IMG/VR virus record: IMGVR_UViG_3300044946_000177
Location: 1-64,000 of that record
Source of the DNA: a virus
Direction: 5' to 3' (one strand)
DNA length: 64,000 nucleotides
Of the stretch, positions 1 to 64,000 are shown piece by piece. The notes beneath the pieces were generated by a model. It was not told the DNA's origin and did no database searches. It saw only the letters and a program-made list of their open reading frames with translations. The stretch's first letter is position 1. Each line of letters begins with the position of its first letter. Both the position numbers and the translations under genes were made by a program.

Positions 1-1
1 G

Positions 2-337
2 ATATTCACGGTCATGTCGGCATTCGCCCAGTTGGAGCGCGAACGTATCCGCGAGCGCATCGCCGACGGCAAGCGCGCCAAGCGCGAGCGTGGCGGGCAC
101 ACGGGCGGCCCGGTCCCGTACGGCTGGCGCAAGGTCGGAGAGGGCACCAGGGCCGTCCTCGTGCGGAACGAAGCCGAGGAGGAGCATGCGCGTGCGGCCC
201 GCTGGTTCCGGGACCAGGCGCGCGCCAGAGGTCCGACGCGCATCGCCGAGCTGATGTCGCATGAGGGCATGCTGGGGCGAGACGGCAAGCCGTATACGGC
301 CCTGGCGGTGTGGCGGATGTTGAGGAGGGCGGCGTGA
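2..337 (+). CDS. Serine recombinase, C-terminal part (5' end outside window)
   Basis: This is the end of a large serine recombinase (resolvase/integrase), an enzyme that cuts and rejoins DNA at att-like sites. The frame is open from the window edge, and the visible start reads IFTVMSAFAQLERERIRERI. That matches the long helix following the catalytic domain in this family, so the ATG at 14 is internal and the catalytic serine lies upstream of the window. The rest (GGPVPYGWRKV, then RIAELMSHEGM and YTALAVWRMLRRAA) fits the Recombinase DNA-binding domain. The C-terminal zinc/coiled-coil region of very large integrases is absent. It is coupled to the next phage-type gene by a GTGA overlap, so it belongs to the phage. 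It suggests a temperate lifestyle, which is an inference. Confidence 0.8.
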   Translation: MFTVMSAFAQLERERIRERIADGKRAKRERGGHTGGPVPYGWRKVGEGTRAVLVRNEAEEEHARAARWFRDQARARGPTRIAELMSHEGMLGRDGKPYTALAVWRMLRRAA

Positions 338-522
338 AATTTTGGTTGGTTTATACGTTAAAAAACGATGGGCGGCTGTCTAGATTCGACAGCAAGGACG
401 AAGCGGTGGCGTACGCTAAGCGTATTGCTCACGCCGACGCGGGGGGCGATGCCGCGTACGTCATGGAAAGCGTTTTGCTTGCTCGCCGACCGGTTCCTGA
501 CGTTGAAACGGAATTACTGTAA
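334..522 (+). CDS. Small hypothetical protein (62 aa)
   Basis: Not recognised. GTG start at 334, chosen because GAGGAGG lies at 322-328 and the GTG overlaps the recombinase stop as GTGA. The product begins VKFWLVYTLKNDGRLSRF and looks like a single small alpha/beta fold. Its stop TAA overlaps the next ATG by one base, so three genes in a row appear translationally coupled. Confidence 0.6.
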   Translation: MKFWLVYTLKNDGRLSRFDSKDEAVAYAKRIAHADAGGDAAYVMESVLLARRPVPDVETELL

Positions 523-1964
523 TGGGTGACCGTCAGCAAGCGACGCTTTTTTACAACCAGGCGGTTGCGTCCGTCAACAACAAGGATGATCCCAAGCATC
601 TGGAGCACGCGCTCCATTTGTTCTCGTCCGCTTGCAATTCGGATCCAACCTGGGGGCAGGCGTTTTATCACGCCGGCTGCAACCATTCCGATCTCAATGC
701 GATCCCGTCCGCGATCGCCTGCTGGCGCCGCGCCTTGGAGTGCGGCCTGGATGACGGCACCAAGGCCAAGGCGCTGGTCAACATAGGTTACCGCCTTCAC
801 GGTCTTGGGCAGTCGCGAGAGGCTCTCTGCGTGACCGAGGAGGGTTTGAAGGTCGATCCCAACCTCCAGTATGGCTGGGTTCACATCTCCCAGATCAAGA
901 CGATCCAGAACAGGGTCGGCGAAGCGCTGGAGGCGGCGCAGCGCGCGTGGGACTTGATGCCGTCCGATCCGATCGTCGAACTCGCTTATGCGTTCGCGTT
1001 GCTCCAAGCTCGGAAGCTGGATGAAGGCTTCAAACGGTTCGAGGTACGTTTCAGGTACAAACTGAAGTCCTATCTGAATCTGCCTTATGCACAATGGGAG
1101 GGCGAGAGTGGAAAAACGGTTTACGTCGATGCAGACCAAGGTCTTGGAGATACCGTTAGCTTTGCACGTTTCATCCCTTACGCGGCTAGACGGGCACGAT
1201 ATCTGCATCTCCTTGTTCAGCCGGAACTCGTGCGCCTTTTTATGCACGCTTTCGTCGGTCTCCCCAATATCAATATCATACCCAAACCTGCCCCCTTCCC
1301 CGAAGCGGACTGCTGGACGACCTTCGTCAGCCTTCCGACCGCGCTCGGGCTCTCGACCGAAGAAATCCGACAAGCACCGCATATCTCGCACCCGGTTGTC
1401 CAGCTTCCGCTGAATTGGAAGGTTACGGATCGCAAGCTGCATATCGGAATCGCTTGGGCAGGGAGTCCGCTCAATGACATCAACTCGCATCGGTCAATCC
1501 CCGTAGAGCAATTCTTTGACTTATACCGAATCCCAAGTATTCAGCTATATGCTCTCCAAATTGGGCCTGAATCACAGCGCTTGTATGACAATCACGGTCT
1601 TCCCCTAGTGCGAGACCTTTCTCCTTACATCCGAGACGTCGTCGATACCATCTCCGTCCTCAAGCAACTCGACCTGGTGATCTGCTGCGAATCGGCCCTC
1701 GCCCATATCTGCGCCTTGACGGGGACCGAGTGCTGGGTGCCCTACAGCCGCCTAGGCAAGGACTATCGTCTGGGCACGAATGGCCGGGATCAGGTATGGT
1801 CGAATCACCGCGTGTTCAATCAGGGCGAAGACTTGCGCTGGGCGCCCGTTTTTAACGACATCTCACTGGCGCTTCAGGTGAGAGTTGAGGCGTTCGATCG
1901 TACTGTGGAAAATATGAAGCGTTTGGGCATGACAGTTACGAAGAAAAAGAAACGGAGGAAGTGA
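522..1964 (+). CDS. TPR-repeat protein with glycosyltransferase-like domain
   Basis: A 480-residue protein with two parts. Residues about 1-165 are helical tetratricopeptide-like repeats (for example AFYHAGCNHSDLNAIPSAIA and EALEAAQRAWDLMPSDP). Residues about 190-460 resemble the TPR-linked GT-B/GT9-like domain. A glycine-rich DADQGLGDTVSFARF motif lies near residue 205, and near the C-terminus ICCESALAHICALTG matches the usual sugar-nucleotide-binding end. Members of this family transfer sugars to glycans or proteins; substrate and target here are unknown. The C-terminus is very basic (KKKKRRK). With the FkbM gene downstream and two glycosyltransferase-like genes at the right edge, it suggests a glycan-modifying set, which is inference. 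Confidence 0.7.
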   Translation: MGDRQQATLFYNQAVASVNNKDDPKHLEHALHLFSSACNSDPTWGQAFYHAGCNHSDLNAIPSAIACWRRALECGLDDGTKAKALVNIGYRLHGLGQSREALCVTEEGLKVDPNLQYGWVHISQIKTIQNRVGEALEAAQRAWDLMPSDPIVELAYAFALLQARKLDEGFKRFEVRFRYKLKSYLNLPYAQWEGESGKTVYVDADQGLGDTVSFARFIPYAARRARYLHLLVQPELVRLFMHAFVGLPNINIIPKPAPFPEADCWTTFVSLPTALGLSTEEIRQAPHISHPVVQLPLNWKVTDRKLHIGIAWAGSPLNDINSHRSIPVEQFFDLYRIPSIQLYALQIGPESQRLYDNHGLPLVRDLSPYIRDVVDTISVLKQLDLVICCESALAHICALTGTECWVPYSRLGKDYRLGTNGRDQVWSNHRVFNQGEDLRWAPVFNDISLALQVRVEAFDRTVENMKRLGMTVTKKKKRRK

Positions 1965-2272
1965 TGAACTTGATCGACAGGTTGGAAAAAAGAGCGCGAG
2001 AGCTTGATAGAGACGTGATTCGGCATGGTGATTATTATACTAAACCGGCTGACGACCGCGAACTCCTGCTGGAAGCTGCCAAACGACTTAGGGAATTGGA
2101 GCGGCAAGTAGAGCTGTTCATGAAGCATGACGGTAACATGCTGGATCATCTTGAGCGGATGGAGAAATATCGAAATGACCAACGACGAGATGACCGTTCT
2201 GATGATTGCGGCGGAAGGCGAGTCGATGGTCCCGATTGGCCGGTGGAAGGAACCGTTACTGGCGCTGACTGA
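1964..2272 (+). CDS. Small helical hypothetical protein (102 aa)
   Basis: Not recognised. The ATG at 1964 is preferred over the GTG at 1961 because GGAGGA sits at 1953-1958. It overlaps the stop of the TPR gene (TGATG). The first 70 residues (LIDRLEKRARELDRD, then LLLEAAKRLRELERQ) look like charged alpha-helix or coiled coil. The last third overlaps the methyltransferase gene by about 98 bases and reads like out-of-frame sequence, so the true functional part may be the N-terminal region. Confidence 0.5.
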   Translation: MNLIDRLEKRARELDRDVIRHGDYYTKPADDRELLLEAAKRLRELERQVELFMKHDGNMLDHLERMEKYRNDQRRDDRSDDCGGRRVDGPDWPVEGTVTGAD

Positions 2273-3221
2273 ACGCGGGCTGATGAGCGCCAGCGATCCC
2301 GTTAATTACGTCATTACTGTCAAGGGGCGGTCCGAATTGGCGCGGGAAGAGAAGCTGCGTGACGGCGTTTTCGCCAAGGCGTTGTCCGAGCAGCGGCGCG
2401 AGAGCAGCGACCTGCACGTACACATGACCGTACTCGGTCGCGAGATCGTGTTCGACTTGGTGTACGATCCCGGTTTCATTGCCGATGTCGTGACGAAGCG
2501 CTTTCTTGAACATAACGGTGCCTGCGAGCCGGAGACCGTTCATCTCATGCGGCGTGTTCTGCGTCCGGGCGACTTTGCCATTGACGGAGGCGCCAATATT
2601 GGTTTTTTCACGATGGTGATGTCTCGCCTGGTCGGCGATTCTTCGACAGGCTCAGAAGGTCATGTCGAGGCGTTCGAGCCGTCAACGGTCAATTTCAAGA
2701 AGCTGCGCATCAACGTGGAGCGCAGCCACGCCGAGAACGTCACGGTCATCAATCGCGCCTTGTGGAGCGAGGATACCCAGGTTACGCTTCATCAGCCGGC
2801 GGATACCGGCATGAGCAGCTTGGCCCCGTTGCAGGGAACTTTGAACCGGACGCCGGTCGGCGGGCTCACTCTCGACAAGTGGTGTCTTGCTTACGGCCAG
2901 AAGCCGCGGCTGCTGAAGCTGGACATCGAAGGCGCTGAGCTGCACGCCTTGATCGGCGCGGGGCAGTTGCTGACGCGAGGAATCGATTTCGTTTGCTGCG
3001 AGATGAACCTGCCCGCGCTGGACCGGTTCGGCACCTCGCAGATGGACCTGCGTGACTACATGGCGGGTAAGGGCTACACGACGTTCGAGCTCAGGCAGGA
3101 CGGCGGCCGGCCGGTTCCTGTTGATCGGGATCGCTGGCTGGTGTCGGAAGTCGAGAACTTTAACGTGCTGTTCTCGACGGTCGAGCGGGTACATGAGGCT
3201 TGGGAGCAACCGCTGTCATGA
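2175..3221 (+). CDS. FkbM-family methyltransferase with extra N-terminal domain
   Basis: An S-adenosylmethionine-dependent methyltransferase of the FkbM (Methyltransf_21) type, which usually methylates sugar or hydroxyl groups. The SAM-binding motif I GDFAIDGGANIGFFT is near residue 130, VEAFEPSTVNF follows as motif II, and LLKLDIEGAELHAL is near residue 246. All are diagnostic. About 60 residues at the N-terminus (MTNDEMTVLMIAAEGES and on to VITVKGRSELARE) resemble a separate small winged-helix-like phage domain, so this may be a fusion. The ATG at 2175 is chosen over the upstream ATG at 2127 to limit overlap. It follows the TPR-glycosyltransferase, so the pair may act on the same glycan (inference). 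Confidence 0.75.
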   Translation: MTNDEMTVLMIAAEGESMVPIGRWKEPLLALTERGLMSASDPVNYVITVKGRSELAREEKLRDGVFAKALSEQRRESSDLHVHMTVLGREIVFDLVYDPGFIADVVTKRFLEHNGACEPETVHLMRRVLRPGDFAIDGGANIGFFTMVMSRLVGDSSTGSEGHVEAFEPSTVNFKKLRINVERSHAENVTVINRALWSEDTQVTLHQPADTGMSSLAPLQGTLNRTPVGGLTLDKWCLAYGQKPRLLKLDIEGAELHALIGAGQLLTRGIDFVCCEMNLPALDRFGTSQMDLRDYMAGKGYTTFELRQDGGRPVPVDRDRWLVSEVENFNVLFSTVERVHEAWEQPLS

Positions 3222-3478
3222 GTGAGTGGCAACCGATTGAGACGGCTCCGAAGGATGGGAGCGCGATTCTATGTTTTGGCATTCACGACCATTCCCCCGA
3301 AGACGCGCAGCGGGGAGTGCGTGCGGGCGATCATTGGTGGGCCATCATGCTGTGGGATGTTTGGCGTAATCCTCCTAAGTGGGTCTTGGCTAAAGACGGC
3401 TCTACTACGTGGTCAAACCCAACTCATTGGATGCCTCTCTACCGGAGCCTTCAAAGTGACCGACCGCAAAGCCCTTGA
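3218..3478 (+). CDS. DUF551-like small phage protein (86 aa)
   Basis: The opening SEWQPIETAPKDGSAILCFG is typical of short phage proteins of the DUF551 type (W-x-P-I-E-T-x-P-K-D-G). Their role is unknown. Its ATG overlaps the methyltransferase stop as ATGA, supporting coupling. It is rich in tryptophan (HWWAIMLWDVW, WVLAKDGSTTWSNPTHW). The 3' end overlaps the next gene by 23 bases. Confidence 0.65.
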   Translation: MSEWQPIETAPKDGSAILCFGIHDHSPEDAQRGVRAGDHWWAIMLWDVWRNPPKWVLAKDGSTTWSNPTHWMPLYRSLQSDRPQSP

Positions 3479-3785
3479 GAAGCTGTGGGAGCGCGCCGAC
3501 GGCACTTATTTCCGGCGCTATTCTGATCGCTTTTATCACATTCGAAACGCCTATCAGCACGAATGCAGCGGAGAATTCTGGACTCTCGGAGAGCACGAGA
3601 CTAACCGCCGCCGGATCATCTTGTGCCGGGCTGATGCCGAGCAGAAGCCGCTGCCGGACAACAAGGTCATGAAGATCCCGTTCTTGGCGTTTGCGGATGA
3701 GACGATCGAGGATGATGACGATACGCTTTATCCAATTGTCAGGGACATCATGCTGGACGCTTTGAAGAGGGAGAAGTTGAAGTGA
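3456..3785 (+). CDS. Hypothetical phage protein (109 aa)
   Basis: Not recognised. Start GTG at 3456 is inferred from the beginning of protein-like sequence (VTDRKALEKLWERADG) and an upstream GGAG. The product is acidic near its C-terminal half (DETIEDDDDTLYPIV). It overlaps the preceding gene by 23 bases and ends the first plus-strand cluster before a 200-base gap. Confidence 0.55.
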   Translation: MTDRKALEKLWERADGTYFRRYSDRFYHIRNAYQHECSGEFWTLGEHETNRRRIILCRADAEQKPLPDNKVMKIPFLAFADETIEDDDDTLYPIVRDIMLDALKREKLK

Positions 3786-3988
3786 TACTGCTGCGGGGTT
3801 TTGGCTCCAGCAAGCCCGTCGTGAGGAACCGCTAGCGCCGGGACGTGAACTGCCCACGATATGCCGCGGTGAACGACGACCAACTAGGTTGGCATGGTAA
3901 CAGACGCGAAGGTGGCTCAACTGAGAGGAAGGCCCGCAGCGCGCCGCAGTCGTGACAGCCGGAGAGACGGCACCTTTAGGAGACGATA
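3786..3988. other. Gene-poor gap, possible structured leader of the KTSC gene
   Basis: No convincing ORF is present. A 31-codon Arg-rich frame (3894-3989) overlaps the next start as TAATG but lacks a good ribosome binding site. The tract has short self-complementary pieces, for example CCAAC-TAG-GTTGG around 3881 and paired GC-rich blocks near 3920-3965. Just before the next ATG there is TAGGAGACGATA, a plausible Shine-Dalgarno. It may be an untranslated leader or small RNA. No known riboswitch class was recognised. Confidence 0.3.
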
Positions 3989-4204
3989 ATGTCGTGGAGT
4001 CAAAGTGTTTTCTCTTCCGTCGTCTCCGAAGTCGGCTATGACTCGGATACGGGTGAATTGCTCGTAACCTGGAGTAAATCAGGTAAGGTCTCCGCTTACC
4101 AGGGCGTCCCCGAGGATGTCGCCCAGAGGCTTGCCAACGCGCCGTCGGTCGGGCAGATGATCAATGACGAGATCAAGCCGTATTACTCTCACAGCTATAG
4201 GTGA
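3989..4204 (+). CDS. KTSC-domain protein (71 aa)
   Basis: The whole protein fits the KTSC domain: serine-rich start (SVFSSVVSEVGYD), then TGELLVTWSKSGKVSAYQGV and a PSVGQMINDEIKPYYSHSY end. In the family a beta-sheet presents the pattern x-Y-x-x-V-P. KTSC proteins are small, frequent in phages and bacteria, and sometimes fused to Lys-tRNA synthetase; their precise role is not settled. TAGGAG precedes the ATG by seven bases. Confidence 0.75.
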   Translation: MSWSQSVFSSVVSEVGYDSDTGELLVTWSKSGKVSAYQGVPEDVAQRLANAPSVGQMINDEIKPYYSHSYR

Positions 4205-4207
4205 TTC

Positions 4208-4417
4208 ATGCCTGCCGGAAAGTGTGTAGGAGGCCCGTATGCGGGATATTTTTGTGCGCGCCCAACAACTGGATTCGAAGTTTTTATTAAGGTTGGCGAT
4301 AGGATTTTTTCAGAGCGGTATGCGTGGGTGAAAGGTGACGTATGGTTGTGGCGCGGTCCCGCGTTTACAAAAGAATTAGGATTGTGCGATGCTTCTGGAG
4401 GATTACGACTGGACTGA
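4208..4417 (+). CDS. Hypothetical protein (69 aa)
   Basis: Not recognised. Starts three bases after the KTSC stop and overlaps the MazG-like gene by 29 bases. The protein is beta-rich and aromatic (GGPYAGYFCARPTTGFEVFIKV, split by motif GPYAGYF; then YAWVKGDVWLWRGPAF). The ribosome binding site is weak, so coupling to the upstream gene is likely. Confidence 0.5.
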   Translation: MPAGKCVGGPYAGYFCARPTTGFEVFIKVGDRIFSERYAWVKGDVWLWRGPAFTKELGLCDASGGLRLD

Positions 4418-4820
4418 CGACCACCGAAAGAACGTAGAATTCGCCTACGCTTTCATCCGCGAGCGCGTAGCAAAAGGCGGAAAAGGTTGGAGAGGGTATC
4501 CGATGAACGACGTAATGATCGACCTATTGGCGACGCACGAGAAGTTTGTTGCGCACCTTTTTCCTGCCTATTCGTCTTCGGACGAGCGTTTTTTAGCGCT
4601 TGGTCTTTGCGGAGAAGCGGGTGAACTGGCGAACATGATCAAGAAGCGTTGGCGGGATGGCGCTGATTTTACCGAAGAAATTAGGGACGAGATTGCTGAT
4701 GTTAGGATGTATCTTGAGTTGCTTGCCAAATGTTTTGGTATAGAGGGCGTTAAGTTGGATGAGCGCGTTCAACAAAAGTTGCAAAAAGTTGTCGAGAAGC
4801 ATAAAGGACGCTTGACGTGA
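4389..4820 (+). CDS. MazG-like nucleotide pyrophosphohydrolase
   Basis: The core ALGLCGEAGELANMIKK, followed about 15 residues later by EEIRDEIADVRMYLELLA, is the EExxE-12-28-ExxD-type metal site of the all-alpha NTP pyrophosphohydrolase (MazG) superfamily. These enzymes hydrolyse NTPs or related nucleotides to monophosphates. Phage copies are proposed to blunt the (p)ppGpp response or clean the nucleotide pool. The 143-residue length fits a single-domain MazG. Start at 4389 has GAATTAGGA upstream. An internal ATG at 4503 would also leave the whole active core intact. Confidence 0.7.
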   Translation: MLLEDYDWTDDHRKNVEFAYAFIRERVAKGGKGWRGYPMNDVMIDLLATHEKFVAHLFPAYSSSDERFLALGLCGEAGELANMIKKRWRDGADFTEEIRDEIADVRMYLELLAKCFGIEGVKLDERVQQKLQKVVEKHKGRLT

Positions 4821-5086
4821 ACGACGGCCAACCCCTTGTCGAGCGCCCTGATCAAAAGATCGCGGAGCGTTTCCGTGTCATGGCGGAACGGATCGAACGC
4901 AATCCTCAAGAGTTTGGCGGCGCCTGCGTGATCGTCCCGCCCGGCGGTACTGAGCCGATTGAGTTCCTGTTGATCGATGCGAAGGGGGACGCAGCCCAAT
5001 TTTATGGGACCATAAAAAGCAAGCTGGAGATACAGTTGGAGGAGTTGCGGGCGGCGCAGCAGAAGCAACAGCATTGGGGGCGTTGA
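4817..5086 (+). CDS. Hypothetical protein (89 aa)
   Basis: Not recognised. GTG start overlaps the MazG-like stop (GTGA). The product begins MNDGQPLVERPDQKIAERF and ends in a Glu/Gln-rich helix (LEELRAAQQKQQHW). It lies directly before the terminase gene. Its position fits a small terminase-related accessory, but it shows no clear helix-turn-helix, so it is not called terminase small subunit. Confidence 0.5.
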   Translation: MNDGQPLVERPDQKIAERFRVMAERIERNPQEFGGACVIVPPGGTEPIEFLLIDAKGDAAQFYGTIKSKLEIQLEELRAAQQKQQHWGR

Positions 5087-5117
5087 AATTCGACCGCAAG
5101 TGTAATAGCTTGTCACC

Positions 5118-7049
5118 ATGGCAGGCTGGAGCGAAGCGAAAAGGGATCGCGTCGAGGCGGCGTTCTACGCTTTCCTCGCGAAATGTTTCATCAATTCAAA
5201 AGACAAGGGGCGCATTTGCCTAGGCGAGCATCTCTACGACGGGCAGATGCAGTTCATAACAGCCGTCTTTGACGCGCTGGAAGCGGACATCCATCACATT
5301 TATTGCCTCAAGAGCCGGCAGCTTGGCATTTCTACGATCGTTCGCGCCTTGATCGCGTTCTACGTCGGCATTCACGACGGTCTCAAAGGCGCTTTGATCT
5401 TCGACACAAGTCCCCACAAGGAGAGCGCGCGCAAGGAGCTCGTCACGCTCATAAAGAACTTGCCGCGCAGCCTGCGCTTTCCGGAAGTTCAGGGGACCGG
5501 GTCGGGCAATCGCGAGAGCCTGACCCTGATGAACGAGTCGGTGATTCTCTTCATGTCGGCCGGCGTCAAGGAGAGCAAGTCCAGCGGTACGCTGGGCCGC
5601 TCCGAGGGTTTGACCGTCGCGCATCTCAGCGAGCTTTGCTCGTACGAAAATCCTACTGGCATAAAAGCTCTGGAACAGTCGTTTTCTGACGAGCATCCAG
5701 ATCGGCTTTACATTTACGAGTCGACCGCCCGCGGTTACAATATGTGGAAAACGATGTGGGATAAAGCGAAGGCCGACCCCCATCATTGCAAGTGTCTATT
5801 TCTCGGTTGGTTTTCGAAGCCTAGCCAGAGCATCCCCAAAGAGCATGCCGATTTTCAATTGTATGGACTCGCCCCACCGACGACGGAAGAGGCGGTTCGG
5901 ATCAAGGCAGTGAGGGACCAGTACGGCCACGTCATAACGCCCGAGCAGCTGGCTTGGATTCGCAAGAAGGTGAATCCCGAGGTGAACGCTGAGAACGACT
6001 CGGCTGTTGAGGAAGACGACACGATCATGCTTGCCGAGCAGGCCTGGACGGAAGAGGAGGCTTGGCAGCAGACGGGATCGGTATTTTTTGCCGGCGCCGA
6101 CTTGACCGACATGACGAACAAGCATGTCAGTCGCAAGTTCAAGTCTTTTATGTTCCTGGCTGGCGAAGAGTTCGCCGACATGAAAATTTACCGGTCGGAG
6201 AATCCCCGGTCGACCGAGTTGAAGGTGTGGGAAGAACCAGCCCCGGAGGGCGTCTATGTCGCAGGAGTCGATCCCGCCTATGGAGAAAACGAGAACAACT
6301 GCAATTCTGCAATTCAAATCCTTCGATGCTATGCGGACGGGGTCGACCAAGTTGCTGAGTACGCTTGGCCTCTCCAAACAACACGTCATCTTGCATGGAC
6401 CTTGGCGGCTATCTTGGGATGGTACGGCGCTAGTCCTAGAGCCGTTATCCGATACATCCTCGAACTCAACGGTCCCGGCACCGCCGTCTACAACGAAATA
6501 AAGGCGTTGAAGTTCTACATCGAGAACGCGACTTATGTTCAGAAGCCGCTGGAAGAACGCGGGCTCATGAATCTATTTCAGAACGTTAAGACTTATATTT
6601 ACACCCGTCCGGATTCGATGGGGCCGGGGTATAATTATCACTGGCTTACGAATACCCGTTTGAAGATCACGATCATGGAGCAGCTGCGCGATATTGCGTC
6701 CAACGGCAAGTTGCGCATCCGGTCCATGGATCTGATCGAGGAGATGCGGTCGATCTCGCGGGAGGGCGATTCGATCGGGGCGCCGTCGTCGATGCGTGAT
6801 GACCGGGCGGTTGCAATGGCGCTCGCCAATTATTATTGGATGACCAAGATTCGCCAGGGGCTGATTGGCGAGCGGCGCACCCGCGCCGCGGAGGAATCCC
6901 GGCAGCGGCTGTCGATAGTTGACCAGGTGACGCTTTTCAACCAGAATAGCTTGGAGACGTTTTTTGCAGCCAAGCAGGCGGGGCGGCGCCGAGATGCAGT
7001 TGTCGCCACTCGCAATGCCTGGCGCTACGGCACAGGTCGGAGGTATTAA
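5118..7049 (+). CDS. Terminase large subunit
   Basis: The 643-residue DNA-packaging motor (ATPase plus nuclease). Residues about 60-75 (IYCLKSRQLGISTIVRA) form the deviant Walker A loop of phage terminases. The acidic HLSELCSYE near residue 175 supplies the Walker B/catalytic Glu region, and GVYVAGVDPAYGENENN near residue 380 is the first metal-binding Asp of the RNase H-like nuclease. PSSMRDDRAVAMALANYYW near the C-terminus provides the last acidic cluster. It acts with the portal (8189-9934) at the prohead vertex. No small subunit was identified with confidence. ATG at 5118 is 31 bases after the previous stop. Confidence 0.88.
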   Translation: MAGWSEAKRDRVEAAFYAFLAKCFINSKDKGRICLGEHLYDGQMQFITAVFDALEADIHHIYCLKSRQLGISTIVRALIAFYVGIHDGLKGALIFDTSPHKESARKELVTLIKNLPRSLRFPEVQGTGSGNRESLTLMNESVILFMSAGVKESKSSGTLGRSEGLTVAHLSELCSYENPTGIKALEQSFSDEHPDRLYIYESTARGYNMWKTMWDKAKADPHHCKCLFLGWFSKPSQSIPKEHADFQLYGLAPPTTEEAVRIKAVRDQYGHVITPEQLAWIRKKVNPEVNAENDSAVEEDDTIMLAEQAWTEEEAWQQTGSVFFAGADLTDMTNKHVSRKFKSFMFLAGEEFADMKIYRSENPRSTELKVWEEPAPEGVYVAGVDPAYGENENNCNSAIQILRCYADGVDQVAEYAWPLQTTRHLAWTLAAILGWYGASPRAVIRYILELNGPGTAVYNEIKALKFYIENATYVQKPLEERGLMNLFQNVKTYIYTRPDSMGPGYNYHWLTNTRLKITIMEQLRDIASNGKLRIRSMDLIEEMRSISREGDSIGAPSSMRDDRAVAMALANYYWMTKIRQGLIGERRTRAAEESRQRLSIVDQVTLFNQNSLETFFAAKQAGRRRDAVVATRNAWRYGTGRRY

Positions 7050-7050
7050 G

Positions 7051-7251
7051 ATGTTGGATCGTAGAGCATTGTTCGGTTGGATTGCTGCGATGCCAATAGC
7101 GGTGCGCGAGGCTATTAAGAATCCGCCGCGCGTTTTTCAAAAATTTGGCGGCGCCGGCATCGTGACTTTGGCGCAAGTTCGGGAAGGTGCCGTTATCAGG
7201 CTTGAAGAAGAGCGATTGGCGGCGCTTCCTGACCTCTATGAATACGATTAG
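7051..7251 (+). CDS. Hypothetical protein (66 aa)
   Basis: Not recognised. ATG at 7051 is chosen for the TCGGAGG at 7037-7043; it starts one base after the terminase stop. The protein is MLDRRALFGWIAAMPIAVRE, followed by a short acidic tail. The start is mildly hydrophobic with a basic RR, but it is too weak to call a signal peptide. Confidence 0.5.
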   Translation: MLDRRALFGWIAAMPIAVREAIKNPPRVFQKFGGAGIVTLAQVREGAVIRLEEERLAALPDLYEYD

Positions 7252-7378
7252 TCGGCCGCATAACGAGGGCCGGAGCGGAGGTCCGATAACGGAAGGTGGG
7301 ATGCGGGGCCGACCCTCATACGTGGGGTTCTTTACCGTCACAATGCCGCCGATCCGCTCAACCATTATGGAGTCTTGA
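7238..7378 (+). CDS. Possible small protein (46 aa)
   Basis: A weak candidate filling the space between the 66-residue gene and the zinc-ribbon gene. The frame from ATG 7238 encodes a Gly/Arg-rich peptide (GRSGGPITEGGMRGRPSYVG) and its TGA overlaps the next ATG by one base, which favours a real coupled gene. There is no visible ribosome binding site. It may simply be spacer sequence. Confidence 0.25.
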   Translation: MNTISRPHNEGRSGGPITEGGMRGRPSYVGFFTVTMPPIRSTIMES

Positions 7379-7956
7379 TGGCCGTCGTCATCCGTTGCCC
7401 TGCTTGCCGGACCAAGTTTCGGTGGCTCGCCGAGACCGAGGCGTATCCGTCCGATTGCCCGCAATGCGGGGCCTATGTAGGGCACGATCGCGCTGACGAT
7501 GACGTCGTCATGCCGAATATCCTGAGTTTCGCTAACCGTTGCTCGGACGGCGTCTACAAGGCGATGGAGAAGGCGTCCCAGGAGCGGGTTTATCAGGCCG
7601 CCGAGATGGCGGGTTGCGACGCTTCCGACATGGCCGACCTCAAGATTACCAATCTCCGCGACAATATGAAGCAGGGCGAGATCGCTGCCATGCCGGTGGT
7701 TAACGACCTGACCAGGCACATGGATGCCATGCGGGCAAGAAATCCCAATGCGCATGTCGGCTTTGGTTCAGATCATAATTCGATCGCAATGGAGTATGCG
7801 GCTGGTGCCGCTACGGGACATATCGCTCAAGGCGTCCCAGGGTCGATTTTGCCGCGCCGGGGCGCACAGGTGGGAACGGCTTTGACATCTGCGCATGCGG
7901 AAAAGGCGGACGCCGTGTTGCAGGCATCGTACATGAGCAAGGGGTACCTTCGGTGA
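7378..7956 (+). CDS. Zinc-ribbon protein of the head module (192 aa)
   Basis: The N-terminus carries a CPAC-x16-CPQC zinc ribbon (residues 7-30). After this come a helical middle (DGVYKAMEKASQERVYQAAE) and a Gly/Ala-rich C-terminal part. It lies between terminase and portal, where phages often encode small head-completion or packaging helpers, but no family was recognised. ATG at 7378 is preferred over TTG 7375; ATGGAG is upstream. It ends with a GTGATG overlap to the next gene. Confidence 0.55.
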   Translation: MAVVIRCPACRTKFRWLAETEAYPSDCPQCGAYVGHDRADDDVVMPNILSFANRCSDGVYKAMEKASQERVYQAAEMAGCDASDMADLKITNLRDNMKQGEIAAMPVVNDLTRHMDAMRARNPNAHVGFGSDHNSIAMEYAAGAATGHIAQGVPGSILPRRGAQVGTALTSAHAEKADAVLQASYMSKGYLR

Positions 7957-8192
7957 TGACGAACTATCAGTCACTCGAAGCTTTTTTTGAATCCAACGCT
8001 GAGAGGCACGATGCAAATGCTGCGCGGCATATTGCTGACGGCCGCCCCGATTATGCGCTAGGTAGTTTACGTAAGGCTGCCAAGTGGCGGGCTAAGAAGT
8101 CGTTTTTTGACGTGCCGCCACATCTTAAGGAAGTGTACGCAATTACCAAAAGGAATTTTGATCGGTTGCTGTATGAAAGTATCGTGAAATGA
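7956..8192 (+). CDS. Small helical protein before portal (78 aa)
   Basis: Not recognised. ATG at 7956 overlaps the upstream TGA. A mostly helical, charged protein (LEAFFESNAERHDANAARH, then LRKAAKWRAKKSFFDV). Its TGA overlaps the portal ATG as ATGA, so it is likely translated with the portal gene. Confidence 0.55.
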   Translation: MTNYQSLEAFFESNAERHDANAARHIADGRPDYALGSLRKAAKWRAKKSFFDVPPHLKEVYAITKRNFDRLLYESIVK

Positions 8193-9934
8193 TAACGGTC
8201 CCCACCGACTACAACAAGCTTCTCCAATTCGCCCGCGACATGGTCGAGCAGTGCCGGGTGTCGTCGGCTTCACGGTCCGCTTATTACATGAGCCTCAATC
8301 AGATCGCCGAGACCGGCCGCTATGACGGCAACAAGGCGCTGATCAACAAGATCGACCCCCATCTTTCCCGGATCGCCGCTCACATTTTCTCCCCCGTCGA
8401 GTTGAAATTCACGATCGATTACGATCGCATGCATCCGAGGCAGGATTTGGATCGGGCGCGCGTGGCCGCGATGCAACTTACGCGCCAGTGGGATCGGACA
8501 TCGACCGATATTTTGTATGGACGGGGCGTATTCGAGAGTCTCAAGTACGGGTGGTGCGGCATCAAGCAGTGGCCGCAGTCCGAGGGGTCGGATGAAACTT
8601 ATCGGCAGTACGCGCGCCTCGTCATGCCTTGGAATTTCGGAGTTTACAATGAAGCCGAGACTGACATTTCGCGGCAGATTGCTACTTGCGAAACGGTTGC
8701 ATTGACGCTTCCAGAGGTGTGGCGGCGAATCTGGCACCTTCCGAAAGCTGAGAAGCTGTTCGAGCGTATTCGAGCGCACGCAGCGCCGGGGCAGAGTCAC
8801 GATGCCAACCAGTCGTTCTTCCATCAGGTGCTGTCGACCAACCAGATTCAGACGCAGAATCCCAACGGATTTTCCGGCACGTTGCCCGGCGGCATGGTGA
8901 ACGTATCGAGCGGTGGCAGCTTCCAGATCATGGGGCCGCAGGTCGCCGCTGAGACGTGCACGATGCACGAACTTTGGATTCAGGGGCATGATGACTATGT
9001 CACGCTGCAGCTGATCGAGCCCGATATTCTGGTTTCGCCGCCCGTGATGGATGGCAAGGTGCTGAAGCACTCTAATTTGCTCGGGCTTATCTCTCATCAG
9101 CAGCCGATTCGGTCAATCCAAGTCAACGAGACCAGCGGGTGGTTCTGGGGCAAGAGCGAGTTGGTCAATCTGGCCGAACCGCAGTCGTTTCTTGCTGGCC
9201 TTCTGGACGACATGCGGCGGCTGATCGGTCTGCAGGTCGACCGGATTCTGTTCTTCACCGGTGAGAACCGGATTACCGACGAGCTTTATGGGCAGATGCG
9301 GATGGCCGGTTTCGGCAGCAGCGACCCCAACATGAAGGTTGAGGATCTGACTCCACCGTTCTCGTCCGACCTGCTTCCCGTGATCAAGTTTGTAATCGAG
9401 CAGATGGATATCAACTCGGGTTTTCCGCCGATCATGCAGGGACAGGGTGAGCAGGGGGTCCGAGCGGGTTCGCATGCGGGCACGCTGATGAAGACGGCTT
9501 CGCCCACGTTGCGCGATCGCGCCCTGATCGCCGAGCGTAACTGTGCGGTTGCCGCCGATCTCACGATGGAGATCAAGGAGGCCAAGGACGATTCGACCTA
9601 TTGGACCAAGGCCGACACCATCCAGGATGTGCGGCAGACCGAGTTCAAGCTGACCGATTTGCCTGATGATTGGCGTGTCACCGTCGATTCACATTCGTCC
9701 AGCCCGATCTTCAGCGACGAGAATGCGCAGCTGATCTTGGCCGCCCATGCAAAAGGACTGGTGCAGACCGAATACGTGCTTAACAACATGCCGTTCCCTA
9801 ATCGGGAGGACGCCCTGGCTCAGAACCGCGAGGCGGATAAGAACAAGCAGGCGATGATTCGGCAGTTGATGCAGGAGAATCCGGAGGCGGCCGAGAAGGT
9901 GTTGGCTCGGACGCTCGGCGGTGGACGGCGATGA
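8189..9934 (+). CDS. Portal protein
   Basis: A 581-residue protein placed between terminase and scaffold/capsid genes, the normal portal position. The dodecameric portal forms the DNA entry and exit ring of the capsid. Supporting features: an N-terminal helical region with many Arg/Asp contacts (LINKIDPHLSRIAAHIFSPV), the central FGVYNEAETDISRQIATCE segment, and a long C-terminal helical region (ETSGWFWGKSELVNLAEPQ onward, then LMKTASPTLRDRALIAE) ending in a flexible tail. This resembles podovirus-type portals. Residues around 445-460 carry the ALIAERNCAVAADLT peptide that recurs nearly unchanged in the gene at 20655. The call rests on size, position and general pattern, not on one catalytic motif. 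Confidence 0.75.
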   Translation: MITVPTDYNKLLQFARDMVEQCRVSSASRSAYYMSLNQIAETGRYDGNKALINKIDPHLSRIAAHIFSPVELKFTIDYDRMHPRQDLDRARVAAMQLTRQWDRTSTDILYGRGVFESLKYGWCGIKQWPQSEGSDETYRQYARLVMPWNFGVYNEAETDISRQIATCETVALTLPEVWRRIWHLPKAEKLFERIRAHAAPGQSHDANQSFFHQVLSTNQIQTQNPNGFSGTLPGGMVNVSSGGSFQIMGPQVAAETCTMHELWIQGHDDYVTLQLIEPDILVSPPVMDGKVLKHSNLLGLISHQQPIRSIQVNETSGWFWGKSELVNLAEPQSFLAGLLDDMRRLIGLQVDRILFFTGENRITDELYGQMRMAGFGSSDPNMKVEDLTPPFSSDLLPVIKFVIEQMDINSGFPPIMQGQGEQGVRAGSHAGTLMKTASPTLRDRALIAERNCAVAADLTMEIKEAKDDSTYWTKADTIQDVRQTEFKLTDLPDDWRVTVDSHSSSPIFSDENAQLILAAHAKGLVQTEYVLNNMPFPNREDALAQNREADKNKQAMIRQLMQENPEAAEKVLARTLGGGRR

Positions 9935-10005
9935 TTCGTTTGATTGCTTTCACGATGTCTTTTGTTGCGAGTTGTCGCGCAGCTTTGAAGGCTTCTATCA
10001 GCTAG
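9931..10005 (+). CDS. Possible tiny lipopeptide (24 aa)
   Basis: ATG overlaps the portal stop as ATGA. The peptide MIRLIAFTMSFVASCRAALK has a basic start, a hydrophobic stretch and a VASC lipobox-like motif, so it might be a minimal lipoprotein. It overlaps the end of the antisense gene by eight bases. Too short for certainty. Confidence 0.25.
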   Translation: MIRLIAFTMSFVASCRAALKASIS

Positions 10006-10381
10006 GAAACCTCCCATTAGGCCCAAATCCCGGCATCCCCGGTGGGATTGCCTGCAGCATCGGCATCCCGCCCTGCTGATTGCGGCGCGCCTGCCGGATT
10101 TGCGGGTCGGCGTCAGCGATCTCGTTGGCCTTCAGCTTGGTGCGCACGAGATGCAGTTCGCGCTCGATGTGGGCGAGTTTGGACTGTTCCATGTCTTCGA
10201 GCATGACGCCGTAAATACATTCTTGAAAAAAAGTAGCTTCTTGTCCGAAGTCGTCGACTAGAATCACTCGGTCAGGTCCGTCGGATATATGTCCGCGGTG
10301 CTGTTCCGCTTTTTCGCGGTCTTTGTACAGCAATGTCCACATCATTGGGCCGGGTCCGAAAACGATCGTCAGACTGAACAT
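9998..10381 (-). CDS. Hypothetical protein on the antisense insert (127 aa)
   Basis: Not recognised. It begins MFSLTIVFGPGPMMWTLLY with a mixed hydrophobic start, then has an acidic helical stretch (LEDMEQSKLAHIERELHLV) and a Gly/Pro/Met-rich end (GMPMLQAIPPGMPGFGP). It overlaps the AlpA-like gene upstream by 13 bases, so the two form a minus-strand pair inserted among plus-strand head genes. This suggests a moron-like unit with its own promoter (inference). Confidence 0.55.
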   Translation of the reverse strand: MFSLTIVFGPGPMMWTLLYKDREKAEQHRGHISDGPDRVILVDDFGQEATFFQECIYGVMLEDMEQSKLAHIERELHLVRTKLKANEIADADPQIRQARRNQQGGMPMLQAIPPGMPGFGPNGRFPS

Positions 10382-10569
10382 TTTTTATCCTCATTTGTTT
10401 CGATCCACTTTTCGTACCAGTCCTTCCGGATCAGGTAGCGCGCTCCGTAGCGTTTGAATTGAGGCCCGTCGCCGCGGCGCAGGATGCGCCTGAAGGCGTC
10501 GTAATGCACGCCCATGTCGGCGCAGATTTGTTTGGGTGTAAGCCACCGTTTCGACAGGACATCGACCAT
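10369..10569 (-). CDS. AlpA/excisionase-like helix-turn-helix protein (66 aa)
   Basis: A small winged helix-turn-helix of the MerR/AlpA/excisionase kind: RWLTPKQICADMGVHYDAF (helix-turn-helix), then RRGDGPQFKRYGARYLIRK (wing, the usual G-x-G-P-x-F-x-x-x-G pattern) and WYEKWIE. Such proteins bind DNA as excisionases or transcription regulators. It opens the minus-strand pair within the head gene cluster. The gene at 20655 carries a related wing (RGQGPVYKKWGAQTLYRL). Confidence 0.65.
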   Translation of the reverse strand: MVDVLSKRWLTPKQICADMGVHYDAFRRILRRGDGPQFKRYGARYLIRKDWYEKWIETNEDKKCSV

Positions 10570-10705
10570 GTTGGCTGAACCTACCCGCTTTTACGGCCTG
10601 TTGCAACCCTCTGCGGTCTTATCAAACCACGTAGGTCGATCTCGCCAAGCGTCGGATACTCCAGCTGTTTTGGACCAACCCCTCACACTAGGAGATCTTC
10701 AATGA
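10568..10705 (+). CDS. Possible small protein (45 aa)
   Basis: A frame from ATG 10568 to TGA 10705 that overlaps the next ATG as ATGA. It encodes a nondescript peptide (MLAEPTRFYGLLQPSAVLS) with no clear ribosome binding site. The region also has to hold the promoter for the antisense pair, so this may be non-coding. Confidence 0.25.
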   Translation: MLAEPTRFYGLLQPSAVLSNHVGRSRQASDTPAVLDQPLTLGDLQ

Positions 10706-10743
10706 TCCGTAATCGTCGGCGAGGGCGCAAGGGCCGCCACTGA
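10702..10743 (+). CDS. 13-residue Arg/Lys-rich leader peptide
   Basis: AGGAGATCTTCA places a good ribosome binding site before ATG 10702. The peptide MIRNRRRGRKGRH has eight basic residues and ends in TGATG, overlapping the start of the next gene. A very short basic peptide coupled to a downstream virion gene could be a translational leader or a true micro-protein. The sequence supports translation but not function. Confidence 0.45.
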   Translation: MIRNRRRGRKGRH

Positions 10744-11153
10744 TGCCCGAGCCCGTTCCTGCAGGGTCGGGGCTTCCCCGGCCACAACAGACGCAATCGC
10801 CCCCGATGGGTGTCAGCCCGGCAACGGGTCCGACTCCCAATAAGGGGTACGAGGCGGCTGCCATGCAGCGGCTGGGCTTAGTGATCAAGCAACTTACTGA
10901 CATCTTGCCGCTGGCGGGCGCGACGTCCGACATCGGCAAGACCGTTCTTGATGTTCTCGGCAAGCTCGCCAAGCACGTTCCGGCGGGGTCGAACACGCAG
11001 GCGTCCGAGCGCAATGCGATCGATCAGATGGCCATGAAGAACGCGCAGGCCGCGCAGACCAATAAGACGCTGCAGCAGCCGCAAGGCCAACAGGGCGGGC
11101 AGCCGCCTGGTGGCGGCCAAGGCATGCCGCCCGGCATGGGGATGGCCGCATGA
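10743..11153 (+). CDS. Pro/Gln/Gly-rich head-module protein (136 aa)
   Basis: Not recognised. Low-complexity ends (PVPAGSGLPRPQQTQSPP; GQQGGQPPGGGQGMPPG) flank a helical centre (LGLVIKQLTDILPLAG and VLDVLGKLAKHVPAG). Located between portal and capsid, so a scaffold or capsid accessory is possible. Start fixed by the TGATG overlap with the 13-residue peptide; the stop overlaps the next ATG by four bases. Confidence 0.55.
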   Translation: MPEPVPAGSGLPRPQQTQSPPMGVSPATGPTPNKGYEAAAMQRLGLVIKQLTDILPLAGATSDIGKTVLDVLGKLAKHVPAGSNTQASERNAIDQMAMKNAQAAQTNKTLQQPQGQQGGQPPGGGQGMPPGMGMAA

Positions 11154-11359
11154 ACCTTTTTGAAGACAAGACGCCGATGCCGGACAACGCGCATGTCAAG
11201 CGCGCGGGCGGCGATACGGTGTTTCTTGGACCGGCGCCGCCGCGCAGCGATGCGCCCGTGCGCGTCTCGCAGACGCTGCAGGAGCGCTACGCTGATCGAG
11301 CCGATGACGCTCAGAGCGTCGTCAACGTCATTCGCCCGCGTCGCGGGCACGGTTATTGA
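11150..11359 (+). CDS. Small head-module protein (69 aa)
   Basis: Not recognised. ATGA overlap with the previous gene. The product is polar and extended (DKTPMPDNAHVKRAGGDTVF, then LQERYADRADDAQSVVNVI). A GAGGAG lies just after its stop and serves the following gene. Confidence 0.5.
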   Translation: MNLFEDKTPMPDNAHVKRAGGDTVFLGPAPPRSDAPVRVSQTLQERYADRADDAQSVVNVIRPRRGHGY

Positions 11360-11371
11360 GGAGCCTGGCTC

Positions 11372-11884
11372 ATGCCCGTCACCGATCTCGATACTTTGAT
11401 CGCGCAGTTGAAATCTCCGGACGCCGATATCACGCACAGCATTGATGCGCGCGTCCTGGCTGCCGGTCTTGAAGATCTTCGCAATCGAATGAGTCATGCG
11501 GAGTATTCGCAGCTCAAGGCGCTTTCGCAGGCGCGAATTAATGCCGACCGGCTCACGGCTGTCGAGGCAGGCACTGCTGCTTTGACGAACGATAACGTTG
11601 AGTTCCGACGGTCGGTCAACGATGCGACCAAGCTGCCGCACGAGCATGCCGAGAAGCTGACGGAGCTGGAAGGGCGAGTTCGCGCCTGCGAAGGCGCGGT
11701 TGGAGCGGCTCCTTACAAGGTTCCGAAGCCGATCGAGCCGGTTTCGGTTGAGCTGGCCAAGGTAGAGGCGCCGAAAGCGCCGTTTTACCCAAGGACTGAA
11801 GTGACGCCTGCACCGCCCGCGCCGAAACTGGCCGTTCCGCTTCCCGGCAGCCCCGCGGCGCAAAAGCCGCCGACCCCGATGTAA
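11372..11884 (+). CDS. Head-module protein with Pro/Ala tail (170 aa)
   Basis: Not recognised. The first 100 residues are helical (LAAGLEDLRNRMSHAEYSQ, then AEKLTELEGRVRACEGAVG), and the last 60 are Pro/Ala/Lys-rich and probably disordered. This arrangement is common in phage scaffold or capsid-assembly helpers, but a role is not shown. GAGGAG at 11358-11363 precedes ATG 11372. Confidence 0.5.
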   Translation: MPVTDLDTLIAQLKSPDADITHSIDARVLAAGLEDLRNRMSHAEYSQLKALSQARINADRLTAVEAGTAALTNDNVEFRRSVNDATKLPHEHAEKLTELEGRVRACEGAVGAAPYKVPKPIEPVSVELAKVEAPKAPFYPRTEVTPAPPAPKLAVPLPGSPAAQKPPTPM

Positions 11885-11896
11885 AGGATTCGATTC

Positions 11897-12076
11897 ATGG
11901 ACCTCTTCCACAACCCCGCTAAATCGATCCCGACTTCTGACGAGCAGATCGTGCGCGTCGGGATGGAGCAGGACGATATCCAGGGCCGCAAGTCGCACTT
12001 GCCGGCGCAGATGAAGTCGGGCGCGCTCACCATCAGCCACGTGCCGAATGCCGGCACCAGCATCGGGACCAAGTAA
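11897..12076 (+). CDS. Small head-module protein (59 aa)
   Basis: Starts 13 bases after the previous stop at ATG 11897 with AAAGGATTCG before it, and ends with TAA directly before the next GTG. The product is MDLFHNPAKSIPTSDEQIV and on to SGALTISHVPNAGTSIGTK. The opening (D/N-L-F-x-x-P/K-x-P-x-P-D) resembles that of the 69-residue protein at 11150 (MNLFEDKTPMPDNAHVKR), so the two may be distantly related. Function unknown. Confidence 0.5.
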   Translation: MDLFHNPAKSIPTSDEQIVRVGMEQDDIQGRKSHLPAQMKSGALTISHVPNAGTSIGTK

Positions 12077-12679
12077 GTGCCGCAAGTCGAGATCGACGAA
12101 ACCGAGTTGCTGCGGCTGCGCCGGACGGGCGAGACCGTTGGCGCCATGCTCAAGTCGCCGAGCGCCAAGCGCAAGCTGCTTGAGGCGCTCAAGGACGTCC
12201 ATCCGGAAGATCCCGCGGTCAAGGAGCTTGAACGTCCCGATCCGACCGAGGATCGGTTTTCCAAGCTGGAGCGTGAACTCGCCGAGGAGCGCAAGGCGCG
12301 CGCGGATGCCGAAGCCGAGCGCGAGAAGAATTCCAAGCTGGACGATATCCGGCGCGAGCAGGCGGAAGGCTTCGACAAGCTGAAGCGCGCCAGGTGGACG
12401 GATGACGGGATCGCCAAGGTCAAGGCGGTCATGGAGGAAAAGGGGATTCTCGACGTCGCCATCGCGGCGACGTGGATCGAGAGCCAGATGCCCCCGGCCG
12501 CGGATCCGGTCATGCCTGGCGGGCACGGCGCATGGAATTTCCAGGATTCGCTCACTGACAGCGACGTCGACCTCAAGAAGCTGATCGAGGCGAAGGGCGA
12601 GAACGAGGGACTTCTCCGCAAGATGGCTGGCGAGGCGATTGCGGAAGTCAGGGGTTCGGTGCTGGGGGGTCGGCGGTAG
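12077..12679 (+). CDS. Putative scaffolding protein
   Basis: A 200-residue, highly charged protein immediately upstream of the capsid gene, the usual scaffold position. Residues about 85-130 form a strongly predicted coiled coil (FSKLERELAEERKARADAE, then EREKNSKLDDIRREQAEGF). The C-terminal region is small and basic, as expected for a capsid-binding end. Scaffold proteins guide procapsid assembly and then leave. The GTG start at 12077 follows the previous TAA directly. The call is from position and composition only. Confidence 0.55.
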   Translation: MPQVEIDETELLRLRRTGETVGAMLKSPSAKRKLLEALKDVHPEDPAVKELERPDPTEDRFSKLERELAEERKARADAEAEREKNSKLDDIRREQAEGFDKLKRARWTDDGIAKVKAVMEEKGILDVAIAATWIESQMPPAADPVMPGGHGAWNFQDSLTDSDVDLKKLIEAKGENEGLLRKMAGEAIAEVRGSVLGGRR

Positions 12680-12760
12680 GTTCATGCGGCTCGTCGACTA
12701 ATTCGTAGCCGAGTTCGCGCCCAAATTCGGGGTAGAGAAGAAGCATAAGGAGTGAGGTAA

Positions 12761-13804
12761 ATGCCCCTTCCCGGTATCGGCGTCGCGCCCCCCGCCGGCT
12801 CATTGTACACGGAATTAACCGCAGCGACACGCAGGGCTTTTGTTCCCCGTTTGTTCGTACAGATGTACTTTGCGTCGCCGTCACTATTTTATTTGACAGG
12901 TAATGCTCAGAGAGCGGCTGGTGGCCTCAATCAGATCACAGTACCCATGCAAGGCCAAAGCATGGTACAAGGCCAGTTCACTGGCTACGGCGGCGGCTTC
13001 AATTCCCCGAACGTTACCCCCGGCGTGCAAAACGGGCAGTGGAACTTGGCCTACTGGGTCGTTCCCGTCCCGCTCCCCTTCGGCGAATCCGTGCTTCAGG
13101 CGACCGATCGCGAGATCAGCCTGCTCAAGGCGCGCATGAATGACGTTTACGCGGTGACGCGCCAGAATATAGCGCGGTTGCTGTACACCAATAACTCCAG
13201 CAATTCCCTCTTCCCGAACAGCTTCCTCGATGCTTTTGACAACGGGACCAATTTCCCGAATTACGGCGGCATCAGCCGCAACGCTGCTGGCAACTCGGCC
13301 TTCAAGGGCCAGTACATCAACATGGGCGCGAACACCTACACGACGGTGTCGACGTCCGGTTTCACCCGCGCGACGATGGCTACGTTGCTGGCAAACATTG
13401 CCGACAGCGCGGGCGGCGAGGCGCCGACTTATGGGGTCATGAATCCCGGCGACTTTGCGACTCTGAACAAGGACTTCGTCACGAACGAAACCGCGTTCGT
13501 GGATCCGGGCGGCAACTATTCGATGGACACCAGCCGCCGAACCAGCTTCCCGAACCTGAATGTGTCCGGCATCCCGATCTTCGCCGACCATTTCGTGCCG
13601 CAGGGACAGGCGTTCTTCCCCAATGTCAAGTACACGGCGATGTACCTGTCGGAAGACGCCGCGTTCGACTTCAGCGGGTTCTACTCGTTGGTCCCCTTGG
13701 GGCAGATCGGCCAGCAAGGCGTCGTCGTGGTCGGCTACAATCTCGTCTCAGCGAAATCTTCGTCGGGGGCAATCGCGTACAATATCGGAAACAATTCCTT
13801 CTGA
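12761..13804 (+). CDS. Major capsid protein
   Basis: A 347-residue protein with the balanced beta-rich composition of phage capsids. It opens with aromatic/Arg segments (TRRAFVPRLFVQMYFASPS) and later has YGVMNPGDFATLNKDF and FPNLNVSGIPIFADHFVPQ, which are patterns of HK97-like capsid P-domain/A-domain cores (a small-molecule-like strand GIPIFAD, then VKYTAMYLSEDAAFDF). It sits after the scaffold candidate and is followed by adaptors, which supports the call. GGAGTGAGGTAA precedes the ATG. The last 70 bases overlap the antisense endonuclease-like gene. Confidence 0.75.
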   Translation: MPLPGIGVAPPAGSLYTELTAATRRAFVPRLFVQMYFASPSLFYLTGNAQRAAGGLNQITVPMQGQSMVQGQFTGYGGGFNSPNVTPGVQNGQWNLAYWVVPVPLPFGESVLQATDREISLLKARMNDVYAVTRQNIARLLYTNNSSNSLFPNSFLDAFDNGTNFPNYGGISRNAAGNSAFKGQYINMGANTYTTVSTSGFTRATMATLLANIADSAGGEAPTYGVMNPGDFATLNKDFVTNETAFVDPGGNYSMDTSRRTSFPNLNVSGIPIFADHFVPQGQAFFPNVKYTAMYLSEDAAFDFSGFYSLVPLGQIGQQGVVVVGYNLVSAKSSSGAIAYNIGNNSF

Positions 13805-14460
13805 TGTTCGATGATCGCTTTGGCGATTAGGAGCATATCTTCGTCGGTGCCTTGTCCTTTTAGGGCATTGACTGCGTGAAGGACGAAACGAGAGTTTTCG
13901 GGCGTATATCCCAAAGTAGGGATAATCCGATCTAGACTGGGTGAAAAAAGGTAAGGACTGCGCTTGTCGCTTAGGACGAATTCGATGTTGGTAACTTCGC
14001 AACGCCCTGTCCAACGTGCTTCCGCCCACTCTTTTGTGAGCGTGAACGGGATGTTGTGTTTGGTTGCGCGTTGTTTTGAACCGCGGAGTGCGTTCAGCCA
14101 AGGGAGCCACGTCCGTGTCGCATGATATCGTTGCTTTGCCCGCACCTTGTGCGCTTCGTACCAGCGCGCTCTTCGTTCGAGAACGACCTCTCTCGGCAGG
14201 GACCGTCGATACGCGCGGTTCTTTTCCGCGATTTTCGCTTTGTGTTCTTCGTAATACGTTTTGCTCGTTTGGCGTAAATGCGCTCGCTTTTTTTCGTAGT
14301 ATTTTCTGTAGTAATCTGGGCGATAGGTCGGTTTTCTCATTTTGTTTTTATGAGTCGCTGCGCAAGTCGATGTACAGAATTTATGGCGACCGTGTAGGCG
14401 CGGAAAAGATGCCCCGCACTGCTTGCAGTTGGCGGGATCGCCTAGGTGAAAGCCGGGCAT
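13735..14460 (-). CDS. HNH-like (homing-type) endonuclease, antisense insert
   Basis: A 241-residue minus-strand protein inserted between capsid and the next virion gene. The N-terminus has a Cys-x2-Cys-x10-Cys-x3-Cys zinc finger (CKQCGASFPRLHGRHKFC). A long basic helical linker follows (YYEKKRAHLRQTSKTYYEE). The C-terminal half (SLDRIIPTLGYTPENSRFV, then NALKG) has the D-R-I-x-P-x-x-G-Y-x-x-x-N pattern of HNH/endonuclease VII-related proteins. Such genes are free-standing mobile elements in phages. GAGGAAGGA precedes the ATG. Its 3' end reads through the last 70 bases of the capsid gene. Confidence 0.65.
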   Translation of the reverse strand: MPGFHLGDPANCKQCGASFPRLHGRHKFCTSTCAATHKNKMRKPTYRPDYYRKYYEKKRAHLRQTSKTYYEEHKAKIAEKNRAYRRSLPREVVLERRARWYEAHKVRAKQRYHATRTWLPWLNALRGSKQRATKHNIPFTLTKEWAEARWTGRCEVTNIEFVLSDKRSPYLFSPSLDRIIPTLGYTPENSRFVLHAVNALKGQGTDEDMLLIAKAIIEHQKELFPILYAIAPDEDFAETRL

Positions 14461-14525
14461 CGGTGTTCGTCCTTCCTCGTATAGGGTATTGCAACACTCT
14501 ATACCAGCTTGTTAGGAGTTAGTCA

Positions 14526-15800
14526 ATGCCCGGTCCGTTGAGTGGAATTGGGGTCGGCCTGCAGCTACCTCAAAATTTGTATCCTTCAGAATTGAACGCG
14601 AGTCCCTACGACGCGAACAACAACTATGTCGGCCTCGCGGCTGGGGATCAGATCACGATTCCCAGGGGCGATTGGCTGATCTCGCTCGGCTCCTATTGCG
14701 TGCTTCAGTTCGATGATCCGGTTAACGCCTCCGGTGTCTGGTCAATCATCGCCTCCGCGGCGTGGGACAGCGGCCTTTTGTACGTTCAGAGCGACGGCTT
14801 CTCGTATCGCATCGCCAACATGACCGGTTGCCCGGTTGGCGGCATCGTGAACGCCTACGGCTCGGGATATGTCCAGGCGACGACTTCGATCGCGGTGACC
14901 GGCGGTGGCGGCTCGACCTGGGCGCCGATCGTCGGCGGCCAGCTCGTCATGACGACTGCGACCATCGTGACGGCGAATGCCGGCGCGGGGTATGGCGTCG
15001 CGCCGATTGCCATCCTGCCGGCGCCTCCCGGTCCGAACAACAACGCGAACGGCATCGGAGGCGTCCAGGCGACCGGTTTCTGCACGATTGCTTCGGGCAC
15101 GGTGTCGGGCTTCACCTTCACCAATCCCGGTGCCGGTTATCCGGCGGGCACGACGTACTCGGTTGCGCTGCTGTCGAACCCGACCGACCCGAACATCCCG
15201 TCGGGTATCACGCTCGCGACTGCTGTGTTCAGCGTGACCGGCTCCGGTTCGATTTGCGGCGTGCTCTGCACCAACCCTGGTGCCCCGCTCGCGACGCCGA
15301 ACAACATCACGTTGACTCTCTCGGGCGCCGGCACCAACGGCACTGTTTCGGCGATCATGTGTCAGACGGTTGTTTCGACGAGCGTAACTGGCGGCGCTAC
15401 CTTTACGAGCGGAACGATATCCGCTTTATTGACGACCGTCGGCGGTTATCCGCAGTCGGCAGGTCCGGCGACGCCGATTACCGGCACCATCACCAACGCT
15501 CCAGTGTACTTGATCGCGGGCGCTGTTTCTATCGGCGGCGCAGGCGCGTACGGCCTCTGGGCGCGCCCTCGTCCGCTGCAATCGGTATTTACGCTTGGCG
15601 CTACTGGTACGCTAGCCGCGCAGGCCGGCATCATTTATGATGGCGGTTTGTTCTTCGGTGTTCCAACGCCGGTCCTGGTGCCGGGTTCAAACATTTTGGT
15701 CGCTGGCACCGGTTCGGTTGTTTCTGCAGGTCCTGCGTCGATCGTCCTGGGCATGGGTCCGCGGCCCGACTTCGTGCTGTTGCAACCGCTCAAGGTGTGA
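14526..15800 (+). CDS. Virion protein with GSGY-type beta modules
   Basis: A 424-residue Gly/Thr/Ser-rich beta protein just after the capsid locus, probably a capsid decoration or surface protein. It carries repeated motifs of the form G-x-G-Y followed by a strand: YGSGYVQATTSIAVTGGG, NAGAGYGVAPIAILPAP and NPGAGYPAGTTYSVAL. The same module recurs in the proteins at 16846 and 18362. Few charged residues are present over most of the length. TAGGAG precedes the ATG. Exact placement in the virion is not known. Confidence 0.55.
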   Translation: MPGPLSGIGVGLQLPQNLYPSELNASPYDANNNYVGLAAGDQITIPRGDWLISLGSYCVLQFDDPVNASGVWSIIASAAWDSGLLYVQSDGFSYRIANMTGCPVGGIVNAYGSGYVQATTSIAVTGGGGSTWAPIVGGQLVMTTATIVTANAGAGYGVAPIAILPAPPGPNNNANGIGGVQATGFCTIASGTVSGFTFTNPGAGYPAGTTYSVALLSNPTDPNIPSGITLATAVFSVTGSGSICGVLCTNPGAPLATPNNITLTLSGAGTNGTVSAIMCQTVVSTSVTGGATFTSGTISALLTTVGGYPQSAGPATPITGTITNAPVYLIAGAVSIGGAGAYGLWARPRPLQSVFTLGATGTLAAQAGIIYDGGLFFGVPTPVLVPGSNILVAGTGSVVSAGPASIVLGMGPRPDFVLLQPLKV

Positions 15801-15803
15801 TCG

Positions 15804-16052
15804 GTGGCGACCTTCAGCATCACGTTTGTCGCCGGGTTGGGGAGCAATAATTCCGCTTACTCGTCGATGAACTTGCAGCAGCCGGCCGTTCAGATCGACG
15901 ACACCAATGCGACTGACGGCGCGCAGCAAAAAGACATGGCGTTCAACAGGCAGATCAACATCCTAGGGTCGGACGGCGTCATTCGAAAATGTACGATCGA
16001 TGCATCCCGTAGCGATCCGTCCCGCAACCTGATATATTACAATCTCGTCTGA
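15804..16052 (+). CDS. Small virion-region protein (82 aa)
   Basis: Not recognised. GTG start three bases after the previous stop. Begins MATFSITFVAGLGSNNSAYS and ends KCTIDASRSDPSRNLIYYNLV. Beta-rich, no Cys pair, lies between the decoration-like protein and the head-tail adaptors. Could be a small head-completion protein, but there is no direct evidence. Confidence 0.5.
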   Translation: MATFSITFVAGLGSNNSAYSSMNLQQPAVQIDDTNATDGAQQKDMAFNRQINILGSDGVIRKCTIDASRSDPSRNLIYYNLV

Positions 16053-16076
16053 TGCGTGCCAGCAAGGAGGTGCGCC

Positions 16077-16844
16077 TTGCTGCAAACGTACCTGACTCGC
16101 ACACAGCAGCTCCTGCAGAACCCCGCGGCGCCGACCTCGCTTTATGCGACGGCCGATTTGACGTCCTACATCAACCAGGCGCGCGGGCAATTGGCCGGAG
16201 AAACCGAGTGCTGTCGTGCGCTTGGGACGCTTTCAACGGTCATCGGGACGCGCAACTATAACTTCTCATCGATCTCTCTGCCCGCGGGCACCAGTTTGGC
16301 CGGCGTCATCAACACGCGCGGGATGTTGTACGCGGTGGCGTCGGGCTATCAGTGGATTCGCCCGCGGCCGTGGGCGTGGTACTGGCTGTTCAAGCTCAAC
16401 AATCCGGTTCCGCAGGGCGGTGCACCGCAGGTCTTCAGCCAATTCTCGCAGGGCTCGTCGGGCCAGGGATCGATCACCGGCATCGGCGCCGGAACCATGT
16501 CGTCGGGCAGCTTTTATCTCGACCCGCCACCCGATCTCGTTTACTCGCTGCTGATCGACTGTTCGTGCTATCCGACCGCGCTGGTGGCGGACACGGACGC
16601 GGAGGCCATTCCGTACTTGTTCACGGACGCGGTTCCGTACTTTGCGGCCTATCTCGCGTTGTTGTCGTCGCAGACCTCGGCGCGGGTGGAAGACGCGCAG
16701 AAGATGTTCGACCTCTACAAGATGTTCGTGGATCGCGCCAACCAAGCTAGCGCGCCGAACGTAAATCGCTTCTTGTACGAGAGGCAGAGCGATCCGACGA
16801 TGATCAATAAGCTGGGTATTACCTCCAAGGCTGGAGGACAGTGA
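16077..16844 (+). CDS. Head-tail adaptor-like protein, first paralogue (TTG start)
   Basis: A 255-residue protein. The start is TTG at 16077 because a near-perfect AAGGAGGTG lies at 16064-16072, six bases before it; the in-frame GTG at 16056 lies before that Shine-Dalgarno. The N-terminus (LLQTYLTRTQQLLQNP, then DLTSYINQARGQLAGETEC) matches the N-terminus of the next gene (LNSYMQDVQTFLRDA, then DIIKYINRARREIAIRTQC). The pattern helix, Y-I-N-x-A-R, then C-x-R is frequent in podovirus head-tail adaptors. The C-terminal half has EAIPYLFTDAVPYFAAYLAL and a helical end. Confidence 0.6.
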   Translation: MLQTYLTRTQQLLQNPAAPTSLYATADLTSYINQARGQLAGETECCRALGTLSTVIGTRNYNFSSISLPAGTSLAGVINTRGMLYAVASGYQWIRPRPWAWYWLFKLNNPVPQGGAPQVFSQFSQGSSGQGSITGIGAGTMSSGSFYLDPPPDLVYSLLIDCSCYPTALVADTDAEAIPYLFTDAVPYFAAYLALLSSQTSARVEDAQKMFDLYKMFVDRANQASAPNVNRFLYERQSDPTMINKLGITSKAGGQ

Positions 16845-16845
16845 A

Positions 16846-17790
16846 ATGCCCATGACTCTCAACTCGTACATGCAGGACGTCCAGACTTTCCTGCGCGACG
16901 CCAAGCAGGATTTGATCGATCCTGAGGACATCATCAAGTACATCAACCGCGCCCGCCGGGAGATCGCGATCCGGACGCAGTGCGTGCGCGTTCTCACGCC
17001 GATCACGGGAGCGGTCATTGGAGCATCGGTTGTTTCCGGAGGTTCGGGGTATGGCAGCGGGACCACGACGATCACGCTTACGCCGCCTGATTTTCCTTCT
17101 GGCGCTGGACCTTTTCCGAACGGGAGTCAGGGCTCCGTTACGCCGATCGTCAGTGGCGGTTCGATCACGGGCGTAAACGTCGTTTATGGCGGTGCCGGCT
17201 ACTGGCAGCCATCGTTCTCGATCACTGGGGCGGGGAGCGGGGCGACGGTGACGCCGGTTTTGTCTACGATCAACCAACTCAGTCAGGGGTTGGAAGTTTA
17301 CAATTTCTCGCAGGCCGACCTTACACCGTTTCCTGGCGTCCAGTCGGTTTACGCCATTCAATCAGTAAGTTTGCTGTATAGCGGTTTTAGGTATAGTTTG
17401 CTGTGTTACGATTTCAGTACCTATCAGGCTCTCATAAGGATTTGGGCGCAGCAGTGGCAGTATGTGCCGGCTGTTTGTGCGCAGTATGGTCAGGGAACGA
17501 ATGGATCGTTTTATATGTACCCTATTCCCAGCCAAGCCTATCAAATGGAATGGGATTGTTTTTGCCTGCCGCAGGATTTGATTACTGATTTAAGTGTGGA
17601 GGTGATCCCAGACCCGTGGACTGATGCGGTCGCGTACTGGGCGGCTCACCTATGTTATCTCTCGATACAAAATTTCAATGCGGCAAAATTTTACGAGGAT
17701 ATGTTCAATAGGCGCTGTCTCGGTTATAGCAACGCTGCGCGCGTGAGCCGCAGGACGTCACCATATGGTAGGTACGCGGGAGGGGCTTAA
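16846..17790 (+). CDS. Head-tail adaptor-like protein, second paralogue with GSGY module
   Basis: A 314-residue protein whose first 60 and last 110 residues resemble the upstream gene (IIKYINRARREIA; VIPDPWTDAVAYWAAHLCYL; KFYEDMFNRRC). About 100 residues in between hold a GGSGYGSGTTTITLTPP and VVYGGAGYWQPSFSITGAG pair, which look like a beta module inserted into an adaptor fold. Adaptors seal the portal and link it to the tail; that role is inferred from order and the paralogue. ATG starts one base after the previous stop; CTGGAGGACA gives a ribosome binding site. Confidence 0.6.
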   Translation: MPMTLNSYMQDVQTFLRDAKQDLIDPEDIIKYINRARREIAIRTQCVRVLTPITGAVIGASVVSGGSGYGSGTTTITLTPPDFPSGAGPFPNGSQGSVTPIVSGGSITGVNVVYGGAGYWQPSFSITGAGSGATVTPVLSTINQLSQGLEVYNFSQADLTPFPGVQSVYAIQSVSLLYSGFRYSLLCYDFSTYQALIRIWAQQWQYVPAVCAQYGQGTNGSFYMYPIPSQAYQMEWDCFCLPQDLITDLSVEVIPDPWTDAVAYWAAHLCYLSIQNFNAAKFYEDMFNRRCLGYSNAARVSRRTSPYGRYAGGA

Positions 17791-17792
17791 TG

Positions 17793-18314
17793 TCACAGCT
17801 TCGCCCATTTGCCGTGCATTTTTTTGGCGGCTTTGCATCGAGCGTCGTAGGCTTCTTCGGCAGTGCTAAACAGACCCAAGCCGTAAGTTTTTCCGCGGTG
17901 TTTAATAGAGGCCAGGAATTTTTGCGGTCGCGTTGCGAAGCATACGCCTTTATACCCCGTTTTGTTATTCTTTTGCGGACCCCTATTTCTGTGATTCTGC
18001 GACGGAGTAGCGTGGCGCAGATTTTTCCAGATGTTGTTCGACTGATCTTCGTCGATGTGGTCGATTTCGTATTCAGGCCATTCGCTTTTCATGTAAAGCC
18101 ACGCAAGGCGATGGGCCATATATTCTTTGTTGTTGATCCCAATTTTTATTCTGTTTTTTCCGTTCATGCGTCCAGCAGTTTTTCCCGGCATCCCTCGCCA
18201 AGAAAGCCTAACTTTCCACGTAAAAAGCCCGGTTATGGGGTCGTAATGCAAGATCGAGCGGAGATACTCTGCCGTCAGATCAGTGAGCGAGTTCTTGTGG
18301 CCGCGTTTCATCAT
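17793..18314 (-). CDS. HNH endonuclease with AP2-like domain, antisense insert
   Basis: A classic phage homing-type endonuclease of 173 residues. MAHRLAWLYMKSEWPEYEIDHIDEDQSNN, here read as MAHRLAWLYM and EIDHIDEDQSNN, followed by WKNLRHATPSQNHRN, is the HNH metal-binding core. GYKGVCFATRPQKFLASI and YGLGLFSTAEEAYDARC make the AP2-like DNA-binding domain. It cuts DNA near its own insertion site to spread. It is antisense between two tail-region genes, with no good Shine-Dalgarno. The downstream tail gene still has its own ribosome binding site. Confidence 0.85.
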   Translation of the reverse strand: MMKRGHKNSLTDLTAEYLRSILHYDPITGLFTWKVRLSWRGMPGKTAGRMNGKNRIKIGINNKEYMAHRLAWLYMKSEWPEYEIDHIDEDQSNNIWKNLRHATPSQNHRNRGPQKNNKTGYKGVCFATRPQKFLASIKHRGKTYGLGLFSTAEEAYDARCKAAKKMHGKWAKL

Positions 18315-18361
18315 ACAGGAAGGATAGTCCCAGGGGCCGTTATTGTCAAGGACCTTATTTG

Positions 18362-20608
18362 ATGCCCATCGAACAAAATCCCTACGTGCCCAAAGCGCCT
18401 GGACCTTTGACCATGGAAATGTTCGAGGGGATGAATACGAGCACGTCCCGCGTCGGCATTCCGGATGAACAAGTAAAATGGCTGGATGGGTTTTTCCCCT
18501 TAGATCACCACAATCTCCGCACTCTCTACGACGTCGGTGCCACGCTCTACACCGCGGTCGGCACGACGATCGTTTTCTTCGGCTTCGTCAACATCGGCGC
18601 GACCCCTTACGCGATCATCTTCCAGGCCGATGGCTCGGTCGTCGCGGTCAACGTAAACACGGCGGTGGTCACGACTATTTTAGCGGCAGGTACGATCGTG
18701 GTGCCATCTCAGCTCACGATCGGCCTTTCGCAATGGGGCCAGCAATACGCGATCATTGTCGCTAATCAGGCGAACGGCTATTGGCTCTGGGATGGGCTCG
18801 TCACCTACGCAGCGGGCACCATCGGCCCTCAAGTGGTGCTCACGAGCGGCGGCTCGGGATATGTGTCGAACCCGAATATCGGCCTCGTCGGCGGCAGCGG
18901 TTTTGGTGCCGTCTTCACATCGTCCATCAGTAACGGCTCGGTCGTTTCCGTCAGCATCTCGAATCCCGGTTCCGGCTACTTGGCGACCGACACGCCGACG
19001 CTGACCTTCATCGGCGGCAATCAGTCAGGCTCTGGGGCCTCTATTACTGCCGGTTTGGCCCATCATGCCGGCGGCTCGGGCGGCTCTATCTCTGTTACCA
19101 TGGTGCGAGTGCTCAGCAACGAGTATGACGCCTATGCGACTCTTGTTGCCGGCGGTTCCGGGTACTCCAATTTTACGAAGGTCGTCGTAACCGGCGGCGA
19201 TAATGTTTATGGAGCACCGCTCAAGATCACGGCTTCGGTTGTGGCCGGCGCGATTTCCAGCATTCAGGTAACTAACGGCCTGTATGGAAATTCCATCGCG
19301 CCGACCGTCTCAATAACCGATAATGGATACTATTTCATCAATTCGACGACGATCGTGTCCGGCGGTTCCGGTTACAGCAATTTTCCAGTTCTGTCCGTGG
19401 TTGACGCGAGCGGCAGTATTCAGTCATCGCCCGTTCTGACGCCGAGCGTGACTGGTGCAGGTAGTTCGATCACCTCGGTCAGCATCGTCTCCGGCGGGCA
19501 GTTCGGCGCCAGCGTAACGCCGACCATCGTGATTACCGACACCGCAACATCCGCGGCCGGTACGGTCACCCTCATGCCCTACGGCGTCAGCGGCAACGCG
19601 GTCGAGACGTACTCGGGGCATGTGTGGGTCGCAAACCAGAACAATTACAGCTGGTCCGCGCCCGGCTCGGCGTCCAACTTCGCCACCAGCGCGGGCGGCG
19701 GCTCGGCACAGTCCGCGGACTCCTACCTCAAGATCGGCTATACGCGCCTGATCCAGTCGAATGGGTTTCTCTATCTGATCGCCGATTCCTCGATCGACTA
19801 CATCTCGGGTGTCCAGACGGCGGGCACGCCGCCCACGACGACCTTCACCAAGCAGAATGCCGACCCGACGATCGGCACGCCCTACCCGTGGTCGGTTATC
19901 CTGCACGGGCAGGATCTGCTGTTTTCCAATTCTGTCGGCATTTATGGCGTTGCCGGAGCTCGCCCGACCAAGATCAGCGCCATGCTGGACGGTATCTGGG
20001 GCACCGGCAACCTTAACCTGTCCGCGGCGCATGCGACGATCTTCAAACGTGAAGTGTGGATGACGCTGACGACTTTCGTCAATCCGCTCACAGGCGCGAC
20101 GGTGACCGAGCCGTTCATGTGGGATGGCAAGCGCTGGTTTGCTTCGCCGCAGAACATGAACATGATCTTCATCGGCAGCCAGGAGCTCAATTCCGTCTTC
20201 ACGGCTTACGGGACTGACGGCACGATCGTAGCGCCGCTGTTCACGACCCCGTCTACCAACTTTACCAAAGTCGTGGAGTCGAAGCTATGGGCTGAACCGG
20301 GCGGTTACCTGCTCAACAAGGCGACGGGCCGCTTTTGGGCAATTGCCAATTACGCCTCGATCGCGTCGCCGTCGATCATCCTGTCGATCGACGCCGTGTC
20401 GGCCGATCCCAATGTCGCGGGCAGCATTGTCTCGACGTCGGCCGGCTACACGATCCCCGGTCCATCGATTACCGGGCACTGGGTCACGCCCCCGCAGGCC
20501 GTAGGCCAGCAAGGCATCCTGACGGGGATGACGATCAAGACGAATTGCGCCGACATGACGTTGATCTCGGCAATGATCGATGATAAGATTGTGGGGTACA
20601 GAGGATAA
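18362..20608 (+). CDS. Large tail protein (tail hub/stabilisation-like) with GSGY modules
   Basis: A 749-residue tail protein. The start (EGMNTSTSRVGIPDEQVKW, then LDGFFPLDHHNLRTLYDVG) and the last third (TYSGHVWVANQNNYSWSAP, TRLIQSNGFLYLIADSSID, EPFMWDGKRWFASPQN) look like the beta-propeller-like tail hub or packaged-DNA stabilisation proteins of P22-like phages. Between residues about 160 and 400 there is a run of GSGY modules (SGGSGYVSNPNIGLVGG, NPGSGYLATDTPTLTF, AGGSGYSNFTKVVVTGG, SGGSGYSNFPVLSVV). ATG 18362 is used rather than TTG 18359. CAAGGACC is upstream. Confidence 0.6.
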   Translation: MPIEQNPYVPKAPGPLTMEMFEGMNTSTSRVGIPDEQVKWLDGFFPLDHHNLRTLYDVGATLYTAVGTTIVFFGFVNIGATPYAIIFQADGSVVAVNVNTAVVTTILAAGTIVVPSQLTIGLSQWGQQYAIIVANQANGYWLWDGLVTYAAGTIGPQVVLTSGGSGYVSNPNIGLVGGSGFGAVFTSSISNGSVVSVSISNPGSGYLATDTPTLTFIGGNQSGSGASITAGLAHHAGGSGGSISVTMVRVLSNEYDAYATLVAGGSGYSNFTKVVVTGGDNVYGAPLKITASVVAGAISSIQVTNGLYGNSIAPTVSITDNGYYFINSTTIVSGGSGYSNFPVLSVVDASGSIQSSPVLTPSVTGAGSSITSVSIVSGGQFGASVTPTIVITDTATSAAGTVTLMPYGVSGNAVETYSGHVWVANQNNYSWSAPGSASNFATSAGGGSAQSADSYLKIGYTRLIQSNGFLYLIADSSIDYISGVQTAGTPPTTTFTKQNADPTIGTPYPWSVILHGQDLLFSNSVGIYGVAGARPTKISAMLDGIWGTGNLNLSAAHATIFKREVWMTLTTFVNPLTGATVTEPFMWDGKRWFASPQNMNMIFIGSQELNSVFTAYGTDGTIVAPLFTTPSTNFTKVVESKLWAEPGGYLLNKATGRFWAIANYASIASPSIILSIDAVSADPNVAGSIVSTSAGYTIPGPSITGHWVTPPQAVGQQGILTGMTIKTNCADMTLISAMIDDKIVGYRG

Positions 20609-20654
20609 TTGTCGTGCTATCGTACAATGCACAACGATTTCGGAGGATAGCAGG

Positions 20655-21086
20655 ATGTCCATAGTTAATCGGGCTTTAATTGTTGAGCGCGACTGCGCAG
20701 TCGCGGCCGACTTAACAAGCAAGGAGCCTTTTCTAAATCGAGAGCAGGCTGCAGCAGCGCTAACGAAGCACGGGTACAAAATTGCACGTGCTACGCTTGC
20801 AACCATGGCGAGCCGGGGGCAAGGTCCTGTTTACAAGAAGTGGGGGGCACAAACGCTCTATCGCTTGAGTGATCTTTTAGCGTGGGCCAAGTCTAAAACG
20901 GCTGATGCGGGAGGATTTGATGCGGTTCCAGAATTGGACGAGTGGCACGAATGGGGCGGGATACGGTATCGAGTTTCTTATGATTCTGCCAAGGTTTTTA
21001 TTGTTCCCGATGAATTCAGGATAAAGGAGTTCACAGCGATGCCGGACGGCACTATTCACGTAGTCTTGGAAAAACGGACGGGGTAG
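20655..21086 (+). CDS. Helix-turn-helix protein carrying a portal-like peptide (143 aa)
   Basis: Start ATG 20655 with GGAGGATAGCAGG before it. The first 20 residues contain RALIVERDCAVAADLT, almost identical to RALIAERNCAVAADLT inside the portal protein. Then comes an excisionase/MerR-like domain (NREQAAAALTKHGYKIARA, RGQGPVYKKWGAQTLYRLS), with the same G-x-G-P-x-[YF]-K wing as the minus-strand gene at 10369. The C-terminal 50 residues are beta-rich (EWGGIRYRVSYDSAKVFIV). DNA binding is likely from the fold; the reason for the portal-like segment is unknown. Confidence 0.55.
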   Translation: MSIVNRALIVERDCAVAADLTSKEPFLNREQAAAALTKHGYKIARATLATMASRGQGPVYKKWGAQTLYRLSDLLAWAKSKTADAGGFDAVPELDEWHEWGGIRYRVSYDSAKVFIVPDEFRIKEFTAMPDGTIHVVLEKRTG

Positions 21087-21087
21087 G

Positions 21088-21453
21088 ATGGGGCTAGCAA
21101 CTCTAACTTTCGTCCCCGACACGCCCGCCGACTTCCAGCGGTGGAGCTTCTCGAACCAGGCGTCGCATCGCGACATCATCCGCGTGATCGAGCAAAATCA
21201 AGTCGCGATGACGCCGGGGTTCACGCTGATGCCGGTAGACGAATACCTGATCGACCCCTTCGACCCCGAGAACCTGGGCAACTGGCCGTACTTGCATCAG
21301 GTCATGCACAACCAAATGTTTCAAGCCGCCGGTCTGCCCGCCAGCTACGACCTGACCGGGATCGATTGGCAAGACCCCCAGGTTGTGCAAAACTGGATCT
21401 CGGCTCACGCCGACGATCATAACCGAATCTCAGCCTTTTTAGGATTGTCCTGA
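21088..21453 (+). CDS. Hypothetical tail-region protein (121 aa)
   Basis: Not recognised. One base after the previous stop, with AGGATG overlap. Contains many aromatic and Asp/Asn residues (NLGNWPYLHQVMHNQMFQA, IDWQDPQVVQNWISAHADD). Its TGA overlaps the next ATG by one base. Likely part of the virion assembly set because of position. Confidence 0.5.
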   Translation: MGLATLTFVPDTPADFQRWSFSNQASHRDIIRVIEQNQVAMTPGFTLMPVDEYLIDPFDPENLGNWPYLHQVMHNQMFQAAGLPASYDLTGIDWQDPQVVQNWISAHADDHNRISAFLGLS

Positions 21454-21926
21454 TGCCTGCAGAAGCCCTGAAGCCCGTTGCCCCGCCTCCCGTCGTCTAC
21501 GCCGAGGTGCGCCGGTTCGAGTTGCCCGATCTCGACACGCATGCGCGGTGGTTCATGCCGCGCTTACTGAAGGAGTACCCGCATCTCAATGAGCGCTCGG
21601 CGATCGGCTTTTTGCGTGGAATCATCTATAGTAACGAGTTTCTGTTTCTCTTCCAGGAGAAGGGCGTCGCCTTGGCGCAGGCGATGGGGTCCGGCGGCCT
21701 GGAAGCCGAACCGATCGTCTGGGAACGGTTCGTCTGGGTCGAGAATCCAGCCGATGCCGGCCAGCAGCAGGCGGCTTCGTTTTTCTACGATCGGATCGTC
21801 AAGTGGGCGAAGACGATGGGCGTGTCGAAGGTGCACGTCGAGGAGCATAGCGACTGCACTCACGACCAGATCAAGGCGCGCGTGGGGCGGGTGTTCGAGA
21901 CGCAGCAGCGCTATGTGAGGCCGTGA
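21453..21926 (+). CDS. Possible GNAT-like protein (157 aa)
   Basis: The middle and end (LFLFQEKGVALAQAMGSGG, ERFVWVENPADAGQQQAAS, FFYDRIVKWAKTMGVSKV) show the strand-helix rhythm of GNAT acyltransferase-like proteins encoded near the ejection proteins of some podoviruses. A clear acetyl-CoA loop (Q/R-x-x-G-x-G/A) is not visible, so enzymatic activity is uncertain. The gene is coupled to the previous gene. Confidence 0.4.
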   Translation: MPAEALKPVAPPPVVYAEVRRFELPDLDTHARWFMPRLLKEYPHLNERSAIGFLRGIIYSNEFLFLFQEKGVALAQAMGSGGLEAEPIVWERFVWVENPADAGQQQAASFFYDRIVKWAKTMGVSKVHVEEHSDCTHDQIKARVGRVFETQQRYVRP

Positions 21927-21929
21927 ATC

Positions 21930-22109
21930 ATGACTGAAATCTGGGGCGTATGTGAAACTTGTTTCGGATACGGAAAGCAAACTTGGTTTTTTGCTGCGGG
22001 CCAAGAAATCTTTCGACTGTGTGACGTTTGCAATGGTCGCGGCATGCTGTTTGTTGGAAACAGTCGCGATTTGAAAAATGATAAGGATTCAGATTCATGT
22101 CCTTCTTAA
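21930..22109 (+). CDS. DnaJ-type CxxCxGxG zinc-finger micro-protein (59 aa)
   Basis: Two CxxC knuckles with the following Gly: CETCFGYG (residues 8-15) and CDVCNGRG (34-41), the DnaJ-like zinc-finger pattern. It is small for a chaperone and probably just a zinc-binding fold for protein contacts. The gene overlaps the next ATG by 13 bases. It is in an unusual place, between the GNAT-like gene and the internal virion proteins. Confidence 0.6.
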   Translation: MTEIWGVCETCFGYGKQTWFFAAGQEIFRLCDVCNGRGMLFVGNSRDLKNDKDSDSCPS

Positions 22110-23179
22110 CTGATCTGTTCGAAGGCCACACGTCAAATTTGGGCACGGACCTGAGCCACGCCGGCTCATCTCTGATGTCGCATCCTTCCGAGCTCTATGA
22201 GACGCTCGGCGGCGCCGCGGCGCTCGCGACCGGCGGGCTGGCGCTCGGGGGGCTAGGAGGCGGTCTGTTCGGTGGTGCGGATGCCGCGGCCGGAGGCGGC
22301 GGGCTGTTCTCGGGCTTGTTCGGTGGGGGGGATGCCGCGGCTGCGGCGGCCGGAGGCGATGCTTTCGATATCGGCGCGGCAACTCAGGGCTCTGACATCG
22401 CAACCGGCATTGCTGCCAATCCCGCATACGGAGGCGGCAGTTTAGGTGCTGCGGGCGACATCGGCGCGACCGGTGTGCAAGGAGCGGTCGGTGGCGGGGC
22501 CGGGGTAGATGCCACGGCAGGGCTCCCCGGTGGGGCTTACGATATCAGCGCGGCTTCCGAAGGCTCTGGCATTGCACAAGGTATCGCTGCAAATCCGGCC
22601 TACAGCGGCCCTCCCTCCGGCGGCTTCTGGAACACGCTGACCAGCCCCTCGCAGTGGACCCTCGGCGGCGTCGGCAAGGTAGCGGGCGTGGCAGCGGCCG
22701 GAGCCGGCCTCGGCATGGACGTCCTCAACCGCAACCAGATGGATCCCAACCAGGCGATGCTGGCGCAGCAGGCCGCCCAACTCGGGCAGTCCGGACAGGT
22801 GCTGGAGTCTTACCTCAAGACCGGCAAGCTGCCCCCTGCTCTCCAGGCGCAGCTCGACCAGGCGGTCGCCGCCGAGAAGGCGCGCATCGTTTCGGGCTAC
22901 GCAGCCAAGGGCATGCCAACCGATCCCAACCAGAATTCCGCGCTCGCGCAAGATCTGAACAACGTGCAGACTAATGCGATCGCGGCGATGGCGAACGTCC
23001 AGGTCGAGATGATGAATACCGGCTTGAAAGAAACCGGTTTGTCGTCGCAGCTCTATCAGATGCTGACCCAGCTCGACCTCCAGCAGAACAAGGACCTGAT
23101 GTCGGCGATCTCGTCGTTCGCTGCGGCGCTCGGGGGCGGGATGGGCGGCGGGCAGAATGTTAAGTTGAGCCTGGCCTGA
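22097..23179 (+). CDS. Ala/Gly-rich internal virion protein (360 aa)
   Basis: The first 180 residues are extremely Gly/Ala-rich, with an internal repeat of about 24 residues: FDIGAATQGSDIATGIAANP at about 89-108 and YDISAASEGSGIAQGIAANP at about 148-167. The second half is helical (LDQAVAAEKARIVSGYAAK; ETGLSSQLYQMLTQLD). This fits the first of the three ejected internal proteins of podoviruses, which often have a glycine-rich, membrane-interacting segment. Position before two larger internal proteins supports it. ATG 22097 overlaps the zinc-finger gene. Confidence 0.6.
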   Translation: MSFLTDLFEGHTSNLGTDLSHAGSSLMSHPSELYETLGGAAALATGGLALGGLGGGLFGGADAAAGGGGLFSGLFGGGDAAAAAAGGDAFDIGAATQGSDIATGIAANPAYGGGSLGAAGDIGATGVQGAVGGGAGVDATAGLPGGAYDISAASEGSGIAQGIAANPAYSGPPSGGFWNTLTSPSQWTLGGVGKVAGVAAAGAGLGMDVLNRNQMDPNQAMLAQQAAQLGQSGQVLESYLKTGKLPPALQAQLDQAVAAEKARIVSGYAAKGMPTDPNQNSALAQDLNNVQTNAIAAMANVQVEMMNTGLKETGLSSQLYQMLTQLDLQQNKDLMSAISSFAAALGGGMGGGQNVKLSLA

Positions 23180-24798
23180 TGACTTTTATCGACCCGATGC
23201 ACGACAATTTGACCGGAGATCCCACTCCGGTCGGCGGCACCCGATTGCCGCAAGCCGCCCCTCCGTCCGGTCCCGCCCTTCCCGATTACGCGCCCTACGG
23301 CGGCGCCAACATGACCGGTCTGGCGCCGGGTTCCTCCGACTACGTGTCGAGCCGCCTTGCCGGCGAGGCTGCGGCAAAGGGCGAGGCGCAGACTTACGTC
23401 GATCGGCGGGCGGAAGACCAGATGGTGCAGGATCGCCAGAAGATGGCGCAATCCTATGCCCTGGAGTCGGCCGATGCGCGCGATCCTGCCCTCCGGCCGT
23501 GGAACGCCGAGCAGGAGAAAGCCAAATACATTCGCGGCCCCATGGAGAACTTCGGCTCGGTCGGCATGATCTTCGCCATGGCTGCCTCCGCGTTCACCCG
23601 CACGCCCATGATCAGCGCCTTGAATGCGGGTGCCGCCGCCATGCAGGCGACTCAACAGTCCGACGAGAAGGCGTACAAGCAGGCTTTCGACGCTTGGAAA
23701 AGCAACTCCGACCTGGCGCTCAAGCGCTTCGACATGGAGCGCAACCTCTATGAGGACGCCAACAAGCTGCTGACGACCGACATGGGTCTCTGGAAGCAGA
23801 AAAGCTTGATGCTCGCGGCGCAGTTCGACAACCAGAAAATGCGAATCATGCTGGAAAACGGCATGGACAAGGAGGTGCTGGACGCGCAGGCCGCGCAGTT
23901 CAAGGCCGCGGAGGAGATGCGCAAGTCGAAGTTCGAGTTCGATAAGCAGGATTTCTTCCGGCAGCAGTACGCGGATTCGGTCAAACAGTATCAGGACGCC
24001 CATCCGGGGGTGAATGACAAGAACAAGACGCCGGAATACGTGGCGTTTAAGTCCAAAGCGTGGAGTGACGCCCTACGCGCTTCGCAAGGCGAGATGACCC
24101 CGGAGCAGCTCGCGCAGCTTCGCGCGACGAGCGCGGGGGGTAACACCAATTTGACCGCTGATCGCCAGCGCGCGGCCGATGTCGACAAGATTATGAAAGA
24201 AAAAGAAGCTGCGGGAGAATTAAAGGGGAAGTCGGCAGAGCAAATAGCCGATATACGCGCTAAGGAAGAAGCGCGCTTAAAGTCCCTTGGTACTCCCATC
24301 ACATCCAGTCGCAAAGATGACCTTGCCAGCGCAATCACTCGCGCGCAATTGTCCTCCGATACGATTAACAACATAGAATCGCTCTTAAAGAAGCATATCG
24401 CCTTGACTGGTCTTGGCGGCAAAATTACTCGCCCAGCGGAAGCGATCGGCAACGTGTTTGGGAGCAACGCAACTGACCGTGCGCAGTTTTTGTCTCTCAT
24501 TTCCGAGTTAAAAGAGTGGGCGCCGCGCTTGCTCAACGAATCCAAGGCGCGACCGTTGGCATCGGAAGAAAAAGAAATCGCAAATATCGTTCCCGGCTTG
24601 AATATTGGCGATACGACTAAAAATACGGCGGATCGGCTTTTAAAGTTGCAAAAACTGTTTCGCCAGCTGCAGGAAAACATGACCAAGCGCTATGAGGGAA
24701 CGTGGCAGCCTCCGGCAGTCGGTTCTACATCGCCTTCTCCCGCAACTACTTCGCCCGGCAGGAAACCTTCATACCTTGATGCTCCGGTTACGCCATGA
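23179..24798 (+). CDS. Helical internal virion protein (539 aa)
   Basis: A 539-residue protein with a disordered N-terminus and a long helical body (AAAMQATQQSDEKAYKQAF, DLALKRFDMERNLYEDANK, EMRKSKFEFDKQDFFRQQY). A Met/Phe/Ala-rich stretch (SVGMIFAMAASAFTRTPMI) near residue 125 could contact membrane. The C-terminal third, after about 24180, is visibly richer in A/T than the start. Probably the second internal/ejection protein, by order. TGATG overlap with the previous gene; its stop overlaps the next ATG by four bases. Confidence 0.6.
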   Translation: MTFIDPMHDNLTGDPTPVGGTRLPQAAPPSGPALPDYAPYGGANMTGLAPGSSDYVSSRLAGEAAAKGEAQTYVDRRAEDQMVQDRQKMAQSYALESADARDPALRPWNAEQEKAKYIRGPMENFGSVGMIFAMAASAFTRTPMISALNAGAAAMQATQQSDEKAYKQAFDAWKSNSDLALKRFDMERNLYEDANKLLTTDMGLWKQKSLMLAAQFDNQKMRIMLENGMDKEVLDAQAAQFKAAEEMRKSKFEFDKQDFFRQQYADSVKQYQDAHPGVNDKNKTPEYVAFKSKAWSDALRASQGEMTPEQLAQLRATSAGGNTNLTADRQRAADVDKIMKEKEAAGELKGKSAEQIADIRAKEEARLKSLGTPITSSRKDDLASAITRAQLSSDTINNIESLLKKHIALTGLGGKITRPAEAIGNVFGSNATDRAQFLSLISELKEWAPRLLNESKARPLASEEKEIANIVPGLNIGDTTKNTADRLLKLQKLFRQLQENMTKRYEGTWQPPAVGSTSPSPATTSPGRKPSYLDAPVTP

Positions 24799-27700
24799 TC
24801 GATCAGCCTCCGGAACAGACGCCTGAGCAGCAAGCCGACGCCATGGCTGGCAGCGGCTTGCGCACCATCATGCGCCGCGCATTGCCTGCTAGCGCGAAGC
24901 CGCAACTCGAAGAAAAAACAGCGGCACCGTTTCAATTGTCCAGCGAAACGCCGGACGAAGATTATGCCGCGTTGAATCCCGGCATGCGTTTTGTCGGGCC
25001 TGATGGGCAGACACGCACAAAACCGTGGGAAGTCAGGGAAGGAACCGAGGAAGAAGACTACGATCTTGTTCCAGAAGGTAAGGTTTTTGTCGATCCTGCC
25101 GGACAAACTCGCACCAAGCCCGCTTATCAGGACGTCGACCTGACTGCCTCTACCCTTTATCACATGGCGGTCAACGACACCGAGCGGCGCAAGGCGCTCG
25201 ATCGGTCCTACCCCGGCAAGGTGCAGCAGGACACACAGGGGCGGTTCTATGTCGACGATGACGGCGTGCGCCGCCGCCCCAAAAACATGCTGGAAAGCCC
25301 GACGGGTATTATCTCTACTGTTGGCGGGGCAGGTGGTCCAATGGCGGGCAGCGCCCTGGGGGAAGTCGGTGGAGCTGTTGTTGGCGGACCTGTTGGAGCG
25401 GTAGCTGGCGCTGGTCTGGGCGGCGCGCTCGGGCAGGGCTTGAATGATCTGATTTTGAAATACGCAGGCGTCTATGACCGCTCGGCGGGAGAAGAGGCGA
25501 TCAATCTCAGCGAAGCCGGTGCGTTCGGCGCGGCAGGTTCGGCTGTGGGCCGAGTGGCTGGTGCAACTCTGGCCGGGGCCGGTGGAGCCAAGGCCGTTGC
25601 TAAAGGCAGCGCGCCTGGTGTCGCTGCGCATTTCCTCGGCGCAGATAAGGAATCGCTTCAGACTTCGTTGCGGATCGCGGCGGAAGGCGAGCACGAGTCT
25701 TCAAGCAAGATATTGCGAGCCTTCGGGATGACCGACCCCGGCACGCCGGTCCCGATCTCGGCCTGGGCGCACCACGCTCCGATGCTCCAAATTGAGCACG
25801 AAGTTCTGCATCCTCGCTTCCATATGGAAGAGCCTTTGAAACAGGGCCGAACTGCTTTCATGGAAAAGCAAGGAACATCCTTGCTTGGCGATCTCGGGGC
25901 TAAAGTCGAAGGAAGCCTGACAGAGCCTCTCGCGGCAGTATCGGGTCGCGAAGCCGGTCAGATGGCGATTGATCGAGCGTTGCAGGAGTCGTCTGCTCGT
26001 GAGACGGCCCTTCGTATGCGAATTGGTGAACAAAAAGCGGCTGCCGGCATGCAGGCACAGGCGGCTTTGCCCGAATACGAAGCACGTTTGGCTGCATTGC
26101 GCGATGCAGGCCAGCAGGCAGATGCCGCCGCAACCAAAGTGGTCGATGCAGGCTACAAGGCAATCGAGAAGGACGCCGAGAATGCCATGCGCGCGGCTAA
26201 AGCCGGGCATAACAGCGGCGATTTCTGGCAGTCAGTCGCCGAGAAGTTCAAAGATATTCGGGGAATGATCGGTGTACGTGCATCTGGCCGCTATGCTGGT
26301 TGGCGCGAATCTTTTGGCGAGATCGTTCCCGAACAAGGCGGGCTGGCAGAAGACGCACAGGCGTTTCTCGATGAGTTGCCTAAACCGTTTCAGGAAAACC
26401 ATCCTTCGTTGATCAAGCGCGTCGCGCAGTTGGCTGGCGAACAGGGCCACGATGGCGAATGGGTGCGTGAACCGGTTACGCTCGATCTCGCGTCCGCACA
26501 TGAGCTGCGTTCATTGTTCCGGCACAATATCGACTGGAGCGACTTGCCATCGGATGCTCGCAACGGCGCGTTGAAACTGTTTCAGGGCAAGCTCGATTCC
26601 GTCATTCATGGTGCTGATGTCCCGCTCGCCGCGCGCAAGGGGCTGGATGATATCGACAAGTGGTACGGCAAGGTCATGCCGATCTGGAACGACAAGCGTA
26701 TCCAGGCGGTCGTCGACGGCATACGGAACGGCCAGCCGGCCGACCCCAAAGAACTCGTAGAGATGATGATCAAGGAGGGCAATACCGATTTCAACAACAA
26801 GCTTCGCCGCATGCTAGGCCCTAATTTATGGTCCGGAATCAAGGGCGCATATTCCGAGAATCTAATTCGCAAGAATCGCGACCTGTGGGGCAATGTAAAT
26901 GGTACGTCGTTCGCGCGTGACGTTCTGGAGGATTATAATTCCGGGCTTCTCAAATCGATTCACGGCGAAGAAGGCGCTGAAAAGTTGCGCCGTCAAGCCC
27001 AATATGCATCTCTGCTCGACGGCAAGATGCCAATTCCCACTCGCACAGGCGACACGACGCTTGATGTCATCGAACGCGCCCGGCAGACCCAGATAGCAAT
27101 CGAGAAGGAAGCCGAGAAAAACCCGATCGGCTTGCTCAAGGATGAACTCAAACGGCTTTCTCAGCAAGAGCGGCAACTGGAAGGCGCAGAGCGACGCGCG
27201 ACCCAGCGCGATCCGTTCAAATTCCTGATTGACAAGTCTGTAGGTGCTTCTAAAGCGGCCGACAAGATCGCATCAAGCGAAGACCTGATCATCGCATATG
27301 CAGCCCGAGTTGGAGAAAACTCCCCTGAGTGGGAAGCGATGAAGCAATTCATTGCCAAGCGTATTTTTACCGACACAGTTGAACCGAAGGATCGACTCAA
27401 AAAGATTTCTCCCGAAGTCAGCGAACTGGTGTTGCGAACGAAGTTGGCTGATGCGCAGCGCTTGGCCAAAGACATGGAATTCCTGAAGCCTCGCACCGAT
27501 GCGGGCTCCGGTACATCCATTCTGGCTACATCAAAAGTTACACATCCTTTTGGAAGTGGAGTTATCGGAAAGACTTCTCAAGCCGCATTAAAGCCGATCG
27601 GTGGCGGCCCCGTAGCTCGCGGTTTCTTGGATAGTTACTATGACCTCCTGGCTAAGCTGATGGAATCGCCGTCGACCATGCGATGGGTCATGAAAGGGTT

Positions 27701-29372
27701 GGAAGGCAACCCGCAATCCCGCGAAATCGTCAAAGCGCAGATTCAGCGCTGGATGCAAAAGGCTGGCCCCCTTGGGGCGGCGGTCGGCGAAAGCCAGTAT
27801 CAGGCTGGCTCGGAAGGGCTCCCGCCGTCCCAGGAAAATTCGGAAGGTGGTAACCAGATACCTCAAGGCGGCCCAGCACCGCACGCCCAGTTGCAGGGGC
27901 CGCCCGGCGCGGTGCTGTCGGATGAGAGTCCTGATCCCGTTCGTCCCGGCGCGCAGTACGCCTCAAATGAACCGGCGAAACCCGAGAGCGCTCTGCCGCA
28001 AGAACCGTCCAATTTCCTAGCTGACGCCGATCCGGCTCAGCAGGCGCAGCAAGCCCGCGAGGTCGCGGCACAGCGGCAGCGCCAGGCTGTCCAGCCCGCC
28101 GAGGGACGCCAGGAAGGCGCGTTCACCGACGCGCTGTTCGACGCGCTCATTCCTGGCCGTGCCGCTGTCCGGTCGCTGACGCAGGGCGAGTATGGAAAGG
28201 CTGCCGTAGAGGCCGGCGCGTCCGCGATGCCTTACGCAGGAAAAGCGCTTGGCGCCGCGGTTCAAGCTGCTCCGATGCTGACCAAGGCCGTTGCCGCTTC
28301 CACCGCCGCCTTGACATCGTTGTTCATGGATACGTCGGAAGGCGCTTCCAAGCTCTCGCCCGAAGACCAGTCACGCATCCGGATGATGCAAGAAAAGTCC
28401 AAGCAGGAACAGCAGAACCGGGCCAAGGATGCTGAGCTGCGGAAGAAGGAAGCCGACGAAAAGGCGGATCGCGACGCCAAAGCCGCTCAAGCCGCGGCGC
28501 AGACTCAGGCCGATTTGCAGGCAAAACTTGCCCAGATCGAGGCAGACAAGCAGCGCGAACAAGCGCGGATCGAGGAGGAGCACAAGGCAGCCGAGCAGCG
28601 CGCAGCGGAAGAGACAATCAAAGCGAATGCGGCCGAGAACAAGCGTATGGCCGAGCGGCCTTTCCGGGAGAAACATCCGGACGCGGATTTGGGCATGTTC
28701 ATGGGCGGCATTGCCGCTGCTGCGATCCTTCCTGGCGCCACCCAGGCTTACAGGCAGTGGGCGTTTAACACCTACTTGAAGGATTGGGAAAAATTGGATG
28801 CGGTTGCGACGCAAGCACTAAAAACCGGTACGCGCGAAGAGCAGCGATTGGCTATCAATCGACTGACGGCCGCAGCCGGCGAGTTGGCGAAGCGCGAAGG
28901 AAAACTGGAAAAGTACCCGTGGCTTACGCAATTGGCAGCGCCTACCATCGCGGCGGAAATGAGCATGTTGCCGGCCGAGATTGATATAAGGCAGCCTTAC
29001 GGAACCAAGGCTCACGAATCCGCGGTCGATTATTACACTGATCCTGCGACCTATGCCGGATTGGGACTTGTCGCCGGAGGCGGTTTCGGACTCGGTCATT
29101 ATTCGCGCGAAGCAGCTGAGGGGCTTCTTCCAAAAAGCAAAATACCGACCGGTACGGCCGGCACAGTCAAGACGTTCGAGGAGCGTAACACGGCTGAAGC
29201 AATCGCAGCAGAAGCTGCGGCCAAGAAGAAGGCTGAATCTGTCGCGAAGCGCAAAGCAACGCTTGAAGCGAAAAAGAAGGCCGAAGCCAAAGCGGAAAAG
29301 AAGGAAGAGGAGCCGCGCAAGGCCAAGGTACCGCGCGGCGGCTCTAAGATTTACGGACTGAGGGACGAATGA
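24795..29372 (+). CDS. Giant internal/ejection virion protein (1525 aa)
   Basis: A 1525-residue protein placed last in the head-tail block, as is usual for the large DNA-ejection protein of podoviruses. Residues 54-78, 87-110 and about 135-164 are three copies of a short module ending in a D-G-x-x-R-x-K/R-P motif (FVGPDGQTRTKPW; FVDPAGQTRTKP; FYVDDDGVRRRPKN). A glycine-zipper stretch follows at 176-215 (VGGAVVGGPVGAVAGAGLGG), suited to membrane insertion. Most of the rest is helical, with long Ala/Glu/Lys coiled coils around 1190-1290 and a Lys/Ala tail. No transglycosylase or peptidase motif was found. Confidence 0.65.
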   Translation: MIDQPPEQTPEQQADAMAGSGLRTIMRRALPASAKPQLEEKTAAPFQLSSETPDEDYAALNPGMRFVGPDGQTRTKPWEVREGTEEEDYDLVPEGKVFVDPAGQTRTKPAYQDVDLTASTLYHMAVNDTERRKALDRSYPGKVQQDTQGRFYVDDDGVRRRPKNMLESPTGIISTVGGAGGPMAGSALGEVGGAVVGGPVGAVAGAGLGGALGQGLNDLILKYAGVYDRSAGEEAINLSEAGAFGAAGSAVGRVAGATLAGAGGAKAVAKGSAPGVAAHFLGADKESLQTSLRIAAEGEHESSSKILRAFGMTDPGTPVPISAWAHHAPMLQIEHEVLHPRFHMEEPLKQGRTAFMEKQGTSLLGDLGAKVEGSLTEPLAAVSGREAGQMAIDRALQESSARETALRMRIGEQKAAAGMQAQAALPEYEARLAALRDAGQQADAAATKVVDAGYKAIEKDAENAMRAAKAGHNSGDFWQSVAEKFKDIRGMIGVRASGRYAGWRESFGEIVPEQGGLAEDAQAFLDELPKPFQENHPSLIKRVAQLAGEQGHDGEWVREPVTLDLASAHELRSLFRHNIDWSDLPSDARNGALKLFQGKLDSVIHGADVPLAARKGLDDIDKWYGKVMPIWNDKRIQAVVDGIRNGQPADPKELVEMMIKEGNTDFNNKLRRMLGPNLWSGIKGAYSENLIRKNRDLWGNVNGTSFARDVLEDYNSGLLKSIHGEEGAEKLRRQAQYASLLDGKMPIPTRTGDTTLDVIERARQTQIAIEKEAEKNPIGLLKDELKRLSQQERQLEGAERRATQRDPFKFLIDKSVGASKAADKIASSEDLIIAYAARVGENSPEWEAMKQFIAKRIFTDTVEPKDRLKKISPEVSELVLRTKLADAQRLAKDMEFLKPRTDAGSGTSILATSKVTHPFGSGVIGKTSQAALKPIGGGPVARGFLDSYYDLLAKLMESPSTMRWVMKGLEGNPQSREIVKAQIQRWMQKAGPLGAAVGESQYQAGSEGLPPSQENSEGGNQIPQGGPAPHAQLQGPPGAVLSDESPDPVRPGAQYASNEPAKPESALPQEPSNFLADADPAQQAQQAREVAAQRQRQAVQPAEGRQEGAFTDALFDALIPGRAAVRSLTQGEYGKAAVEAGASAMPYAGKALGAAVQAAPMLTKAVAASTAALTSLFMDTSEGASKLSPEDQSRIRMMQEKSKQEQQNRAKDAELRKKEADEKADRDAKAAQAAAQTQADLQAKLAQIEADKQREQARIEEEHKAAEQRAAEETIKANAAENKRMAERPFREKHPDADLGMFMGGIAAAAILPGATQAYRQWAFNTYLKDWEKLDAVATQALKTGTREEQRLAINRLTAAAGELAKREGKLEKYPWLTQLAAPTIAAEMSMLPAEIDIRQPYGTKAHESAVDYYTDPATYAGLGLVAGGGFGLGHYSREAAEGLLPKSKIPTGTAGTVKTFEERNTAEAIAAEAAAKKKAESVAKRKATLEAKKKAEAKAEKKEEEPRKAKVPRGGSKIYGLRDE

Positions 29373-29608
29373 GCGCCAAGGAGAAGATCGAGGAGCTCGC
29401 GCTGCGCGTCGCCCAAGATGCACTGGATCCGAGCGCGACCCCCGAGGACCGCCGCGAGGCGTTGAAAATACTCAATCCGCACTATACGATGCTGTTGAAA
29501 TCTAAAGTAAAGGATGACTTGCCCGCCGAAGGCGGGTTCGACTTTGATCGATTCAACCAGGAGAACCGCGATGGTCGACCCGGAAATATACGACGAGTTG
29601 CGTCCTGA
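29369..29608 (+). CDS. Hypothetical protein (79 aa)
   Basis: Not recognised. ATGA overlap with the giant protein gene. Charged helices (AKEKIEELALRVAQDALDP, then EDRREALKILNPHYTMLL). The size and place suggest a small tail or packaging accessory. The 3' end overlaps the next gene by 38 bases. Confidence 0.5.
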   Translation: MSAKEKIEELALRVAQDALDPSATPEDRREALKILNPHYTMLLKSKVKDDLPAEGGFDFDRFNQENRDGRPGNIRRVAS

Positions 29609-29741
29609 TCCGAAGCAGCCTCCTGTCATGCTTGAACCGTGGCAGTGGGAGATTTGGCAACCGCTATTGGACCGCCTGAAGAAGGAAAAACGCGATGAGC
29701 GACCCGGCACGAAAGTGGGAAGTCATTCAGGACGAGCCTGA
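29571..29741 (+). CDS. Small hypothetical protein (56 aa)
   Basis: ATG 29571 is chosen because CAGGAGAA lies eight bases upstream. The peptide MVDPEIYDELRPDPKQPPVM and LEPWQWEIWQPLLDRLKK has protein-like composition, Trp-rich and amphipathic, unlike shadow frames. Overlaps genes on both sides. Function unknown. Confidence 0.45.
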   Translation: MVDPEIYDELRPDPKQPPVMLEPWQWEIWQPLLDRLKKEKRDERPGTKVGSHSGRA

Positions 29742-30000
29742 AGAGACGGATGCTCCTTTGACAAAGGCTCAGGAGCGACAAGACGCCGCACCTCCTGGGC
29801 TCGATCTCCTGTTGCTGAGCTTGAAGACGCTGTCTCAGCGCACGCTCTCTGCCATCGCCAATCTCTTCACCCTGGTGACCATGACAGGCACGTGGTGGCT
29901 GTGGTACAAGACGCCGGACCCCAACCCGACCCAGATCGTGAGCCTGTCGATCTTCGCCGCGTTCGTGCTTGCGGCCAACTGGCTGGTGAGGCGGAAATGA
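29695..30000 (+). CDS. Two-transmembrane protein, holin candidate (101 aa)
   Basis: Residues about 53-71 (AIANLFTLVTMTGTWWLW) and 81-97 (VSLSIFAAFVLAANWLV) are two membrane helices separated by a short Pro-rich turn, with a charged N-terminus and a basic RRK end. This is the layout of class II-like holins, which make the inner-membrane hole for lysis. No lysin gene is adjacent (the lysin is 7.4 kb downstream), so holin is only a candidate. Its TGA overlaps the next ATG pair. Confidence 0.45.
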   Translation: MSDPARKWEVIQDEPEETDAPLTKAQERQDAAPPGLDLLLLSLKTLSQRTLSAIANLFTLVTMTGTWWLWYKTPDPNPTQIVSLSIFAAFVLAANWLVRRK

Positions 30001-30437
30001 TGAAGTGCCTGTCTGTTTTTGCGTGCCTGCTGCTGGCTGGAATCAGCCCGCTTCGAGCGCAAAGCAATGTGCGTCTTGCGCCCCCAAATCTTGGGCTCCA
30101 GAGCCAAACTTGCGGCTCGGCCGTATCGAGTTGCGTCTTGAAGGCCAGCAACGGCTTCTTGCTGGGGGTTTACGCCGAATGCACGGCGGCCTGTTGGATC
30201 ATGATATTCAACTCGACGACCGCGCCGGCCAACGGATCGACGACGGCGGGCGACGGAAGCGGGGCGTCCGGTAACCTGGTCGATTGCGTCGACGTGGCGG
30301 CGGGTTCGTCCCGATCCCTCACTTATCCGAATTACCCCGTATGGTATTCGGTCGGAATCACGGTTGCCATCAGCTCGACCGCATGCGCTACGCTGACCCT
30401 TTCAACGGTCGGTTTTGTGCGAGGGACTTATCAATGA
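30000..30437 (+). CDS. Fibre-region protein with Sec signal peptide (145 aa)
   Basis: Starts MKCLSVFACLLLAGISPL, followed by R-A-Q-S, a typical signal peptide with an A-x-A-like cleavage site; ATG 29997 is an alternative one codon earlier. The mature part has six Cys and is beta-rich (QTCGSAVSSCVLKASNGFL; ECTAACWIMIFNSTTAP). It resembles small Rhizobiales phage proteins beside fibres. Secretion to the periplasm is implied by sequence; its role in a virion module is unclear. Confidence 0.6.
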   Translation: MKCLSVFACLLLAGISPLRAQSNVRLAPPNLGLQSQTCGSAVSSCVLKASNGFLLGVYAECTAACWIMIFNSTTAPANGSTTAGDGSGASGNLVDCVDVAAGSSRSLTYPNYPVWYSVGITVAISSTACATLTLSTVGFVRGTYQ

Positions 30438-31396
30438 TCTGGAGAATCCTCGCATTCATGCTGCTTGCCCACGCTGCTTGGGCACAGCAGATATCGGGCG
30501 GCGCTGGGGGCGGCTCATCTTCTTCTCTCGTGATCGGCGCCACGACAATCACGGGCGGGGCCACGACGCAGGTGCTATTCAACCTGGGAGGCGTCCTCAG
30601 CTCGGACAGCGGCCTTACTTATGCAGGCAGCGGCGGGGCTCTGACGCTCAGCGGCGCGGCGCTAGGGGCAACAGCCGCCTTCACGATAAATCCCGCAAGC
30701 GCCAGCGGAAACCTGGCGGTATTTCAGGTTAATGGCACGAACGAGTTTACTATCAGCGCCGGAGGCGTTATTCAGCCCGCGACGCGCATGATTTCACCAG
30801 ATATTCGAACCTCATCGAACAACAGCTACATGTCCACGAGTGGATATTCTGCTAAATCGACAGGCACGTACCAGTGGACAGCGAGCGCGGATGCCACTGC
30901 GGCACCGGATACGGTGCTTTCGAGGAATGCCGCGGGAGTAGCCCAAATCGGGACCACGGCTGCTAATGCTCTGGGCAGCCTTCTCTTGACGAACATAACG
31001 GCGAGCGGGGCCAACGTAAATTTCAGCGGCATAAACGCCACTACCGAAACCGACATGTTGTGCTTCAATACCAGCACCGGACTTGTTACTCATAGCACTG
31101 TTGCGCAACAGTGCACCGTGTCGGATGTAACAAAGAAGCGTGATATTGTTCCGATTGATCCGCATTACGCGCTGGACGTCGCACTCGGCATGGACCCGAT
31201 TTGGTTCCGTTATCGTCCTGAAGCCGACATGGGCGCCGACATCCATGCGGGATTCACGATGCAACGCGTCGCCTCGGTCGAACCTCGCCTGGCGACGGAC
31301 ACTGGCGTGAAATACGGAGAGTTGAGTCCGATCTGGGCTGGGGCCATCCAGGCGCTCAAGAACGAGATTGACGACCTGAGAGGCAAGTTGCGGTGA
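30434..31396 (+). CDS. Tail fibre with signal peptide and S74 chaperone domain (320 aa)
   Basis: ATG 30434 overlaps the previous stop as ATGA. MIWRILAFMLLAHAAWAQQ is a signal-peptide-like start. The middle is a low-charge beta repeat (GGALTLSGAALGATAAFTI). The C-terminus matches the intramolecular chaperone/peptidase S74 domain: VSDVTKKRDIVPID with the Ser-Asp cleavage site and Lys, then MDPIWFRYRP, IHAGFTMQRVASVEPRLA and AIQALKNEIDDLRGKL. S74 domains trimerise fibres and then cut themselves off. A fibre with a secretion signal is unusual. Confidence 0.7.
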   Translation: MIWRILAFMLLAHAAWAQQISGGAGGGSSSSLVIGATTITGGATTQVLFNLGGVLSSDSGLTYAGSGGALTLSGAALGATAAFTINPASASGNLAVFQVNGTNEFTISAGGVIQPATRMISPDIRTSSNNSYMSTSGYSAKSTGTYQWTASADATAAPDTVLSRNAAGVAQIGTTAANALGSLLLTNITASGANVNFSGINATTETDMLCFNTSTGLVTHSTVAQQCTVSDVTKKRDIVPIDPHYALDVALGMDPIWFRYRPEADMGADIHAGFTMQRVASVEPRLATDTGVKYGELSPIWAGAIQALKNEIDDLRGKLR

Positions 31397-31402
31397 AATG
31401 CG

Positions 31403-33187
31403 ATGATATCTCGTCGTCGACTACTCATCTCGGCAGCGGTGTTGACCTGCCCTTTTCGCGCGGCTGCGCAAATAGTAGGCGGTGGAGGCGCTACGCCGGT
31501 AACTTGGTATGCCGATAGCGTCGCAGGCAGTGATTCCAATCCGGGCACGTCTCAAGCCCTTCCATTTCAAACGTTGGCGGCCGTGAAGACGGCTATCGCG
31601 GCAAATCCAACTCACACCAGCGTTGCCCTCAAGTGCGGATCTTCGTTTCGCGAAGAAATCAGCACCGCGACTTCGATTGTTTCCTACGGCTCCGGCGCAG
31701 CCCCAATCATCGATGGCGCCAATGTCGTCACAGGCTGGACGCTGACCGCCGGACAGACCACGGTGTGGCAGCAGAGCGTGACGATCGACGTAGTGGACAT
31801 CAGCCGCTTGACTGCATACCAAAATGGGCTTTTGCTGCTGCGAGTCGCCAACGTGGCTACGTGCGCCTCGACCCCCGGATCGTTCGTCGACCCCGGTGAA
31901 CCGTTATCGAGCCCCGTCACGGTGCAAATCAATCCTGGCGGCGCTAATAATCCCAACACCGATGGCAACACCTACGAAGTATCCGTCCGCGAGTACGGAA
32001 TTCAGTGCAGCGGCGATGATTCTGTTGTTATCGGAATCAACACCAAGCGTCAGTTAATCAACAATGGCTCCTGCATTCTTATAGGCTTGGGCCAGACGAT
32101 AATAAACGTGCTGGCACAGGATGGCACCAAGCACAACCTATGGACTGGAAACGGATCAAATGTTGTAGATAGCATTTGTTGCCGTTGGGATGCGCCAACC
32201 TCGGTTGAACCCGTCAATAATCCGATCATTTCCTACGCAAACTCGCCGGAGACTCTCTCTGGCAACACGATCAGCCTTACTCGCGTTGGCGTGTTTTCGG
32301 ATGTGGGATACGTCTCAAATTCTGCGGCCTATTATGACCACGACGACTTGATGACGCTATTGACTAATTTTAATGCTCAGCAAGTATGGATCGGCGGGTG
32401 CAACGGGATCGGTCCCATCGCAAAGAACGTGACGGTCAATGGCTATTTCGCGACGCTCAGCTCTGAATTTGGAGTTGGCGCAACCGCCGATAATGGGGCG
32501 CTGAATTACATCCAGGTGAACGACACTGTTTTTGCGAATACCAATCAGGATTTTTCTTTTGCCCCCGCATCCGCTGGCGGTCCGATCGTGCTCAGCCATT
32601 CCGTCCTGTACGACGATGGATCGAACAACGCCTGCATCAACTTCAACAGCACGTTGAACAAGGTTAAATTGTCGTTTCTGAATTGGGTATTCTACCACGC
32701 CGCAAACCGCCGGACCTTCTTCGATTCGACCGGCTGGACCTCGGGCTCGCTTACTCTCAAGTATTGCATCTTCATGCACTCGACGGGCGGCAACATGCTC
32801 GTCATTCCGACCACAGTTCCGTATGTCGGCGATTACAATGTGTTCGTTGGGGCCACGGCTACGAGCCTGAGCCTGACCTACAACGGGACGACCTACACGA
32901 CGCTCGCGACGTGGCAGGCGGCGACCGGGCAGGACATGCATTCGATCGCGCTGGGAGCCTCCGATGTGGCGGCGCTGTTCTCGGGCACCGTGGCGAACGG
33001 GGACTTCCGGCTTGGCAGCACAGGTGCGGGCGCGCAGGCTGCGGCAATCGGCGCCGGACCTCAGTTCCATTGGGATTGGGTGGCAAAGGCTGTGGCCTCC
33101 GGGCCGCCGAGCCGATGGCCGACGCCGCCTCTCACGCTCGCTAACGCGCAGACCTACATTCAAAACCCTTCAGCATGGAGTTTCTGA
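31403..33187 (+). CDS. Beta-helix protein with Tat-like signal, depolymerase candidate (594 aa)
   Basis: Begins MISRRRLLISAAVLTCPF and then R-A-A-A-Q. The triple Arg before a hydrophobic run fits a Tat-type signal. The first mature segment (TWYADSVAGSDSNPGTSQA, LPFQTLAAVKTAIA) is the usual opening of right-handed beta-helix (pectate-lyase-like) proteins. The body continues as short strands with Asn turns (NHSVLYDDGSNN-like pieces, ILSHSVLYDDGSNNACINF). Such proteins bind or degrade surface polysaccharide. The catalytic residues are not obvious. It sits between two fibre-type genes. Confidence 0.6.
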   Translation: MISRRRLLISAAVLTCPFRAAAQIVGGGGATPVTWYADSVAGSDSNPGTSQALPFQTLAAVKTAIAANPTHTSVALKCGSSFREEISTATSIVSYGSGAAPIIDGANVVTGWTLTAGQTTVWQQSVTIDVVDISRLTAYQNGLLLLRVANVATCASTPGSFVDPGEPLSSPVTVQINPGGANNPNTDGNTYEVSVREYGIQCSGDDSVVIGINTKRQLINNGSCILIGLGQTIINVLAQDGTKHNLWTGNGSNVVDSICCRWDAPTSVEPVNNPIISYANSPETLSGNTISLTRVGVFSDVGYVSNSAAYYDHDDLMTLLTNFNAQQVWIGGCNGIGPIAKNVTVNGYFATLSSEFGVGATADNGALNYIQVNDTVFANTNQDFSFAPASAGGPIVLSHSVLYDDGSNNACINFNSTLNKVKLSFLNWVFYHAANRRTFFDSTGWTSGSLTLKYCIFMHSTGGNMLVIPTTVPYVGDYNVFVGATATSLSLTYNGTTYTTLATWQAATGQDMHSIALGASDVAALFSGTVANGDFRLGSTGAGAQAAAIGAGPQFHWDWVAKAVASGPPSRWPTPPLTLANAQTYIQNPSAWSF

Positions 33188-33807
33188 TGACCATCTCTCT
33201 CGCCCCGAACGTCTGGAATATCCGCTACAGCCCGAAGATGCCGCTGCATCCGGCGGCGCTGGCTGGAGGCGGCTGGACCTTCGCCTTTCCGGTCGCGCCG
33301 GCTGGCGCATGCCCGGCACCGGCTACGCAGCCGCCAAACTACAACGTGTCTAACTGTCCGCACGTCGACTATGTGACCACCAACTACAATCGGGCAGTTG
33401 TCGGAAAATCGATCACGATGGCTGGGAGTGTCACCGGAAACAATCCGGTTTTCGACTTTCATACCGCTTCCGACAACACCGGCCTTACACCGGCAACCGT
33501 TCGCCTGCTCATCGAGACCAGGGGGGACGGGCTTTTAATAAATCCAGAAGGCCGCTGGTGGTCGAATCCGATTTCGTTTCCCTTAGCGCTCGGCGCGTTT
33601 TCGATCACGGTGGCACTGACACCCGATCAGTGGTCAGATGTCGATGGACAGTTCGGCACCGCTGACCCGGCGGGATTCGCCTCATCTTTGAAAGATTGCG
33701 GACCGCTCGGCATGACGTTCGGCGGCGGTTCATTCTTCGGCCATGGCGTGTATCTGACCGCAGGGTCAGCCAACTTCAACCTTACGGCTTTTGAGATTAA
33801 TCCATGA
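33187..33807 (+). CDS. Fibre-region beta protein (206 aa)
   Basis: ATG 33187 overlaps the beta-helix stop by one base; an in-frame ATG at 33175 is possible but overlaps more. A beta-rich protein (WTFAFPVAPAGACPAPA; SITMAGSVTGNNPVFDFHT; RLLIETRGDGLLINPEGRW). The pattern with conserved GRWWSNP and LTPDQWSDVDG segments suggests a carbohydrate-binding or concanavalin-like fold. This is inferred, not proved. No signal peptide is visible, unlike its neighbours. Confidence 0.5.
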   Translation: MTISLAPNVWNIRYSPKMPLHPAALAGGGWTFAFPVAPAGACPAPATQPPNYNVSNCPHVDYVTTNYNRAVVGKSITMAGSVTGNNPVFDFHTASDNTGLTPATVRLLIETRGDGLLINPEGRWWSNPISFPLALGAFSITVALTPDQWSDVDGQFGTADPAGFASSLKDCGPLGMTFGGGSFFGHGVYLTAGSANFNLTAFEINP

Positions 33808-33816
33808 GGGCGCCCG

Positions 33817-34071
33817 ATGCGCAGATTCCTTCTTCTGCTCCTAGCCGCTCCAGCTGCGGCTCAGCAGCTCCCGCCGCTCGACCCCGCGACCCAGCTCGGC
33901 GTCTGCCAGCAGCAGAAGGCCATCTTCCTTTCCGACAGCGAGCAGGCGCAGACGCTGATGCGACAGCTTGCGGCTGAGGTGGCAGGACTCAAGGCGAAGC
34001 TCGCCGATGCCGACCGCCAGCATGAGGCCGATGAAGCCGCGTTGCGCAGCGCAATCGAGGACGCAAAATGA
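33817..34071 (+). CDS. Signal peptide plus coiled-coil protein (84 aa)
   Basis: MRRFLLLLLAAPAAAQQ is a clear signal peptide with AAA-Q cleavage. The mature 67 residues are a helix/coiled coil (CQQQKAIFLSDSEQAQTLM, then AEVAGLKAKLADADRQHEA). It could be a periplasmic spacer or a spanin-like subunit, but no lipobox is present. GAGGGCGCCCG precedes the ATG. Its stop overlaps the next ATG as ATGA. Confidence 0.55.
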   Translation: MRRFLLLLLAAPAAAQQLPPLDPATQLGVCQQQKAIFLSDSEQAQTLMRQLAAEVAGLKAKLADADRQHEADEAALRSAIEDAK

Positions 34072-34550
34072 CCGTCACCCAGAGCGGACTCGTCACCCCC
34101 AACCACGCTGCCATGTGGTCGACGACCGGCGTAATTGTTGATGGTGGCCCGATGCCCACGGGGCGGGTGATTGTTTCCGGCCGCGGGCTCAATTTCAACA
34201 CGACTGCCGATCAGCCTATTGCAATCCCGCAATACATAACTTCCTTCCGGATCGCCAACATCATCATCACCAATGCTTCGATCAGCCTGACGACGGCGCA
34301 AGGCGGGTTCTACCCGGCCGCCTCCAAGGGCGGCACGCCGATCGTGGCGAACTCGCAGGCATACTCGGCGCTGACGACGCCGGCCGGGCTGATGACTGCC
34401 ACGCTGGCGTCATTTGGATCCGGCACGCGGTTTTCGTCGGCGAATCTCGGGACGATCGGCGGCCTCCTTGCGATCTGGTTTTCGCTTTCAGTTGCTCAAG
34501 GTGCGGCGGCGACTGCGGACATCTACTTCGTAATTGATAATTTGAGTTGA
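34068..34550 (+). CDS. Fibre-region protein with shared anchor motif (160 aa)
   Basis: The start VTQSGLVTPNHAAMWSTTGV closely resembles the mature start of the next protein (VVQSGFVTPGHGVNWITNGV), so the two share an N-terminal anchor of about 30 residues. The rest is beta-rich and low in charge (YITSFRIANIIITNASISL; LASFGSGTRFSSANLGTIG). It lacks a signal peptide. It may attach to the same site as the tailspike. Confidence 0.5.
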   Translation: MTVTQSGLVTPNHAAMWSTTGVIVDGGPMPTGRVIVSGRGLNFNTTADQPIAIPQYITSFRIANIIITNASISLTTAQGGFYPAASKGGTPIVANSQAYSALTTPAGLMTATLASFGSGTRFSSANLGTIGGLLAIWFSLSVAQGAAATADIYFVIDNLS

Positions 34551-34554
34551 GCGC

Positions 34555-36501
34555 ATGAAAAAAATTATCGCACTCCTGTTCGCTCTTGGTACTTCTCCGG
34601 CGTCAGCACAACAACCGGTTGTGCAGTCAGGTTTTGTAACTCCTGGTCACGGCGTTAATTGGATCACCAACGGCGTGGTCGGCGACAGCGGCGCCCCGAG
34701 CGGCGGCGTCGGCCTGGTCGGCAGCTTCGTCATCAACGACATGCTGTGCGCCAGCGCGACCGGCACAAGCATCTCGGTCATCGACTGCGGGTTCTCAGCG
34801 ACCGGGACCAACAATTGGGTCGGACTGCAAAATCTGAACGGAGGCGCAACAGCGCCCACGCGGCCAGCGAACGATTCCACGACCAACGTCGCCACCACCG
34901 CCTTCGTCCAGAATTTTGGTGCCGCGCCCGCCAACGTGATGAACTTCGGCGCGAAGTGCGATGGCTCGACCGACGACACGACCGCCATCCAGACCGTCCT
35001 GAACACCTATAAGTACGTCCTGATCCCAGGGGTGTGCAAGGTTTCGACCGTGACGGTAGGTTCTGCCTTTCTAGGGCAAACGCTTGTCGGTTCCGGTAGC
35101 GGCGTATCTTTTCTAACTTCTTCGTCCACCACGGCGGACATTATACAGGTAGCGGCCACAAGCTACGGAGTTATAATCAGGGATTTTGGTATCAAGCGCT
35201 CAGTTACGGCTTCGGCAGGCTGCGGAATCCACTATTTAGGTTATGTGGACGTGCCAGAAATCGTCAACATGGAGATTCAGCAGCAATACGTTGGACTCTG
35301 CCTGTCCAGCACTGGTTACGGAATTCTTAGAAACAGTTTTATTCACAATAATATCAGCGACAACTGGACAATTAGCAATCCGACTATAAACAATCAGTAT
35401 CAGTGGTATCTCGACACGGTTCTCGGCGAGAGCAGCGGGGGCCGGTGTTCTACGGTGACTGCGCCACCGACTGCGGCTTTAGGCGCCACTGTAACCATGG
35501 GGACGTGGACTAACGTCTTCTGTTTTGCAAATACGGGAAAAGGTAATGCCTTCCTAGGTAATTCTTCAGTTGGAATTTACGGAGTTAGAATTATTGGTGG
35601 GTTTCACGGGACGGATGGAGACGTCGAAGATTATTTCGACACCTATTCCGGGGGAATCCAAATTAATGGATTGTTTACGGAGCAAACGGCTTCTAATAGT
35701 TGCATCCAATTTACTTCCAATGTGTCCGACGCGACGCTGACTGGTGTAGTCGCCCGTAGTTGTTCAGCGGCTGGGATCGCCAGTGCCGCTACGACAATGT
35801 TGAACCTTACTGGCGGGGCGCTGATCACGAACGGTACCTACGGCTTGGTCAACACGGGCATTGCCAACCTGACAGGCGTCGAGTTCAACGCAAATACGGC
35901 GGGAACCGTCAGCAACTCCGGCACCTTCACCGGCCGCAGCAATTCTCCGGCAAGCGTCGACACGCTTCTCGGTCTCGCTCAAGGCGGGACGAACGCCAAC
36001 CTCTCCGCGACCGGCGGCACATCCCAGGTTCTCAAGCAGGTTTCGACCGGAGCCGCGGTCACAGTCGGCCAGCTTCAGTGTACCGATCTCTCGACCGCTG
36101 GTACCGCCTGCACGGCCAACACGGGGACTTCTGGCGCCAACGTGCCCTTGCTCAACGGCAATAACACGAACAGCGGCCTGAACACATTTTCCGGACAGAT
36201 CGTCTCGACTTTCGGTACTCCCACGATCGCTTCGGGCGCGTGCGGAACTGGAACGAACGGGAGCATTTCCGGCACCAACCAGTCAGGAAGCATCACAATT
36301 GGAGCTTCGGCAACAACGACCTGTACTATTTCATTTTCTACGACTATAACAGCTCCAGGGGCGTGCTTGATCTTTCCTGGCAACGCGGCTGCTGCCGCGA
36401 CCGGAACGACGGTGGCACGTGTCGGAACGCCCTCGGCAACAGCGTGGGTCGTTACTGGGTCCGCACTGGCGAACACCGTATATAGTTACATCTGTCTGTA
36501 A
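34555..36501 (+). CDS. Tailspike-like beta-helix protein with signal peptide (648 aa)
   Basis: MKKIIALLFALGTSPASAQQ is a Sec signal peptide with an S-x-A site. The anchor motif QSGFVTPGHGVNW follows. The line VMNFGAKCDGSTDDTTAIQ near residue 128 is the hallmark start of the pectate-lyase-like beta-helix in tailspikes, and short Asn/Gly-rich coils continue to about residue 450. The C-terminal 200 residues (LAQGGTNANLSATGG; TVARVGTPSATAWVVTG) look like a trimeric beta tail. Probably recognises or depolymerises host polysaccharide; catalytic residues are not identified. Codon use becomes A/T-richer in the beta-helix. Confidence 0.65.
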   Translation: MKKIIALLFALGTSPASAQQPVVQSGFVTPGHGVNWITNGVVGDSGAPSGGVGLVGSFVINDMLCASATGTSISVIDCGFSATGTNNWVGLQNLNGGATAPTRPANDSTTNVATTAFVQNFGAAPANVMNFGAKCDGSTDDTTAIQTVLNTYKYVLIPGVCKVSTVTVGSAFLGQTLVGSGSGVSFLTSSSTTADIIQVAATSYGVIIRDFGIKRSVTASAGCGIHYLGYVDVPEIVNMEIQQQYVGLCLSSTGYGILRNSFIHNNISDNWTISNPTINNQYQWYLDTVLGESSGGRCSTVTAPPTAALGATVTMGTWTNVFCFANTGKGNAFLGNSSVGIYGVRIIGGFHGTDGDVEDYFDTYSGGIQINGLFTEQTASNSCIQFTSNVSDATLTGVVARSCSAAGIASAATTMLNLTGGALITNGTYGLVNTGIANLTGVEFNANTAGTVSNSGTFTGRSNSPASVDTLLGLAQGGTNANLSATGGTSQVLKQVSTGAAVTVGQLQCTDLSTAGTACTANTGTSGANVPLLNGNNTNSGLNTFSGQIVSTFGTPTIASGACGTGTNGSISGTNQSGSITIGASATTTCTISFSTTITAPGACLIFPGNAAAAATGTTVARVGTPSATAWVVTGSALANTVYSYICL

Positions 36502-36568
36502 GGATCGCGGCATCGTTTTTATGTGGATCATTTGCCTCTCAAGGAGCTGACAAAAAGGACAAACAGAA

Positions 36569-36904
36569 ATGAACCCGAATACCTGGATCAGTTTTTTGAC
36601 TACCACGATCGGCGCTGCTGCTACGGCTTCGGCGACAGATGGATTGATCACTGGAAACGCGGCTCAAACAATCATTAGCGTGGCGGGCATAGCGGTTCCC
36701 TATCTCTGGGGCCTGTTCATCCACCGGGACAGCAGGGTCGTCCAGACGGCATCAGTCGTTCCCGGCGTCGAGCCGATCAGAATCTCGCCGGAGGCGTCGC
36801 CTCAGTTGCTGGCGCTCGCCGCCGATCGCAGTATTCCGACCGTGCAGCCGGTCGGGCCTCCCTTCGCACCTTCCACCGGTGCCTCACAACAGCAAAGGCG
36901 GTAA
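36569..36904 (+). CDS. Membrane protein, second holin candidate (111 aa)
   Basis: Two hydrophobic segments in the first 55 residues (WISFLTTTIGAAATASATD, TIISVAGIAVPYLWGLFI), then a basic HRDSR and a Pro/Gln-rich soluble tail. A holin is possible because the lysin lies three genes downstream, but the segments are weak. Upstream, CAAGGAGCTGACAAAAAGGA offers a ribosome binding site region. Confidence 0.4.
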   Translation: MNPNTWISFLTTTIGAAATASATDGLITGNAAQTIISVAGIAVPYLWGLFIHRDSRVVQTASVVPGVEPIRISPEASPQLLALAADRSIPTVQPVGPPFAPSTGASQQQRR

Positions 36905-36907
36905 AAA

Positions 36908-37141
36908 ATGAACTGGACAGCTCTGCTTCTCGTCGCCACGAAATACCTTCCTGCGCTGATCAACATGATTCAGCAGGACGCGCCAACCGTGCAGGCGTTC
37001 ATCAAGGACATCGAAGCCGCACTGCAAGCCAGTCCGACTCCAGTCGCGCTGCCTGATCTTGGGGCGCAGCTTGGGCAGCTCCTGGCCAACGTAAAGGCTG
37101 GGAACATGAACGTCGCCGGGCCGCCGAAGTTCACCTCATGA
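36908..37141 (+). CDS. Hypothetical protein (77 aa)
   Basis: Not recognised. Starts three bases after the previous stop. A hydrophobic start (MNWTALLLVATKYLPALIN) and an amphipathic helix (VQAFIKDIEAALQASPTPV). Overlaps the next ATG by four bases. Its place in the lysis cluster hints at a membrane-associated accessory role. Confidence 0.5.
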   Translation: MNWTALLLVATKYLPALINMIQQDAPTVQAFIKDIEAALQASPTPVALPDLGAQLGQLLANVKAGNMNVAGPPKFTS

Positions 37142-37395
37142 AGTACCGCAAAAAGCCTGTCGTTATTGAAGCGTTTCAATGGCGCCCGCTATCTTCTGAT
37201 GCGGCGGACAAAGCTGTTCCCGATTGGCTTGTCATGAGCGAATACGATCTCGGCCCCGGAAATTCCCTGTTTATAAAAACGCTGGAGGGCACGATGAGAG
37301 CCGACCCTGACGATTGGATCATCAAGGGGGTCAAGGGTGAAATATACCCCTGCAAGCCGGACATCTTCGCGGCGACTTACGAGCCAGCTTCATGA
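37138..37395 (+). CDS. Phage PGDYG-like small protein (85 aa)
   Basis: MKYRKKPVVIEAFQWRPL and the end DDWIIKGVKGEIYPCKPDI, followed by FAATYEP, match a very common small phage protein in which a D-x-x-I-x-G-x-x-G-E-x-Y-P-x-K-P-D-I-F-x-x-T-Y-E block is conserved. The function of this family is not known. Coupled on both sides by ATGA-type overlaps. Confidence 0.65.
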   Translation: MKYRKKPVVIEAFQWRPLSSDAADKAVPDWLVMSEYDLGPGNSLFIKTLEGTMRADPDDWIIKGVKGEIYPCKPDIFAATYEPAS

Positions 37396-38669
37396 ACCTC
37401 GATCCCACGCAAATCATGCTTCTCGCCCTTCTCGTGAGCATGGGCGCGGACAAGCTGTTCGTGGGATATCTGATCAGCCTGTTGGCGAGGAGCAGCCGTG
37501 CGCAACCCGTCAGCCCTCCTGTTGCTATCCCTCCCGCTGGGCCTGTTCCAGTCTCTCCTGGTCCTGTCGCTGTTCAACCGCCCGTCGGTCCCGCTCCCGC
37601 GGCCCCACCCGCCGTCATACCTCCAGTCGTTGTTCTCCCCGCCCCACCACTCCCGCCCCCCGTGGTTGTCCCGCCAGCACCCATCCCATCCCCCGCTGCC
37701 GGCCTTCCTCGATTTACCAACATCACCACATCCAGCTTCGCAGGGGTCGGAGACAGCGAAGTCTCAAAAGAGTCCGCCTACTATCCAGAGCACTACCCCA
37801 ACAAGTACATCGAAAGCGACAACCCCGGCGCAGCCCTCCCCTACCACTTCCCCGGAACTCCCCCGGTCATCCGCGTCTTCTTCCGCGGCAAGACCGTCGA
37901 CTGTCCCATCGTCGATGTCGGGCCGTGGAATACCCACGACCCCTATTGGGATCACGGTGCCCGTCCCCAGGCCGAGAGCGGAACCGACACGACTGGCAGG
38001 AGAACCAACCATGCCGGACTCGATCTCACACCAGGGGCATGGAGCGCGCTCGGCAAGACCGGCAACCTCGACGACATCACGGACGTCACGTCATGGGACT
38101 TCGTGTCTGTGCTCGACAAAGGCAATCCGCCATCACCAGCTACAGCGCAGCCATCGGCGCCGTTAAGCGGCGGGACCATCCTCCAGAAGAACGTGTGGCC
38201 GTCTCAATCGCAGGCCACGTCCTTCTTCGGCAATCCAGCTTCGGCGGGATGGGAGACGGCGAATCTCGTCGAGGTGACCTGCCCGTGGGAATTGACCGTC
38301 GAGGGAACCAAGACCGATCGGATCAAGATTCACCGAAAGTGCGCACTGAGTCTCGGGCGCGTGCTTGACTACATCTGGGAGCAATGCGGAAAGTCGCAGG
38401 CACTGATCAATGCGTTCGGGTACAACGTCTTCGACGGCTCCTACAACTATCGCCCAATCGCCAACACATCGATATTGAGCGAGCACGCCTACGGCGGCGC
38501 GCTCGACTTCAACGCGGCGGCAAATCCGCAGCACGCGACAGCGTCACAAACCAAGTTCAAGGAAGACAGCCTGATTGTCCAAGCGTTCAAGGGCGAAAGC
38601 TGGACGTGGGGCGGCGACTGGTCGCCGGCCTACAGAGACGCGATGCACTTTCAAGCCCTCAAAGCGTAG
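37392..38669 (+). CDS. Endolysin: membrane anchor, double-psi barrel and M15 peptidase
   Basis: A 425-residue lysis enzyme with three parts. Residues 7-31 are a hydrophobic helix that can act as a signal-anchor. Residues about 38-105 are a Pro/Val/Ala-rich linker. Residues about 106-245 (IVDVGPWNTHDPYWDHGAR, then HAGLDLTPGAWSALG) look like an RlpA/expansin-type double-psi beta-barrel. Residues about 300-425 are a VanY/M15 peptidase: SEHAYGGALDFN gives His365 and Asp372, and WGGDW followed by MHFQ gives His419, the expected zinc ligands. M15 enzymes cut peptidoglycan cross-links. Spanins were not identified nearby. Confidence 0.7.
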   Translation: MNLDPTQIMLLALLVSMGADKLFVGYLISLLARSSRAQPVSPPVAIPPAGPVPVSPGPVAVQPPVGPAPAAPPAVIPPVVVLPAPPLPPPVVVPPAPIPSPAAGLPRFTNITTSSFAGVGDSEVSKESAYYPEHYPNKYIESDNPGAALPYHFPGTPPVIRVFFRGKTVDCPIVDVGPWNTHDPYWDHGARPQAESGTDTTGRRTNHAGLDLTPGAWSALGKTGNLDDITDVTSWDFVSVLDKGNPPSPATAQPSAPLSGGTILQKNVWPSQSQATSFFGNPASAGWETANLVEVTCPWELTVEGTKTDRIKIHRKCALSLGRVLDYIWEQCGKSQALINAFGYNVFDGSYNYRPIANTSILSEHAYGGALDFNAAANPQHATASQTKFKEDSLIVQAFKGESWTWGGDWSPAYRDAMHFQALKA

Positions 38670-38680
38670 GAGAAATACAC

Positions 38681-39817
38681 ATGACTGTAAAAACCATCAC
38701 CCGCCCAGACGGGCGCACCGCGCGCTTCGGCCGCAGGAAGCCAGCAGCCCTACGAGAGATCGCCAAGCTCTCGTCCTTCGCCGCGACGCTTCCGACGCCA
38801 CCGCCGTCTACCAATTATGCGGCGAAGGCAGCGTCCGTGCTCTCGCAGATGTACGAGAATGATCAGCTGGGCGACTGCGTGCCTGCCGGGCTCGCCCACG
38901 TCGACGGAGTGCTTATTTCGAACCAGCCGGCCACGGCTCCAATCCTGACCAACGCGCAGATCAACACGATCTACGAGTCCTGCGGCTACGTTCCCGGCAA
39001 CCCGAACACCGACAATGGCTGCGAGGTGCTGCAGACGATCGACTGGTGGATGGAAAACCCATTACCGGGCGGCACTAAGCCGGTCGGAGTCCTGTCCGTC
39101 GACCCGACGAATCAGAACGAGGTCATGCTGGCGATCTGGCTGTTCGGCAACCTGATCATCGGCATCGACCTCCCTGACGCCTGGATCACGCCATTCCCGT
39201 CGGCAAACGGGTTTACCTGGGACGTGGCGGGCGCGCCAGACCCGAACAACGGCCACTGCCCGCCCGGCATCGACTACACCGCCGAGGGCATGGTCATCTC
39301 GACCTGGGGCATGACCGGAACCATGACGTGGGCCGCGGTCGCCTACTATCTTGCGGCAGCGCAGGGTGGCGAGGCATACGTCGTCATCAGCCAGGACAGC
39401 CTAAATGCTGCCACCGGCCTCGCGCCGGATGGATTCAATTGGTCGCAAATGGTTGCCTACTTTGACAGCATGGGCGGCAATGTGACGCCACCGGTCACCC
39501 CGCCGGTCACCCCGCCGGTCACCCCGCCGGTCACCCCGCCCGTAACGCCTCCTGTCACTCCCCCAGGATCAGCGCCGAGCCACGCCGCGCTCGATCAGGC
39601 ATTGACGGCCCTTGGCCGCGTCATCAACGAAATCCAGAACCCCAACGTGCGCAGCGACGTGCAGAGGGAGTTCCGGGTAGTCAGCAGTCAGGCGGCAGCC
39701 TACGAGACTGCGGTTGCGGCTGGCTGGGGAACGACGCCTTCGCCAGCTCCATCCCGGCCACCCCAGCAGGACAATCCGCAGCCGCCTCGACGCCCCGGCG
39801 GGGGTGGGCGACGTTAA
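38681..39817 (+). CDS. Papain-like fold protein with TPPV repeats (378 aa)
   Basis: ATG 38681 has TAGGAG upstream and sits 11 bases after the lysin stop. Residues about 55-240 resemble the phage/Rhizobiales papain-like proteins: Q-x-G-D-C at 62-66 (NDQLGDCVPAGLAHVDGV) as the Cys helix, and later YTAEGMVISTWGMTGTMTW. The His expected in G-H-A is partly shifted (NNGHCPPGIDY), so the active site may be incomplete. A Pro-rich TPPV repeat (about 270-293) links to an Ala-rich helical C-terminus with Pro/Arg tail. Role unknown; it may act on host envelope. Confidence 0.5.
   Translation: MTVKTITRPDGRTARFGRRKPAALREIAKLSSFAATLPTPPPSTNYAAKAASVLSQMYENDQLGDCVPAGLAHVDGVLISNQPATAPILTNAQINTIYESCGYVPGNPNTDNGCEVLQTIDWWMENPLPGGTKPVGVLSVDPTNQNEVMLAIWLFGNLIIGIDLPDAWITPFPSANGFTWDVAGAPDPNNGHCPPGIDYTAEGMVISTWGMTGTMTWAAVAYYLAAAQGGEAYVVISQDSLNAATGLAPDGFNWSQMVAYFDSMGGNVTPPVTPPVTPPVTPPVTPPVTPPVTPPGSAPSHAALDQALTALGRVINEIQNPNVRSDVQREFRVVSSQAAAYETAVAAGWGTTPSPAPSRPPQQDNPQPPRRPGGGGRR
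39488..39559 (+). repeat. 12 bp tandem repeat (six units) encoding TPPV
   Basis: Six 12 bp units, of which the central three are identical (CCGCCGGTCACC) and the outer ones have drifted at third positions. They encode a (TPPV) Pro-rich spacer within the papain-like protein. Copy number is likely to vary by slippage. Confidence 0.85.
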
Positions 39818-39914
39818 CATGCGCGCGCCCCCCATATTCAAGATACCGGCCTACGTCGTCCTGTGGGTGAACGGCGTCGGCGTCTTCCTGCATCCACACA
39901 AGGAGAATCTCATC

Positions 39915-40232
39915 ATGTTGAATCTGACGGTGGGCCACACCGCAACTCTTGGCATCACGTACCTCGACCAGAACGGCAACCCGATGCTCACGGCGCCGGT
40001 CCCCGACAGTCCGCCTTCCTGGACAAACAACCCGTCGGCGCCGGGCGTCGACACTTTTACCCCGTCCACCGATGGGACCTCCGCTACCTTGGTTGCGAAT
40101 TCGGCAGGCAGCGACTCTGTCGGCCTGAGCGTGATCGTCGGCGGCCAGACGTTTCCGGCATCGCTTGCGGTTACGATTAGTGCGGAGGCACAGGTCTTGA
40201 CCTCCGTCGCGATCACGTCGACCGTGAACTGA
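39915..40232 (+). CDS. Ig-like (Big-type) domain protein (105 aa)
   Basis: ATG 39915 is chosen because AAGGAG lies at 39900-39905; an in-frame ATG at 39819 would add 32 residues starting MRAPPIFKIPAYV. The product (LTVGHTATLGITYLDQNGN, then STDGTSATLVANSAGSDSV, and VTISAEAQ) has the strand pattern of bacterial Ig-like domains found in phage surface proteins. Such domains often bind weakly to cell-surface sugars. It is the last gene before a terminator. Confidence 0.55.
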   Translation: MLNLTVGHTATLGITYLDQNGNPMLTAPVPDSPPSWTNNPSAPGVDTFTPSTDGTSATLVANSAGSDSVGLSVIVGGQTFPASLAVTISAEAQVLTSVAITSTVN

Positions 40233-40250
40233 CACGAAAGAAAGCGCGTA

Positions 40251-40279
40251 AGCGACCCCGTTGGTTGGGGCCGCTTTTT
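40251..40279 (+). terminator. Rho-independent terminator
   Basis: A stem (AGCG-A-CCCC paired with GGGG-C-CGCT, one A/C mismatch) and a loop of about seven bases, followed by TTTTT. It lies 18 bases after the Ig-like gene. It should end most transcripts of the fibre/lysis block, so the following membrane genes may need readthrough. Confidence 0.75.
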
Positions 40280-40293
40280 AACGGAGATGAAAA

Positions 40294-40458
40294 ATGCCGA
40301 TCGGAATGGTTTTCTGGATGCTCATGATCCTGTGGGTTATCTTCTGGGGATGGACGACTTGGGGACCTGGTACGACGTACGCCTGGGGCGGGAGTCTGCT
40401 GTTATTCGTCCTGCTGTTCCTCCTCGGTTGGCACGACTTTGGTTTCGTGGTGCACTGA
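40294..40458 (+). CDS. Two-helix membrane micro-protein (54 aa)
   Basis: ATG 40294 with CGGAGATGAA upstream. MPIGMVFWMLMILWVIFWGW is helix 1 and GSLLLFVLLFLLGWHDFG is helix 2, with a Gly/Thr turn between. This matches a small membrane protein often seen in rhizobial prophages. It may belong to the lysis/holin set, but no function is proved. Confidence 0.6.
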   Translation: MPIGMVFWMLMILWVIFWGWTTWGPGTTYAWGGSLLLFVLLFLLGWHDFGFVVH

Positions 40459-40468
40459 GCGGCGACGG

Positions 40469-40708
40469 ATGACCTTCGCCGATATAGCTAGCCTTATCAC
40501 CGCTGTCGCTGCCCTCGGCGGCGTATTCATGGGCTTCCGAAACAGCCGTAAAATTCAGGAAGTTCACCTTTCCATCAACAGCCGAATGGATCAACTTTTA
40601 TTGGCGACCAAAGAGTCCGCACACGCGGCTGGCGTGAACGAAGAGAAGGCCAAGAACATTCCCGAGCAAACCATTACGGTGCCGGAGCAGACACTCAAGG
40701 TCCAATAG
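40469..40708 (+). CDS. Membrane-anchored small protein (79 aa)
   Basis: ATG 40469 follows the previous stop by ten bases. An N-terminal helix (IASLITAVAALGGVFMGF) is followed by a basic turn and VHLSINSRMDQLLLATKES, a helical soluble part with an odd repeat (PEQTITVPEQTLKVQ). A single N-terminal membrane segment with a periplasmic helix resembles inner-membrane spanin subunits. This is a guess from layout. Confidence 0.5.
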   Translation: MTFADIASLITAVAALGGVFMGFRNSRKIQEVHLSINSRMDQLLLATKESAHAAGVNEEKAKNIPEQTITVPEQTLKVQ

Positions 40709-40746
40709 TGCCGCAATCCAAACGGCCGTAAAACGCGAAATGTGAA

Positions 40747-41058
40747 GTGGCTCACACCAGTGACGATCGGCGCGAGGTAGAAGAACAAGCAAGGCGAGGC
40801 GCTTACCTCGTCGCAGGACACACGCCAGAGACCCAACTGGCCCTGATCACTCGCGACATGGAGCACCTGATCAAAAAGGTGCACAAAACGGAAGACGAAA
40901 ATGAAAAGCTCAGGCAGCGCCAGGACGCGCTGGAGAAGGCGTTCGACAATTTGATCGTCCGCGGGACGACTGCCTTCGCCCTGGTAGTGGCCGCTGGAGT
41001 GTTTCTAGGATGGTTGGCATCGTTCATCAAGGACGCCCGCAACCTTATTGGGCGTTGA
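40747..41058 (+). CDS. Tail-anchored coiled-coil membrane protein (103 aa)
   Basis: GTG start at 40747. A helical charged segment (LIKKVHKTEDENEKLRQRQ) and a C-terminal membrane helix (TAFALVVAAGVFLGWLASF), ending KDARNLIGR. The orientation (coiled coil outside, helix at the end) is opposite to the protein upstream. It may be part of the lysis machinery, but no family was recognised. Confidence 0.5.
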   Translation: MAHTSDDRREVEEQARRGAYLVAGHTPETQLALITRDMEHLIKKVHKTEDENEKLRQRQDALEKAFDNLIVRGTTAFALVVAAGVFLGWLASFIKDARNLIGR

Positions 41059-41150
41059 CATGGCGCCAAAGGATAGCCGTGTTCTCGATGTGCCTCGGGC
41101 TTGGCCTCGCAACCGCGTTCCTCACTTTTCAGGTTTTGGCGTGCCGGTAG
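41055..41150 (+). CDS. Possible short membrane peptide (31 aa)
   Basis: TTG at 41055 overlaps the previous stop (TTGA). The peptide (TWRQRIAVFSMCLGLGLAT, then AFLTFQVLACR) is basic then hydrophobic, like a signal/anchor. It overlaps the end of the convergent minus-strand gene by 29 bases. It may be a small late lysis peptide, or chance. Confidence 0.3.
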   Translation: MTWRQRIAVFSMCLGLGLATAFLTFQVLACR

Positions 41151-41550
41151 CGTCCTGGAGGGCGGCGCGGGCTTTCGCGAGGGCCGTGCGGGCGTCATCG
41201 AACACGCTCTGCCCGTCACCGTCTGATGCGTCGGGCACGCACTGGTAATCGGTAATCAGCCGATCCAAGGTCGGGATCATGCTCAAGATTGCCTCCGCCC
41301 ATGCGGCAAGCTTGATGTCGGTCTGCTTTGCCTTTATTTCCCAATTCTCAGCGATCTCGCGCATGTCGGCGAGTTCGGCGCGGAGGCGGGCGATCTCGGC
41401 GTCTGCTATCTTGCGATGTGCGCGCAGATGGGCAAGTTCGTCGTGAAGTCTTTTGTCGGCCCGTTCCTGAGCCCTCTCTTCGTGCGATGGGGACAGTCCA
41501 GAAAACCCCATTCCATCCTCAACTTCGTCATGACGGCTCATGTCACCCAT
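41122..41550 (-). CDS. Coiled-coil protein at the end of the replication operon (142 aa)
   Basis: The long frame upstream (to 41997) is a shadow of the next gene. AAGGAGAGGG precedes the paired ATGATG, so the start is set at 41550. Residues about 25-80 are a coiled coil (RAQERADKRLHDELAHLRA, then IADAEIARLRAELADMREI). The end is helical (FDDARTALAKARAALQ). Not recognised. It is the last gene of the minus-strand operon and overlaps the plus-strand lysis block. Confidence 0.55.
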   Translation of the reverse strand: MGDMSRHDEVEDGMGFSGLSPSHEERAQERADKRLHDELAHLRAHRKIADAEIARLRAELADMREIAENWEIKAKQTDIKLAAWAEAILSMIPTLDRLITDYQCVPDASDGDGQSVFDDARTALAKARAALQDATGTPKPEK

Positions 41551-41638
41551 CATCCCTCTCCTTGCGTTCCCTGGCGGCGAGAGGCCCACCGGTATCAGCG
41601 GTGGGCCTTGCTTCCGCAGCCCGCTATCTGCGAGGTCC

Positions 41639-42715
41639 TCAACCAAATACCGATTTGATTGCGGCCTCCAGATGCGGATTTGGGGCAACCGCGGGCGCCA
41701 TGCCGAACTGGCCATTAGGCGCTTGTCCGCCTTCGGCGGGCTGCCTGAACGGGGCGACTGGAGCGGTTTCAGCGGCCGGCGCGGCTTCCTTGGGCGGACG
41801 TCCGCGCCGCCTACCCGTTGATGGGGCAGTCGTAGTCGTCGCAAGCACGGGGCCGGACGTAGCCGCAGGATGCGCAGATAAAGGGCTAGCTGTCTCCACA
41901 GGTACAGACACGGGTGACGACGCAATATGAGCAGGGGGGGCGCCCAGCGCCAAAGGGGATTGGTCGCCCGTGGACTGCACAGCGACCGCCAAAACACGCG
42001 GCTTGTCGCCCCGGCCGACCAGGGCGTCCGTCTTCTTGGCGAGCAGCACCTCGTTGCGCTGCTTGGCGGTCACTTCGTCAATGAAACCCAGCCCGGAGAA
42101 CGTAAGCGTGCCGATGCCGCCCGGTTCGAACGATACCCTGGTGATCACGTCTCGCGCCGTGAACGCGTGCCCCTTGAACTTGTTGTTGTAAGCCCGCAAA
42201 TTTTCCAGAGAATTGGGCGGCACCCGCAGCAGAAATTCGACATCGTCGCCGGGAATCAGGAGCGCCAGCTTCTGGTACTTTCCGCATGCGGGGACACCTT
42301 TTCCGGTGACCTTGGATGTCGCCGAGCCCCACACCGCCAGCTTGCAGCCGTGGACGCCGGTAGGATCTGCCGCGCAGGAAACAGCTTGCGGCTCGCTGCA
42401 GTTGACGCTCGGGGCCACGCCATTGTCCGACCAGCATTTAGGCGGACTGTATGACTGCGCGCCGGGATCGAACGCATGTCCAAAATAAATCTTGGAGGGG
42501 TGATCTCCGGCGTCGATAATGACGCAGTCGAGATACGGCACCCCCGTTTTCGGGTCGACGGTCACCACGGGCTCGGTGTCGCCGACCGAGTCGATCAAGG
42601 TGAAGCGGCCGCCTTGAATCGACACGTAGGGAGGCGTCCCAGTGCCGAGATTGGCACCCAGGCGATCGGTGAAATCCGGCAGGTTCGAATTTTGGAGGTA
42701 AGCGGGTAGTTGCAT
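41639..42715 (-). CDS. Putative ssDNA-binding/replication protein with AT-hook
   Basis: Start at 42715 because GAAGGAGC precedes that ATG; the longer frame overlaps the next gene. The first 215 residues have a Cys-rich core (PPKCWSDNGVAPSVNCSEP, then CKLAVWGSA, GKGVPACGKYQKLALLIPG) and beta strands, like phage replication proteins annotated as ssDNA-binding. The C-terminal 110 residues are a low-complexity Ala/Pro/Thr region with RRRGRPPKEAA, an AT-hook-like minor-groove motif, and an IKSVFG end. A flexible acidic-free tail is less usual for SSB. The role is inferred. Confidence 0.5.
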   Translation of the reverse strand: MQLPAYLQNSNLPDFTDRLGANLGTGTPPYVSIQGGRFTLIDSVGDTEPVVTVDPKTGVPYLDCVIIDAGDHPSKIYFGHAFDPGAQSYSPPKCWSDNGVAPSVNCSEPQAVSCAADPTGVHGCKLAVWGSATSKVTGKGVPACGKYQKLALLIPGDDVEFLLRVPPNSLENLRAYNNKFKGHAFTARDVITRVSFEPGGIGTLTFSGLGFIDEVTAKQRNEVLLAKKTDALVGRGDKPRVLAVAVQSTGDQSPLALGAPPAHIASSPVSVPVETASPLSAHPAATSGPVLATTTTAPSTGRRRGRPPKEAAPAAETAPVAPFRQPAEGGQAPNGQFGMAPAVAPNPHLEAAIKSVFG

Positions 42716-42728
42716 TTTGGTTGCTCCT

Positions 42729-42926
42729 TCAGGCCGTTGCGGCCTTGACCGCCCACATGGCGGCGTCTTCGTAATGAGTCTGAGCGAGCGACGCGAGGCG
42801 CGCATCCTTCGCTTTCAAAGTCTCGCAGAGGTCGATCAGTTCGGCAGACTTTTGCTTGATCCGGTCGACAACGGTATCCGCACTCGGATTGAACTTAGTG
42901 CGGACGCGATCTTCACCAACGCTCAT
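42729..42926 (-). CDS. Acb2/Tad1-like small protein (candidate anti-CBASS/Thoeris sponge)
   Basis: A 65-residue protein whose layout fits the Acb2/Tad1 hairpin family: a short polar start and VRTKFNPSADTVVDRIKQK, then AELIDLCETLK, then ARLASLAQTHYEDAAMWAV with the final K-A. The last segment matches the family pattern R-L-A-x-L-A-x-T-x-x-E-x-A-x-M-W-A-V-K-A, found in small phage proteins, some shown to bind cyclic nucleotides and block CBASS or Thoeris. Related short proteins in phages often have no tested role, so activity is not proved. TAGGAGAGC precedes the ATG and overlaps the upstream stop. Confidence 0.55.
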   Translation of the reverse strand: MSVGEDRVRTKFNPSADTVVDRIKQKSAELIDLCETLKAKDARLASLAQTHYEDAAMWAVKAATA

Positions 42927-42936
42927 TTTTGCTCTC

Positions 42937-43107
42937 CTAGTGACAGTTCGGACACTTGTGCACCCATTCGGTGCCGATCTTTCTTACGCGCCATCCGTCG
43001 CGCTTAGCCTGGTTCCAAGCCGAATTGAAGTCCGAGGTGGCGGATTCGAAGACCTCGCCGCACTCGTCGCATTCGAAGACGAGGTCGCCATTTTGACGGT
43101 CGATCAT
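42937..43107 (-). CDS. Zinc-ribbon micro-protein (56 aa)
   Basis: Reads MIDRQNGDLVFECDECGEVF, then helix DFNSAWNQAKRDGWRVRKI and a final KCPNCH. Two CxxC pairs (13-16 and 52-55) define a zinc ribbon with a helix between, common in small phage and transcription-accessory proteins. The first 36 bases of the gene region are an exact copy of those starting the reading frame at 45597. It follows the small gene that the IS split. Confidence 0.65.
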   Translation of the reverse strand: MIDRQNGDLVFECDECGEVFESATSDFNSAWNQAKRDGWRVRKIGTEWVHKCPNCH

Positions 43108-43108
43108 C
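43073..43108. repeat. 36 bp direct repeat, copy 1
   Basis: An exact 36-base copy of 45563-45598 in the same orientation. On the minus strand it holds the ATG and the first 12 codons (MIDRQNGDLVFE) of the zinc-ribbon gene. It ends one base upstream of the ATG. Confidence 0.95.
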
Positions 43109-43208
43109 CTACGGCTCCAGCCAAAATTTCGCCTGTCTGCTGCCCTCCAGCAACAGACTTATTGGTATCATGCTTATCCGGTTTGAACATGCAACCCCCA
43201 CAGGTTGA

Positions 43209-44258
43209 TCAGTCATGATGGCTTTCCATCGTCGGGTGTTTCCAGGTTCCTTGGTAAATCCCGTCATAGGTCGGGCCTTCGCCATTCGTGCCGATGCCGA
43301 GAAGCGAGCGGAAAGCGTTGAACGGGTAAAACCGGCGATTGAACCGGAAGGTGAACTCGTTGAGGTAGGCTTGCAGGTGCTGCGGCTCGACGCGTCCGTG
43401 ATGCGTGCCTTGCAGCCAAGCCTTCAGGTTCGAAAATACAAGGTGAATGATCGGCAGGTATTCCTCAGCAACCGCCGGATCACTGGCCTCGACCACGGGC
43501 AGGTGCGCGTAGCCGCGCTTATCGAGCGAGTTATAGCCGGCCCATGCGTCCGTGATGACCATCGCGCCGGGCTCAACCGCTTGTTCAACAAATCCGCACA
43601 ACGACTTAGCGGTGCGGTCGGCTACGATTTCCAGTCTCAGTCGGCCAGCATACCTGCCTCCCCGTCGCGCGGGCTTGTCGCCCTTCTTGGGCGGACGCTG
43701 GCGGACCTCAACAGCGCCCATCACAAGCGTTTTTTCGTCGGCGTGAACGCCTTTGCCTTCGCCGCGCGTCACCCCGCCGATATAGGTTTCGTCGATTTCG
43801 ACGTGATCATTACGACTAAGGTTGCCGCCGATGCGGTCGCGGCCGGGGCGCACCATGCCAGCCCGCAGTTTGTGCAAAAGCTGGAACGCGGTCTCATATC
43901 TGGTAAGCCCAAGCTGGCGCTGGAATTGAACCGCCGACAGCCCCGGCGTCATGCTCGATACGAGATAAGCCGCCCAAAACCACACGGTCAGGGGCGTGTG
44001 TGTCATTTGCATCACAGTATCGACCGTCAGCGAGGTTTGCTTTCGGCAGGCGCGACAGGCCAGGACACCGGGACGCGTGGCGAGCCGGATGGGCTCGCCC
44101 TTTTCCTCGCAATGTGGGCAGGTAAAGCCTTTCGGCCATTTGGCGCCTTCAAGGTATCGAGCGCACGCATTGTCGCTGGGAAAAAGTCGCTGAAAATCTC
44201 TCAGCGACTTGGGGAACGGCAAGTGTTCCCATTGGAGAACGTCGGCGAAGGGGGGCAT
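43209..44258 (-). CDS. IS1595-family transposase (ISXO2-like)
   Basis: A 349-residue transposase. Start at 44258, directly after the upstream gene's stop; the ATG at 44270 is an alternative. The N-terminus has a zinc ribbon CPHCEEKGEPIRLATR, then CRACRKQTSLTVDTVM. The core holds VEIDETYIGGVTRGE (first Asp/Glu of the DDE-like site), then ITDAWAGYNSL (second Asp) and HLVFSNLKAWLQGTHHGRV with Asn/His in place of the third acid, as in the DDNK-like IS1595 core. FTFRFNRRFYPFNAFRSLL is the family's C-terminal pattern. It catalyses movement of this element. Confidence 0.92.
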   Translation of the reverse strand: MPPFADVLQWEHLPFPKSLRDFQRLFPSDNACARYLEGAKWPKGFTCPHCEEKGEPIRLATRPGVLACRACRKQTSLTVDTVMQMTHTPLTVWFWAAYLVSSMTPGLSAVQFQRQLGLTRYETAFQLLHKLRAGMVRPGRDRIGGNLSRNDHVEIDETYIGGVTRGEGKGVHADEKTLVMGAVEVRQRPPKKGDKPARRGGRYAGRLRLEIVADRTAKSLCGFVEQAVEPGAMVITDAWAGYNSLDKRGYAHLPVVEASDPAVAEEYLPIIHLVFSNLKAWLQGTHHGRVEPQHLQAYLNEFTFRFNRRFYPFNAFRSLLGIGTNGEGPTYDGIYQGTWKHPTMESHHD

Positions 44259-44259
44259 G

Positions 44260-44427
44260 TCACGCCTCATCCATCTTTTTCATGTGAACGTTCAAGCAAG
44301 TCCGGCAGCATTGCCACTCCCGACAAATCGGGCATTCAATTTTGTCTTTTGGAAGTGGGTTGCTGCAAGTATAGCAATGCGTTTGCATGGCCGCTATTTC
44401 GTGATCTATCTGGGAAATTGTTTTCAT
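44260..44427 (-). CDS. IS passenger: Cys-rich zinc-finger protein (55 aa)
   Basis: Runs upstream of and nearly overlaps the transposase. Contains CYTCSNPLPKDKIECPIC, then REWQCCRTC, so two or three CxxC/CxC knuckles. ATG 44427 follows a weak ribosome binding site. It may act in IS regulation or target choice, but that is not known for IS1595. Confidence 0.6.
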   Translation of the reverse strand: MKTISQIDHEIAAMQTHCYTCSNPLPKDKIECPICREWQCCRTCLNVHMKKMDEA

Positions 44428-44438
44428 CGTACATTAAA

Positions 44439-44720
44439 TTATTCGAAAAACTTGCGCATAACATCCCATGCCTCATTGAAGCCGACTATCGAGTCGTCGT
44501 GACCTTCCTTCATCTCACAAAGGTGGTCATTCAGGCGCGAGTCAACGGAGCTTTTGAACGCCATCAGCGCAGTCCGCAGTTCTGCCGCGCATTCCTCGTA
44601 AACCCGCGCGGTTTCAAGAGTGGCGACATCGGACTTAGCCGCATGACTATTGACGATGCGAAGGGCGTTCGTTCGACCTTGCCAGAACAAAGGCAAATCT
44701 CTGAGCGGGATCATGGTCAT
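44439..44720 (-). CDS. IS passenger: helical hypothetical protein (93 aa)
   Basis: Not recognised. Starts MTMIPLRDLPLFWQGRTNA, then a helical acidic region (ARVYEECAAELRTALMAFK, then GHDDSIVGFNEAWDVMRKF). Overlaps the next upstream ORF by four bases. Present between the IS ends, so it is cargo of the element rather than a phage gene. Confidence 0.5.
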   Translation of the reverse strand: MTMIPLRDLPLFWQGRTNALRIVNSHAAKSDVATLETARVYEECAAELRTALMAFKSSVDSRLNDHLCEMKEGHDDSIVGFNEAWDVMRKFFE

Positions 44721-44908
44721 GCCAGTTGCTCCGATCCGTTCTCAAAACACTCCAAAATTCGGAATTTCTGGTCGCGTAGGGAGGGTTTTCGGTCCTCAAC
44801 GGTAAAATGGCCAAGTGGCCAGCGAACCGCATATGCGGCAACGCCAATCACCTTGGCCCGGTGCTTTGCTCCGATCACCGCATCTTCCCATGTTTCGAAA
44901 GTGGTCAT
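44717..44908 (-). CDS. IS passenger: hypothetical protein (63 aa)
   Basis: ATG 44908 with AAGGAGAGACAG upstream; the longer frame starts at 44923. MTTFETWEDAVIGAKHRAK and VRWPLGHFTVEDRKPSL look like a small alpha/beta protein. First gene in the minus-strand IS operon, about 80 bases from the right end. Function unknown. Confidence 0.5.
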   Translation of the reverse strand: MTTFETWEDAVIGAKHRAKVIGVAAYAVRWPLGHFTVEDRKPSLRDQKFRILECFENGSEQLA

Positions 44909-45023
44909 CTGTCTCTCCTTCAAAGGGCAGGATTGCCCAATGACGAAACACTAGCACAGGTGCTTGCATGTGTCAACCGGATAAGCATGATTGGTATAAA
45001 CTACAGAGCGTTCGCTCATGCCA

Positions 45024-45122
45024 TCACATGACCAGTATAATAAGCAGCTTGAACAACACGCAAACCAAAAGTGCTCCCCAGAAACCAAGAACTATCTCAG
45101 CTAACGCGCTTTCCAGATTCAT
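45024..45122 (-). CDS. Single-helix membrane peptide (32 aa)
   Basis: MNLESALAEIVLGFWGALLV followed by a Leu/Ile/Val run and VM. One membrane helix. GGGAGCGGGATT precedes the ATG; the longer frame (to 45245) is a shadow. It lies just before the small ORF split by the IS. Function unknown. Confidence 0.4.
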   Translation of the reverse strand: MNLESALAEIVLGFWGALLVCVLFKLLIILVM

Positions 45123-45159
45123 AATCCCGCTCCCAGGGATAACGTTCGGTCCAATGCGC

Positions 45160-45621
45160 TCATGTCTCAGCCTCCGGCACGAAGCAACGAATGTAGGGTG
45201 TTCCGTCAGGTTGCTGTGTCCCGAACCAGACCGTCGCGACGCCAATCGGGTTGGTTCCGGGCACAGTCATAGCCTCGTCAGGCACGCGCACCCAGTCCCA
45301 ATCAGGGTGAAATGGGTTTGGAATATACCAGCCATCAACGCGATGCTCGTCAGCAGTCGGGTGGCCGTCGGCCATGTCGCAGCAAGCCGGCCCTGACCGC
45401 TTTGGGCGCACGCCCTTGAACCACTGCTTTTGCGCGTCATTGAGGCGATATTGATCCCATTCCCCAGCAACATTAACCCACTTCGCATCTGCATTAATGA
45501 CATAAACGAAGAAAGCTGCCAGAACAGCAACCAGCATCGCTGACCAGAAAAAAACACGTGCCTCGAAGACGAGGTCGCCATTTTGACGGTCGATCATCTG
45601 CGGCGATCCGCGTCTGTTCAT
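45160..45621 (-). CDS. Membrane-anchored protein with Rhizobiales-type periplasmic domain (153 aa)
   Basis: Residues about 21-45 form a membrane helix (ARVFFWSAMLVAVLAAFFV, then YVI). The outer part carries SGPACCDMADGHPTADEHR, then VDGWYIPNPFHPDWDWVRV and YIRCFVPE, a pattern seen in rhizobial prophage proteins. The start MIDRQNGDLVFE at 45597 is identical, to the base, to the start of the zinc-ribbon gene at 43107. Start 45621 is kept for its ATGA overlap with the upstream gene, but 45597 is a real alternative. Confidence 0.55.
   Translation of the reverse strand: MNRRGSPQMIDRQNGDLVFEARVFFWSAMLVAVLAAFFVYVINADAKWVNVAGEWDQYRLNDAQKQWFKGVRPKRSGPACCDMADGHPTADEHRVDGWYIPNPFHPDWDWVRVPDEAMTVPGTNPIGVATVWFGTQQPDGTPYIRCFVPEAET
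45563..45598. repeat. 36 bp direct repeat, copy 2
   Basis: Exact match to 43073-43108. It covers the codons MIDRQNGDLVFE inside the membrane protein at 45160-45621. The copies flank 2.45 kb that includes the IS, so recombination between them would delete that segment and fuse the two genes. Confidence 0.95.
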
Positions 45622-46301
45622 GAGCGCCTCACATTGACCCGAGTGAACCAGCCAACTTTAAGTCCTGGCGGGGGCTGTCCGTTGTGCTCGTCCATCCATT
45701 TCCTGACGGCATCTTTTTGCGGCTGCACCAGCAAAAGGTCTGCGCCGATTTCATTCCAATTTTCGAGCGCAAAGTCAAGCAGCGCCATGCGGCCGACCTG
45801 ATTTTCTCCCGACGCGTTGGTATAGGCCAGCGCATCGGGGTCGACGCTGACGTTTAATAGATGTGACAGATAAGCCGTTCCCGCATCGGTCGACAAATTT
45901 GCCTTGTCGCCGGTTCCGAGCGCATTGAGCATGGCGTGCAGCTCGGCGTCGATCGCCTCCAGGCGCGCCTTGTGAGGCTCAAGCAGTTCGGCGACTCGCT
46001 TGTTCGCCTCCTTGATCTTGTCCTGGAGATCGAAGTGCTCGGCGATCAGTTCTTCGGCGGTAGCCTTAATGGGAATCGGTCGCTCGACCCCCGCAACAGG
46101 CCCATCGTACTTCCTGCGCAACACGGCTCCACGATTTTTTACATTATGGCGCGTGCAAGCTTCGCACATTCGGTATTCGCGATTGTCCTCAGCATGAAAA
46201 ACAATATGAGTCGCCACTGCATTGCACGGAATATAGAATCTACTCGATTGGGGCGACGCTTCTTCGCATCGCCCTTCTCCGGCTTCTAGCTTTAGGCTCA
46301 T
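45618..46301 (-). CDS. Phage protein with N-terminal zinc finger-like region (227 aa)
   Basis: Start 46301 follows GGGGAGAGTT; the longer frame starts at 46358. The N-terminal 55 residues contain CNAVATHIVF, then YRMCEACTRHN, spaced like an incomplete zinc site. A coiled coil follows (ADLQDK-like helix, IKEANKRVAELLEPHKARL). The last 90 residues (TAYLSHLLNVSVDPDALAY, FALENWNEIGADLLLVQPQ, GWFTRVNVRRS) are a small alpha/beta domain common near phage replication genes. No function is known. Confidence 0.5.
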   Translation of the reverse strand: MSLKLEAGEGRCEEASPQSSRFYIPCNAVATHIVFHAEDNREYRMCEACTRHNVKNRGAVLRRKYDGPVAGVERPIPIKATAEELIAEHFDLQDKIKEANKRVAELLEPHKARLEAIDAELHAMLNALGTGDKANLSTDAGTAYLSHLLNVSVDPDALAYTNASGENQVGRMALLDFALENWNEIGADLLLVQPQKDAVRKWMDEHNGQPPPGLKVGWFTRVNVRRS

Positions 46302-46339
46302 AACTCTCCCCTCTGCTCTTCGGCGGCCGGTTTGCCGGC

Positions 46340-46552
46340 TTACGACATCCGCCTGCACGTTACGCGATGAAACGATTTGACGGCAAGTTTATTTATATGA
46401 GGTGAATTATCGGTCGCCCATATAGGTGATTTTTCTAAATCCAACTGCGTGTCAAGAACCAAACGCAATGCTTTTACCGCGTCTCTTTCCGTCATGGCCG
46501 CAGATGTTGTGATCTCAATCACAACCTTATTTTTCTTTCTGAGAGAATTCAT
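46340..46552 (-). CDS. Small basic protein (70 aa)
   Basis: Starts MNSLRKKNKVVIEITTSAA and continues TERDAVKALRLVLDTQLDL, a strand followed by a helix. ATGA overlap with the helicase stop. Not recognised. Its position in the replication operon suggests nucleic-acid contact, but this is weak. Confidence 0.5.
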   Translation of the reverse strand: MNSLRKKNKVVIEITTSAAMTERDAVKALRLVLDTQLDLEKSPIWATDNSPHINKLAVKSFHRVTCRRMS

Positions 46553-48183
46553 AACTCGCCCCTTCTCACCATGTCGAGCATCAACCCTTGAAGCGACGTC
46601 TGGGTTTCCAGTCTCTTGTATATTTCCTGTTCCAGCTTGGTGCTGACGATCTGGACGAGCGTCATCGGGTATTTCTGGCCGGGGCGATTGACGCGCTTGT
46701 TTCCCTGCAAATAAAGCTCGTTTTTATCGGTAGGCGAAGCCCAGATCACGGTGTCGGCAACCAGGGCGAATTCGTTAATTCCGTGCGCCGTGGTCTGGGG
46801 ATCCGCAAGGACGCATTTAACGTCCGGGTCGCATTCGAACCTCCTGATATTTTCCGAGCGGTCTTTTGGCGAGACCTCGCCATTTAATACAACGAGATTC
46901 CAACGCTTGCTTAATCGTTTGTAAAGGAGGTTTAGAACATTTGTCAAGTTAACAAATATCACGACCTTACGATTTGTTCCTTCAATTACGTCCTCGATCT
47001 CGCGCAGCCGCGGCTCGGCATCGATTAAATGGGATTTGTGTCCTTCGTCATAAATGGCGCCTTGAATTATTTGAAGGAATTTGGTCCTTTTGGCTGCTTC
47101 GTTGATTGCGTCGATCTGCTTGCCGCCGTTCAGCGTAACGGCGAGATCGCGCTTGAGTTCCTCCAGCTTCCTTTTTTGATCGGGCGTCAGCTCTACATGC
47201 CGTTGCTGAGTCGTGATCGGCGGGCCGTCCCACACGCTGGCGATGTCGAACCGGATCGACGGAGACAGCAACGCTCGCGCGCGCTCGTAACCGTCCCGCC
47301 GCGGATACCACTTGAATTGCGAGACCTGACTCATGGTTTCCATGCGGAAGTCTCGGAATGACTTGTTATGCGAATTATTTACAAGTTTGGCCAAACCGTA
47401 AGCGTCTGTCGGTGCGTTTGGCGTCGGCGTGCCGGTGAGGAGCCATAGGTGTTCGCGACGTCCAATGACCTGGCGGGCAATTCGGTGTCGTTTAGTTGTA
47501 GCATCTCGGTAACCGCTTGCTTCATCAACAATGGCAATCTTGATATCTGCCCGTCCGGCCAGACACCTTGAGAACCCATCAAGCTCGAATTTTTTACGGG
47601 TATGCGCCCCGATCCCAACGCCGTCGAAGTTGATAATGAGAAAGTCAGCTTTCGAAGTCTCAAGGAGTCGCATTCGCTTCTCGGCCGATCCATAGAGTAT
47701 CTCCGCTGTTCGCTTGCCGAAGAAATTGGAGAAGATCGCGGCGGCCCAGACGCGCTCTAGGATAGAAAGTGGTGCCACAATAAGAGCGCGAGCACCAGGA
47801 TTTTGGCGCATAAGGTAATCAGCCGCCCATAATGTAGCGAGCGTCTTACCGACTCCCATGTCGCTGAGTACAAAACTTCGAGGGTGGAGCACGAGGAAGT
47901 TTGCGGTAATTCGCTGGCTTTCGTAGGGTCTGATTCCGGGAGCGCAGGGCCAGTCATAGTTTTTCTCCGTAATGACGGGAATTACCGGATACTGCAAATA
48001 TCTAAGCGTCTGGCTGTTTTTCAACGTCGCCGGCACCGCTACGTACGAGCGGTAACTTCCATTGACGCCATATTCACTGACCGCCTTTGCTTCCGGCAAA
48101 CTCTGCAACAGCTGCGCGACGTGCAAAGGGGATAACGTCTCGTATACTAGCAAGTTGCGCGGCTGGTCGAAGAAAAAGTTCAT
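46549..48183 (-). CDS. SNF2-type superfamily 2 helicase
   Basis: A 544-residue ATP-dependent DNA translocase. Motif I is SDMGVGKTLA (109-114), motif Ia ALIVAPLSILERVW, motif II IVDEASGYRD (DEAS at 220-223), motif III LLTGTPTPN (250-256), and motif VI near residue 500 (LQGNKRVNRPGQ). These match SNF2/DEAD-like phage helicases that accompany PolA and VRR-NUC in replication modules. It probably remodels forks or recombination intermediates. Start 48183 overlaps the previous stop by four bases. The right domain is complete, so the gene looks functional. Confidence 0.8.
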   Translation of the reverse strand: MNFFFDQPRNLLVYETLSPLHVAQLLQSLPEAKAVSEYGVNGSYRSYVAVPATLKNSQTLRYLQYPVIPVITEKNYDWPCAPGIRPYESQRITANFLVLHPRSFVLSDMGVGKTLATLWAADYLMRQNPGARALIVAPLSILERVWAAAIFSNFFGKRTAEILYGSAEKRMRLLETSKADFLIINFDGVGIGAHTRKKFELDGFSRCLAGRADIKIAIVDEASGYRDATTKRHRIARQVIGRREHLWLLTGTPTPNAPTDAYGLAKLVNNSHNKSFRDFRMETMSQVSQFKWYPRRDGYERARALLSPSIRFDIASVWDGPPITTQQRHVELTPDQKRKLEELKRDLAVTLNGGKQIDAINEAAKRTKFLQIIQGAIYDEGHKSHLIDAEPRLREIEDVIEGTNRKVVIFVNLTNVLNLLYKRLSKRWNLVVLNGEVSPKDRSENIRRFECDPDVKCVLADPQTTAHGINEFALVADTVIWASPTDKNELYLQGNKRVNRPGQKYPMTLVQIVSTKLEQEIYKRLETQTSLQGLMLDMVRRGEL

Positions 48184-48407
48184 TTGTCGTCGTCAATAAA
48201 ACGAATTTTAGGGAGCGTGATAGGTTTTTTTCTGCGAGTGCCCATCTTAGAACGCATAAAAATTTCTTGTAGCGGGCGCTCGCTTTCCGGCTTGGACGGC
48301 CGCTTAAAACCAACGGTTTTAGTAACGGGGTACAAAGCCGACCGGATCCGTTGCGCTGAGCGGGCACGCTGCTTACGTATATTTTCCCTTAATTTTTTCC
48401 AGGACAT
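48180..48407 (-). CDS. Small basic protein (75 aa)
   Basis: ATG 48407 overlaps the VRR-NUC stop as TAATG. Very basic (MSWKKLRENIRKQRARSAQ, MRSKMGTRRKKPITLPKIR), ending DDDK. It may bind DNA or act as a nuclease helper. Not recognised. Confidence 0.5.
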   Translation of the reverse strand: MSWKKLRENIRKQRARSAQRIRSALYPVTKTVGFKRPSKPESERPLQEIFMRSKMGTRRKKPITLPKIRFIDDDK

Positions 48408-48724
48408 TAGTTCACCTGTGCGTTTTGCGCCTTGATCCAAGCGGTCAGCTCGGCAATCACCTTGTCCGCCGTTCCCCAAAACGCTATTCCGCCTGCAGCC
48501 GCGACCTCTTTCATCCGCCGCTTTTGCGTTGCGGTTGCACCCTTCCCGTGGCGCTTGACCTCGATCGAAACGAACTTGCCATCCAAGCAGGCAAGGATAT
48601 CCGGGACGCCCGACTTGCCGTAGCCGAACGTCATTGGTTTGACGTACCAGCAATTGGGCAGCGAATCGAGGTAGCGCCAGATGTCCTGTTTTTCCCACGC
48701 TTCAGGGGTTCTCAATGCCAGCAC
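48407..48724 (-). CDS. VRR-NUC nuclease
   Basis: A 105-residue stand-alone VRR-NUC domain of the PD-(D/E)XK superfamily. GKSGVPDILACLDGKFVSI, followed by EVKRHGKGATATQKRRMKE, shows the catalytic Asp, then E-x-K, and the Q-x-x-R helix. Such phage enzymes act as structure-specific or Holliday-type nucleases with SNF2 helicases. The genes are adjacent, supporting a shared role. Start ATG 48724. Confidence 0.8.
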   Translation of the reverse strand: MLALRTPEAWEKQDIWRYLDSLPNCWYVKPMTFGYGKSGVPDILACLDGKFVSIEVKRHGKGATATQKRRMKEVAAAGGIAFWGTADKVIAELTAWIKAQNAQVN

Positions 48725-48897
48725 TCCAGCACGAAAAGCTCTTCCGGTCCGTACAATTCGTCAAGCAACGCATCGCGCTCCTGCTGTGTCATTTTATAAT
48801 TTTCACGCAGGTGCCATTTCTTGGCGTAACGACTGAGCATGTTTCGCTTCAATCCTAACGTCGAATTTGCATCGACGGTTTCTTGATCGGCAGCCAC
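48712..48897 (-). CDS. Hypothetical protein (61 aa, GTG start)
   Basis: GTG at 48897 is chosen because AGAGGTAA lies seven bases upstream; the ATG at 48972 would overlap the exonuclease gene by 71 bases. Helical, with LGLKRNMLSRYAKKWHLRE and TQQERDALLDELYGPEEL. Overlaps the VRR-NUC gene by 13 bases. Not recognised. Confidence 0.5.
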   Translation of the reverse strand: MAADQETVDANSTLGLKRNMLSRYAKKWHLRENYKMTQQERDALLDELYGPEELFVLECWH

Positions 48898-48901
48898 GAA
48901 A

Positions 48902-49636
48902 TTACCTCTTCTTATTGTGTTCACAGTGTTTGACGTCGCAAAATCCGCAGAGAGGACTAGGTCGTTTCTCAAACTGCCCCGTTTGCCGATCGCGCTCGAT
49001 CCGCTTGACGATTCCCGTTACCTTGGTCCATGCGTGGCGCGTGTCGGAAAGGTCATACATCTCGCCGAGGCGGTTTTCCTTCAACCAAGTGTAAGTACCC
49101 TTGATCTTCGTCAGGTGCGGGTTGGCAGCGTGCAGCATGAGCGCGCCGACATCAAGTTCGAACCGGTCTTCGTAATTGGAGTTTCCAGTCTTCCAGTCGT
49201 TGATGTAAGCCCTGTTAAATCCGTTCAGCACGACAACGTCCAATTTTCCCCTTAACCAAACATTGGCGTTATCGAAAAAATCGCAACATTCACCCTTAAC
49301 CGTTATTCCTAATTTCAACTCGGTCGACAGCGCTTGGCGAGACACTGTTTTATCCCGCGTGTCGTCGTGAAAGCCGTCGAACGGCGCAGCGAACGGCTCC
49401 CATTGCGCAAAGTCGGGATGCAGCGGCTTCTTGTGCGCGATCCGGTGCTCCATCGCCTCGTGCACCTTGGTGCCGTAACGCATCGCCTCGGTCTCGACGA
49501 AGGGCGTACTCTTCTTGATGTAGCGGTGAAAAAACTGGTGCGGGCATACGTTATCGTAACAGTTCAAGTTCGTGTACGAATACACGAGCCGCGTGCGGTC
49601 GAGGATGGCAGGGATGGGGCCGGGATCGTGGTTCAT
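48902..49636 (-). CDS. PD-(D/E)XK exonuclease of Cas4/RecB type with Fe-S-like Cys
   Basis: A 244-residue nuclease. The core AMRYGTKVHEAMEHRIAHK supplies the His helix, VWLRGKLDVVVLNGFNRAY the Asp, and INDWKTGN the D-x-K motif, the Cas4/AddB/RecB signature. Four Cys, one near residue 31 (NVCPHQF) and three near the C-terminus (LCGFCDVKHC), fit a 4Fe-4S cluster. In phages such enzymes resect ends for recombination. It is placed beside PolA, VRR-NUC and SNF2. Confidence 0.8.
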   Translation of the reverse strand: MNHDPGPIPAILDRTRLVYSYTNLNCYDNVCPHQFFHRYIKKSTPFVETEAMRYGTKVHEAMEHRIAHKKPLHPDFAQWEPFAAPFDGFHDDTRDKTVSRQALSTELKLGITVKGECCDFFDNANVWLRGKLDVVVLNGFNRAYINDWKTGNSNYEDRFELDVGALMLHAANPHLTKIKGTYTWLKENRLGEMYDLSDTRHAWTKVTGIVKRIERDRQTGQFEKRPSPLCGFCDVKHCEHNKKR

Positions 49637-49860
49637 GCTGATTCCTTACTGTCCGCCAACCATTGATGCTCACCTTTTATCGCGACACATTCAGGCGCGT
49701 GCTTGACGCTATGTTTGTATGGGATTCCGTAACGAGTTTCTTTTATCGTCGGGTAAACCCATCTATAAATGCCGCACACGCGACAACGATAAATAAAAGG
49801 GCGTTTGTCGAGCACCGATTGTCGCAAATCCTCTTCCACCGAAAACCAACGATGCCTCAT
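49633..49860 (-). CDS. Zinc-binding small protein (75 aa)
   Basis: Reads MRHRWFSVEEDLRQSVLDK, then PFIYRCRVCGIYRWVYP and a later HSVKHAPECVA. A CxxC and a downstream His/Cys suggest one zinc site. ATGA overlap with the polymerase stop. Similar small proteins are common next to phage polymerases, with unknown function. Confidence 0.55.
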   Translation of the reverse strand: MRHRWFSVEEDLRQSVLDKRPFIYRCRVCGIYRWVYPTIKETRYGIPYKHSVKHAPECVAIKGEHQWLADSKESA

Positions 49861-52175
49861 TTCGAATACCTCACTCCCAGTGATGCTTCGGCGTCAAGAG
49901 GAATGTTAGGGAGCCATACCGGTGCCCGGCACATTTCCAACCGACACAGCTCCAATGTCTCTTCCGCCTTCGAGTTGTCAGGAATCAACAGCAGGAGTTC
50001 GTCGTAGGGCCAATTCAAGCTCCTGATCCCGTACTGGCGCTTGATCCGGATCATGGCCTGGCTGACGTGCACGCGCGACACGAATTCCATTATGTTCTGG
50101 CACAACTTGGAAGGCCACATCTTTTTCCAGCCGCGCTTGACTTTCATCCGCCAGTAGCCGTTGCGCTCGAAGTCGCGGCAGTCCTCGTCGGGACCGGGCC
50201 GATGGAATTCGAGGGTATCGTACAGCATGGCTTGGCCCGACGGAAGAATTAACTTGTGGTCCTTCACCAAGAACGGCCCCCATTCCATCGGCGGGCCGCC
50301 TGCGAGGCGCGAAATGATCCTTCCGCACTGCGCCCAGTACCCCGTGTTAGGAGCGCAAACAGCCGGATGACTGTCACGGAAAATTGTCACGAAGCGGTCG
50401 GCTTCTTCCAGGCTCATGTCGACCGGAGGACCATAAAGTCCCGCTTTCGCAGTTTTCTGAAATTGCTTGGCGGCTGCACCATAGATACAATTATGTACAA
50501 TAAAAAAACCGGCAGCAGTCACAACGGTGAATCTGTTCCTCGGCCCGCTGCAAACGAGATCGTAAGTCGGCAAGCTCCTTCTCCAGATCGCGAAGTCGTC
50601 TCCGGTTAGCTGTCTGAGATTCATAGCCTGTGACGGTAAGTTCGCCGAACCGGTTTCCAACGCTAGGGACAGGATGCTTCCTCTTACTCGTGAAGCGGGT
50701 TGCCACGTACTCCCGCACAATACAAGGTGGTCCGGAGTCATGAAAACGCCCTTTCGCTTCACGACGCGCTTTACGCCCTGCGAGATCAAACCCAAGTGCT
50801 CGACCCACTCGCAACCGTCCCATAACAGATCATCAGTAGATACTTCAGTTATGGGTTTTATCCCGTTGTTTGTCAACACTAAAGTATTCGGGCCAAGACA
50901 CATTAAATTCGCTTGTTTCGAGCATCCTCTTTTTTGCTCCATTTCCAGTTTGCGAGGGTCGTCCTTGCCGGGTTTGTAAATTTCTTCGCCGTAAAACTCG
51001 CAGGCCAAGGGTATATAGGGATCCTCGCCGCGACGAAGCCGCTCTACCACGTCGTCTTGCCCCGCCAGCTTCATCGCGAACCTGAATTCAACCTGCGAAG
51101 CATCGACCGGCCCTAGCAGGTATCCTTCCGGCGCCAAAATCGAACGTCGGATAGCGGAACCACGCTTGAAGTTGAGCCAGTTCGCGCCATCGCCTCCCGT
51201 AGGCCGGAGGGTAGCAGCGCCACAGTAGCGCAGATAAACGCACAGAGATCCTCGTTGCGCCATTGTACCCAATGTTTCTGCGCGCGTCTGGAGAAGCGTC
51301 GACTTGGCGCCGATGCGGGCTTCGGCAAGCGTCCGGATGCGATCGTCGTCATGTTCGAGCAGCTCCTGCATGAAATCGTCGTTTTTGGCAAACTGCGGAA
51401 TGTCGCCGTTCTTACCCTGCTTGTATTCGATCTCGACGCCCTCAGCTTCGAGTAGCGCTTGGAATTTAGCGGCAGATTGGACGTCGGCCTCGGTGATTCC
51501 GAGAGCCTTCATGCGCTCCTGTTTGGCGAGAGCTTCGGACTCCCAGAGATCCGCAAGCATTTCGGTATCCGCACGCAGGACTGGATCAACGAACATTCGG
51601 ATTAGAGAGTCAATAACTTCCATCTCCTCCAACGGTATTTTCTTGATCAAACGCGAAAATATCTGCCAGATACTCTCACATTCATCGGCCGCGCCTTCAC
51701 CAATTTGCTGCTGCACGGCGGCCGACAGCTCAAACCAGTGCTTTCCCTTGAACAAATGGTAGGGCGTGGTCTTCGCGCCAATCCCGTTCAACTTGCGTAC
51801 GTTGTCGAGGGAAACGGATTCATGAATAGGATAAAGCAGCCGCGCCATCGACATGGTGCAGGCGTACATCTTTGGGCGTACGCCATAATGATGCGCCAAA
51901 ATCAAACCGTCAAAATTCATATGGTGGCAAATCAGACAAACATCCGACCAATCCTCTTGCGCAAGCACGTGCCGCAGTTGTCGCTCATCGTACCATTTGG
52001 CAAGCGTATCAGGCGCCCACTTGATGCCGGCACAGTGAACCTTGAACCAAGGATGGCGTACATACTCCTCGGTCGTGCAAGCGTTTTCGTTATTACGTTT
52101 AAGTCTATACTCAACGCCGCGAGAATCCTTCTCGCTGGTGAAAAACGTCTCGGCGTCGAATACTACGAACCTCAC
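49857..52175 (-). CDS. Family A DNA polymerase interrupted by a mini-intein
   Basis: GTG 52175 is the start: it overlaps the previous stop as GTGA and begins protein-like sequence VRFVVFDAETFF. The 772-residue precursor has an exonuclease region (Asp7-x-Glu9; HHMNFDGLIL near 84-93). Motif A is GPVDASQVEFRFA with Asp358, and motif B is Arg416-x3-Lys420, then N423. Motif C is PYDELLLLIP (724-726), with Tyr in place of the usual His. Residues 426-562 are an intein, leaving 635 residues once spliced. This enzyme should replicate the phage genome. With the intein in place, motif B is broken, so splicing is required. Confidence 0.85.
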   Translation of the reverse strand: MRFVVFDAETFFTSEKDSRGVEYRLKRNNENACTTEEYVRHPWFKVHCAGIKWAPDTLAKWYDERQLRHVLAQEDWSDVCLICHHMNFDGLILAHHYGVRPKMYACTMSMARLLYPIHESVSLDNVRKLNGIGAKTTPYHLFKGKHWFELSAAVQQQIGEGAADECESIWQIFSRLIKKIPLEEMEVIDSLIRMFVDPVLRADTEMLADLWESEALAKQERMKALGITEADVQSAAKFQALLEAEGVEIEYKQGKNGDIPQFAKNDDFMQELLEHDDDRIRTLAEARIGAKSTLLQTRAETLGTMAQRGSLCVYLRYCGAATLRPTGGDGANWLNFKRGSAIRRSILAPEGYLLGPVDASQVEFRFAMKLAGQDDVVERLRRGEDPYIPLACEFYGEEIYKPGKDDPRKLEMEQKRGCSKQANLMCLGPNTLVLTNNGIKPITEVSTDDLLWDGCEWVEHLGLISQGVKRVVKRKGVFMTPDHLVLCGSTWQPASRVRGSILSLALETGSANLPSQAMNLRQLTGDDFAIWRRSLPTYDLVCSGPRNRFTVVTAAGFFIVHNCIYGAAAKQFQKTAKAGLYGPPVDMSLEEADRFVTIFRDSHPAVCAPNTGYWAQCGRIISRLAGGPPMEWGPFLVKDHKLILPSGQAMLYDTLEFHRPGPDEDCRDFERNGYWRMKVKRGWKKMWPSKLCQNIMEFVSRVHVSQAMIRIKRQYGIRSLNWPYDELLLLIPDNSKAEETLELCRLEMCRAPVWLPNIPLDAEASLGVRYSK
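50490..50900 (-). other. Mini-intein (137 aa) in the polymerase motif B
   Basis: Reads CLGPNTLVLTNNGIKPITEV at the start (block A with Cys1), RKGVFMTPDHLVLCG (block B, T-x-x-H), TYDLVCSGPRNRFTVV (block F) and AAGFFIVHN at the end (block G His-Asn), followed by Cys+1 of the extein. No LAGLIDADG or HNH region fits in 137 residues, so this is a minimal, endonuclease-free intein. It splits the polymerase between Met425 and Cys563, just before the O-helix I-Y-G. Every splicing residue is present. Confidence 0.92.
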
Positions 52176-52462
52176 AACGGCACCACTTTGTAATTGCTCC
52201 ACCGGCCCTGCCCGCTCCAAATCTTGATCCCCTGAGCACCCAGGACCTTGTTCATCTGATGGACGTGCACGTTGATGATCGAGACCGACTCGGCGCCGCC
52301 GTCCGGGTCGTCCGCATAAACGTGTTCCCTGATCTGATCGCCCGTCACGCCCTCGGGATGCTTGCAGACATAGGCGTAGATGCGGCTCTTTACCGACCGC
52401 GCCGAGAACGGATTGTCGGGCGGGATCAGCTGGTGGCAAGTGGGGCAGCAGAACGGTTTCAT
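52172..52462 (-). CDS. Zinc-ribbon plus winged-helix protein (96 aa)
   Basis: N-terminal CCPTCHQLI zinc knuckle, then SARSVKSRIYAYVCKHPEG, VTGDQIREHVY and SVSIINVHVHQMNKVLGA, ending GRWSNYKVV: the OmpR-type C-terminal winged-helix pattern of phage transcription factors. Probably binds DNA and may regulate the operon. ATG 52462 overlaps the upstream stop by four bases; its own stop overlaps the polymerase GTG. Confidence 0.65.
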   Translation of the reverse strand: MKPFCCPTCHQLIPPDNPFSARSVKSRIYAYVCKHPEGVTGDQIREHVYADDPDGGAESVSIINVHVHQMNKVLGAQGIKIWSGQGRWSNYKVVPL

Positions 52463-52710
52463 TTGAACACCTGCGCTTCAAGCTTATCAATTTGCTTCTT
52501 AAGCGAGGCGATCTTTTTGACTCGCATCACGTTTGCGCGCTTGACCGCGGCTTCACGAGTACGATGCCAATCCCGCCCTTCGCCGTGATAGCTGCACGCA
52601 TGCCGATGGCCGGATTTTTTGGTTACCATCGACGGAGCGTTTTCGCTGCAATCGGCTTCGAATTCCTCAATGCCGATCGATAGCGCATATTTGGTTGCGA
52701 AGACTTTCAT
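52459..52710 (-). CDS. Hypothetical protein (83 aa)
   Basis: Not recognised. KVFATKYALSIGIEEFEAD, then HRHACSYHGEGRDWHRTRE, then a helix (AAVKRANVMRVKKIASLKK). Two Cys and several His suggest possible metal binding. Coupled to genes on both sides by ATGA-type overlaps. Confidence 0.5.
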   Translation of the reverse strand: MKVFATKYALSIGIEEFEADCSENAPSMVTKKSGHRHACSYHGEGRDWHRTREAAVKRANVMRVKKIASLKKQIDKLEAQVFK

Positions 52711-52787
52711 CTAAAACAACTCCAGAGGCCCGCAACGAGCGCGGGGATTGCGGCGAGGGCGAGATGGATCAGGATCCAGGTTCCCAT
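52707..52787 (-). CDS. 26-residue membrane peptide
   Basis: MGTWILIHLALAAIPALVAG is a single membrane helix, ending LWSCFR. The stop overlaps the next ATG as ATGA. Its ATG lies five bases downstream of the previous TGA. Short, but the three coupled membrane peptides in a row support that it is translated. Confidence 0.4.
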   Translation of the reverse strand: MGTWILIHLALAAIPALVAGLWSCFR

Positions 52788-52791
52788 GATA

Positions 52792-52935
52792 TCACCATCC
52801 TGCCGCGATGCACGCGAGACAAAAGAACAACGTGATGAAATCTAAGAGAATACTATATTTGTCCGTATCCTTGCGCACAGCGCGTCCGATTTCGGACCCT
52901 GCTACAAGGATCGCCAGGGCAATGCCGCGCATCAT
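52792..52935 (-). CDS. 47-residue two-helix membrane protein
   Basis: MMRGIALAILVAGSEIGRAV, then ILLDFITLFFCLACIAAGW. Two short hydrophobic helices with a charged turn (RKDTDKYS). The ATG at 52935 overlaps the previous TGA (TTATGATG). Function unknown. Confidence 0.45.
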   Translation of the reverse strand: MMRGIALAILVAGSEIGRAVRKDTDKYSILLDFITLFFCLACIAAGW

Positions 52936-53102
52936 AACGGCCTCATCAATTTGCGCATCTTGCGCGTGAGCTCGCGACCCTGTCGGATGCGTTCCTGCCG
53001 GCGCTTCTCATGGCGCCGTTCCAATTCGAAAAAGATGAACCAGGATACGGAACTGGCGATGAAGGCCAGGGAAGACAGAAATCCGAGAGTGTGAAGGTTC
53101 AT
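52932..53102 (-). CDS. 56-residue membrane-anchored basic protein
   Basis: MNLHTLGFLSSLAFIASSVS and WFIFFE form a membrane helix, followed by a long basic helix (RRHEKRRQERIRQGRELTR, KMRKLMRPL). It looks like a helix that could sit at the membrane and bind nucleic acid. The ATG overlaps the upstream stop by four bases. Confidence 0.5.
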   Translation of the reverse strand: MNLHTLGFLSSLAFIASSVSWFIFFELERRHEKRRQERIRQGRELTRKMRKLMRPL

Positions 53103-53848
53103 GGCGTCCCCCTTGGCGCGGCTTTGATCAGCTCAATCAACTTATGAGCCATGAGGATATACGCGGCGCTCTCGGCGCTCCACGCGGCGCTCTTGGCGCT
53201 CCTCGCGGCGCTCTCGGCGCTCCTCGCGGCGCTCCACGCGGCGCTCCACGCGGCGCTCCACGCGGCGCTCTCGGCGCTCCTCGCGGCGCTCTCGGCGCTC
53301 TCGGCGCTCTCGGCGCTCTCGGCGCTCCTCGCGGCGCTCCTCGCGGCGCTCTCGGCGCTCCTCGCGGCGCTCCACGCGGCGCTCCACGCGGCGCTCCTCG
53401 CGGCGCTCTCGGCGCCCGAATCAAGTCCTTTCGCTCGCAGTTCCAATACAGCGGCGCATTTTTTTATTGCATCGGATACAATCGGATGGTTAATACCGGA
53501 ATTAACTTGGTCGTCGGTCAGCAACCAATGCAGAAATTGCCAACCTACGCGCGACAAGTCAGCGCCGGACTGTACAGCAGACATGAACTGGACAGGCCAT
53601 TTTTTTGCGAGGTCGTTCGGAAGCCCTTCAAAAATGCAATCCTCCAAATGCGCCAGCATTTGAGGGATACCAAAGCGCTTTTCGTACTCGACATGATTGC
53701 CGGAATGGATCGTACAGCCGATCGCACACCCCTTTTCGTATTCCCAATATCTGCCTTTAACCAATTGATCGGCCTTGGCGTGCGCTTCCAGCTGTCTGAG
53801 AATGGCGGGCTTGGTGACGGTCGTGTTGACGAATGCGAGCATGGTCAT
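53099..53848 (-). CDS. Phage protein with Ala/Ser/Trp tandem repeats (249 aa)
   Basis: Start ATG 53848, right after the previous stop (TGACATG). The first 135 residues (ILRQLEAHAKADQLVKGRY, MLAHLEDCIFEGLPNDLAK, GADLSRVGWQFLHWLL) are a conserved helical phage domain of unknown role. Residues about 145-235 are built from four-residue SAAW, SAAR units and three-residue SAE units (RSAAWSAAWSAARSAESAAR). The end is YILMAHKLIELIKAA. The repeat probably forms a long helix or spacer and may vary by slippage. Confidence 0.6.
   Translation of the reverse strand: MTMLAFVNTTVTKPAILRQLEAHAKADQLVKGRYWEYEKGCAIGCTIHSGNHVEYEKRFGIPQMLAHLEDCIFEGLPNDLAKKWPVQFMSAVQSGADLSRVGWQFLHWLLTDDQVNSGINHPIVSDAIKKCAAVLELRAKGLDSGAESAARSAAWSAAWSAARSAESAARSAARSAESAESAESAESAARSAESAAWSAAWSAAWSAARSAESAARSAKSAAWSAESAAYILMAHKLIELIKAAPRGTP
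53164..53417. repeat. GC-rich 9/12 bp tandem repeats
   Basis: About 250 bases made of GCGGCGCTC units joined by CAC, CTC or TCG. All six frames are open here, which explains the long shadow ORFs on both strands. The minus strand encodes the SAAW/SAAR/SAE repeats. Confidence 0.9.
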
Positions 53849-53849
53849 G

Positions 53850-54059
53850 TCACGCGACCTCGACAAGATGGTCGGGCGGAAAACCGACGGAGTCACCATT
53901 CGTAAAATCAATCCGAACGCAAGTCGGCGTTTCGGTTTCCATGGCGTAGACTTCCGCATACTCAAATTCCCAACAATCCGATGTAGCGTAGCGATCGCCT
54001 TGCAAGTCTAAGCGATCGCCGACGCTTAATTCGTCGATTCGTTTTGTAGACGGTACCAT
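53850..54059 (-). CDS. Small hypothetical protein, first gene of the minus arm (69 aa)
   Basis: MVPSTKRIDELSVGDRLDLQ, then EFEYAEVYAMETETPTCVR and HLVEVA: a small beta-rich protein that resembles SH3-like phage proteins. ATG 54059 is preceded by AAGGGGAGT and lies about 25 bases from the predicted transcription start of the minus-arm promoter. Not recognised. Confidence 0.55.
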   Translation of the reverse strand: MVPSTKRIDELSVGDRLDLQGDRYATSDCWEFEYAEVYAMETETPTCVRIDFTNGDSVGFPPDHLVEVA

Positions 54060-54092
54060 TTCCCGAACTCCCCTTCGTTTTTACAATTTCAA

Positions 54093-54121
54093 TAATTAAT
54101 CCGCCAAAACGGCCAAGTCAA
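54093..54121 (-). promoter_or_regulatory. Sigma-70-type promoter for the replication arm
   Basis: Minus strand: TTGACT (54116-54121), exactly 17 bases, TAATTA (54093-54098). Transcription should start near 54085, giving a short leader before the ATG at 54059. The AT-rich surroundings match an early promoter used by host polymerase. Confidence 0.7.
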
Positions 54122-54354
54122 GCGAAATTGTAGTGAAAAGTTGGGGCTTGACGCGCGGGCGTGGCCGGGAGGACACTCACCGCCCCGCTCGGTGCCCGTT
54201 CCCTTGGGAGGCGCGCGGAAAAGAAAAGCCCCGGCAAAGGGTTGAGGCCTTGCCAGGGTAAAGTGGTTCTAGGGGAGGAACGTGAATCCAGCGACCAAAG
54301 CCGCCGACTCTTGTTTTATGCCGGGCGGCGGCAAAATGCAAGAGGAATTTTTTC
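54122..54354. other. Divergent intergenic region with hairpins
   Basis: No convincing gene. A long plus-strand frame (54161-54439) looks like a shadow. The tract contains GC-rich self-complementary parts, for example GGCAA paired with TTGCC around 54233-54260, and a plus-strand TTGACG at 54148 without a good -10. AGAGGAATTTTTTC before 54355 is a plausible ribosome binding site. It probably carries the promoter of the primase arm. Confidence 0.4.
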
Positions 54355-54552
54355 ATGTGTGACTGCATCGAACGCGTTGATAACGACCTTCGAAAATACA
54401 ACGCTGCGATCGAAACGAACATTTTTGGCACTCCGATAGCCCTTGTACGCCTTTACAAGGTCGACGAGAAAAAACGAGGCAAGCCGCCATTGCTCCAAGC
54501 TGCTTTTTGCCCGTTCTGCGGTGAAAAGTACCAGCGGAGCGAATGTAAATGA
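54355..54552 (+). CDS. Small protein with CxxC at the end (65 aa)
   Basis: Starts MCDCIERVDNDLRKYNAAI and ends AAFCPFCGEKYQR, a typical single zinc knuckle at the C-terminus of small phage proteins. AGAGGA precedes the ATG. Its stop overlaps the primase ATG by four bases, so it is the first gene of the plus arm. Confidence 0.6.
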   Translation: MCDCIERVDNDLRKYNAAIETNIFGTPIALVRLYKVDEKKRGKPPLLQAAFCPFCGEKYQRSECK

Positions 54553-56831
54553 GCGCGATGCTGGAAGCCGCGTTAAGGTACGCCGCCCTCGGCTGGTCTG
54601 TTTTTCCCATCCATTCGATCCGGTTTGACGGCAAGTGCGGTTGCGGCAAAGAAGAATGCTGGAAAAACCCAAAAAACGCCGGAAAACATCCTCGGATCAA
54701 GTGGAAGGCCGGCGCGACGTGCGACGTCGAGACGGTGCGCGCGTATTGGACGAAATGGCCCAACGCGGGCATCGGCTGCGCAACGGGCCCGTCCGGCCTG
54801 CTGGTCGCGGATGGCGACGCGGCGGAAGGCATTCTGGCGCTGCGCGCGGTGGCTGGGCCCCTGCCTCCCACCGCGCGCAGCCGGACGGCGCGAGGCGTGC
54901 ACGTCTTCTTTCGGGGGCAGGGAGGCACGCGGTCGGATCCCAATCGGAAGCTCGATACGAGAGGCACGGGCGGATACGTAGTGCTTCCGCCGAGCCCGCA
55001 CGTCTCGGGGCACATTTACCGGTGGGAGGTCGAGCCGGAAGCCGGGATCGCGGAGGCGCCCGAGACGCTCGTGGCTTGGTCACTGGAAAAGAAGCGCCGC
55101 TTCGCCACTGTGCCGGGTACCCAGTTCAGCGAAGCGGCGCCCGCGCCCAGGACAGGCGACGATGACTTTACCACTAAACTTTCAGGCGCGCTAGTCGACT
55201 GGCACGAGATCGATCAAGCGCTGCGCACGATCCCGGCCGACTGCAAGATGGACACGTGGATCCGCGTCGGCATGGCGCTGCACGCCACGGGAGACAGCGG
55301 CGCGCTGGCGCGGTGGGACCAATGGAGCTCCAAGGGGGGCGACAAGTACCGCGGCCAGACCGAGACGGCGTACAAATGGACGACGTTCAAAGCGGGGGGA
55401 GGCGTGGGGCTCGGGACGCTGTTTGCGATCGCAAGGGAGCACGGTTTCAGAAGGGAGGTGATGCAATTTGACGCCGGTGGGAAACACCCCGATGAGACGA
55501 GGCCCCCGCTCTTGAACGGAGCGGGGGCCGAAACGCCTCACGGGATGAACGGGCACGCATCCGCACTGCCCGCCAGTTTCCGGGAGACGGCCATCCACTT
55601 CCCGGACGTGACCGAAGGGGGGAAGGTCAAGGCGACCTGCCGGAACGTGCGCATCGCCATGCGGCACCTCGGAATCACGGCCGAAGAGGACGAATTTCAT
55701 GATCGAATGCGAATAGGGGGGCAGCCGCTCGGGCAGTGGGCAGGCGAATTGACCGACAACGCAGTTTTTGCTCTGCGCTCGCTGATCGAGCACGAATACG
55801 GGTTCGATCCGCCCACGACCGCGACGTTCGAGGCAGCCGTGCAAGAGTGCATTGCGCGCCGGCACCACCCCATCAAGAATTATTTCGAATCATTGCAATG
55901 GGATCGTACGCCCAGGCTTGACACATGGCTGTGCCGCTACCTCGGCGCGGACGATAATCCTTTCAATCGGGCCGTGTCGCGCCTTAGCCTGATAGCCGCG
56001 GTCCGGCGCATACTCCAACCGGGGTGTAAATTCGATCAGATCATCGTCCTGGAGGGCGTTGAGGGAAAAGGAAAAAGCTCAGCGATCGAAATCTTGGCGG
56101 GAAGCGACAATTTCAGCGACCAATTAATTTTAGGACTCCGCGACAAAGAGCAACAGGAAGTGATCCAAGGCGTGTGGCTGTACGAAATTGCGGATCTCGC
56201 GGGCCACGGCCACGCGGAAGTCGAGAAGGTCAAGGCGTTTGCCTCTCGCACCATCGACAGGGCCAGGCCCGCTTATGGGAGAAAGCGCATCGACATCCCA
56301 AGGAGGTGCATATTTTTTGGCACAACCAACGATAAGTCCTATCTGAAGTCGCAAACGGGGAATCGACGCTTTTGGCCGGTGGAGTGCCGCCACGTCGATC
56401 TGGAGGCGCTACGGCGCGATCGGGATCAGCTGTGGGCCGAAGCCGTGCTCGCGGAGCGGGGCGCGTCCCTGGTGCTCCCGGAGGTGTTGTGGGGGTCCGC
56501 CGCGGCGCTCCAGGAAAGCAGGCGGGCGCACGATCCATGGGACGACAAGCTTTCGAACCTGGAGCGGACGACTTGGGCGAAGCTGGTCGAAACGGCAGAC
56601 GGCGCCGGCGAGTGGCGGGTGCCGTCGCGCACGCTGCTGGACGACGTGCTGGGACTGCCGAGCGACCGACAAAGCGACGTCGCCGCAAAGCGCTTGGCGT
56701 ACGCGATGCGACGACTTGGCTGGGAATGCAGGCTGTTCAGGATCGAGGGCGTACCCCACAGGGGGTATGTCAAGAGCGCTGATGCTTCCATCGCGGCGAA
56801 CCCGCCCAGTGGCCAGTCGATCAAAAAATAA
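54549..56831 (+). CDS. Prim-pol primase fused to superfamily 3 helicase
   Basis: A 760-residue replication initiator. Residues about 1-180 are a bifunctional primase/polymerase domain (ALGWSVFPIHSIRFDGKCG; WPNAGIGCATGPSGLLVAD with the D-x-D type GLLVADGD; RTARGVHVFFR). Residues about 215-300 form a PriCT-type linker (WHEIDQALRTIPADCKMDT, ARWDQWSSKGGDKY). Residues about 440-640 are a VirE/SF3-type helicase: Walker A EGVEGKGKSSAIE near 501, then GVWLYEIADLAG and FFGTTNDKSYL, then QTGNRRFWPV. It unwinds and primes the phage origin, probably near 57100. Confidence 0.8.
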   Translation: MSAMLEAALRYAALGWSVFPIHSIRFDGKCGCGKEECWKNPKNAGKHPRIKWKAGATCDVETVRAYWTKWPNAGIGCATGPSGLLVADGDAAEGILALRAVAGPLPPTARSRTARGVHVFFRGQGGTRSDPNRKLDTRGTGGYVVLPPSPHVSGHIYRWEVEPEAGIAEAPETLVAWSLEKKRRFATVPGTQFSEAAPAPRTGDDDFTTKLSGALVDWHEIDQALRTIPADCKMDTWIRVGMALHATGDSGALARWDQWSSKGGDKYRGQTETAYKWTTFKAGGGVGLGTLFAIAREHGFRREVMQFDAGGKHPDETRPPLLNGAGAETPHGMNGHASALPASFRETAIHFPDVTEGGKVKATCRNVRIAMRHLGITAEEDEFHDRMRIGGQPLGQWAGELTDNAVFALRSLIEHEYGFDPPTTATFEAAVQECIARRHHPIKNYFESLQWDRTPRLDTWLCRYLGADDNPFNRAVSRLSLIAAVRRILQPGCKFDQIIVLEGVEGKGKSSAIEILAGSDNFSDQLILGLRDKEQQEVIQGVWLYEIADLAGHGHAEVEKVKAFASRTIDRARPAYGRKRIDIPRRCIFFGTTNDKSYLKSQTGNRRFWPVECRHVDLEALRRDRDQLWAEAVLAERGASLVLPEVLWGSAAALQESRRAHDPWDDKLSNLERTTWAKLVETADGAGEWRVPSRTLLDDVLGLPSDRQSDVAAKRLAYAMRRLGWECRLFRIEGVPHRGYVKSADASIAANPPSGQSIKK

Positions 56832-57015
56832 TTTCTCTGTCGTCCTCTTGTTGCGTAACTAGGTGCCCTAGCTTGTGGTCGGGATCGCCATCTTTTTTCT
56901 CCGGTTTTCCAAAGTCGCGCTCGTACTGCACTTCACACACCGCGTCCTTGACGCGCTGCGAGTGCATCAAGCAGTTCGCTATGGCCAGCAGCAGTTCCAG
57001 TTGTGCCTTGGTCAT
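56821..57015 (-). CDS. Small hypothetical protein, convergent (64 aa)
   Basis: MTKAQLELLLAIANCLMHSQ, then VQYERDFGKPEKKDGDPDH. A Leu/Ala-rich helix and an acidic/basic tail. GAAGGGACAACGAAC precedes the ATG. Its end overlaps the primase gene by 11 bases. Not recognised. Confidence 0.5.
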   Translation of the reverse strand: MTKAQLELLLAIANCLMHSQRVKDAVCEVQYERDFGKPEKKDGDPDHKLGHLVTQQEDDREIIF

Positions 57016-57546
57016 GTTCGTTGTCCCTTCATTTGCTGCGTCAAAGATAGCAAAATCCGAAAGCGTTTAATAATCACGAAATATTTCAGCCTGAAATAAT
57101 CGATCAAAACGGTAACACGGCGTAACGCCGCGGTGTTACCAAAATTTATTAGCGTTTTCAATTTGGTAACATCTGTAACAGGAGTAACACCAATAAGTAA
57201 GACTAGTTGGATAATAGGAGTTATTATTAATACATAGGATTATATTCCAGAATCTTACAGGTGTAGGGGAGCGGTGTGACGCGGTGTGCGCGCCGTTACA
57301 CCATTGAAATCATTGTGGAATAAAAACGAAATCAGTGTTTTGGTTGGCTGTTACGGGTTTCCGCGTCTGCAGGTTGAACTTGGGTAGCTTATTACCTCTT
57401 TTGAAACAAAGTTGCGCAAATCTGGGTGCTTTTTGCAACTTTATGTGTTAACATATGCAGTTTTACAATAGGAAAAATCAGGTTTTCCTATAGGTGCTTA
57501 GGTGCTACAATACCTTTTTTGCTGAAACGAGCGCAGAAAAAATCCG
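57016..57546. other. AT-rich gene-free tract with iteron-like repeats (candidate origin)
   Basis: About 530 bases with no credible ORF. Copies of a GTAACA-type motif: GGTAACAC 57111, GTGTTACC 57133 (inverted), GGTAACAT 57165, TGTAACAG 57174, AGTAACAC 57183, GTTACACC 57295. Palindromes: TATTTCAGCCTGAAATA 57082-57098; GGTAACAC with GGTGTTACC 57111-57140; ATAGGAAAA with TTTTCCTAT 57468-57491. A tandem TAGGTGCT pair lies at 57491-57506. The tract follows the primase-helicase gene and is much richer in A/T than its surroundings. Origin or regulator-binding region is inferred. Confidence 0.5.
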
Positions 57547-57547
57547 T

Positions 57548-57575
57548 TTGACTCCCGTTTTAAATCGTGTTTAAT
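57548..57575 (+). promoter_or_regulatory. Cassette promoter 1
   Basis: TTGACT at 57548, then TTTAAT at 57570 (16 bases apart; TTAATA at 57571 gives 17). The following TAATAATTG matches the other two cassettes. A hairpin GCGCC-AATCAG-GGCGC and GC-rich leader follow before the gene at 57647. Confidence 0.55.
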
Positions 57576-57646
57576 AATTGTTGCGCCAATCAGGGCGCTT
57601 TCGGCCCTTCGTGGTGGCCGGGGCAACATGAAAGGGAATGAGGGAA

Positions 57647-57925
57647 ATGAACAAAATAATTAGGGGCGATTGGATGGAAAACGGCTATCGCTCAACTTTG
57701 GCCAAGCGGGAGTTGCGCATCACTATCGTGGATGGAAAGGCTTATGATCAGGAAATGTATGCATTTCCGTGCGGTCAACCGCTATTTAATGCGCGCCTTC
57801 AGCTAGATGCTTATGGCAACGTATCTGCTTACGGCGCCGTCTGGGAATTCCTGCCGGACGATGGCGAGATAGAGCGTGTTGGCGGTACCAGCTTTTTCTT
57901 GGAAGGGCGTCTAAACGGGGGATGA
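57647..57925 (+). CDS. Cassette gene 1, hypothetical (92 aa)
   Basis: ATG 57647 is set by comparing with the other cassettes (AAGGGAATGAGGGAA before the ATG). An upstream ATG at 57638 is in frame. The product is beta-rich (RSTLAKRELRITIVDGKAY, then LDAYGNVSAYGAVWEFLPD). Not recognised; a small accessory protein with its own promoter and a terminator after it. Confidence 0.5.
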   Translation: MNKIIRGDWMENGYRSTLAKRELRITIVDGKAYDQEMYAFPCGQPLFNARLQLDAYGNVSAYGAVWEFLPDDGEIERVGGTSFFLEGRLNGG

Positions 57926-57929
57926 TTCG

Positions 57930-58010
57930 CTAGTCGGTCTCCCGCTTCGGATCATGCAAGGCCGCTAATTCATCGGCCTTTTTCTTTGCTTCACGTTCCT
58001 CCGCTTGACG
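57930..58010 (-). pseudogene. Remnant of a regulator C-terminus, overlaps terminator
   Basis: On the minus strand the bases read QAEEREAKKKADELAALHDP and then stop at 57930. This matches the end of the gene at 59091 (KQAEEREKKKASNLLALER). The homology starts at the CAAGCGGAGGAACG block, upstream of which the frame closes. So a copied gene end now serves as the terminator between cassette 1 and 2. Alternatively this is chance similarity in charged sequence. Confidence 0.4.
57958..57984 (+). terminator. Terminator after cassette gene 1
   Basis: AAGGCCG, nine-base loop, CGGCCTT and TTTC. The tail continues CTTTGC. It lies 33 bases after the cassette 1 stop and 20 bases before the promoter of cassette 2. 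Confidence 0.7.
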
Positions 58011-58033
58011 CGTTCCTTGATTCGTGCTTTAAT
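58005..58033 (+). promoter_or_regulatory. Cassette promoter 2
   Basis: TTGACG (58005-58010), 17 bases, TTTAAT (58028-58033). The leader is ATTGCGTCGAAACATCTTGG, then AAGGGGAGTAAGGGAA before the ATG. It matches cassette 3 almost base for base from CTTTAATAATTGCG on. Confidence 0.65.
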
Positions 58034-58070
58034 AATTGCGTCGAAACATCTTGGAAGGGGAGTAAGGGAA

Positions 58071-58400
58071 ATGACGCAACACTACAGTGATCCAAGTCGC
58101 GAATCAGATAAATGGGCTCTGCCTGACATTGAAGTGTTTCAGCTTACAGCGCGCGAAGTTGCGGAACGGGATGAGGATGCGATTTACGAATACATGAAAG
58201 ACCCTAGGTTCAAGCTTGCCGCGATGAACGGTCGAATCCGTGATGCGATGTTTGATGAAATGATTGAGGATGAGGGTATTACCGGCGGTTGGTTTTACTG
58301 GTATTGTTTTCCTGGATGCATGCCAGAAGGCGATGCTATGGGGCCGTACGATACGCATGCTGAAGCGCTGGCTGCGGCGCAAGAGGACGCTGCTGGTTGA
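58071..58400 (+). CDS. Cassette gene 2, hypothetical (109 aa)
   Basis: ATG 58071 with GGAAGGGGAGTAAGGGAA upstream. Acidic, helical protein (DIEVFQLTAREVAERDEDA, IRDAMFDEMIEDEGITGGW, PYDTHAEALAAAQEDAAG). It ends in TGA, but the same frame downstream remains protein-like for about 50 codons, which is odd. Not recognised. Confidence 0.55.
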   Translation: MTQHYSDPSRESDKWALPDIEVFQLTAREVAERDEDAIYEYMKDPRFKLAAMNGRIRDAMFDEMIEDEGITGGWFYWYCFPGCMPEGDAMGPYDTHAEALAAAQEDAAG

Positions 58401-58547
58401 ATTGCTTGGGATTGTCTCGGCGGCTGCGCGTACAAGACGATTCGCGAGTTTTACGAAGCGCACCGCAAATATAAGGAACGCACGTATTTTGGCGACATGG
58501 TGCGAGAGGCGATATCGTACTTGGAAATCGCAGCAATAAACACCTTC
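58401..58547 (+). pseudogene. Protein-like tail after an in-frame stop
   Basis: In the frame of cassette gene 2, after TGA 58398-58400, the sequence reads IAWDCLGGCAYKTIREFYEA, then YKERTYFGDMVREAISYLE. There is no stop before the terminator at 58548. It may be the lost end of a longer gene (TGG to TGA), a readthrough product, or a separate gene without a normal start. The rest of the window uses TGA as stop. Confidence 0.3.
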
Positions 58548-58577
58548 AAGAGCGGCCAATTCGGCCGCTCTTTTTTC
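58548..58577 (+). terminator. Strong terminator between cassette 2 and 3
   Basis: AAGAGCGGCC, loop AATTC, GGCCGCTCTT and a run of six T. The following TTGACA of the next promoter begins one base after the T-run, so the two elements are fused. Confidence 0.85.
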
Positions 58578-58607
58578 TTGACACCCGAGCCAAAGCCGTG
58601 CTTTAAT
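58578..58607 (+). promoter_or_regulatory. Cassette promoter 3
   Basis: TTGACA (58578-58583), 18 bases, TTTAAT (58602-58607). The leader ATTGCGGCGAAACACCTTGG and GGAGTAAGGAAA is the same as cassette 2 except for a few changes. It starts directly at the preceding terminator. Confidence 0.65.
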
Positions 58608-58644
58608 AATTGCGGCGAAACACCTTGGAAGGGGAGTAAGGAAA

Positions 58645-59094
58645 ATGACACGTTGGAAATACATGGGTGATGTTAGCCTGGAGTATGGCGGGACGTTTTA
58701 CGATTTTTCGACGTTCAAAGACGGTTATGTCGATGCAGTTGAAGTTACCGATCTGGACAGCGCTTCGGGTTTTCGCGGTGCGGTTATGATAGAACGGAAG
58801 TCAATTATTATTGACGAAAAACGAGTGCGGCAATCGCTAAGCGTGATCGGTGCTTCGTTATTGGAGAATGGCGATATAGACGATAATGGGCGGATTGTTG
58901 CCAAGGGTACGGCGCAGCATCGTTTTATTCAGGCTTACGCTTGCCAAGTTTACGGGCATTACGACACTGATTCGCACGTTATTGTTCAGCTTGAACGCGA
59001 CGGCCCTATGCAATGCGATGGTTGGAAGGCGGAAAAACGCCTGCGGGCAAACGCCAGTTTGGAGCGTTACGTGCGGCGGGAATTTTTGCGTTAA
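58645..59094 (+). CDS. Cassette gene 3, hypothetical (149 aa)
   Basis: ATG 58645 with GGAAGGGGAGTAAGGAAA. The product (RWKYMGDVSLEYGGTFYDF, then SGFRGAVMIERKSIIIDEK, AYACQVYGHYDTDSHVIVQ) is alpha/beta and unlike its cassette neighbours in sequence. Not recognised. Its stop overlaps the convergent gene by four bases. Confidence 0.55.
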   Translation: MTRWKYMGDVSLEYGGTFYDFSTFKDGYVDAVEVTDLDSASGFRGAVMIERKSIIIDEKRVRQSLSVIGASLLENGDIDDNGRIVAKGTAQHRFIQAYACQVYGHYDTDSHVIVQLERDGPMQCDGWKAEKRLRANASLERYVRREFLR

Positions 59095-59528
59095 GCGCTT
59101 TTCTCAGGGGCGCGTTCAAGGGCCAGCAAATTGCTGGCCTTTTTCTTTTCGCGTTCCTCCGCTTGTTTCGCGCGCCACGCGTGCAGCTGCGCTGTGCCTC
59201 GGATTGCTGGGCCTGGTCCGCGTTTAGCGAGCGAGCGCGCCACGTTTTTGAGCGCCGTAGCGCGCCGCTCTAATTCATGCCGAATCATTTCCGACGCCCA
59301 ATCGGGCGGGATGCGATGACCATAGCGCCAATTGCGAATTGTCGCGTATTGCGCGCGATGTTCGAAGAAATTGATGAGCTTGTCACGGGTGTAGGGCGGC
59401 TCGATTAGGAGCACCATTGCGCGCCAGAAAGGCGATGCTTCCGTCTTGCCCGGGAGCGAATCGCGGTGCTCTAGAGGCTTGCTATCGCGCGCGGCAAGGG
59501 CAAATTCCGATTGTCGGTCAAGCGTCAT
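59091..59528 (-). CDS. Regulator-like protein (145 aa)
   Basis: Middle INFFEHRAQYATIRNWRYG, then HRIPPDWASEMIRHELERR, resembles a small class of phage helix-turn-helix proteins (T-I-R-N-W-R-x-G-x-R-x-x-P-x-W). The C-terminus is basic-acidic helical (EREKKKASNLLALERAPEK). It converges on cassette gene 3 and has palindromes upstream (59648-59667 and 59769-59795). The Shine-Dalgarno is weak. A DNA-binding role is likely but not proved. Confidence 0.5.
   Translation of the reverse strand: MTLDRQSEFALAARDSKPLEHRDSLPGKTEASPFWRAMVLLIEPPYTRDKLINFFEHRAQYATIRNWRYGHRIPPDWASEMIRHELERRATALKNVARSLAKRGPGPAIRGTAQLHAWRAKQAEEREKKKASNLLALERAPEKSA
59118..59146 (+). terminator. Terminator after cassette gene 3
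   Basis: GGCCAGC, AAATT loop, GCTGGCC and TTTTTC. It lies inside the coding end of the minus-strand regulator gene (KKKASNLLALER on that strand). The flank after it (CGTTCCTCCGCTTG) is the same as after the terminator of cassette 1. Confidence 0.7.
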
Positions 59529-59870
59529 TTTCGCATTCTACTGCGAGCCGCCGCCCAGCGCACCTCCCCCTTCGACCAGGCGCCGCTCAACCGGCGAATC
59601 ACCTCCGATATCCCCGCTCGGTTGCATCGCGCGCACTACAACCGCGTTTCTCAGTTACAATTGAGAAATGAAGCGGACAAATTCCTCAATCATTACAACG
59701 AAACGCCTTGCGAGCGGCGTGCGATCCAGGGCGCGGAGGTAATAAGGTGTGCTGGTCGACCACGCACTACTGACCGTTCGGTAACTTAGGTCAGTGGTAA
59801 TAGGGTAAGTGCGACAATGCGACAAAATGTAGCTGCGCAACCAGCACTACTTCAACCATTGCGTGAGTGA
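59529..59870. promoter_or_regulatory. Divergent control region with two inverted repeats
   Basis: About 340 bases with no convincing gene, between a minus-strand regulator and plus-strand genes. TTCTCA-N8-TGAGAA (59648-59667) and ACTGACC-N13-GGTCAGT (59769-59795) are clean inverted repeats of operator size. A reverse-strand promoter is probable here but no single best pair was found. Confidence 0.45.
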
Positions 59871-60098
59871 ATGGACCCGGCTCAAGAGGATTCGGAGGTG
59901 CTTCAACGCTCCGCCACCCCGGAATTTTTCAGAAAAAATTTGCCTTCACCCGGCGCATATGCAATTGTTCACTACATGAAGCATATCAAGTGCGGTTTGT
60001 ACTGGTACGATTTCTGGGTTGGAGCTTATTGGGATCGGCGTAAGCGAATCCTGTACGTTTGCCCGTTCCCGATGTTGTGTATCGAGCTATGGTTTTAG
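59871..60098 (+). CDS. Small aromatic protein (75 aa)
   Basis: ATG 59871; an in-frame ATG at 59976 gives the conserved-looking part only (MKHIKCGLYWYDFWVGAYW, DRRKRILYVCPFPMLCIEL). This W-x-D-x-W-x-G-x-Y-x-D-R pattern is common in small phage proteins of unknown role. Neither start has a good ribosome binding site. Confidence 0.5.
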   Translation: MDPAQEDSEVLQRSATPEFFRKNLPSPGAYAIVHYMKHIKCGLYWYDFWVGAYWDRRKRILYVCPFPMLCIELWF

Positions 60099-60135
60099 TG
60101 CATCCCCTCTCGTTTCGTGCTTATGATTCCCGCCG

Positions 60136-60471
60136 ATGTCCTCTCTTATCACCATCGCGCTTTTTTGTTCCGCCCTCGACTCTTACGAAGGCGACAGTGA
60201 TTCTCAGGCGCTGCATCCGAACGTCCGTAATTTGTTGACTAAAATGGGACAGTGTGGTTTCAACGGACGGCTTCGTGACGTCACGGATGCAACGGGAGGT
60301 GGAAATGTCCCCGCGCCTATCTTCATAGGCTGTTTCAAGTGCGGAGATATCAACGCTTTTGTTGCCGAGTTCAAACAGACGCCATGGTTCATGCCGGACG
60401 AAGTCCTTTTGGTGGTGCAGTGCGAGCACGGGCCTGAATTTTTTAAGTTCTATCGACCGTGGTCGACATAA
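60136..60471 (+). CDS. Hypothetical protein (111 aa)
   Basis: Reads SLITIALFCSALDSYEGDSD, then FIGCFKCGDINAFVAEFKQ, then EVLLVVQCEHGPEFFKFYR. An antisense frame (60121-60543) is less protein-like. The stop TAA joins directly to the next ATG. Not recognised. Confidence 0.5.
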   Translation: MSSLITIALFCSALDSYEGDSDSQALHPNVRNLLTKMGQCGFNGRLRDVTDATGGGNVPAPIFIGCFKCGDINAFVAEFKQTPWFMPDEVLLVVQCEHGPEFFKFYRPWST

Positions 60472-60567
60472 ATGTTTTGGAACCTCTACGCGCATCTCAT
60501 CGCCGACGCCCAGATCGCGATAATTCTCGGCGTCACCGCTCACGCCCTGTGCGGGGGATGGGGGTGA
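60472..60567 (+). CDS. 31-residue membrane peptide before GcrA
   Basis: MFWNLYAHLIADAQIAIILG, then VTAHALCGGWG. One weak membrane helix. ATG is one base after the previous TAA; the TGA is followed one base later by the GcrA ATG. GGGGGATGGGGG within its end supplies the GcrA ribosome binding site. Confidence 0.45.
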   Translation: MFWNLYAHLIADAQIAIILGVTAHALCGGWG

Positions 60568-60568
60568 A

Positions 60569-61048
60569 ATGCCGACCGTAAATTACGACTGGACCCCCGA
60601 CCGCGTCGAGAAACTCAAGTCGCTCTTCGCCGACGGCCTGTCTTTCTGCCAGATAGCCTCCGAGTTCGCGATGACCCGCTCCGCGATCATGGGCAAGGCG
60701 CATCGTCTTGGTTTGCAGCGCGCGGTCCATCCGCGCCTCGGCGGGCGCTTACCTCGCAAGGATCCTCGCATCAAGAACCCCGGCGCCCAGAACCGCGCGC
60801 GCATCTCCAGGATTGTCGACGGACCTGTTGTCAACCCGCAAGGCAATCCGCCCGGCGATCCCGCCGGCCAGGACATCCCCAAGCGGCAGCGCAAGACGAT
60901 CTTAACGGTTGGCCGCGAGCACTGTAAATTCGGAATTGGCGATCCGCGCGAGAAAGGCTTTTTCTTTTGCGGCGCCATCAGGCAATTCCCGCTCCCCTAC
61001 TGCGCGGCGCACGCGCGGGTATGCTTCCGCCTCGCCAGGGGCTCTTGA
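60569..61048 (+). CDS. gcrA: GcrA-like cell-cycle regulator
   Basis: A 159-residue GcrA homologue. N-terminal helix-turn-helix: YDWTPDRVEKLKSLFADGL, then SFCQIASEFAMTRSAIMGK and AHRLGL. C-terminal domain: HCKFGIGDPREKGFFFCGA, then PYCAAHARVC. In Caulobacter and other alphaproteobacteria GcrA binds sigma-70 and CcrM-methylated GANTC promoters to set cell-cycle transcription. A phage copy could steer host polymerase or replication control. Start ATG 60569. Confidence 0.85.
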   Translation: MPTVNYDWTPDRVEKLKSLFADGLSFCQIASEFAMTRSAIMGKAHRLGLQRAVHPRLGGRLPRKDPRIKNPGAQNRARISRIVDGPVVNPQGNPPGDPAGQDIPKRQRKTILTVGREHCKFGIGDPREKGFFFCGAIRQFPLPYCAAHARVCFRLARGS

Positions 61049-61103
61049 CACGATGTAGTGAACTGCACTACGTTCTTTCCCGGCCACCTCCAAGGTGGCC
61101 GGG
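61045..61103 (+). promoter_or_regulatory. Promoter, operator-like palindrome and hairpin after gcrA
   Basis: TTGACA (61045-61050) overlaps the gcrA stop; TACGTT follows 18 bases later as a weak -10. Between them the palindrome GTAGTGAACTGCACTAC (61055-61071) looks like an operator. CCCGGCCACCT with loop CCA and AGGTGGCCGGG (61079-61103) is an 11 bp perfect hairpin with no T-run, so it may be an RNA structure or attenuator rather than a terminator. Confidence 0.5.
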
Positions 61104-61167
61104 AGGCGGATGCCTTTCATCCCCCGGTGCCCCCCGCGGCGTCCGCCTCTTTTATCCGGGAGTCCTG

Positions 61168-61359
61168 ATGCCCAAGCAAGCCAAGGTCGACGTCGACTAC
61201 ACGCCGAAGGCAAAGAATCCGTCGGAGCAGTGCCAGTGGTGCGCGCATTTTTATTCGTTGCCGTCGGCCTCTACCGGAACCGGGCATCGCTGTACGAAAG
61301 TTGAAGGTTCGATCGAGCCGCAAGGTTGGTGCAAATTGTTCAGGGCTGATTCTCAATGA
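61168..61359 (+). CDS. HiPIP-like CxxC protein (63 aa)
   Basis: ATG 61168 with GGGAGTCCTG upstream. The pattern CQWCAHFYSLP, then CTKVEGSIEPQGWCKLF (C-x2-C-x-F ... C-x-x-V-x-G-x-I-x-P-x-G-W-C-x-x-F) matches small phage proteins with a high-potential iron-sulphur-like motif. Function unknown; it may bind Fe-S or zinc. Confidence 0.65.
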   Translation: MPKQAKVDVDYTPKAKNPSEQCQWCAHFYSLPSASTGTGHRCTKVEGSIEPQGWCKLFRADSQ

Positions 61360-61643
61360 GGCATCCCGAATATCCGACCAGCATCCGGTTGTCGGTCCCC
61401 GACAAGAAGCGCCTGCGCAAGTTGGCTTCCAAGTGGCAGCTCTCGCTCGCCGGTCTGATCCAGATGATCATCAAGCAGTGGTTGGAGGTTCAGGAAGAAA
61501 AGAAGGCGGTTGGTCCGACTGTCGTCGAGACAGACATCAAACCTAAAGCAATGTTGCCGGCATTGACTCGACAGGAAGCTCACACGTCTTCCGAGCCTGC
61601 CCGGTCTGAAGAAGGCAAACCTTTTATTGGGGCGGTGGAATGA
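61356..61643 (+). CDS. Ribbon-helix-helix-type protein (95 aa)
   Basis: PTSIRLSVPDKKRLRKLASK, followed by WQLSLAGLIQMIIKQWLE, is a strand-helix-helix of the MetJ/Arc type, DNA-binding as a dimer. The C-terminal half is disordered and Glu/Lys-rich. ATGA overlap with the previous gene. Probably a regulator of nearby genes. Confidence 0.65.
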   Translation: MRHPEYPTSIRLSVPDKKRLRKLASKWQLSLAGLIQMIIKQWLEVQEEKKAVGPTVVETDIKPKAMLPALTRQEAHTSSEPARSEEGKPFIGAVE

Positions 61644-61903
61644 CCGACTTCAGCGACTATCCGGTTTCTCTCGCCGAGGCCAAGGCCGAGCGTGATGTTG
61701 ACGGCACGGCTTGGACGCCTCGCGATGTCTTGGTTAAGATGTTGCGGGATATTGACAGTGGCAAATGCAATCCTGATCTCCTCGTAGTTGCGTACAGCGA
61801 GGTCGTGGACGGCAAGCGCATGGGTCACTTCTGGCAAGCCACCCCGTGCGGGCTGCTGTCTCTTGGATTGATGCAGTCGACTATCTTCAAGATGCAGGAA
61901 TGA
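61640..61903 (+). CDS. Hypothetical protein (87 aa)
   Basis: Not recognised. Alpha/beta (TPRDVLVKMLRDIDSGKCN, PDLLVVAYSEVVDGKRMGH). Coupled to the ribbon-helix-helix gene by ATGA. Similar small proteins are frequent in rhizobial phages. Confidence 0.5.
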   Translation: MTDFSDYPVSLAEAKAERDVDGTAWTPRDVLVKMLRDIDSGKCNPDLLVVAYSEVVDGKRMGHFWQATPCGLLSLGLMQSTIFKMQE

Positions 61904-61904
61904 G

Positions 61905-62978
61905 ATGAAAACCGCTATTATAAGCACGACAATAAACGTCCCCCACGTCCTATCCCTCTATCGGGCGCACGATCCTGACGTTCGCTTTTTCGTCGCGACG
62001 GACGAGAAGACGCCGCGGGAAGCATGGGCTTTTTTAGAGCAATTGGATAATACGGAACTAGTTTACGGTGCTGCAGGCAGCTATGCTTGTGAGCAATTAA
62101 TCGGTTGGAACACGATCGCCCGCCGAAACATTGCCCTCCTCGAAGCCCTCAAATGGGGTGCAGAAATTTTGATTTCGTGTGACGATGATAATATTCCGAT
62201 TGACGGTTATGCGAAGTATTTCAAAAAGTTATGGCATCACCCGCCGGGACACGGCACGCGTTGGTATCGCCATCGAGAGGATATCAACGGCGCTCCATTC
62301 TTCAATGGCATCAAAGTAGGTTCCGGTTGGTTCGATCCCGGCAGCCTTCAGTTTCCGTCTGACGGCATCGATCCCGTGTGCCAGCGTGGTTTTCCACAAT
62401 CACAGCGCCTCGGGTGCGCAACTTTTTCGGCGGTGACCGGTGCGAAGATTGGTGTAGCGCAAGGCATGGTGCTGGGCGATTCCGACATGCCCGCCGTCGA
62501 TCGGATTTCTCGGCAATACCCGGCGGTGCATCAGGTCAGCGAACTCCTGCGCGCCGGCATCGTCACCGATCCGAGGGAAACCTGGGCGCCTCTTAACTCT
62601 CAGAACATCGCCTTCATCCGCGAACTTGCTCCCTGCTTTCTGATGGTGCCGGCTTTCGGTCGATACGACGATATTTATGCTGGCCTTGTGGCTCAGCGTG
62701 TTATGCGCGAGCATGGTTACCATGTTCATTTCGGGCAACCGTTCGTGGCACAAGAAAGAAATGCGCACGATCTGTTGAAAGACTTGGAAGCAGAACTGTG
62801 GGGCATGCAGCACATCCTCGACTTCACTGCTTGGCTAGACGGCTTCCTCGGGCAAACCAGCGTGACCGGCTTCATGCGCGTCCTCTTCACCAATCTACCC
62901 TCGTGGATGCCCGAGCGAGGGAAGCTGCAGGAACTGGGGCTCGCTTGGTGTTCGGATTGCGACGAGGTGATGAAATGA
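61905..62978 (+). CDS. Glycosyltransferase-like protein with DDD motif (357 aa)
   Basis: Starts MKTAIISTTINVPHVLSLYR and later has NTIARRNIALLEALKWGAE and ILISCDDDNIP (near 91-94), a GT-A-type donor-site pattern like STELLO/DUF288 and reversibly glycosylated protein families. The later parts (MVLGDSDMPAVDRISRQYP; FGRYDDIYAGLVAQRVM) fit a sugar-nucleotide enzyme. It would transfer or isomerise a sugar; acceptor unknown. Starts one base after the previous stop. Confidence 0.6.
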   Translation: MKTAIISTTINVPHVLSLYRAHDPDVRFFVATDEKTPREAWAFLEQLDNTELVYGAAGSYACEQLIGWNTIARRNIALLEALKWGAEILISCDDDNIPIDGYAKYFKKLWHHPPGHGTRWYRHREDINGAPFFNGIKVGSGWFDPGSLQFPSDGIDPVCQRGFPQSQRLGCATFSAVTGAKIGVAQGMVLGDSDMPAVDRISRQYPAVHQVSELLRAGIVTDPRETWAPLNSQNIAFIRELAPCFLMVPAFGRYDDIYAGLVAQRVMREHGYHVHFGQPFVAQERNAHDLLKDLEAELWGMQHILDFTAWLDGFLGQTSVTGFMRVLFTNLPSWMPERGKLQELGLAWCSDCDEVMK

Positions 62979-63214
62979 GCGAGTTGGAAGTTGATTATTT
63001 CAGCTTCCCTACGTGCATGCACGCGCTGTCTGGAGCGCTGCATCGAGAATATGTGGACCCCGAAAAGGTCGAGATACTGTTGCCATGGTCCGAATGGTGG
63101 CGACTTTATTGTGCGCTTGAGCGCAAGTTTCGCGGTTTGATGCGGTACGAAGGATCGGGCGAAACGCCACAGTCATTCAAATACATGGGATTCAAGTTCA
63201 CGGTGAAACGATGA
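62975..63214 (+). CDS. Hypothetical protein (79 aa)
   Basis: ATG 62975 overlaps the previous stop as ATGA. SELEVDYFSFPTCMHALSGA, then WSEWWRLYCALERKFRGLM, ending GFKFTVKR. A small aromatic alpha/beta protein between two glycosyltransferase-like genes. Not recognised. Confidence 0.5.
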   Translation: MSELEVDYFSFPTCMHALSGALHREYVDPEKVEILLPWSEWWRLYCALERKFRGLMRYEGSGETPQSFKYMGFKFTVKR

Positions 63215-64000
63215 ACAAAATCGCAATCGCTTTCTTGACTAAGGATCGCGTCGACCTGTCCAAGCGCACGATCGCCCCCTTGCTGCAGCCCGACAAGTTC
63301 GACCTTTTCTGGATCGATGGGAGCGATGAGGCGCGCGGGCAGGGGTTTGTTGAAAGTTTTAGAGGCAAGGTGTATCGCGTCTACGGTAATGTCAAAGGCG
63401 GCGCCGATGCCGCCGTCGTCTACGCGCTGACGGAGATGCTTGAACATGACTACACCCGTGTCGGACTTGTCGAAAATGACGTCCTTCTACATCCCGATTG
63501 GTTCGGACCGGCAATGGCCCTGTTCAAGCGCGGTGAAGCCGACGGTCTTTCTGTGGGAGCGGTTTCCGCGAGGGCATATACCGATCGTATTCTTGTGCAA
63601 CGAGATGGGTATGCTCTTATGCACAACCTCGGCTGGGGCATGCAAATTATGACGCGCCAGGCCGCCGAGCTGACGCTCAGGCATTTCCGCACGCACTGGA
63701 CGACCGAGAACCGCCGCACGTTCGCCCGGCTTTCCGGCATCGACATCGGCTCTTACTGGGCTTTCAGGACAAATGATCACTGGACGACCCCGGATTGGGG
63801 CAATGATGCGGTTCTGGCTTCGCACGGTCTTGCGTCGCTTGCGTTGGTACCGTCGCCCGTCGAGATGATCGGCCAGAAGCCTTCGCTCGCCGACCAGGGT
63901 CTAAAGCTAGCGGATGCCCCCGTCGAGGACAGGAGGAACGACGCAGCGTTTGCCGAGTTCAAGGATGCGACTGCGGCGCTTCGAGCCGGCGATTTTGATG
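63211..64000 (+). CDS. Glycosyltransferase-like protein, cut by window end
   Basis: Open from ATG 63211 to the last base (263 codons), so the 3' end is outside. MNKIAIAFLTKDRVDLSKRT, then ALTEMLEHDYTRVGLVEND and VLLHPDWFGPAM is a GT-A fold opening with a D/E-N-D donor-binding motif near residue 92. DHWTTPDWGNDAVLASHGL may be the acceptor part. Overlaps the previous gene by four bases. Likely works with the gene at 61905. Confidence 0.6.
   Translation, partial: MNKIAIAFLTKDRVDLSKRTIAPLLQPDKFDLFWIDGSDEARGQGFVESFRGKVYRVYGNVKGGADAAVVYALTEMLEHDYTRVGLVENDVLLHPDWFGPAMALFKRGEADGLSVGAVSARAYTDRILVQRDGYALMHNLGWGMQIMTRQAAELTLRHFRTHWTTENRRTFARLSGIDIGSYWAFRTNDHWTTPDWGNDAVLASHGLASLALVPSPVEMIGQKPSLADQGLKLADAPVEDRRNDAAFAEFKDATAALRAGDFD

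Follow-up and report, generated by a model that had tools for sequence, protein, structure and literature searches.

Repeated terminator-promoter junctions in a probable gene-exchange slot of an uncultured phage family

The window analysed here is the whole 64-kb stretch of DNA taken from a 66.3-kb virus record (G000). Alongside a VapE/Prim-Pol primase-helicase and a GcrA protein, it encodes a glycosyltransferase-like protein, a family-A-type DNA polymerase and an SNF2-type helicase. The presence of GcrA suggests that the host of the virus is probably an alphaproteobacterium. IMG/VR contains at least 110 relatives of its major capsid protein (MCP), many of them on contigs of 62-68 kb; named phage records contain distant relatives only, and the virus belongs to an MCP family of its own. 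A search of phage DNA records with the region described below returned no match. That region, hereafter the slot, lies between the primase-helicase and a convergent gene and is occupied by three small cassettes (Table 1). Its GC content is 50.5% against 57.4% for the genome, the fifth lowest value among the 312 windows compared. A first-pass annotation had read 57548-59146 as three self-contained promoter-gene-terminator units, and this description holds, with every string that it quoted lying at the position given for it. A single long ORF across the slot was considered and rejected on the basis of the ORF listing.

Table 1. Coordinates of the slot, its cassettes and the genes that flank it
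Feature	Position	Strand	Description
VapE/Prim-Pol primase-helicase	54549-56831		
Minus-strand leader	57007..57105	-	95% identical over 99 nt with G001
Promoter P1	57548..57580	+	TTGACT at 57548, 16 nt, TTTAAT at 57570, AATTG
Cassette 1 gene c1	57647..57925	+	92 aa (95 aa from an alternative ATG at 57638)
Terminator T1	57958..57985	+	fold z -2.5
Promoter P2	58005..58038	+	TTGACG at 58005, 17 nt, TTTAAT at 58028, AATTG
Leader unit of cassette 2	58023..58075	+	CGTGCTTTAATAATTGCG..CGAAACA..TTGGAAGGGGAGTAAGG, ribosome-binding site, start
Cassette 2 gene c2	58071..58400	+	109 aa, acidic, pI 4.2; small phage protein family
Remnant behind c2	58401..58547	+	147 nt, 3' part of an older gene
Terminator T2	58548..58577	+	10-bp stem and T tract; z -6.1
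Promoter P3	58578..58612	+	TTGACA at 58578, 18 nt, TTTAAT at 58602, AATTGCG
Cassette 3 gene c3	58645..59094	+	149 aa
Terminator T3	59118..59146		z -4.7; within the 3'-terminal coding part of the convergent gene
Convergent gene	59091..59528	-	145 aa, basic, HTH-like; the tail copies derive from its 3' end
GcrA protein	60569-61048		

Each cassette opens with a sigma70-type promoter, predicted from its match to the consensus, and within each lies one of exactly three copies of TTTAATAATTG (at 57570, 58028 and 58602; 0.31 expected, one mismatch allowed). The wider pattern TTGAC-N17-19-TTTAAT likewise occurs three times in the 64-kb window, always in the slot, against 0.017 per simulated window. 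The default promoter scan missed P1-P3 because it demands an A at the second position of the -10 element. A stretch of 53 nt is common to cassettes 2 and 3 at 94% identity (E 1e-17 by self-BLAST), in keeping with the common leader previously claimed for them, and the leader unit of cassette 2 is also common to the related genomes G001 and G002. Over 45 nt, leader identity is 0.93 between c2 and c3 and 0.91-0.98 among four cassettes from three genomes, the other two preceding a 66-residue gene in G001 and an 82-residue gene in G002. Cassette 1 shares the TTTAATAATTG part, as had been noted, and its leader departs from those of cassettes 2 and 3 beyond it; before its start codon there is a weak 21-nt purine-rich match to the others (81-86%).

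Other motifs were observed in and around these promoters. A canonical CtrA-type site, TTAA-N7-TTAA (57560-57574), lies over the -10 region of P1 and is conserved in G002 and G003; two such sites occur in the whole window, with 0.31 expected, and we treat the site at P1 as a lead only. The CcrM methylation site GANTC is depleted across the window (209 against 300 expected). One copy lies over the -35 box of P1 and another (58019) in the P2 spacer, although its presence in two of the three promoters is a weak signal, about 0.11 being expected per promoter from the window frequency. The minus-strand leader precedes a 64-residue gene (56821-57015) in the window and an unrelated 94-residue gene in G001.

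The genes themselves had been described as unrelated, and comparison of c2 with c3 agrees: after the start codon, their DNA is 0.57-0.60 identical, the level of random 60-mers (0.57 +/- 0.04). No slot protein of the window gave a Pfam match above cut-off or a PADLOC match. For c1, PHROGs returned one marginal match (E 0.012), and neither phage records nor the fetched family loci contained a relative. Homologues of c2 are present on 11 viral contigs (55-75% identical), with this leader upstream in none of the 11. A structural model of c2 (pLDDT 84) found no convincing fold match in the PDB, and its matches in genome contigs, four in number and all in metagenome bins, were too few and weak to point to a host. 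The fold prediction for c3 was unusable (pLDDT 33). Distant relatives of c3 (29-34% identical) are found in the unrelated phages Erythrobacter XM05, Achromobacter 2-1 and BcepSauron/Saruman, and in Mesorhizobium Cp1R7A-A1, where the relative adjoins DUF932; the search method applied to viral contigs recovered none, nor, as a weak negative, did a search of 40 family records.

A leader repeated in tandem at 94% identity could reflect a recent tandem duplication, in which one cassette was copied, its genes diverged and the shared leaders record common descent within the phage. Indeed, unequal crossing-over at such repeats would make copies. However, the gene bodies retain no residual similarity, the relatives of c2 and c3 reside in different, unrelated phage groups, and in related genomes still other genes stand behind equal leaders. 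Tandem duplication is thus largely refuted by the unrelated gene families, and we give it hardly any credence; the cassettes were likewise rejected as tandem paralogues, their gene bodies being at random-DNA identity.

Three relatives allow the slot to be compared between genomes. A scan of 2.9 million viral contigs with the leader recovered G001 (27 kb); G002 (63.7 kb) was found by a second pattern and G003 (66.6 kb) through the convergent gene. An IMG/VR scan for TTGACN{15,21}GCTTTAATAATTG gave 24 stretches, two contigs proving real on inspection of their context, and a scan with a 16-mer from P1 gave 65 stretches, two relatives already known among them. The flanking genes align across all four genomes (G000-G003), and G001, G002 and G003 carry the window's promoters, leaders and terminators at the equivalent place with differing genes behind them. 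The P1 block is 96-97% identical in G002 and G003 up to 57604; behind it stands c1 in the window, and a DUF932 gene with a second ORF in those two relatives. The P2/P3 leader is followed by c2 and c3 in the window, by the 66-residue gene in G001 and by the 82-residue gene in G002, with identities among these genes of 0.52-0.67, again at the random-DNA level. A 67-residue gene of G001 has the same type of promoter as P2/P3 and a diverged leader, and the T2-P3 terminator-promoter unit recurs in all three relatives. The exact leader was found in four closely related genomes only; other family members have different promoter sequences at the equivalent spot.

The first-pass annotation had taken the region for a recurrent insertion slot in which small accessory genes share an expression signal, and had named a leader found nowhere outside this phage as evidence against it. 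The leader does occur in three related genomes, preceding different genes there, and the proposal is supported. The content of the slot is highly variable, its 79 ORFs in 25 genomes (from crude ORF calls) falling into 61 clusters, 48 of which are singletons. The bordering glycosyltransferase is conserved in 14 genomes and GcrA in the four closest.

Several slots retain parts of former genes. When translated, the remnant behind c2 resembles sequences in the slots of G023 (54%, E 5e-10) and of G040 (E 4e-7). This remnant, together with the relatives of c2 that occur elsewhere without the leader, makes it most likely that c2 took the place of an earlier gene while the leader stayed constant. In G002, the first codons of c3 (MTRWKYMGD) are kept after the leader and divergence sets in thereafter. 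G003 has a T2-type terminator, a shortened promoter and 49 nt of a gene 3' end, the intact homologue of which is the last slot gene of G007, and in G001 the second gene of the DUF932 operon survives as a 3' end only.

These traces bear on whether the junctions take any part in the turnover. Under ordinary regulatory conservation, strong early promoters in use would be kept and genes would be exchanged nonhomologously, without the junctions mediating the process. The position of c2 between the leader and the remnant of another gene is what nonhomologous replacement would leave, and the GC content of the cassettes falls below that of the genome, as in lambdoid morons. We nevertheless consider this explanation unlikely: near-identity spans terminator, leader and ribosome-binding site and then stops, in the comparison of c3 with G002 it includes the first codons, and duplicated tails and promoter units are the expected leftovers of recombination between repeats.

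As had been claimed, each cassette ends in a hairpin of its own, T1 being a modest one and the third overlapping minus-strand coding sequence. In a stem-loop scan for perfect stems of at least 7 bp, T1-P2 and T2-P3 were the only terminator-promoter composites in the 64 kb. The convergent gene, homologues of which were found in 21 of the 50 family records searched, many of these records being fragments, encodes a protein with no match in Pfam and labelled HTH-like by judgement of its sequence. The minus strand of 57948-58007 translates as QAEEREAKKKADELAALHDP, an old duplicate of the C-terminal end that the G002-type allele of the convergent gene encodes; the intact tail of the gene in G002 is QAEEREAKKKAAELAAMHNP, and its end is 89% identical to the T1 region at the DNA level over 65 nt (E 8e-18). 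Besides the intact tail, two tail copies are present in G001 and one in G003.

The same pattern is seen further afield. The distant relative G022 uses an unrelated promoter (TTGACAGGGTGATATTTAGGGAGTACATAAG). Its 78-nt promoter unit recurs at 97% identity, and so do, at 95%, the last 58 nt of the convergent gene, stop codon included. G023 carries a duplicated tail, then a promoter similar to that of G022 and another gene; G007 provides a weaker case (46 nt, 80%), and G015 and G017 have yet another terminator-promoter unit in common. Most terminators between cassettes are old duplicates of the convergent gene's 3' terminus, still readable as a C-terminal peptide. T2 and its counterparts in relatives have no tail copy, and hence not every junction is explained by tail copying. 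In the slots of G022 and G023 (loci L192 and L191), the ribosome-binding site of some leaders is immediately preceded by a GC-rich hairpin and T tract (..GCCGGTCGCGACGTGCGGCCGGCTTTTTAAGGGAGGG..) that resembles an attenuator.

Integrative elements insert at tRNA genes or gene ends and leave repeated 3' ends behind them. The old tails at the junctions resemble displaced attachment repeats of this kind, as would be produced if an integrase-like enzyme acted at the 3' end of the convergent gene and the repeats were att-like. We find such site-specific insertion very unlikely. Site-specific integrative cassettes have a constant core at their junctions and a recombinase, and neither is recognisable in the slot: the tail copy stops after CGCTTG in the G000 clade, after GATTCGC in G022 and after GGCTTTTT in G023, a variation between lineages that leaves no common core, and no recognisable recombinase is encoded in the slot cassettes. 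The tail-less T2-type junctions also argue against it.

Differences between the genomes were also observed outside the slot. The window, G001 and G003 all retain a second conserved leader (60093-60134; GTAGTGCATCCCCTCTC..CGTGCTTATAAT), and the genes behind it differ: in the window it precedes a 111-residue gene, in G001 a Dam-type methylase; the corresponding spot of G002 holds an HNH gene. Just after gcrA, at 61045-61074, is a promoter-like TTGACACGATGTAGTGAACTGCACTACGTT with an internal inverted repeat, which is present in G000-G003, diverged in G004, and may be an operator. The C-terminal part of the primase-helicase exists as two alleles, one in the window and G002 and the other in G001 and G003 (97% between these two), which indicates that mosaic exchange reaches this core gene as well. 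Upstream of the primase-helicase, 53144-53905 contains GC-rich tandem repeats (GALGAPRGALGAPRG.. if translated), and G002 and G004 also have tandem repeats in the stretch fetched around that part of the genome.

Conserved signals, differing genes, truncated remnants, duplicated tails and the recurrence of the arrangement in distant lineages are all directly visible in these genomes. We consider it probable that the slot is a site of gene exchange, composed of independent cassettes for which the repeated terminator-promoter junctions serve as exchange homology. Host sigma70 RNA polymerase would transcribe each cassette separately, from the conserved promoter and leader to its own terminator. 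With a separate promoter and terminator for every cassette, a gene could therefore be swapped and its neighbours left undisturbed. The near-identical junctions would supply short homologies for gain, loss and exchange during co-infection. At the right border, formed by the 3' end of the convergent HTH-like gene, the last codons would double as a terminator, and cassettes added there would have left the tail copies that now act as terminators between cassettes. We infer the start and timing of transcription, and homologous recombination as the agent of exchange. Several points weigh against this reading: among the genes scanned no recombinase was identified, a PDDEXK_1-domain protein being the only find; the T2-type junctions have no tail copy; T1 is a modest hairpin; and the exact leader is confined to four genomes. 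Early timing and functions directed at the host, in early takeover or counter-defence, are suggested by the promoter type, the small size of the genes and their company, which includes DUF932 in the slot and Dam-type methylase and HNH genes in the neighbouring variable spot. The first-pass annotation, too, had named anti-host factors as a possibility.

It is tempting to speculate that, throughout the family, cassettes accumulate at a dedicated landing site formed by the 3' terminus of this gene, with each addition regenerating the tail and converting the old tail into a terminator, and that the array is regulated by the HTH-like protein, joined at P1 by host CtrA or phage GcrA. This extension is possible, but we hold it to be doubtful.

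Similar arrangements are known from other viruses. The PeSLs of T4-type phages (Arbiol 2010; Comeau 2014), as outlined in the papers that cite them (PMC4503421, PMC3950731), are composite promoter/stem-loop motifs that lie between variable small ORFs, are repeated in a hyperplastic region and have been proposed to permit gene shuffling between related phages. On that outline, T1-P2 and T2-P3 are comparable units of intergenic terminator stem-loop and promoter, and in G000-G003 such units recur on either side of variable small ORFs within a plastic region. The mosaic junctions, remnants and duplications are consistent with junctions that would mediate recombination between phages. The window virus, however, is not T4-like, having its own MCP family, a genome of about 62-68 kb and a probable alphaproteobacterial host; its promoter, TTGAC-N17-19-TTTAAT, is not of the T4 early type and varies by lineage, and its stem-loop often copies the 3' coding end of the convergent gene. 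By this analogy, the junctions would work like a PeSL without being a T4-type element, the recurrent reuse of the convergent gene 3' end being the distinguishing feature.

A lambdoid moron is an ORF with its own promoter and terminator and a base composition unlike that of the genome (PMC1524935). The window cassettes are similarly single ORFs with their own predicted promoter and terminator, in a slot of lower GC content than the genome. They differ in forming several tandem units with near-identical signals, in a slot that is occupied in all relatives examined. Independent expression, often from a prophage, is a further trait of morons. In the haloarchaeal virus HGTV-1, a promoter-like motif with an inverted repeat precedes many ORFs, and its authors draw the comparison with PeSLs (PMC3950731); the repeated motif upstream of ORFs is alike, but the element is archaeal TATA-like and from another domain of life.

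Small genes that each follow a near-identical upstream unit are also found in Erythrobacter XM05 (152 kb) and Mesorhizobium Cp1R7A-A1 (131 kb), both of which hold a c3 relative. These phages are larger, however, with many TTAA/CtrA-type repeats and an unrelated unit sequence. The c3 relative of XM05 lies within an array with eight copies of the upstream unit, and that of Cp1R7A-A1 among repeated TTAA-rich units. In XM05 (locus L210, 1715-6386), the eight copies are 62 nt long (GTGGAAAAAGTGCTTGACCGAATCGGTGGAG..) and precede small genes, with TTAA-rich repeats and GAGGGGCTTCGGCCCCTC hairpins nearby. CtrA binds and activates a promoter of Cp1R7A-A1 (PMC9437464).

By analogy with PeSLs and lambdoid morons, the terminator-promoter modules most likely provide both homology for recombination and a fixed signal for early expression. 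The first-pass annotation had seen here a candidate for a new system. The slot itself is borne out; the claim of newness was too strong, since PeSLs and morons were already known. This kind of gene-swapping site has been described in other phages, and what is new is that the stop signals are often the leftover ends of a neighbouring gene.

Our findings provide a concrete, sequence-defined way to find accessory genes of fast turnover, namely by reading between repeated terminator-promoter junctions, and one that is applicable to the uncultured phages of this large family (at least 110 related contigs). They suggest that promoter-terminator shuffling modules arose independently in smaller phages of what are probably alphaproteobacteria. 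Moreover, past insertions can be traced in these genomes, which makes the origin of such modules testable.
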